DNA of 21,258 nucleotides from a virus. Shown piece after piece: positions 1 to 21,258 of the stretch (positions are counted from its first letter, which is position 1; every line of letters begins with the position of its first letter). Below the pieces are notes generated by a model, which had not been told where the DNA came from, did no database searches, and saw only the letters and a program-made list of their open reading frames with translations. The position numbers were made by a program, and so were the translations under genes. The stretch is from the IMG/VR virus record IMGVR_UViG_3300042544_000107, positions 1 to 21,258 of that record, one strand, 5' to 3'.

Positions 1-82
1 ACTATTCTTTGACGGGGGGTTTTAACATTACGCGCGCGACACCCCTCCACTCTCTACCCATATATTTTTTCTAAACCTTGTT

Positions 83-101
83 GGGTGGGTTTTGGGTGGG
101 G
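83..101 (+). other. G-quadruplex-type motif
   Basis: Four G-runs (GGG at 83-85, GGG at 87-89, GGG at 94-96, GGGG at 98-101) are separated by loops of 1, 4 and 1 thymines. This matches the canonical four-run quadruplex pattern with short loops, which normally favours stable folding. It lies in the non-coding leader, about 15 bases before the first stem-loop. Whether it folds, and whether as DNA or RNA, cannot be told from sequence alone. Confidence 0.6.
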
Positions 102-116
102 TGGTTTTGGCCTATG

Positions 117-347
117 TTGAGCCTGTGTGGCTCAAGAAAGGCTTGTGTTTCCGCAGGTCAAAGAGGGTGCGGGAGAAATTGTAAACTCCCACCCTTGTAT
201 ATAGTAGAGGGGCTTTTTAAAGCCCCGCCCCTCTACCGGCTTGAGGCCTTTCAGGCCGAAAGCGGCGCTTCGCTTGGGGCTTCGCGCCGCGACCGAGTGT
301 TAAGCGAGGTCGCTCACTCACTACCTTCGGTTCGCTCCCGGTAGTGA
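117..347 (+). other. Array of stem-loops (structured leader, possible packaging site or ncRNA)
   Basis: Successive inverted repeats are visible: 117-123 with 129-135 (7 bp); 164-168 plus 171-175 with 186-195 (10 bp, 2-nt bulge); 204-213 with 227-236 (10 bp, perfect); 245-249 with 253-257 (5 bp); 262-268 with 284-290 (7 bp, GC only); 289-294 with 308-313 (6 bp); and 318-325 with 340-347 (8 bp). Two pairings compete with these. One is 209-216 with 219-226. The other is a long-range 7-bp match, 233-239 with 338-344, which would close a multi-branched fold over the middle hairpins. No known RNA family was recognised. It is not a tRNA: there is no proper D-arm or anticodon arm, and the T-loop-like TTCGCTC lacks the conserved A. 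Candidate roles are a terminase recognition site, a structured RNA, or a terminator/attenuator cluster. Confidence 0.6.
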
Positions 348-364
348 AAACTAAAAATTTTTTT
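318..364 (+). terminator. Possible terminator-like hairpin before the terminase
   Basis: An 8-bp perfect stem (TCACTACC at 318-325 with GGTAGTGA at 340-347) and a 14-nt loop are followed by an A-rich spacer and then seven thymines at 358-364. The T-run starts about 10 nt after the stem, further than in a standard intrinsic terminator. The call is therefore weak, and the hairpin may instead be the last element of the structured leader. If it works, it would stop upstream transcription before the late operon. Confidence 0.3.
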
Positions 365-420
365 AACCTTATGAATAGTTATGACGGGCTATTTTTATAC
401 CTAGAGGAGTTCCTAGTCTT

Positions 421-2319
421 ATGCCTAAACAGCAGGACAGTCTCCATCTACGCCTAGCGGCTGGTAAGACTCTTGATTCTAATGAGTCTAAGTCCAGGCT
501 GCTTGAGATGATAGCCAAGGGTTTCAGTGTTGAGGATGCCTGTAAGGCTGTTGGTAAGTCTTCTAAGACTTTTTATTATTATACTAAGTCTGACCCAGAT
601 TTTGACCGTGAAGTTAAACTTGTCCGCGCCCTTAAAGCCAGGGGTGGTCAAATCTCTGATGAAGACAAAGCAATGTCGTTTAGGGATTTTCGTAAAGAGT
701 TTATGAAGTCTGAGACGTTTGCTCATCAGCAGAACGTTATTGACCTTATTGAAAATAATGACCCTTCTTGGTTACACCCAAGTATGTTGTTTGAGCAGGG
801 TGTTAAAAACTATGTGCTAGTTAATATGCCTCCTGAGCACGCCAAGTCAATGACAGTCTCAATTGACTACATCACATATAGAATCTGTGTTGACCCTAAT
901 GTGCGTATCAAGGTTGTGTCTAAGACACAGACTATGGCCAAAGAATTTCTTTACGCTGTTAAACAGCGTTTGACTTCCCCGTTCTATGTGGACCTTCAAC
1001 GTAGGTTTGCACCGGCTGATGGGTTTAAGGCCACTTCTGATAAGTGGACCCAGGACGCAATTTATATTGAACGTGAGTCCGGCGAAAAAGACCCGACTCT
1101 TCAAGCACTTGGTATTGGTGGACAAATTTACGGTGCCCGCGCCGATTTGATTATTCTTGATGACTGTGTGACTTTGTCTAACTCTGGTGAGTATGAGAAA
1201 CAGATTAGATGGATTCAACAGGAAGTCTTAACACGTATCGGTCCAACAGGTAAACTTCTCATTGTTGGTACCCGTGTTGACCCTATTGATATGTACCGTG
1301 AACTTCGCACTAATGACAGGTACCCTGAAGGTAAGTCTCCTTGGACTTATTTGGCTATGCCTGCGGTTTTGGAGTTTGATGAGAATCCTGAGAATTGGGT
1401 TACTTTGTGGCCTAAGTCTGATAGGCCTTGGTCTGGCGACCCTGTGGACCCTGATAAGGACGGCCTCTTCCCTAGATGGGATGGAATTAGACTAAAGCAA
1501 CGCCGCAGCGTTTTGGATGCTAAAACGTGGGCTATGGTTTATCAACAGCAAGATGTTGAATCTGAGTCTGTGTTCTCTGCTGAACTTGTTCGTGCCGCAG
1601 CGAATGGTATGAGAGGTTGTGGTCCGCTTGTTGCCGGTGCTCCTGGTTATCCTGCTGACACTTCAGGCTTCTACACCGTTTGTGCTATGGACCCTGCTAT
1701 GTCGGGTGACACCTTTACGGTTGCTATTTCTGGTGACAGGAATACTAAACGTAGGTATCTTCTTGATGCTTCTCGTATGCCTGCACCAACTCCGCAACGC
1801 ATTAGGGAAATAATTTTTCAATGGACGGAACGTTATAAGCCTGCTGTTTGGGTTATTGAGAAGAACGCTTTCCAATTGTTTCTTACCCAGGATGAAGAAA
1901 TTAACGCTTTTCTACAATCACGGGGTATACGTCTTGTACAACATTACACGGGCAATAACAAGATGGACCTTGAGTATGGTGTTGCTTCTCTTGGTACTTT
2001 GTTTGGCAATTTTGGTCCGGATGGCAAGCCCGCTAAGAACGCTCTTATTGAGTTTCCGAGGGCAGAGTCAGAAGGCGTTAAAGCACTTATTGAACAATTA
2101 ATTACTTGGTCTCCTGGTACAAAGAATAAACAGGATGGTCCTATGGCTTTATGGTTTGCCGAAACCCAGTTAAGGGATTATGTGAACCAGCAAGGTAGTT
2201 ATGGCAAAACTTGGGTTAGAAACCCTTTTGCTACACCAATTGATTTAGCCAAACGACAAGTTGTTGATTTGGAAGAGTATGCAAGAAAACAACGAGCAGC
2301 CAACGCTGGCTGGTTTTAA
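421..2319 (+). CDS. terL: Terminase large subunit with N-terminal helix-turn-helix
   Basis: This is the ATPase and nuclease motor subunit that packages DNA through the portal into the prohead. The ATPase domain shows an atypical Walker A, PPEHAKS at residues 137-143 (compare PPRHGKS in many TerL proteins), a Walker B LIILDD at 243-248, and a coupling-type GTR at 283-285. The RNase H-like nuclease follows, with candidate metal-binding acids D424 (AMDPAMSG), E480 (VIEKN) and D572 (QDGPMALW). Residues about 22-65 form a helix-turn-helix resembling those of small terminase subunits, so DNA recognition may be built into the same chain; no separate small subunit is visible in the window. The ATG at 421 is preceded by AGAGGAG at 403-409. 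The length of 632 aa is slightly above the usual 450-600. The family assignment is firm; the role of the N-terminal domain is inferred. Confidence 0.95.
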   Translation: MPKQQDSLHLRLAAGKTLDSNESKSRLLEMIAKGFSVEDACKAVGKSSKTFYYYTKSDPDFDREVKLVRALKARGGQISDEDKAMSFRDFRKEFMKSETFAHQQNVIDLIENNDPSWLHPSMLFEQGVKNYVLVNMPPEHAKSMTVSIDYITYRICVDPNVRIKVVSKTQTMAKEFLYAVKQRLTSPFYVDLQRRFAPADGFKATSDKWTQDAIYIERESGEKDPTLQALGIGGQIYGARADLIILDDCVTLSNSGEYEKQIRWIQQEVLTRIGPTGKLLIVGTRVDPIDMYRELRTNDRYPEGKSPWTYLAMPAVLEFDENPENWVTLWPKSDRPWSGDPVDPDKDGLFPRWDGIRLKQRRSVLDAKTWAMVYQQQDVESESVFSAELVRAAANGMRGCGPLVAGAPGYPADTSGFYTVCAMDPAMSGDTFTVAISGDRNTKRRYLLDASRMPAPTPQRIREIIFQWTERYKPAVWVIEKNAFQLFLTQDEEINAFLQSRGIRLVQHYTGNNKMDLEYGVASLGTLFGNFGPDGKPAKNALIEFPRAESEGVKALIEQLITWSPGTKNKQDGPMALWFAETQLRDYVNQQGSYGKTWVRNPFATPIDLAKRQVVDLEEYARKQRAANAGWF

Positions 2320-2331
2320 GGAGTAATAACA

Positions 2332-2736
2332 ATGGCACCAAAACCAAAAAAATCAAGTAGACCTAGAGATATTTATGATGTTAGTTCTGAATACTATCAA
2401 GGTAAAAAAGAAAAAAAAGGTAATAGAACAGCATTTATAAATGATGGTACCGGATATTTAAGCACTTCTTATACTCGTAATGGCAAAAAAGAGACTATGA
2501 CTAATTACGATGCAAGAAACGCTAAAGGCGATTATATGAAATTTGAAGTCCCTAGAGGTTCAGCAAAGACTGCTCAAGCAGAACGTGGTAAAACACTTGG
2601 ACGTGCTAAAAAAGTTGAGACATCTATTAAAAGAGCAGCCTCAGTTAAAAAACTTGCTACTAAAACTTCTAAAGCAGAACGTAGCAGAACAGAATCACGT
2701 AAAAGTACTCCAAGAAAACCTAAAAAGTTATACTAA
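2332..2736 (+). CDS. Lys/Arg-rich protein of unknown function
   Basis: This 134-aa protein starts 12 nt after the terminase with AAGGAGT at 2318-2324. The N-terminal half (about 1-75) is mixed, with a Tyr/Asp/Gly-containing stretch (NDGTGYLSTSYTRNGKKE) that could be a small beta unit. The C-terminal half (about 76-134) is strongly basic and low in complexity, with many KK, KR and SRK clusters and no hydrophobic core, so it is probably disordered. I do not recognise the family. Its charge and place between terminase and portal fit nucleic-acid binding or a minor head role, but neither is shown. The DNA is A-rich, unlike the T-ending codons of the terminase. It is in the same frame as the portal, with a TAA and nine further bases between them. 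Confidence 0.75.
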   Translation: MAPKPKKSSRPRDIYDVSSEYYQGKKEKKGNRTAFINDGTGYLSTSYTRNGKKETMTNYDARNAKGDYMKFEVPRGSAKTAQAERGKTLGRAKKVETSIKRAASVKKLATKTSKAERSRTESRKSTPRKPKKLY

Positions 2737-2745
2737 AGGATTAAT

Positions 2746-4575
2746 GTGGCAAGAGACATACAAGATATTGCTAATGCTTACCAACAACTAAAACAACGAT
2801 ACGCAAACCGTGATTCACGTTGGTCTGATGTTTTAGAAGTTCGTAAAGGTAACATTAACCAAGTTTTCCCAGGACTATTCCCAGCCGAATACCCTAAACC
2901 TATGGTGGCAAACTTTATTGACGTTGCCGCACGCGACATCGCTGAAGTAATTGCACCTCTTCCTGCTATTAACTGTTCAGCAACTAACGCTGTATCTGAC
3001 CGTGCACGTACCCGTGCCGACAAGAGAACAATGATTGCTGCCGGCTACCGCGACACTTCACGCCTACAGGTTGAGATGTTTACCGGTGCCGATAGATATA
3101 TTACTTTTGGTGCCCTACCTTTCATTGTTGAAGCAGACTACGATAACAAAACCCCACGTATCCGTTTAGATAACCCTTTCAACTCATACCCTGAGTTTGA
3201 CCGCTTTGGTCGTTTGCTTTCCTACACAAAACTTTATGTTAAAGCCGCACAAGATTTAGTTAACGATTTCCCAGAATATGAATCAGTTATCCTTGGTAAG
3301 TTTGAACAACGTGGTTCTATGCGCCCTGTACAACTTGTGCGCTATATGGACAAAGATGAAACAGTTCTTTTCTTACCTGAACGTGGTAACTACATTTTAC
3401 AACGTGCCAAGAACCCTCTTGGTAGATTAAACGTAATTTTTGCTGTAAGACCTGGTGTTGATTCTGATGAACAACAACGTGGACAGTTTGATGATGTTCT
3501 ATGGGTGCAAGTCGCACGTGCCCGTTTTGCTACTTTACAACTTGAGGCGGCACAAAAATCTGTTCAAGCACCCTTTGCGTTGCCTTCAGATGTTAACGTC
3601 CTTGAAATGGGACCTGACGCAACTATACGTTCCGCATCTCCTGAAAAGATTCGCCGTGTTGATTTAAATGTGCCCCCTGGATTATTTGCTGAATCACAAA
3701 TACTTGACCAAGAAATGCGTATGGGTGCACGTTACCCTGAAGGACGCCAAGGCGTAAGCCAAGGCAGCATTGTTACAGGTCGTGGCGTTGAAGCCCTTAT
3801 GGGTGGATTTGATACACAAGTTAAAACAGCACAGTCTGTTTTGGCTGAAGCATTAAAGCAAGTTTTTGAACTTTGCTTTGAGATGGATGAAAAACTTTTC
3901 GGTAACTACGAGAAGACGGTTCGCGGCGTAGATGCTGGCGCACCGTATGAAATCACCTATACCCCCAACAAGGATATTGATGGGGATTATACGGTTGATG
4001 TCACCTATGGACTGATGGCCGGATTAAACCCCAACCAGGCTTTGGTATTCGGACTTCAAGCGCGTGGAGACCAATTAATTTCCCGTGACTTCCTCCGCCG
4101 TCAGATGCCGTGGGAAATAAACGTTACACAAGAAGAACAAAAAATTGAAATTGAAAAACTGCGTGATTCTCTTGTTGCAGCAATTAGTGGATACGCTCAG
4201 GCTATTCCTTCATTGGCAACACAGGGTCAAGACCCTGGTGAGATTTTAAGTCGTATTGCAACAGTTATAGCAGGCAGACAAAAGGGTCAACCTATAGAGC
4301 AGGTAATCGCGGAAGCGTTTGCCCCTCAAGCACCGCCCCCTTCTGCTGAGGCTGCAGTCCCTGGTATGGAACAACCCGTCCCCGGTTCCACAGGTGAGGC
4401 TCCCTCCGGTGGTGCTTCAGGTTTAAGTGCAGCAACTGGTGGTCCACGTGGTGTGGCACCAGGACAAGTAGGACAAGGTGGAAGACCACCGATACAGTAT
4501 TTGCTGGCCGGGTTAACCGGTTCTGGCAAACCCACACTATCTTCTAGTGTGACAAGAATGGTCCCTGCGGGCTAA
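2746..4575 (+). CDS. Portal protein
   Basis: This 609-aa protein follows the terminase and fits, in size, position and sequence character, a phage portal: the dodecameric ring at the head vertex that docks the terminase and seeds head assembly. Visible traits are an N-terminal helical part (about 1-60), a mixed core, a helical section around 305-380 with a Gly-rich loop (RQGVSQGSIVTGRG) as expected near the portal tunnel and clip, and a Pro/Gly/Ala-rich low-complexity tail from about 524 onward. The start is GTG at 2746, preceded by AAAGGA at 2735-2740. The ATG at 2744 is in another frame and stops quickly. No motif is decisive, so the call rests on context plus overall resemblance to actinophage portals. 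Confidence 0.85.
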   Translation: MARDIQDIANAYQQLKQRYANRDSRWSDVLEVRKGNINQVFPGLFPAEYPKPMVANFIDVAARDIAEVIAPLPAINCSATNAVSDRARTRADKRTMIAAGYRDTSRLQVEMFTGADRYITFGALPFIVEADYDNKTPRIRLDNPFNSYPEFDRFGRLLSYTKLYVKAAQDLVNDFPEYESVILGKFEQRGSMRPVQLVRYMDKDETVLFLPERGNYILQRAKNPLGRLNVIFAVRPGVDSDEQQRGQFDDVLWVQVARARFATLQLEAAQKSVQAPFALPSDVNVLEMGPDATIRSASPEKIRRVDLNVPPGLFAESQILDQEMRMGARYPEGRQGVSQGSIVTGRGVEALMGGFDTQVKTAQSVLAEALKQVFELCFEMDEKLFGNYEKTVRGVDAGAPYEITYTPNKDIDGDYTVDVTYGLMAGLNPNQALVFGLQARGDQLISRDFLRRQMPWEINVTQEEQKIEIEKLRDSLVAAISGYAQAIPSLATQGQDPGEILSRIATVIAGRQKGQPIEQVIAEAFAPQAPPPSAEAAVPGMEQPVPGSTGEAPSGGASGLSAATGGPRGVAPGQVGQGGRPPIQYLLAGLTGSGKPTLSSSVTRMVPAG

Positions 4576-4587
4576 AAAGGAAAAAGA

Positions 4588-4770
4588 ATGAAGTCATTTA
4601 GTGGCGGCAAGAAGCCAGCAAACCAAGGTTCTGCTGGAAAAGCATACGAACAACCAGTTAGAAAATCTGGTGTTCCAAAGGCTGCAAAACCAGGTATGTC
4701 AACAATTATGTTTGGCAAACAACCATCTGGTACACGTGGTAGTTCAGCACCAAAACGCGCTGGAAAATAA
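4588..4770 (+). CDS. Small basic protein, unknown
   Basis: This 60-aa protein begins 12 nt after the portal stop, with AAAGG at 4576-4580 as ribosome binding site. It is rich in Lys, Gly, Ser and Pro with few hydrophobic residues, so it is likely unstructured. No signal peptide, membrane segment or known motif is visible. An overlapping frame (4601-4783) is also open, but it lacks a ribosome binding site and has an implausible composition. The position among head genes suggests a small virion or assembly accessory protein, without direct evidence. Confidence 0.65.
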   Translation: MKSFSGGKKPANQGSAGKAYEQPVRKSGVPKAAKPGMSTIMFGKQPSGTRGSSAPKRAGK

Positions 4771-4796
4771 ACAATTAATTTAAGGACGTATAAATA

Positions 4797-5279
4797 ATGG
4801 CAAGAGGTGGAAACAGACCTACAGCACCACAAAATAATCCTATGAACGTTAACGGACGTGGTGGTAATGGTCAAAGCGGTGACGCTACACAAGCAGCCAG
4901 ATACGTCCCAGGTCTCCCATACGGAGAGGGGCAAGCACTTATGGAAACACAAGGAGCAGCCCCTTTGGCTGCGGCTCCGAGTATTGAACAATCAGGTATG
5001 CCTTCGGGCCTCGCATCAGCCGCAGCCTCACAACCCGTTATTGGTTTAAATGAACCTTCAGCACGCCCCAATGAACCAGTTACTGCTGGTGCAGGGATGG
5101 GTGCAGGTCCAGGTATGGATGCACTTGGTCCAAGTCCTGACCAAACTTTCAATAAACAATTACAAGCAGACAATCAACGTCTCGTACAATATTTACCTTC
5201 CCTTGAGCAAATGGCTAATGACCCATCTGCCTCTAACACTTTCCGTAATTTTATTCAATACTTGAAGAGCATCGCATAG
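4797..5279 (+). CDS. Gly/Ala/Pro-rich protein, unknown
   Basis: This 160-aa protein starts at an ATG with AAGGAC at 4782-4787. Residues 1-115 are low-complexity (Gly, Ala, Pro, Asn, Met), with GAGMGAGPGM-like runs, and are probably disordered. The last 45 residues contain an amphipathic helical segment (NKQLQADNQRLVQYLPSLEQ) that could oligomerise. Related proteins beside portals in actinophages are, as I recall, uncharacterised. The stop TAG abuts the ATG of the next small gene, so the two are probably translationally coupled. The function is unknown; a minor head protein or assembly factor is possible. Confidence 0.7.
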   Translation: MARGGNRPTAPQNNPMNVNGRGGNGQSGDATQAARYVPGLPYGEGQALMETQGAAPLAAAPSIEQSGMPSGLASAAASQPVIGLNEPSARPNEPVTAGAGMGAGPGMDALGPSPDQTFNKQLQADNQRLVQYLPSLEQMANDPSASNTFRNFIQYLKSIA

Positions 5280-5432
5280 ATGAGCCAGTTTTCTGAACGC
5301 TTTGATACAGCAATTCAGGTTTTAGGTTTTCCGTTAGGTTCTGTTGCTTTTGATTTAGCCAGAACACCTAATATGACCGATGACCAATTTAATGACTTAT
5401 TAGAAACTTTAACTAAACCAGAAGGAGCATAA
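5280..5432 (+). CDS. 50-aa acidic protein, unknown
   Basis: This short open frame starts at an ATG directly abutting the preceding stop (TAGATG) and ends 6 nt before the next gene. Its product begins MSQFSERFDTAIQVLGF and ends with an acidic segment (MTDDQFNDLLETL), giving two likely helices. It fills what would otherwise be a 159-nt gap in an operon with almost no spacing, it is open throughout, and its composition is that of a normal soluble protein. The ribosome binding site of the 1498-aa gene (GAAGGAG at 5421-5427) lies inside its 3' end. The family is not recognised. Confidence 0.7.
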   Translation: MSQFSERFDTAIQVLGFPLGSVAFDLARTPNMTDDQFNDLLETLTKPEGA

Positions 5433-5438
5433 CTTTTC

Positions 5439-8400
5439 GTGGGTGCTCTAACTGACTTTTTAACTTCTAATCGTATCGGTGCAGCAATTGGTAATGTTCT
5501 TACAAAAAATGTTGCTCCCAGAGTTGCTGATGTTTTTAACTCACCTCTTGGTTCTATCATTAAAGGTGCAGATAAAGCAATTGAAACTGTTGTTCGTGAC
5601 CCTGTTGGTGCAGTTAACCTTGGTGCAGCATATGCTCAACGTAAAGAATTTGATAAAGTTAAACAAGCATATAAGGCTACTGACCGTATTTCTTACGGTG
5701 AAGCAACAGCATATAACCTTGCACAAACCTTTAAAGGTTTTAACTCTTTAACTAATCCAGCAATTAAAGCCGCTGGTGGTCAACAAGCCCTTGATAAGGC
5801 TTATGAGTTGATGCCTTTACTTAATCCAAACTATGATGTTATGGATGAAAAACAACGCCAAGCAGCACAAGATAGTCCTTACTACCAAATCCTTACAGGT
5901 TTAACTGATATTGGTTTAGAATATTTAACAAGTGCTGGTACTGGTCTTGTTTTTAAAGGTTTACGTAAAGCATCAGAATTAACACGTGCACCACTTACCG
6001 CTGAAACTATTAAGGCTTTAGAAACTGATGCTTTTAAAGGTGTTAATGATATTACAACACAATTAAATAATGGTGCAAATGTTGATGACATTATTCCATC
6101 TAACGGTATCAGTGTTCATATTCTTGATATGTACAAAAAGAATGACCCATTAGAATTATTATCTAACCCTGTTGTTGCACGTTCAAGTAATCCTCGTCTT
6201 CTTTCACAACTTGGTGCCGCAACTAAAAGTATTGATGAAGCAAGAGATATTATTCTTGCTGACCTTGGTTCTGTTGCTGCTGCTAATAGACTTAGCCCTT
6301 CTTTAAAAGATTCAATCACTCTTTCTAAACAACCTGTTGATTTACAAAAAGGAAATGAATTAACACCTAATAATCGTTTAAATCCAGATAACATTGTTGA
6401 TGGTGCAGAGGGAGACCAATTAAGAAACGTTCTTGATGACATTATTGCACGTAACCCTAATCTTACTAATGAATGGAAAGATTGGTACGGTAAAGTTTCT
6501 ATAGGTGCAGGTAACGTTTCCTGGGCACCTTCAAAGTTTAGTTTTGTTGAACAATTAAACAAAGCAAAAACAAGTCTTAAAACTGAACGTCTTCTTGGTA
6601 GAGGTTCTAAACAAATAAATGAAACCATTATTGGTGGTGGAGAGTTCAGACCTTTCCGTGTTTTAACTCTGGCAACTACACGTCTTCGTCCACGTGGTTA
6701 TATTGAACTTACAGGTTTACGCCCTATGGATAGTGTTGAAGAAATATCTGCAATGCTACAAATGTCTCCAACTTTACGTAAAGCAAAGTATGCAGATTTT
6801 CGTGCTAATGCTATTAGAACTTGGTTGGCTGCCCCAGCAGATGAAGCACGCAGAGCCGCTGTTTTAAAACAAATTGAACGTGATGCTGTTAAAACTATTG
6901 CTAACGATATTGCTGAAAAAATAGGTTTAAAAGTAGACGATATTGATATTGATACTCCTATGCAAAACGTTATTAATAAACGTGATGGCATTAGAGAAAA
7001 AATTAAGAACACACAAAACGGTATTGTTACTAAAGAAGCCGATGGTGCTGAAGTAACTGCTGTTGATGAGAACATTAAAGTTAAACTTGCTTCTAGTATT
7101 CCTATGCTTGATATGCGTATTATGGAAAATAATCTAGAATCATTACTTAGAAGTAGTATATCTTTAAAAAGTTTTACTTCAAAAATAGGTTCTTTACCTA
7201 TTGCTGGTGATGCTTTTGAGCGTGCTTTTTCTGCAGCAGTTCTTATTCGCCCAGGTTATATTCCTAAGAACTCTATGTTTGAACCTTTTGTTCGCATTCT
7301 TGGTCGTATGCACGATGCTACTTTGCCACAGATTTATGGTAAAGAAAAGTTTGCTACAAGAGTTCTTGATTCTGATACAGGCGAATATTCTTTTAAACAA
7401 CTTGACATTATGGGTGAAGATGTAATTGGTGGTGGCGCACTACGCCAAGAAATAGACCCATCATTAACACTTGCAAACGTAACGCAACCAGGTGTTTATG
7501 AAAGAACCGCACGTAAATCTTTTACAACAACACCTGTTAATCCAAACTTTACAACTGTTAATCCTAGACTTATTAAAAAATATTGGGGCGAATACTCACA
7601 ACAAATACAGGTTATGAAAAATGACCCTATTATTGGCCGTGTTATGTCAGGTTTATCAGATGATGACATCGTTAAATATATGGTACGTGATTTAGAGCAA
7701 CGTGGAAATTTTAGTGATTTTTACCGTCTTGCTAGTGAAAAAGCAATGTCAAAGAAAGATAAGACACCAGACCTTTCAACCAATGGTGCGTATGAATTAT
7801 TAGATGAATCAAAAACGGTTATTAATAATTTGATACCTGATAAGGCTATTCAAAAGAAAATTATTGACGATAGAGAAATCTTTAAAGCAAAAAAAGCAGA
7901 AGAACTTCTTAAAGGTAAAAACGTTCCAACACTTGATATAAGTTTAGATGCTTTGCCAGGTATGGATTCATTCTTTTCTAGTACAGCAAATCTTTACCAA
8001 AAAGGTATTAATAAAGGTTTTAGAGCAATTGCTAAACCTGAATCAGCATTGTTTCGTAATCCTTATGGAAGATATTATGGTAATCAAGCCGTTAAACTTA
8101 TGGTTGAAAATGCTCAACGTAACGGTATTGAAATTACTTCAGATATGTGGCAAAACCGAATAAGACCTATTGCACAAGAATATGCTTTAAAACAAGTTGA
8201 AGACACATTCTACGCAATTAGACGTATGAACAATGTTCAATACTATTCACGTTTTCTTCTTGGTTTTCCTAACGCAATGTTTAACTCTGTTAAGTTTTGG
8301 GTTAAAGCAGGGTTTGCTAACCCTTACAACTTTGCTCTACTTGAACAAATTCGTACATCACCTTGGGCTGTAGGTATGGTTGTTGACGAAGATGGCAATA

Positions 8401-9935
8401 AAATTTCTTATGAAGAAGCAGATGCGGAAAACAAAAGTTCTTACTTAGTTTTACCATTCTTTAATAAACCTGGTGCTCAAGCATTTGTTTACAAAATGAA
8501 CACTAGCCAATTAAACTTTTTAACTAACGGACCTTCACCTAACTGGTTAGGTCAAGTTGCTTTAAACACAGCAGTTCAAAAGTTTCCAAACCTTGAAACC
8601 CAAATTAAAGGTGCTGTTGGTGAAAAACTTTACAACCAATTAATATTTGGTGGTGTACCACGTGGTATGATTCCTGCTGCTAAAGATAGCGAAGGTTCTA
8701 CCGCAACACAAGCATTAACATCAGCAGTTTCAGGTGTCATTGAACAGGTATTTGTTGCTGGTTCTCTGAAGGCTCTTATTGAATATGTTGGTTTTGGTTT
8801 ACAGGTTAAATTTGATAAAGACAAAGTTGTATTTCGTAAAGACGCTGTAGCAACAACTCTTTGGTCAATGCACAATGCTAGACGTATGCAATGGGAACTT
8901 AATAACCCTGATGGTCCAGAACCAGATATTAATGAATCTATTGATTTAACTTTAAATCTTATGCTTTCAAGACTTCTTCGTAAAATATTTAGTCCTCTTG
9001 GTGTTACTGACCAACCAACATCAATTATTTACCGTGACGAATTTGACCGTATGGAATTAAATTACGTTAACAACCCACAGTTGTTAGCAGATAGACCAGG
9101 TGTTGCACCTTATCAAGCAGCACTTCAAGATTTTATTATAATGTACGGTGAGGAAGCAGTTCGCAATCTTATCACTGGCACTAAGTATAAAACAAGTATT
9201 GCACCTGAACAAGTTGCTGCAGGTAGATTGAAGTCTTATGATTGGCTTCAAGATTGGGCTGGTCAAAACCCTGAGATACGTGTACCTGTTGTTGGTATGG
9301 TTTTAAACCCTGTTGTTCCTGGTGATTATTCTCCTGCTGCTAGTGCTAATCTTAAAATTAGTACCATTGGTGGTGTACCAATATTTGAAGGTAATAAAAC
9401 TTTTGCTGAACGTGAAGCAGACGCTAAGATTGAAGATGGTTGGCGTGAGTATGACCGCATCACTAAAGAACGTGATGCCTACCTTGCTGGTCGCCCAAGT
9501 AAGTCTTTAACTGCTAATTCTAATTCTGATGTTCGTGCTTGGTATCGTGACCAACTTTACAATGATGCTGATGGTTTGGCTGTTCGTAATCCTCAGTGGG
9601 TTGAAACTTTTGGTAACACTTCAGATACTTTTACTGAAGGTTTAAATCTTATTAATGTTGCTTTAAGTAATGAGAAGTTTATTAATGATATTAGTAAGAG
9701 TGCCCCTGAGCAATCTTTGTGGGATACTGTAAGAGTTTGGCGTGATGGTAGAGATTCTATTTTTACAGAGTGGAATTTGTTACCTGCTAATAGTCCTAGA
9801 CGTAAACAAATTCGTTTACAGTATGAGGCTTTCATTTTTGATTTAGCGCAAAGTAACACTTATTTTGCTGATTTTGCTAACAGGTACCTTGTTGGGGACC
9901 CTATGGCTGACATTAAAGAAATACTTGGAGAATAA
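5439..9935 (+). CDS. Very large (1498 aa) virion protein, candidate internal/ejection protein
   Basis: The start is GTG at 5439, preceded by GAAGGAG at 5421-5427. An in-frame TAA at 5430-5432 rules out any earlier start, and the next Met is far inside. The protein is mostly helical and soluble, with no signal peptide. Notable parts are an N-terminal Gly/Ala/Val-rich amphipathic stretch (about 1-60), an aromatic-rich segment near residue 875-885 (NPYGRYYGNQ), a hydrophobic/aromatic block at about 945-980 (FLLGFPNAMFNSVKFW), and another mildly hydrophobic segment near 1100-1120 (FVAGSLKALIEYVGFG). Size and helix content are comparable to T7 gp16 (about 1318 aa), which enters the host envelope with DNA, but I see no transglycosylase or polymerase signature. 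It is coupled to the next gene by a TAATG overlap. The virion role is inferred from context. Confidence 0.85.
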   Translation: MGALTDFLTSNRIGAAIGNVLTKNVAPRVADVFNSPLGSIIKGADKAIETVVRDPVGAVNLGAAYAQRKEFDKVKQAYKATDRISYGEATAYNLAQTFKGFNSLTNPAIKAAGGQQALDKAYELMPLLNPNYDVMDEKQRQAAQDSPYYQILTGLTDIGLEYLTSAGTGLVFKGLRKASELTRAPLTAETIKALETDAFKGVNDITTQLNNGANVDDIIPSNGISVHILDMYKKNDPLELLSNPVVARSSNPRLLSQLGAATKSIDEARDIILADLGSVAAANRLSPSLKDSITLSKQPVDLQKGNELTPNNRLNPDNIVDGAEGDQLRNVLDDIIARNPNLTNEWKDWYGKVSIGAGNVSWAPSKFSFVEQLNKAKTSLKTERLLGRGSKQINETIIGGGEFRPFRVLTLATTRLRPRGYIELTGLRPMDSVEEISAMLQMSPTLRKAKYADFRANAIRTWLAAPADEARRAAVLKQIERDAVKTIANDIAEKIGLKVDDIDIDTPMQNVINKRDGIREKIKNTQNGIVTKEADGAEVTAVDENIKVKLASSIPMLDMRIMENNLESLLRSSISLKSFTSKIGSLPIAGDAFERAFSAAVLIRPGYIPKNSMFEPFVRILGRMHDATLPQIYGKEKFATRVLDSDTGEYSFKQLDIMGEDVIGGGALRQEIDPSLTLANVTQPGVYERTARKSFTTTPVNPNFTTVNPRLIKKYWGEYSQQIQVMKNDPIIGRVMSGLSDDDIVKYMVRDLEQRGNFSDFYRLASEKAMSKKDKTPDLSTNGAYELLDESKTVINNLIPDKAIQKKIIDDREIFKAKKAEELLKGKNVPTLDISLDALPGMDSFFSSTANLYQKGINKGFRAIAKPESALFRNPYGRYYGNQAVKLMVENAQRNGIEITSDMWQNRIRPIAQEYALKQVEDTFYAIRRMNNVQYYSRFLLGFPNAMFNSVKFWVKAGFANPYNFALLEQIRTSPWAVGMVVDEDGNKISYEEADAENKSSYLVLPFFNKPGAQAFVYKMNTSQLNFLTNGPSPNWLGQVALNTAVQKFPNLETQIKGAVGEKLYNQLIFGGVPRGMIPAAKDSEGSTATQALTSAVSGVIEQVFVAGSLKALIEYVGFGLQVKFDKDKVVFRKDAVATTLWSMHNARRMQWELNNPDGPEPDINESIDLTLNLMLSRLLRKIFSPLGVTDQPTSIIYRDEFDRMELNYVNNPQLLADRPGVAPYQAALQDFIIMYGEEAVRNLITGTKYKTSIAPEQVAAGRLKSYDWLQDWAGQNPEIRVPVVGMVLNPVVPGDYSPAASANLKISTIGGVPIFEGNKTFAEREADAKIEDGWREYDRITKERDAYLAGRPSKSLTANSNSDVRAWYRDQLYNDADGLAVRNPQWVETFGNTSDTFTEGLNLINVALSNEKFINDISKSAPEQSLWDTVRVWRDGRDSIFTEWNLLPANSPRRKQIRLQYEAFIFDLAQSNTYFADFANRYLVGDPMADIKEILGE

Positions 9936-11017
9936 TGGCTATTAGAAAAGACCCTAAACCAGGTTTACCTGCGCCTAGAGTAACTGGTTCTACCGGACCT
10001 ACTGGTCCTGTTCAAGGACCTATTAACCCTAAAGGTTCTGCTACTGGTAGCACAGGTTCTAAAGATAAAAAACCTTCAGATTTTATTGCTGGTGATGGTG
10101 GTGTTTATGGTACAAAACTTGACCCAATGGCACCTGTTACTATTAGTGGTAAAAAGTTTGCATCTGGTACAGAAGCAGCCAATTATTTAATCCAATTAAA
10201 ATACACTGGTCAAATTGCTGAATACAATCGTATTTCTAATTTACTTAATGCAGCATACGGTAAAAAGGGTAACAGTCAAAGTAATTTTGAATCCGCTCTT
10301 GCTAAAGCACAACGTGCAGGTGTTGACTTTGATGTTATTCTTGCTACTGATGCTTTAAACAATCCTGATATTGCTGCTAATGCACAATCATTAGCAAACA
10401 TTGTTCGCAGTGTTCAACGCACAGCAACCAAATATGGTATTAGTTTATCTGACGCTGAAACCAAAAACCTTGCTGCACAATCTATTCAACAAGGTTGGGA
10501 TGCTGCAACTCTTGGTGAAGAAGTTGCACGTAAAGGCCGTGTTGCTGGTACAAGTGGTGAGTCCGCTAAAGCCATTGATGATTTACGTGAATACGCTAAC
10601 GCTTACGGTATCAAATATAATGATGAATGGTATGCTAACGCAACTAAGGCTGTTCTTGAAGGTCGTGAAAGTTTAGAGACTTTCCAAAACACTATTCGTG
10701 ATGTTGCTAAATCTCGTTACAGTGGGTTTGCTTCTCAGATTGATGCAGGTTTGACAACTAAACAGGCTGCTTCTCCTTACATTCAATCTATGGCTTCCAT
10801 TCTTGAACTTGACCCTAATGCTGTTAACCTTGATGACCCTACTATTTCTAAGGCTTTGACTGGTGTTAATGACCAGGGTGCACCTACTGTTATGCCGTTG
10901 TGGCAATTTGAACGTGATTTGAAAAAAGATACTCGTTGGCGTTATACAAAGAATGCTCAAGATGAACTTCTTGGTACCGGTATGCAAGTTTTGAGAGACT
11001 TAGGATTTGAGGCGTAA
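9935..11017 (+). CDS. Putative structural/internal virion protein (360 aa)
   Basis: The ATG overlaps the preceding stop (TAATG), so translation is likely coupled. Residues 1-55 are low-complexity and contain a very short collagen-like run (GSTGPTGP). The rest is mainly helical, Ala-rich and soluble. The C-terminal third (SRYSGFASQIDAGLTTKQ, then ASPYIQ and a DDPTISKAL segment ending near PLWQFERDLKKD) resembles, from memory, a domain recurring in structural proteins of actinobacterial phages. No catalytic motif is visible. Together with the 1498-aa and 362-aa neighbours it forms a tightly linked group between portal and scaffold, which I read as a possible internal-protein set. The exact role is unknown. 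Confidence 0.75.
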   Translation: MAIRKDPKPGLPAPRVTGSTGPTGPVQGPINPKGSATGSTGSKDKKPSDFIAGDGGVYGTKLDPMAPVTISGKKFASGTEAANYLIQLKYTGQIAEYNRISNLLNAAYGKKGNSQSNFESALAKAQRAGVDFDVILATDALNNPDIAANAQSLANIVRSVQRTATKYGISLSDAETKNLAAQSIQQGWDAATLGEEVARKGRVAGTSGESAKAIDDLREYANAYGIKYNDEWYANATKAVLEGRESLETFQNTIRDVAKSRYSGFASQIDAGLTTKQAASPYIQSMASILELDPNAVNLDDPTISKALTGVNDQGAPTVMPLWQFERDLKKDTRWRYTKNAQDELLGTGMQVLRDLGFEA

Positions 11018-12105
11018 TGGCAACTGCTGAAGAGATTCGTAATGCTGCACGTGCTAAAGCAGGTATGGCTGAAGCACAAGCCAATGCTGCTAAAACTTCT
11101 GCAGCCAATGCTGCTGCCGCTAAGGCTAAGGCTAAGGCTGCCGCTGATGCTGCTAAGGCTAAAACTAAAGCAGAACTTGCTGCACAATCTGCTAAAGATA
11201 AAGCCACTGCTGATGCCGCTGCTGCGGCTGAGGCTGAAAGACTTCGTAACAGATTAGTTATTGATGATACTGAAGACCGTTTAGACTCTATTGCATACTT
11301 GCAAGACTTGTTTGCACAATACGGTCTTGGTTCTTTGGCTAACACTATTGTTGATTTAAAACAACAAGGTTTAACTGACCGTGTTGTTTCCATTAAACTT
11401 AAAGAAACCCCAGAATTTAAACAACGTTTCATTGGTAATGAGAACCGCCGTAAGGCTGGTTTGCAACCTTTAACACCTGCTGAGTATCTTTCTGCTGAAG
11501 CATCATACAAAAAGGTTATGCGTGACTCACAACTGCCTTCAGGTTTCTATGACCAACCTGATGATTTTGCTAAATTCCTTGGTAATGATGTTTCACCATC
11601 AGAACTACAATCACGTGTTGAAATAGCAAACCAATCCATTCAGAACGCTGACCCGTTCTACACTGACTCTCTACGTAAACTTTACGGTTTACAATCAGGG
11701 GATATGTTGGCTTATGCCCTTGACCCTGAACGTGCACTACCGTTCATCACACGTCAACAGAAGGCTGCACAGTTTGGTGCAGAAGCAGCACGCCAAGGAT
11801 TACAAGTAACAACACCTATGGCTGAAACTTACACAGGTCAACTTGGTGTTACACAAGAACAAGCCCGTCAAGGTTTTGAACAAGTGGCACAAGTGTTACC
11901 TACTGCTGAGAAACTTTCACAAATAACTGCTGGTGCTCAACCTGTTGGTATGGGAGAAGTAACAAGTGCAGTGTTTGGTGGGGCAGGTTCTGCTGAATAC
12001 AAACAAAGAATACAAAAACTTTCTGAACAAGAACAATCAAGATTTGCTGGCCAAGCAGGCATAGGTAGAGGCTCTCTATCACGCGGCACATCAGGCCAGT
12101 ACTAA
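11017..12105 (+). CDS. Putative structural protein with Ala/Lys-rich N-terminal helix (362 aa)
   Basis: The start again overlaps the upstream stop (TAATG). Residues about 5-75 are almost entirely Ala, Lys, Glu and Asp and would form one long helix or coiled coil. The central part has a conserved-looking motif, GFYDQPDDF followed by NDVSPSELQSRV (about residues 176-200). From memory this occurs in uncharacterised actinophage virion-associated proteins. It is followed by LYGLQSGDMLAYALDPERAL and a Gln/Ala-rich helical C-terminus ending in a Gly/Ser/Arg tail. There is no enzyme motif or signal peptide. A 118-nt gap follows, so this is the end of a coupled block. The function is unknown; it was grouped with the preceding two genes by position. 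Confidence 0.75.
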   Translation: MATAEEIRNAARAKAGMAEAQANAAKTSAANAAAAKAKAKAAADAAKAKTKAELAAQSAKDKATADAAAAAEAERLRNRLVIDDTEDRLDSIAYLQDLFAQYGLGSLANTIVDLKQQGLTDRVVSIKLKETPEFKQRFIGNENRRKAGLQPLTPAEYLSAEASYKKVMRDSQLPSGFYDQPDDFAKFLGNDVSPSELQSRVEIANQSIQNADPFYTDSLRKLYGLQSGDMLAYALDPERALPFITRQQKAAQFGAEAARQGLQVTTPMAETYTGQLGVTQEQARQGFEQVAQVLPTAEKLSQITAGAQPVGMGEVTSAVFGGAGSAEYKQRIQKLSEQEQSRFAGQAGIGRGSLSRGTSGQY

Positions 12106-12223
12106 AACCTACTAGACGCACCGGCATCTAGAAGCGTAACCGAAGCCCGGTAGTACAAGCCAACACAGATTCCCCTGTTTGTGTATGTGGTGTACGACAA
12201 CTTAATGAAAGGGAGTGGCTGCA
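12106..12223 (+). other. Gap before the scaffold gene with weak hairpins
   Basis: This is one of the longest gene-free gaps in the window after the leader. It contains a short interrupted inverted repeat (CTAGA at 12112-12116 with TCTAG at 12127-12131, with an inner GC/GC pair) but no T-run, so it does not look like a terminator. AAAGGGAG at 12208-12215 is the ribosome binding site of the scaffold gene. No convincing promoter boxes were found, although this would be a sensible place for a promoter driving the abundantly needed scaffold and capsid proteins. Confidence 0.4.
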
Positions 12224-12682
12224 ATGGCCAACCAATACGAATACGAAGACGAAACAGAAGAACAAGATAACGGCCCAGCCGAACTTCGCAAGGCGTTAAA
12301 GAAAGCACAAAAAGAACGTGAAGCCATTGAGGCTGAACTATCCAAACTGCGTTCCGATATGCGTTCTCGTTCCGTTAAAGATGTATTGGCCGCAAAAGGT
12401 GTATCAGATAAATTAGCGAAACTTATTCCTAGTGATGTTGACACACCTGAACAGATTGATGCTTGGTTAAACGAATACAGTGATGTATTCGGTATTCAAC
12501 CAGTTGAACCTGTTCAACCGTCCGTAGATGAAGAAACCGTAAGAGATAATCAACGTATCAACAATGTGACTTCAACAGCACAGAACCCTTCAGGTGAGCA
12601 ATCACAGCACCAAAAGGTTATGGCTGCGAAGACCAAAGATGAACTTGACCAACTTCTTTTCGGTCAATCACTTGGGCGTTAA
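12224..12682 (+). CDS. Capsid scaffolding protein
   Basis: This 152-aa acidic, helical protein lies directly before the major capsid gene, the classic scaffold position. The N-terminus is very acidic (YEYEDETEEQD), followed by a heptad-like coiled coil at about 18-50 (ELRKALKKAQKEREAIEAEL), then a segment around KLIPSDVDTPEQIDAWL, a Pro/Val/Gln linker and a small basic-acidic C-terminal helix ending in FGQSLGR, the likely capsid-binding end. I chose ATG 12224 because AAAGGGAG at 12208-12215 lies 8 nt upstream. The GTG at 12215, also in frame, overlaps that ribosome binding site. The role is temporary assembly of the prohead shell. The assignment rests on composition and location and is fairly secure. 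Confidence 0.85.
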   Translation: MANQYEYEDETEEQDNGPAELRKALKKAQKEREAIEAELSKLRSDMRSRSVKDVLAAKGVSDKLAKLIPSDVDTPEQIDAWLNEYSDVFGIQPVEPVQPSVDEETVRDNQRINNVTSTAQNPSGEQSQHQKVMAAKTKDELDQLLFGQSLGR

Positions 12683-12720
12683 ACCGCAACTACTATCAAC
12701 CTTGAAAGAGGTGAACTAAA

Positions 12721-13671
12721 TTGGCCGAAAATTATACAAGCACTAGCACCGCGTCCCTTGGAACTTCCTTGGTACAAACCGCTTATGACCGCTATGTAGA
12801 ATTTGCGCTTCGTGCAATGCCGCTTATCCGCGATGTTGCAGACAAGAAGCCAACCCAACAGGCTATGCCAGGTTCATCTGTCGTATTCCAGTTATACACT
12901 GATTTATCGGCAGTAACCGGCACTTTGACTGAAACAACTGACCCAGATTCAGTTGCCTTGGGTAATACAAGCAGCGTAACCGTAACTCTTAACGAATACG
13001 GTAATGCTGCAATCGCAACACGCAAGTTAGAACTGTTCTCGTTGTCTGATGTTGACCCAGCAATTGCTGACATCATCGCATTCAATATGGCAGATTCTAT
13101 TGACGGTTTTGCACAAACAGTGCTACGTCAAGGCTCAAACGTTATTTACTCAGGTGGTGGGTCAACAACTACTGGTGTTACCGGTGGTTCAAATTCACAA
13201 ATCACTTCAGCAAATGTTCGTAGAGCCATTGCTAAGTTGCGTACCAACAAAGCAGTTCCCCGTATGGGCGAATTGTACTGGGTTGGTATACATCCTGAAG
13301 TTTCACACGATTTACGTGCTGAAACAGGCGCAGGCGGATGGCGCGAAGCACACGTTTACAACGAATCAGGTGCTGGCAATCTTTGGCCAGGCTCAATCGG
13401 TGTTTACGAAGGTGCAATGTTCGTAGAATCACCACGTTTGTACAATGCTACAGACGGTGGTTCAAGCGCACGTGTATTCCGTACACTTGTTTGTGGTAAG
13501 CAAGCATTGGCTGAAGCCGTTGCTGAAGAGCCACACGTAGTGATTGGTCCTGTGACCGATAAGTTAATGCGTTTCCGTCCAATCGGATGGTACGGCGTTC
13601 TTGGATTCTCTCGCTACCGCGAAGCATCCCTGTTCCGCATTGAGTCAACCTCAAGCATCAACAACTCCTAA
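12721..13671 (+). CDS. Major capsid protein, N4-gp56-like (HK97 fold)
   Basis: This 316-aa protein is the main head shell subunit. Features match the N4-gp56 capsid family as I know it: an early YxxxxxxALRAMPLIRDVADKK segment (about 22-43), a TxTLTETTDPD and NEYGNAAIATRKLEL region (about 67-105) and a conserved block at about 187-235, with IHPEVSHDLRAE, a Gly/Trp stretch and GSIGVYEGAMFVESPRL. The start is TTG at 12721: AAAGAGGTG at 12705-12713 is well spaced, an in-frame TGA at 12712-12714 excludes earlier starts, and the next Met is residue 33. Scaffold upstream and a strong terminator downstream fit a highly expressed gene. Confidence 0.92.
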   Translation: MAENYTSTSTASLGTSLVQTAYDRYVEFALRAMPLIRDVADKKPTQQAMPGSSVVFQLYTDLSAVTGTLTETTDPDSVALGNTSSVTVTLNEYGNAAIATRKLELFSLSDVDPAIADIIAFNMADSIDGFAQTVLRQGSNVIYSGGGSTTTGVTGGSNSQITSANVRRAIAKLRTNKAVPRMGELYWVGIHPEVSHDLRAETGAGGWREAHVYNESGAGNLWPGSIGVYEGAMFVESPRLYNATDGGSSARVFRTLVCGKQALAEAVAEEPHVVIGPVTDKLMRFRPIGWYGVLGFSRYREASLFRIESTSSINNS

Positions 13672-13686
13672 TTCGTTAGGAACAAT

Positions 13687-13722
13687 TGTGACCCCCGCTT
13701 TCGGGTGGGGGTTACACCTTTT
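13687..13722 (+). terminator. Intrinsic terminator after the capsid gene
   Basis: A 12-bp stem (13687-13698 with 13705-13716, including five consecutive C-G pairs and two G-U pairs) carries a 6-nt loop (TTTCGG) and is followed by CC and four thymines (13719-13722). The hairpin is strong but the T-tract is short, so partial read-through into the tail genes is likely. That arrangement commonly keeps capsid mRNA abundant relative to downstream genes. The ribosome binding site of the next gene begins immediately after it. Confidence 0.75.
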
Positions 13723-13732
13723 AAGGAGAACA

Positions 13733-13993
13733 ATGGCATATTACTTTTTACCACCTACTGTTGCTGAAGGTCCTGCCGGTGGTGGCGCATTGTTTTATAG
13801 ATATAAGTTAACTAGGGCTAATAGTGTTTTACAAAGAACTGACGGTTCTTATTATAGTGTTCGTACACCAAGCGTTGATGAAACACAATCCGCTTTGTAC
13901 TACTATCCAGGTGGACACAAGAATTTGATTTCTGAAAGTGAACGTACAAGTTTAATTGCTGCCGGTTACGGCGCTTACATAATAGAGGAATAG
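13733..13993 (+). CDS. Small protein, possible head-tail or fibre accessory (86 aa)
   Basis: The start chosen is ATG 13733 after AAGGAG at 13723-13728. The open frame extends upstream through the capsid 3' end and terminator to 13601, but that part cannot be translated sensibly. The product begins MAYYFLPPTVAEGP, is rich in Tyr and small residues, contains a basic YRYKLTRAN segment and ends YGAYIIEE; it is probably a small beta protein. Proteins of this kind are frequent beside capsid and tail genes, but I cannot name a family. The stop TAG abuts the ATG of the next gene, implying coupling. Confidence 0.7.
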   Translation: MAYYFLPPTVAEGPAGGGALFYRYKLTRANSVLQRTDGSYYSVRTPSVDETQSALYYYPGGHKNLISESERTSLIAAGYGAYIIEE

Positions 13994-14340
13994 ATGACAC
14001 CAGGTAGATATAATATGAAAGTGTATCAAGGCTCAACTTTTAGTCTTGCACCTCAATGGAAAATTGATGGTGAATATGTTGATGTTACCGGTTACACTGC
14101 CGCTATGGATGTTAAGAACTCTCCTACTTCCGAAACAACTATTGTTGTTTTGTCAACAGATAATGGTCGTATCACTGTTGGTACAACTAACGGTAAATTT
14201 ACTTTAAGTCTTTCTGCTGCTACAACTACTGGTTTGGCTGCAGGTCAATACGTTTATGATTTGGAAGTTACTTCTCCTGGTGGTGTTGTTACTCGTTTGC
14301 TTGAGGGTGGCTTTACTGTTTATGAAGGGGTTACTTCTTA

Positions 14341-14341
<1 letters not shown>
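13994..14341 (+). CDS. Ig-like beta-sandwich tail-associated protein (115 aa)
   Basis: The protein opens with [20 protein letters not shown], then [19 protein letters not shown], a strand-rich middle, and [20 protein letters not shown] followed by [12 protein letters not shown]. This succession (input strand, D-L-T-G-Y-type turn, L-S-A-A-T, G-x-Y-x-Y-D-L and L-x-G-x-x-x-V) is a recurring phage pattern, seen next to fibre and baseplate genes and in BppU-N-like domains. It forms a compact beta sandwich of about 110 residues and probably connects or decorates tail fibres. It lies directly upstream of the collagen-like fibre, and its TAA overlaps that gene's ATG. The fold is fairly clear; the exact role is inferred. 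Confidence 0.7.
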
Positions 14342-15189
<848 letters not shown>

Positions 15190-15191
15190 TT

Positions 15192-15830
15192 ATGCCGAAA
15201 CCTATGTATGTTTGGTCTGGTTCTGCGTGGGTGAGTGTTGCTTCTGAGGTTGAGTCTTTGGCTGGTTATGCCACACAATCTTATGCTGCTGCTCAACCTG
15301 GTATGAAAATGATTGTACCAACATCTATTACTGTTGGTAGCGGTTCAGGTTCTGTTGATACTAATGGTGCTGTTACATTTTCTGCTGCTTCAACAGTTTC
15401 TATTAATGGATGTTTTTCAAGCACTTACGATAATTATCAAATTATTGTAACTAATTTAACAAACTCTACTAATTCAAACATTCAATTTAGAATGAGAGTT
15501 GCTGGGGTAGATGCCTCTGGTTCTGCTACTTATAAGTATCAAGGTTTTTATTCAGATGGTGGCACATTAGGAAACGAATCTTACAGCACAACTCAATGGG
15601 GATTAGGTATTGCAAATACAACTCCAACTGGAATGATTGACTTTAGTTTGTATGAACCATTTTTAGCGCGTGCAACTAAAATGAAATCTATGGCTTGGGA
15701 TGCGCCTGCTGAGCAAACATTGGTTTATACAGGTACTCACACTCCTGCTACTTCTTATGATGGTTTTACAACTTTGAACAACTCTGGTACGATAACTGGC
15801 ACTATTAGAATTTACGGATACAAAAACTAA
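15192..15830 (+). CDS. Tail fibre / receptor-binding-type protein, paralogue 1
   Basis: This 212-aa protein has a short N-terminal part with KPMYVWSGSAWVSV (a Y-x-W-x-G-x-x-W adhesion/attachment type of motif common at fibre N-termini) and a C-terminal domain from about residue 41 to the end, beta-rich and full of Ser, Thr, Gly and Asn. That domain begins IVPTSITVGSGSG, continues GAVTFSAASTVSINGCFSST, and ends TITGTIRIYGYKN. It is shared with the next two genes (15830 and 16832), which makes this one of a triplicate set. The start follows the collagen gene by two bases. The function is inferred: the domain could be a host-binding tip or a decoration protein. No enzyme motif is visible. Confidence 0.8.
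   Translation: MPKPMYVWSGSAWVSVASEVESLAGYATQSYAAAQPGMKMIVPTSITVGSGSGSVDTNGAVTFSAASTVSINGCFSSTYDNYQIIVTNLTNSTNSNIQFRMRVAGVDASGSATYKYQGFYSDGGTLGNESYSTTQWGLGIANTTPTGMIDFSLYEPFLARATKMKSMAWDAPAEQTLVYTGTHTPATSYDGFTTLNNSGTITGTIRIYGYKN
15750..15769 (+). repeat. 20-nt direct repeat, copy A
   Basis: The 20 bases ACTTCTTATGATGGTTTTAC are identical at 16739-16758. Both copies sit at the same place in paralogous domains, coding TSYDGFT about 20-25 residues before the gene end. This indicates domain duplication or gene conversion between the two fibre genes. Confidence 0.85.
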
Positions 15831-16822
15831 TGACTAAACCATTATACTTTTACAACGGAACAACATTTGAAGAAATAGGACCAACAACACCACAATCACC
15901 AATCGCCTACCAAACAAGTGCACCAACAGGACCCGCAACAGGCGACCTGTGGATAGACTCCGATGGGGATGTTGACACATACAACCGTCAACTAACCAGA
16001 TACTACTTTGTTGCAACAGCAGCACAAACCACAATCAGTGGTGTAGACGCAAACGGTTTAACCCTTGCATATGTTGCAGGGTCAGAGGCTGTGTATGTGA
16101 ATGGTGCTTTGCAGGTTCGTGGTCAGGATTACACTGCCACTAATGGTACTTCTGTTACTGGTTTGACAGCGTTGGCTGTTAATGATGTTGTTGAAATTTT
16201 TGCTTACACTGCGTTCACTGTGGCTAATGCTTATACTAAAGCGGAGTCTGATTCTTTGGTTGGTGCCGCACCTGGTTTAAAACTTCTTGTGCCAACAAGT
16301 GTAGCAGTAGGTTCAGGTACTAGTTCCATTAACGCCGCTGGCACAGTAACTTTTAGTAGTTCTTCTTCTGTTTCATTAAATGGTTGTTTTAGCGCTACCT
16401 ATGATGCTTATAAAATTGTTTTGTCTATAAATGCTAATACAAGTGGTGACTTAAAGTTAAGGTTACGTGTAGCAGGTACAGATTTATCTGGTTCAGTTTA
16501 TGCTTACCATTACACTATGTCAGGAAACTCTTCTCAAACAAGTTATGATTACATAAGAAGTGCAGGTTATACAACCTCTTTAACTTTTGGAACTGTAACT
16601 GTAAGTTCAGATAGTTTTGTTACTTTTGATACTTTGAATCCATTTTTAACAAAAAGTACCAGTGTACTTGCACAGGGTAACAATGTTGGTGGAACTGATA
16701 TTCAAATAATTTACGGTGGTGGGCGTGTAAATAACACAACTTCTTATGATGGTTTTACTTTTTATAATTCTGGTGGTGGTACTTTTACTGGTACTATTCA
16801 AGTTTATGGTTACAAGGATTAA
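15830..16822 (+). CDS. Tail fibre / receptor-binding-type protein, paralogue 2 (multidomain)
   Basis: This 330-aa protein is the longest of the three paralogues. Domains: residues 1-20 form the same short head motif as paralogue 1 (KPLYFYNGTTFEEI). Residues 26-48 hold AYQTSAP then TGDLWIDSDGD, shared with the collagen fibre C-terminus. Residues about 58-140 form a tail-fibre module with VATAAQTTISG, VYVNGALQVRGQDYTATNGT and FAYTAFTVANAYTKAE. Residues 153-330 form the shared beta-rich domain, beginning LVPTSVAVGSG and ending TIQVYGYKD. The start overlaps the previous stop (TAATG). The first 240 bases use A- and C-rich codons while the rest is T/G-rich, suggesting assembly from different sources. 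It is the likely main adhesin of the cluster, by inference. Confidence 0.82.
   Translation: MTKPLYFYNGTTFEEIGPTTPQSPIAYQTSAPTGPATGDLWIDSDGDVDTYNRQLTRYYFVATAAQTTISGVDANGLTLAYVAGSEAVYVNGALQVRGQDYTATNGTSVTGLTALAVNDVVEIFAYTAFTVANAYTKAESDSLVGAAPGLKLLVPTSVAVGSGTSSINAAGTVTFSSSSSVSLNGCFSATYDAYKIVLSINANTSGDLKLRLRVAGTDLSGSVYAYHYTMSGNSSQTSYDYIRSAGYTTSLTFGTVTVSSDSFVTFDTLNPFLTKSTSVLAQGNNVGGTDIQIIYGGGRVNNTTSYDGFTFYNSGGGTFTGTIQVYGYKD
16739..16758 (+). repeat. 20-nt direct repeat, copy B
   Basis: This is identical to 15750-15769 and lies in the equivalent position of the paralogous C-terminal domain. The match ends abruptly on both sides. The paralogues otherwise differ at many positions, so a conserved short stretch or a local gene-conversion tract is possible. 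Confidence 0.85.
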
Positions 16823-16831
16823 GGGGAGATA

Positions 16832-17410
16832 ATGACTCGTTCTAGGCAAACGGCTGACTGGGGTTCACGTGCAGGGTTGGCTAAGATTGTTCCGTCTTCT
16901 GTTGCTGTCGGTTCAGGCACAGGGTCAGCATCAACACTTGGTACTGTAACTTTTAGTGGTGCTTCAAGTGTTTCATTAAATGGTGTATTTAGTTCAACTT
17001 ATACAAATTATAAAATTTTACTTAGCGATTTACAAGGTAGTGCTGTTATTAATTTAAGATTAAGAGCAGCAGGAAGTGATTTGGCTACAGGAATTTATGA
17101 TTTTCAAGAATTAGGTGGAGATGGTTCTTCAGCATCAGCAGGTCGCTCCACAGCACAGACTTCAACTCGTATTGGTTTGGTAAGCACAAGTTTGAGATAT
17201 TCTGGTATAAGTTGTGAAATTTTTAATCCTAATTCAACTGTTGCAAATAAAGGTTTTCAATCTGCAAGTAATTGGTATGAAACTAGTAAAGGTACAAGAA
17301 CATTATTATTTTATGGTAGTGCTGATACAACAACGGCTTGTGATGGTTTCACGGTTTTAACAAGTTCAGGAAATCTAACAGCAAATCTTTCAGTTTACGG
17401 TTACAACTAA
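16832..17410 (+). CDS. Tail fibre / receptor-binding-type protein, paralogue 3
   Basis: This 192-aa protein is nearly all shared domain: a short basic N-terminus (MTRSRQTADWGSRAG) is followed from residue 19 by IVPSSVAVGSGTGS, then GTVTFSGASSVSLNGVFSST, a divergent middle with GGDGSSASAGRSTAQ, and the ending ANLSVYGYN. It lacks the attachment motifs of the two upstream paralogues, so it may be a detached tip, a trimer partner or a leftover duplicate. It is preceded by AAGGGGAG at 16821-16828, a strong ribosome binding site, and is intact, which argues against decay. Divergence is highest in the middle of the domain, where a receptor-contact surface would be expected. Confidence 0.78.
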   Translation: MTRSRQTADWGSRAGLAKIVPSSVAVGSGTGSASTLGTVTFSGASSVSLNGVFSSTYTNYKILLSDLQGSAVINLRLRAAGSDLATGIYDFQELGGDGSSASAGRSTAQTSTRIGLVSTSLRYSGISCEIFNPNSTVANKGFQSASNWYETSKGTRTLLFYGSADTTTACDGFTVLTSSGNLTANLSVYGYN

Positions 17411-17424
17411 CAAAAGGAAAACAA

Positions 17425-17637
17425 ATGCCAAAACCAGCAATAGACATAACACCAGCAGACAGCGCAGTACCAGTGTTCCTAGAGGAACCAACTGATGCAG
17501 AAATCGCTGAACGTCAAGCACAACACGAAGCACAAGAAGAAGCCAAAACAGCACGTGAAACAGTTCGCGAATCTGCTCTAGCAAAACTTGCAGCACTTGG
17601 TTTAACAGAAGAAGAACTAGCAACACTTTCAGTCTAA
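17425..17637 (+). CDS. Small charged helical protein (70 aa)
   Basis: The protein has an acidic/Pro N-terminus (PKPAIDITPADSAVPVFLEE) and then a continuous charged helix (EIAERQAQHEAQEEAKTARE) ending in ALAKLAALGLTEEELATLSV. The L-x-x-L-G-L-T-E-E-E ending is a common C-terminal motif of small proteins next to fibre genes in many phages. Its function is not established; it may be a fibre assembly or chaperone-like accessory. The ribosome binding site is AAAGGA at 17413-17418. The DNA is notably A/C-rich compared with the fibre genes upstream, and this composition continues into the first part of the glycosyltransferase gene. Confidence 0.7.
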   Translation: MPKPAIDITPADSAVPVFLEEPTDAEIAERQAQHEAQEEAKTARETVRESALAKLAALGLTEEELATLSV

Positions 17638-17653
17638 ACATATTGGGGACGAT

Positions 17654-18724
17654 ATGAAAATAGCAGCATACACAATTGCTTTAAATGAAGAGAAACACGT
17701 AATGCGATGGTTGGAAGCAACCAAAGACGCAGACCTACGTGTGGTAGCAGACACAGGTTCAACAGACAAAACCGTTGCCCTACTACAAGCAGCACCGAAT
17801 GTTATCGTGCACCAAATATCAATTAAACCTTTCAGGTTTGATGATGCCCGCAACGCAGCCCTAGCACTAATACCAGATGATATAGACATTTGTTTGTCCC
17901 TGGATATGGATGAGATACCTGAGAAGGGTTTCTTTCATACTGTGCGTGAGACGTGGGAACCTGACACTGACCGTGGTTGGGTGTGGTGGGACACTGGTAA
18001 CAAGTGGCGCAACAATAATAGGCTTCACCGTAGGCACGGGTATCGTTGGATTAAACCTTGCCACGAAGTAACTTTCAAATATACACCGGGTGATGAAAAA
18101 ACTTTAGAGTACGATTTGACAGTGTTTCATAAACCTGATGATACTAAGGCTAGAACTTATTATTTGCCTATGCTTGAGGGTGCTGTGCACGAAGACCCAC
18201 GCGATGCACGTATGTGGGCTTATTTAACACGTGAATACTATTTTCACAAAATGTGGGACAAAGTTATTGAAACCGCTTTTGCAACATTGAATGCTGGTGG
18301 ATGGTATGTTGAACGCTCTGCTGTGTGTCGTGCTGCTGGTCAGGCTTCACAGGAACTTGGTAAGAATGAGGATGCTCTTAAATGGTTTCAAAGAAGTATT
18401 AAAGAAAACCCTACAGAGTTAGAACCTTGGTTCAGTTTTGCACAGTTCTCTTACACTGTTAGCAACTGGCAAGGATGCTGGGACGCTGCAAGTAAAATTA
18501 ACGAACTTGAACCAACATCACATTACTTAAACGACAAGTCCATTTGGGATTGGCGTTGTTATGATTTGCTTTCTGTTTCAGGTTGGCAACTTGGTAAAAA
18601 AGATGAGGCTGTTAAGTTTGCAAGAATGGCTTTGGAAGCAAACCCTACGGACGGGCGCTTACAAGATAACTTGAAGTGGTTGGAGGAAAACTATGTCGCT
18701 GCACAGGCAGAGAACGCATCCTGA
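17654..18724 (+). CDS. GT2-type glycosyltransferase with TPR-like C-terminus
   Basis: This 356-aa protein transfers a sugar from a nucleotide donor; the acceptor is unknown. The GT-A domain shows the family-2 start (AAYTIALNEEKHVMRWL, residues 4-20), DTGSTDKT at 33-40 and the metal-binding acidic motif LDMDE at 83-87. The C-terminal half (about 180-350) has helical pairs with W-F/A-L-x-x-N-P-T patterns (ALKWFQRSIKENPTELEPWF, then AVKFARMALEANPTD) typical of tetratricopeptide repeats. There is no signal or membrane segment, so it acts in the cytoplasm. Its position beside the Thr-rich collagen fibre suggests virion glycosylation, but modification of host cell-surface glycans is also possible. 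The start ATG follows TGGGGA at 17644-17649. Codon composition shifts near 17880. Confidence 0.88.
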   Translation: MKIAAYTIALNEEKHVMRWLEATKDADLRVVADTGSTDKTVALLQAAPNVIVHQISIKPFRFDDARNAALALIPDDIDICLSLDMDEIPEKGFFHTVRETWEPDTDRGWVWWDTGNKWRNNNRLHRRHGYRWIKPCHEVTFKYTPGDEKTLEYDLTVFHKPDDTKARTYYLPMLEGAVHEDPRDARMWAYLTREYYFHKMWDKVIETAFATLNAGGWYVERSAVCRAAGQASQELGKNEDALKWFQRSIKENPTELEPWFSFAQFSYTVSNWQGCWDAASKINELEPTSHYLNDKSIWDWRCYDLLSVSGWQLGKKDEAVKFARMALEANPTDGRLQDNLKWLEENYVAAQAENAS

Positions 18725-19013
18725 GTTTGTTGAAGGATGTTTTGGTTGTAAGGCTGCAACGTTAGAGTTGCATCCTGGTGATGCTGCACATATGCGTGAG
18801 GTGCCCCGTAAGAAGTGGGACGCTGAATTGAATGCTTATGCTGATGCTAGACGTCAAGGTATTCAACCTGCTGGTACTTCTATGAAGGCTATTAAGGATG
18901 CACATAAGGCTAGTGAGAATCTTGGCAGAGCCTACAATGGTGAGAAGATGCCACCGGCGCACAGGCTTGCTAACAAAAGTGTAACTAAGGCTATGAATAA
19001 ACTGGGTATGTAG
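18693..19013 (+). CDS. Small protein with HPEFVEGCFGCK motif (106 aa)
   Basis: The gene starts inside the glycosyltransferase 3' end (32-nt overlap, different frame) with a strong GGAGG at 18682-18686. Near the N-terminus it carries H9, C16 and C19 in HPEFVEGCFGCK, plus H27 and H33, a possible zinc-binding set. The rest is helical with basic residues (PRKKWDAELNAYADARRQG). From memory, this CFGCK motif is widespread in actinobacterial phages as an uncharacterised small protein, which supports the host guess. The stop TAG overlaps the next start, GTG. Function unknown. Confidence 0.78.
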   Translation: MSLHRQRTHPEFVEGCFGCKAATLELHPGDAAHMREVPRKKWDAELNAYADARRQGIQPAGTSMKAIKDAHKASENLGRAYNGEKMPPAHRLANKSVTKAMNKLGM

Positions 19014-19597
19014 TGCCTGAGTTAAACGCAAACATTCCCCCTATTGATTGTTATGTTCGTGGTAATTTTCTTCGTAACCAAGAAGATTCACACGACAAGT
19101 ATTTTGAATGTGTAATCTTTGGTGTGTCAAGTGTGCAAAACCGTTCCCCTTTGTTTCATTTTATGATGGAAGATGGCGGACTTTGGTGGCGTATGCCTAT
19201 CAACGCTTTCTGTAAAGAACCTGGTACACCAGAGGTTGATTTACACGAACTTGTTTTATGGAACTCTTTTAGTCCTAATGTTGCTGTAACTAAGTTTGCT
19301 AATTTGGCAAACCTTAAAATGAGTTACAAAGACCGCAACAAAAATGTTGTTCAAGGTAAGTATTTGTTTACTTTGGATTGGCATAATCCTGATTCTAATC
19401 GTTTAGATGATGGTTATTCTGAAACACCTAATGAACATAAATGTGGTCACGTTATCCAACGTGATGATGGCAACTTTGCCATACAACCTAACAACAGGGT
19501 TCGTGTGTTTGAACCTTCCTTTGCTAACAAGAAAGACTTAGTAATAGGAAGAATCATCAATGACCGTGTTTGGGATGTTGAAGATAAGGAAAAATAA
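19013..19597 (+). CDS. Conserved-looking phage protein, unknown (194 aa)
   Basis: The start is GTG at 19013, overlapping the previous stop (TAGTG); the next Met is near residue 50, after sequence that looks like real protein. The product opens MPELNANIPPIDCYVRGNFL and is rich in aromatic residues, with strand-type segments (FECVIFGVSSVQNRSPLFHF, LWWRMPINAFCK, KYLFTLDWHNPD). The end has VRVFEPSFANKKDLVIGRII. I do not recognise a named family; it is a soluble mixed protein with no signal peptide and no catalytic signature I can defend. It is coupled on both sides, to the CFGCK gene before it and the DUF6321-like gene after it (TAATG). Confidence 0.75.
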   Translation: MPELNANIPPIDCYVRGNFLRNQEDSHDKYFECVIFGVSSVQNRSPLFHFMMEDGGLWWRMPINAFCKEPGTPEVDLHELVLWNSFSPNVAVTKFANLANLKMSYKDRNKNVVQGKYLFTLDWHNPDSNRLDDGYSETPNEHKCGHVIQRDDGNFAIQPNNRVRVFEPSFANKKDLVIGRIINDRVWDVEDKEK

Positions 19598-19878
19598 TGG
19601 CTAAATCTGCTGCTTGGCAACGTAAAGAAGGCAAGAACCCTAAAGGTGGTTTAAACGCCAAAGGTCGTGCTTCATACAACAAGGCTACAGGTGGAAACCT
19701 GAAACCTCCTGTTAAAGCAGCAGAGGCCAAAAAGTCACCTAAGTCTGCTGGTAGACGTAAGTCTTTCTGTGGTCGTATGTGTGGTATGAAATCTAAATTG
19801 ACCTCTGCTAAAACTGCAAGGGACCCTAATTCACGTATCAACAAATCGTTGAGGGCGTGGGATTGTAGTTGCAAATGA
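19597..19878 (+). CDS. DUF6321-like small basic protein
   Basis: This 93-aa protein carries what I recognise as the DUF6321 signature: AWQRKEGKNPKGGLNAKGRA, then GGNLKPPV, then RRKSFCGRMCGMKSKLT and DPNSRINKSLRAWDC. Cys residues at FCGRMCG and WDCSC could bind metal. The family occurs in cyanophages and other aquatic phages, with no known biochemical role as far as I know; the basic charge suggests nucleic-acid or DNA-head contact. The stop TGA overlaps the ATG of the following 52-aa gene in the ATGA arrangement, so the two small proteins are probably made together. Confidence 0.8.
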   Translation: MAKSAAWQRKEGKNPKGGLNAKGRASYNKATGGNLKPPVKAAEAKKSPKSAGRRKSFCGRMCGMKSKLTSAKTARDPNSRINKSLRAWDCSCK

Positions 19879-20033
19879 AAAAGAAACCTGTTTGGGAAAC
19901 AAAGAATCCTAAGAAGAAATCAACAAAGTTAACACCGGCTAAGAAATCTGCTGCTAAGGCACGTGCTAAGGCTGCAGGTCGTCCTTATCCTAATCTAATT
20001 GACAATATGGCTGTTGCGAGAAAGAAGAAATAA
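19875..20033 (+). CDS. 52-aa Lys-rich protein with AGRPYPNLIDNM motif
   Basis: This small open frame starts in an ATGA overlap with the preceding gene and ends in a TAATG overlap with the next, filling the gap exactly. The product is MKKKPVWETKNPKKKS, then a basic Ala/Lys helix (LTPAKKSAAKARAKAAG), then RPYPNLIDNM and a Lys tail. The RPYPN-L-x-DNM ending resembles, from memory, a recurrent tiny protein of aquatic phages often found near DUF6321 genes. Its function is unknown; it is strongly basic and has no membrane segment. Confidence 0.78.
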   Translation: MKKKPVWETKNPKKKSTKLTPAKKSAAKARAKAAGRPYPNLIDNMAVARKKK

Positions 20034-20311
20034 TGCCTTACGGTTTTGCTGGCTCAACATTGGTTGACGAATTAAACAGACTTGCTAACGGTGGTGCAAC
20101 TTATCCTGCACGTGACACCTATCAAGATGCACAGGGTGCAGCCAACAAATGGGCTGGCACAACCGGTCTTGGTCTTAATGGTGCTTTGAATAAGAAAGCC
20201 TCAGCCAGTCGCAGTGCTGCTAATTATAAAGGTTTGAATGCTGTATGTAATGAACTTGCGGGAACAACAGGTTTGTCTGCTATTCCTGCTCTAAGAGAGG
20301 TTGCTTCCTAA
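20033..20311 (+). CDS. Small protein, unknown (92 aa)
   Basis: The start overlaps the previous stop (TAATG), and its own stop overlaps the next start in the same way. The sequence begins MPYGFAGSTLVDELNRLANG, has YPARDTYQDAQGAANKWAGT and two GTTGL turns (residues about 42-46 and 77-81), and ends SAIPALREVAS. It appears as two similar half-repeats, each with N-K-W/N-E-L then A-GTTGL, suggesting an internal duplication. It has no motif of known function. A neck or tail accessory role is suggested only by its position before the 297-aa structural-type gene. Confidence 0.75.
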   Translation: MPYGFAGSTLVDELNRLANGGATYPARDTYQDAQGAANKWAGTTGLGLNGALNKKASASRSAANYKGLNAVCNELAGTTGLSAIPALREVAS

Positions 20312-21204
20312 TGCCAAGTTTTTCTGACCTTATTGACGAAACACTTATTGCTTTGTCAGGGTACACTCAACGCCAAGACCAATCAACCTATTTAACTGCT
20401 GCTATGACTGACACACAAACAACTATGACTGTGTCTGATGCTGCAAGTTTATCTAAAGGTCTTGTTGAAGTTGGTGACGAACTTATGTGGGTTGAGTCTT
20501 TTGACCGTTCCACTAACGTTGCAACCATTGCACCTTATGGTCGTGGTTTTCGTTCAACACAGAAAGCACCACATAGTATTGGTGATAGGGTTACTATTTC
20601 CCCAAGTTTTCCTAAAGATGTTATCCGTAAACAAATCAACAACTCTGTGTCTGGTGTGTTTCCTAGTTTGTTTGGTGTGTATTACACAACTTTTAATTTT
20701 ATCTCAAGCCAAAACACTTATGAACTTCCAAATGAAGCAGACGAAATTTTGCAAGTAACTTGGCAAACAACTGGTCCTTCACAGGAATGGTTGCCTGTCA
20801 GACAATATGCTATCAATAAGAACGCTTATGTTGGTACTTTTAATACAGGTAAAACAATTAGTATTTATGATGGTATTGTTCCGGGTCGTACTGTGCACGT
20901 TGTTTATTCACGTCAACCTGAAGAAATGTTTTTATCAGGTGATGATTTTGAGGATGTAACAAAGTTGCCTTCTTATGCTAAAGAACCTGTTGTTCTTGGT
21001 GCTGCGTATCGTGTTGCAGGTTATTTGGATGTTTCCCGTTTACCAGGTCAGACCGCTGAGGTTGATGCTATTGACCAGGCTTCACCTATTGGTTCTGGTG
21101 GAACTGTTACTAGGGCTTTGTTTCAGTTGTATCAGCAAAGGCTTGCTGTTGCAAGTGCTAGACAGCAAGAAGATTTCCCAATTCGTATTAGATATGGAAG
21201 GTAA
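20311..21204 (+). CDS. Putative neck/tail structural protein (297 aa)
   Basis: The N-terminus SFSDLIDETLIALSGYTQRQ is helical. A beta-rich part follows (TTMTVSDAASLSKGLVEVGD, ELMWVESFDRSTNVATI, YGRGFRSTQKAPHSIGDRV), then FPKDVIRKQINNSV, TWQTTGPSQEWLPVRQY and a helical end (ALFQLYQQRLAVASARQQED). Closely similar architecture is, as I recall, common in actinobacterial phage genomes immediately before a gene starting like the next one. It is annotated there only as a structural or hypothetical protein. The VGDEL-x-W-V-x-S pattern (a small beta module with an RG-x-x-GT/S-like turn) also appears in tail proteins. A head-tail adaptor or tail tube role is possible but not shown. Confidence 0.75.
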   Translation: MPSFSDLIDETLIALSGYTQRQDQSTYLTAAMTDTQTTMTVSDAASLSKGLVEVGDELMWVESFDRSTNVATIAPYGRGFRSTQKAPHSIGDRVTISPSFPKDVIRKQINNSVSGVFPSLFGVYYTTFNFISSQNTYELPNEADEILQVTWQTTGPSQEWLPVRQYAINKNAYVGTFNTGKTISIYDGIVPGRTVHVVYSRQPEEMFLSGDDFEDVTKLPSYAKEPVVLGAAYRVAGYLDVSRLPGQTAEVDAIDQASPIGSGGTVTRALFQLYQQRLAVASARQQEDFPIRIRYGR

Positions 21205-21206
21205 GT

Positions 21207-21258
21207 ATGCCAGTTAATCGTTATTATTCGTCCGTTGCTATTGACACCACTTTAACCG
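21207..21258 (+). CDS. Start of a structural gene, cut by the window end
   Basis: Only 17 complete codons are visible, beginning MPVNRYYSSVAIDTTLT. The ATG lies two bases after the preceding stop, with GGAAGG at 21196-21201 as ribosome binding site. The N-R-Y-Y-S-S-x-A-x-DTTLT opening resembles a frequent actinophage structural (tail or adhesion-type) protein family, from memory. The remainder is outside the window, so length and domains cannot be judged. Confidence 0.65.
   Translation, partial: MPVNRYYSSVAIDTTLT

Follow-up and report, generated by a model that had tools for sequence, protein, structure and literature searches.

A candidate structured leader RNA upstream of the terminase gene in freshwater-type actinophages

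Positions 110-350 of the window (the whole stretch of DNA analysed, 21,258 nucleotides, which is the complete 21-kb phage contig record IMGVR_UViG_3300042544_000107 of IMG/VR) very probably constitute a structured functional element. This element is likely to be transcribed as a leader RNA, because the following gene, which codes for the terminase large subunit (TerL), needs an upstream promoter and the region is noncoding. The structure is well supported, while the function is what we infer; the best explanation of the whole, which we put forward tentatively and at slightly less than an even chance, is a structured 5' leader of the late operon acting in cis. The window phage itself is best explained as a podovirus-type actinophage of the lake or freshwater kind. 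Its TerL is an ordinary RNase H-type terminase, and the portal, a large internal protein and the major capsid protein are also encoded in the window.

The relatives used for comparison came from a TerL search in IMG/VR, which gave 80 loci, and from three further scans, after which 310 leaders of sufficient length (74 non-redundant) were available. They have been divided into clades A (that of the window), B, C, E (Planktophila-phage type) and S (Streptomyces). The leader is present in dozens of these relatives, in each of them upstream of TerL. By TerL, the closest isolated phages are E7 and F5, which infect 'Ca. Planktophila' (about 48% identity; PMC10202952), and TerL of the Streptomyces Beephvirinae is about 41-42% identical to that of the window; among GenBank phages, no nucleotide match of the window was obtained. 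In genome contigs, TerL relatives were limited to four contigs of Streptomyces and a single one from a beta-proteobacterial bin, where it has probably been misplaced. The features of the window discussed below are as follows.

8-25, plus strand: conserved motif homologous to GACCCGGGGGTTGTTAA, assigned by order and sequence homology with Beephvirinae
45-56 (about 50/51), no strand: predicted packaging cut or inner edge of the terminal repeat, from the 40-base distance to the GACCC motif, transferred from Streptomyces phages
60-77, plus strand: conserved AT-rich block ATATATTTTTTCTAAACC, found in 38/39 non-redundant leaders of clades A, B and C and in few shuffles
117-135, no strand: H0, palindrome TTGAGCC-N5-GGCTCAA, upstream of H1
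165-194, no strand: H1, hairpin or palindrome, directly upstream of the TATA-like box
198-205, plus strand: TATATAGT, invariant TATA-like (-10-like) box, just 5' of H2
204-236, plus strand: H2, hairpin placed where the leader is predicted to begin, able to pair either as 204-213/227-236 or, in competition, as 209-216/219-226
239-263, plus strand: H3, two covarying stems with a conserved GA/GA step between them (38/39)
262-290, plus strand: H4, covarying closing stem around the conserved CGCTTCGCTTGGGGCTTCGC, shared with the Planktophila-phage clade
289-313, plus strand: H5, stem GCGACC/GGTCGC, nearly invariant among relatives
319-346, plus strand: H6, the last hairpin, variable among relatives
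353-364, plus strand: A5T7 tract after H6, not recognisable as an intrinsic terminator
401-416, plus strand: small stem CTAG...CTAG around the AGGAG ribosome-binding site
421-2319, plus strand: TerL (terminase large subunit, phrog_38), with an N-terminal stretch resembling a terminase small subunit

The seven inverted repeats described in the earlier note (H0 to H6) were all recovered to within one base. An excess of folding over controls was also found: the minimum free energy of 110-350 on the plus strand is -110.5 kcal/mol, against a mean of -84.4 (s.d. 4.7) for 200 dinucleotide shuffles (z -5.51, 0/200), and in clade C z is about -2 or lower for 23/24 non-redundant leaders. G+C content is 56.4%, compared with 41.6% for the whole window (98.5th percentile), so that the region is indeed G+C-rich; the wording "far more GC-rich than the rest" was a slight overstatement, because two coding stretches are equally G+C-rich. 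The region had been called noncoding, and this agrees with the relatives, which differ by single-base indels and by changes that compensate pairing rather than preserve codons; an 88-aa open frame spans 78-344.

Alignment of the relatives, which had been proposed as a check, revealed compensatory changes in H1, H3 and H4, those in H4 exceeding both shuffled and slid controls as is expected of a conserved structured RNA. Among the candidates that the note had left open, a structured RNA element is therefore supported by covariation. H4 is the strongest element of the leader, and its pairing is under selection: two-sided changes occur at 7/9 pairs (53 double-changed cells vs 16.9 in shuffles), and the covariation value of 0.702 compares with 0.225 for shuffles and a maximum of 0.188 for slid partners. 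In clades A and E, the closing stem takes the forms GCTCT/AGAGC, GCTGT/ACAGC, AACGAAC/GTTCGTT, CGAACT/AGTTCG, GGAG/CTCC and others, all of which enclose the fixed apical part TCGC-TTC-GC-TTGGG-GC-TTC-GCTC. H3 varies in a similar manner, with GGCC/GGCC, GGGC/GCCC, GGCA/TGCC, GACC/GGTC and others as stem variants and GCTT/AAGC, GCAA/TTGC and GCA/TGC in its outer stem. H5 gives no covariation signal because it is nearly invariant, and part of it (302-309) can pair alternatively with 268-275 inside H4. The competing registers of H2 proved exact, and both are kept in all three sequence variants found among 39 relatives. The long-range match 233-239/338-344 is present in the window, but it looks incidental, since the 7-mer is kept in only 3/39 relatives and the 6-mer in 8/39; the multi-branched fold that it would close has been rejected for want of conservation of this pairing.

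A 22-base pattern of the apical part of H4 was used for scanning 2.9 million viral contigs and gave 64 matching stretches, of which 62 lie upstream of TerL (one of these at a contig end with the TerL start visible); the remaining two represent one chance match inside a coding sequence. H4 is common to the clade of the window and to the 'Ca. Planktophila'-phage clade, in which TerL is about 48% identical to that of the window. At the level of sequence, homology of the putative RNA can be regarded as established between clades A and E only, and the leaders of clades B, C and S have the position and layout of the window leader without the H4 sequence.

Comparisons between strands do not single out RNA. 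The minus strand of 110-350 folds nearly as strongly as the plus strand (z -5.07), folding energy over the leaders gives no strand preference (36/74), and z-scores favour the plus strand in 48/74, a weak tendency given the result by energy. G-U pairs, of which an excess over A-C pairs is expected on the RNA strand, were counted at ratios of 10:5 and 5:4, which are not decisive; an early ratio of 7:0, from a smaller and related set, was not upheld in the later counts. This symmetry would be compatible with hairpins forming in single-stranded or cruciform DNA at an element of packaging or replication, such as a pac recognition site, a site of concatemer processing or an origin. Such an element would also fit the predicted terminal-repeat edge that it follows and the many metagenomic contigs that end in or near 110-350, but these ends are equally explained by repeats and microdiversity. 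Moreover, a double-stranded recognition site needs no freely varying paired stem around a fixed loop, as observed in H4, and the conserved GA/GA step of H3 reads TC/TC on the other strand; we consider a DNA element quite unlikely.

The packaging cut of the window is placed by homology near position 50, outside the hairpin array. In Beephvirinae, GACCCGGGGGTTGTTAA is found close to the inner boundary of the direct terminal repeat: three complete records have identical first and last 253-275 bases and terminate in GGGGGAGTG, and 40 bases separate the start of GACCCGGGGGTTGTTAA from the inner edge, one of the three having a variant of the motif. Because the homologous motif of the window lies at 8-25, the same spacing predicts a cut at about 50. 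A motif of the GACCCGGGGGTTGTTAA type followed by an ACTCTC/ACTATC block has also been found in freshwater phages. The earlier proposal that 110-350 is itself a cos/pac site is not supported, since in sequenced Beephvirinae isolates the terminal-repeat edge is upstream of the homologous leader; the leader is within 700 bases of the genome end in a linear Beephvirinae genome. The pac-motif pattern used over long contigs was too strict. Three end overlaps of 100-126 bases in metagenomic contigs have been set aside, as they look like assembler circularisation and not physical ends. An inverted copy of the hairpin region at the start of one contig (L016, 5-78 and 104-534) is likely to be a fold-back assembly artefact.

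Between the predicted cut and H2, several elements resemble parts of a promoter. H0 is probably an activator site upstream of the transcript, a role assigned from its sequence and position, and in other clades its place is taken by a CRP/GlxR-like palindrome, TGTGA-N6-TCACA. This palindrome was detected in 37/74 leaders (e.g., L118, L074 and L047; 0.0 expected from shuffles), and CRP/GlxR-like palindromes occur in 24/24 clade C leaders and 6/6 Beephvirinae leaders, with most centres at about -55 or -68 relative to the predicted late start; they possibly tie late transcription to a CRP-type regulator of the host. The inner stem of H1 has four pairs altered on both sides among clade A relatives, and H1 may act as a DNA operator instead of RNA. 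No canonical sigma-70 promoter (-35/-10 pair) was found in the window. In the clades compared, the first clear hairpin starts directly after the TATA-like box, which fits the 5' end of a transcript, and a late promoter can be postulated at the palindrome and this box, with a phage or host factor probably taking part in its use. From the packaging cut onwards, the putative order is an activator palindrome, the TATA-like box, the structured leader and TerL. Genes for WhiB and for a sigma-70 factor are reported for E7 and F5 (PMC10202952), and WhiB and a sigma factor are annotated in the Beephvirinae phage FlowerPower. In another relative (L043), a protein named WhiB-like from its sequence is encoded on the minus strand upstream of TerL.

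Spacing provides information on the gene feature to which the element belongs. In clade E, H4 keeps almost the same distances to upstream elements (s.d. 3.3 and 9.5 bases) but lies anywhere from 129 to 499 bases away from TerL (s.d. 67), and for this reason the clade E element appears to belong to the presumed transcript start and not to the TerL gene. In one relative of the Planktophila type, an intact tRNA-Arg gene (L415:2451-2523) lies between H4 and TerL; together with the free spacing, this argues against a switch specific for TerL translation. A leader that regulates how the TerL message is translated or degraded (as a riboswitch-like element, by protein autoregulation or by 5' protection) would account for the position upstream of TerL, the maintenance of both H2 registers in relatives, the small stem around the ribosome-binding site and the nearly constant distance from H4 to TerL in clade A. 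In view of clade E, however, we regard it as unlikely, and neither a conserved unpaired pattern of a ligand pocket nor an Rfam riboswitch was recognised in the leader. Degenerate tRNA-like sequences were noticed by eye in two further phages of the Planktophila type (L395 and L397). Transcriptional read-through is possible in relatives such as L031, because the gene upstream has the same direction as TerL.

Action in cis on late transcription is favoured because of the promoter-anchored spacing, the length of the late operon, which in Beephvirinae bears tRNA genes, and the lack of an intrinsic attenuator, no G+C-rich hairpin followed by a T run having been found on the plus strand of five leaders. 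The late operon of this podovirus-type actinophage, with its packaging and virion genes, would open with a structured 5' leader, as an RNA of about 200 nt starting at about 205-211 on the plus strand that folds into H2-H5 with alternative registers and continues into TerL. Placed at the beginning of the nascent late RNA, the leader would most likely target RNA polymerase elongation, by put-like or rrn-like processive antitermination through the long operon, a role that we consider possible rather than probable. Alternatively, it might serve as a 5' stabilising or processing element, rather than as a TerL translation switch. Late operons of Beephvirinae contain about 20 tRNA genes, which are untranslated, and a polymerase without protection would be liable to termination across them. 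RNA hairpins at the start of long phage operons are exemplified by the put RNAs of HK022, which have a known sequence and two copies per genome; for the window leader they offer an analogy of working only. Two points speak against such a role: the leader has no recognisable boxA, and its motif was not found a second time elsewhere. Two Beephvirinae genomes carry TTTGAGAACTCAACAGTG about 1.1 kb from the right end (L124 44919, minus strand, Immanuel3; L126 45053, minus strand, FlowerPower), near the head of a leftward operon (0.0 expected in shuffled genomes). We take this sequence to resemble the boxA of actinobacterial rRNA operons, and it suggests antitermination of the rRNA type in the Beephvirinae leftward operon.

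The note had recognised no described family, and in accordance with this, Rfam (including phi29 pRNA, GOLLD and ROOL) gave no family match at gathering or permissive thresholds, the best sub-threshold match being Pxr with 18.9 bits vs 80 required. This counts against an independent phage RNA that acts in trans after being released from the late transcript by processing, either a pRNA-like packaging-motor RNA working with the terminase or a host-takeover RNA. It would be encoded beside the predicted genome end and upstream of TerL; the RNA gene of phi29 is likewise near a genome end of a podovirus. The free spacing to TerL in clade E, where a tRNA gene can intervene, would suit it, as would the fact that the late proteins searched included no recognisable small-terminase family of their own, TerL having a small-terminase-like N-terminal stretch. 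Nevertheless, the terminase is of a different class from that of phi29, no RNA subunit is known for RNase H-type terminases, and no sign of a separate RNA was found; a trans-acting RNA is improbable. A packaging-motor RNA is possible but unlikely, and its specific form, in which a discrete leader RNA is a working part or loading guide of an RNase H-type motor that has no recognised separate small subunit, is highly improbable. The window phage has a relative, L074, that carries on the opposite strand a match to a type II hammerhead ribozyme about 1.06 kb upstream of TerL (L074:3877-3937, minus strand; Rfam, 38.3 bits, gathering 37).

The cis-acting leader that we favour is of a known kind, the orphan structured phage RNAs, and a member of none of the families tested; no description of it was found in the literature. 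GOLLD and ROOL are large structured phage RNAs, GOLLD having first been seen in lake metagenomes, and both are far longer than the window leader. The Beephvirinae leaders (Immanuel3, WRightOn, FlowerPower and Manuel) share with it the succession of terminal-repeat edge, CRP-like palindromes, palindrome with TATA-like box, hairpin-rich untranslated leader and TerL, and differ by the absence of the H4 sequence; in the parts of the Beephvirinae paper available to us (PMC11536984), a leader RNA is unmentioned. Relatives of E7 and F5 (PMC10202952) have the H4 motif with a covarying stem at the same position as in the window; the leader of E7 itself has diverged, and a search for the H4 pattern gave no match there. 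The cabRNA of staphylococcal phages (PMC10686824) is likewise a structured RNA from the terminase region, but it lies inside the terS-terL genes, its sequence is not conserved, and it was found as a CBASS trigger.

In abundant actinophages of fresh water, the leader represents a candidate RNA family recognisable by a diagnostic motif; the cultured relatives are phages of Streptomyces and 'Ca. Planktophila'. It has a definite place, where packaging end, late promoter and terminase adjoin. Through it, one can test in what way virulent actinophages turn on and sustain their late operons. To our knowledge, put-like RNA elements are known in few phages, and if the leader were part of packaging, we know of no other such RNA beyond the phi29 group. 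Among the late genes of the window, 14341-15189 codes for a 282-aa collagen-like protein of G-X-T repeats (GPTGPTG), 17654-18724 for a glycosyltransferase (phrog_13126), and 19013-19597 matches a family annotated as ferredoxin (phrog_3704).
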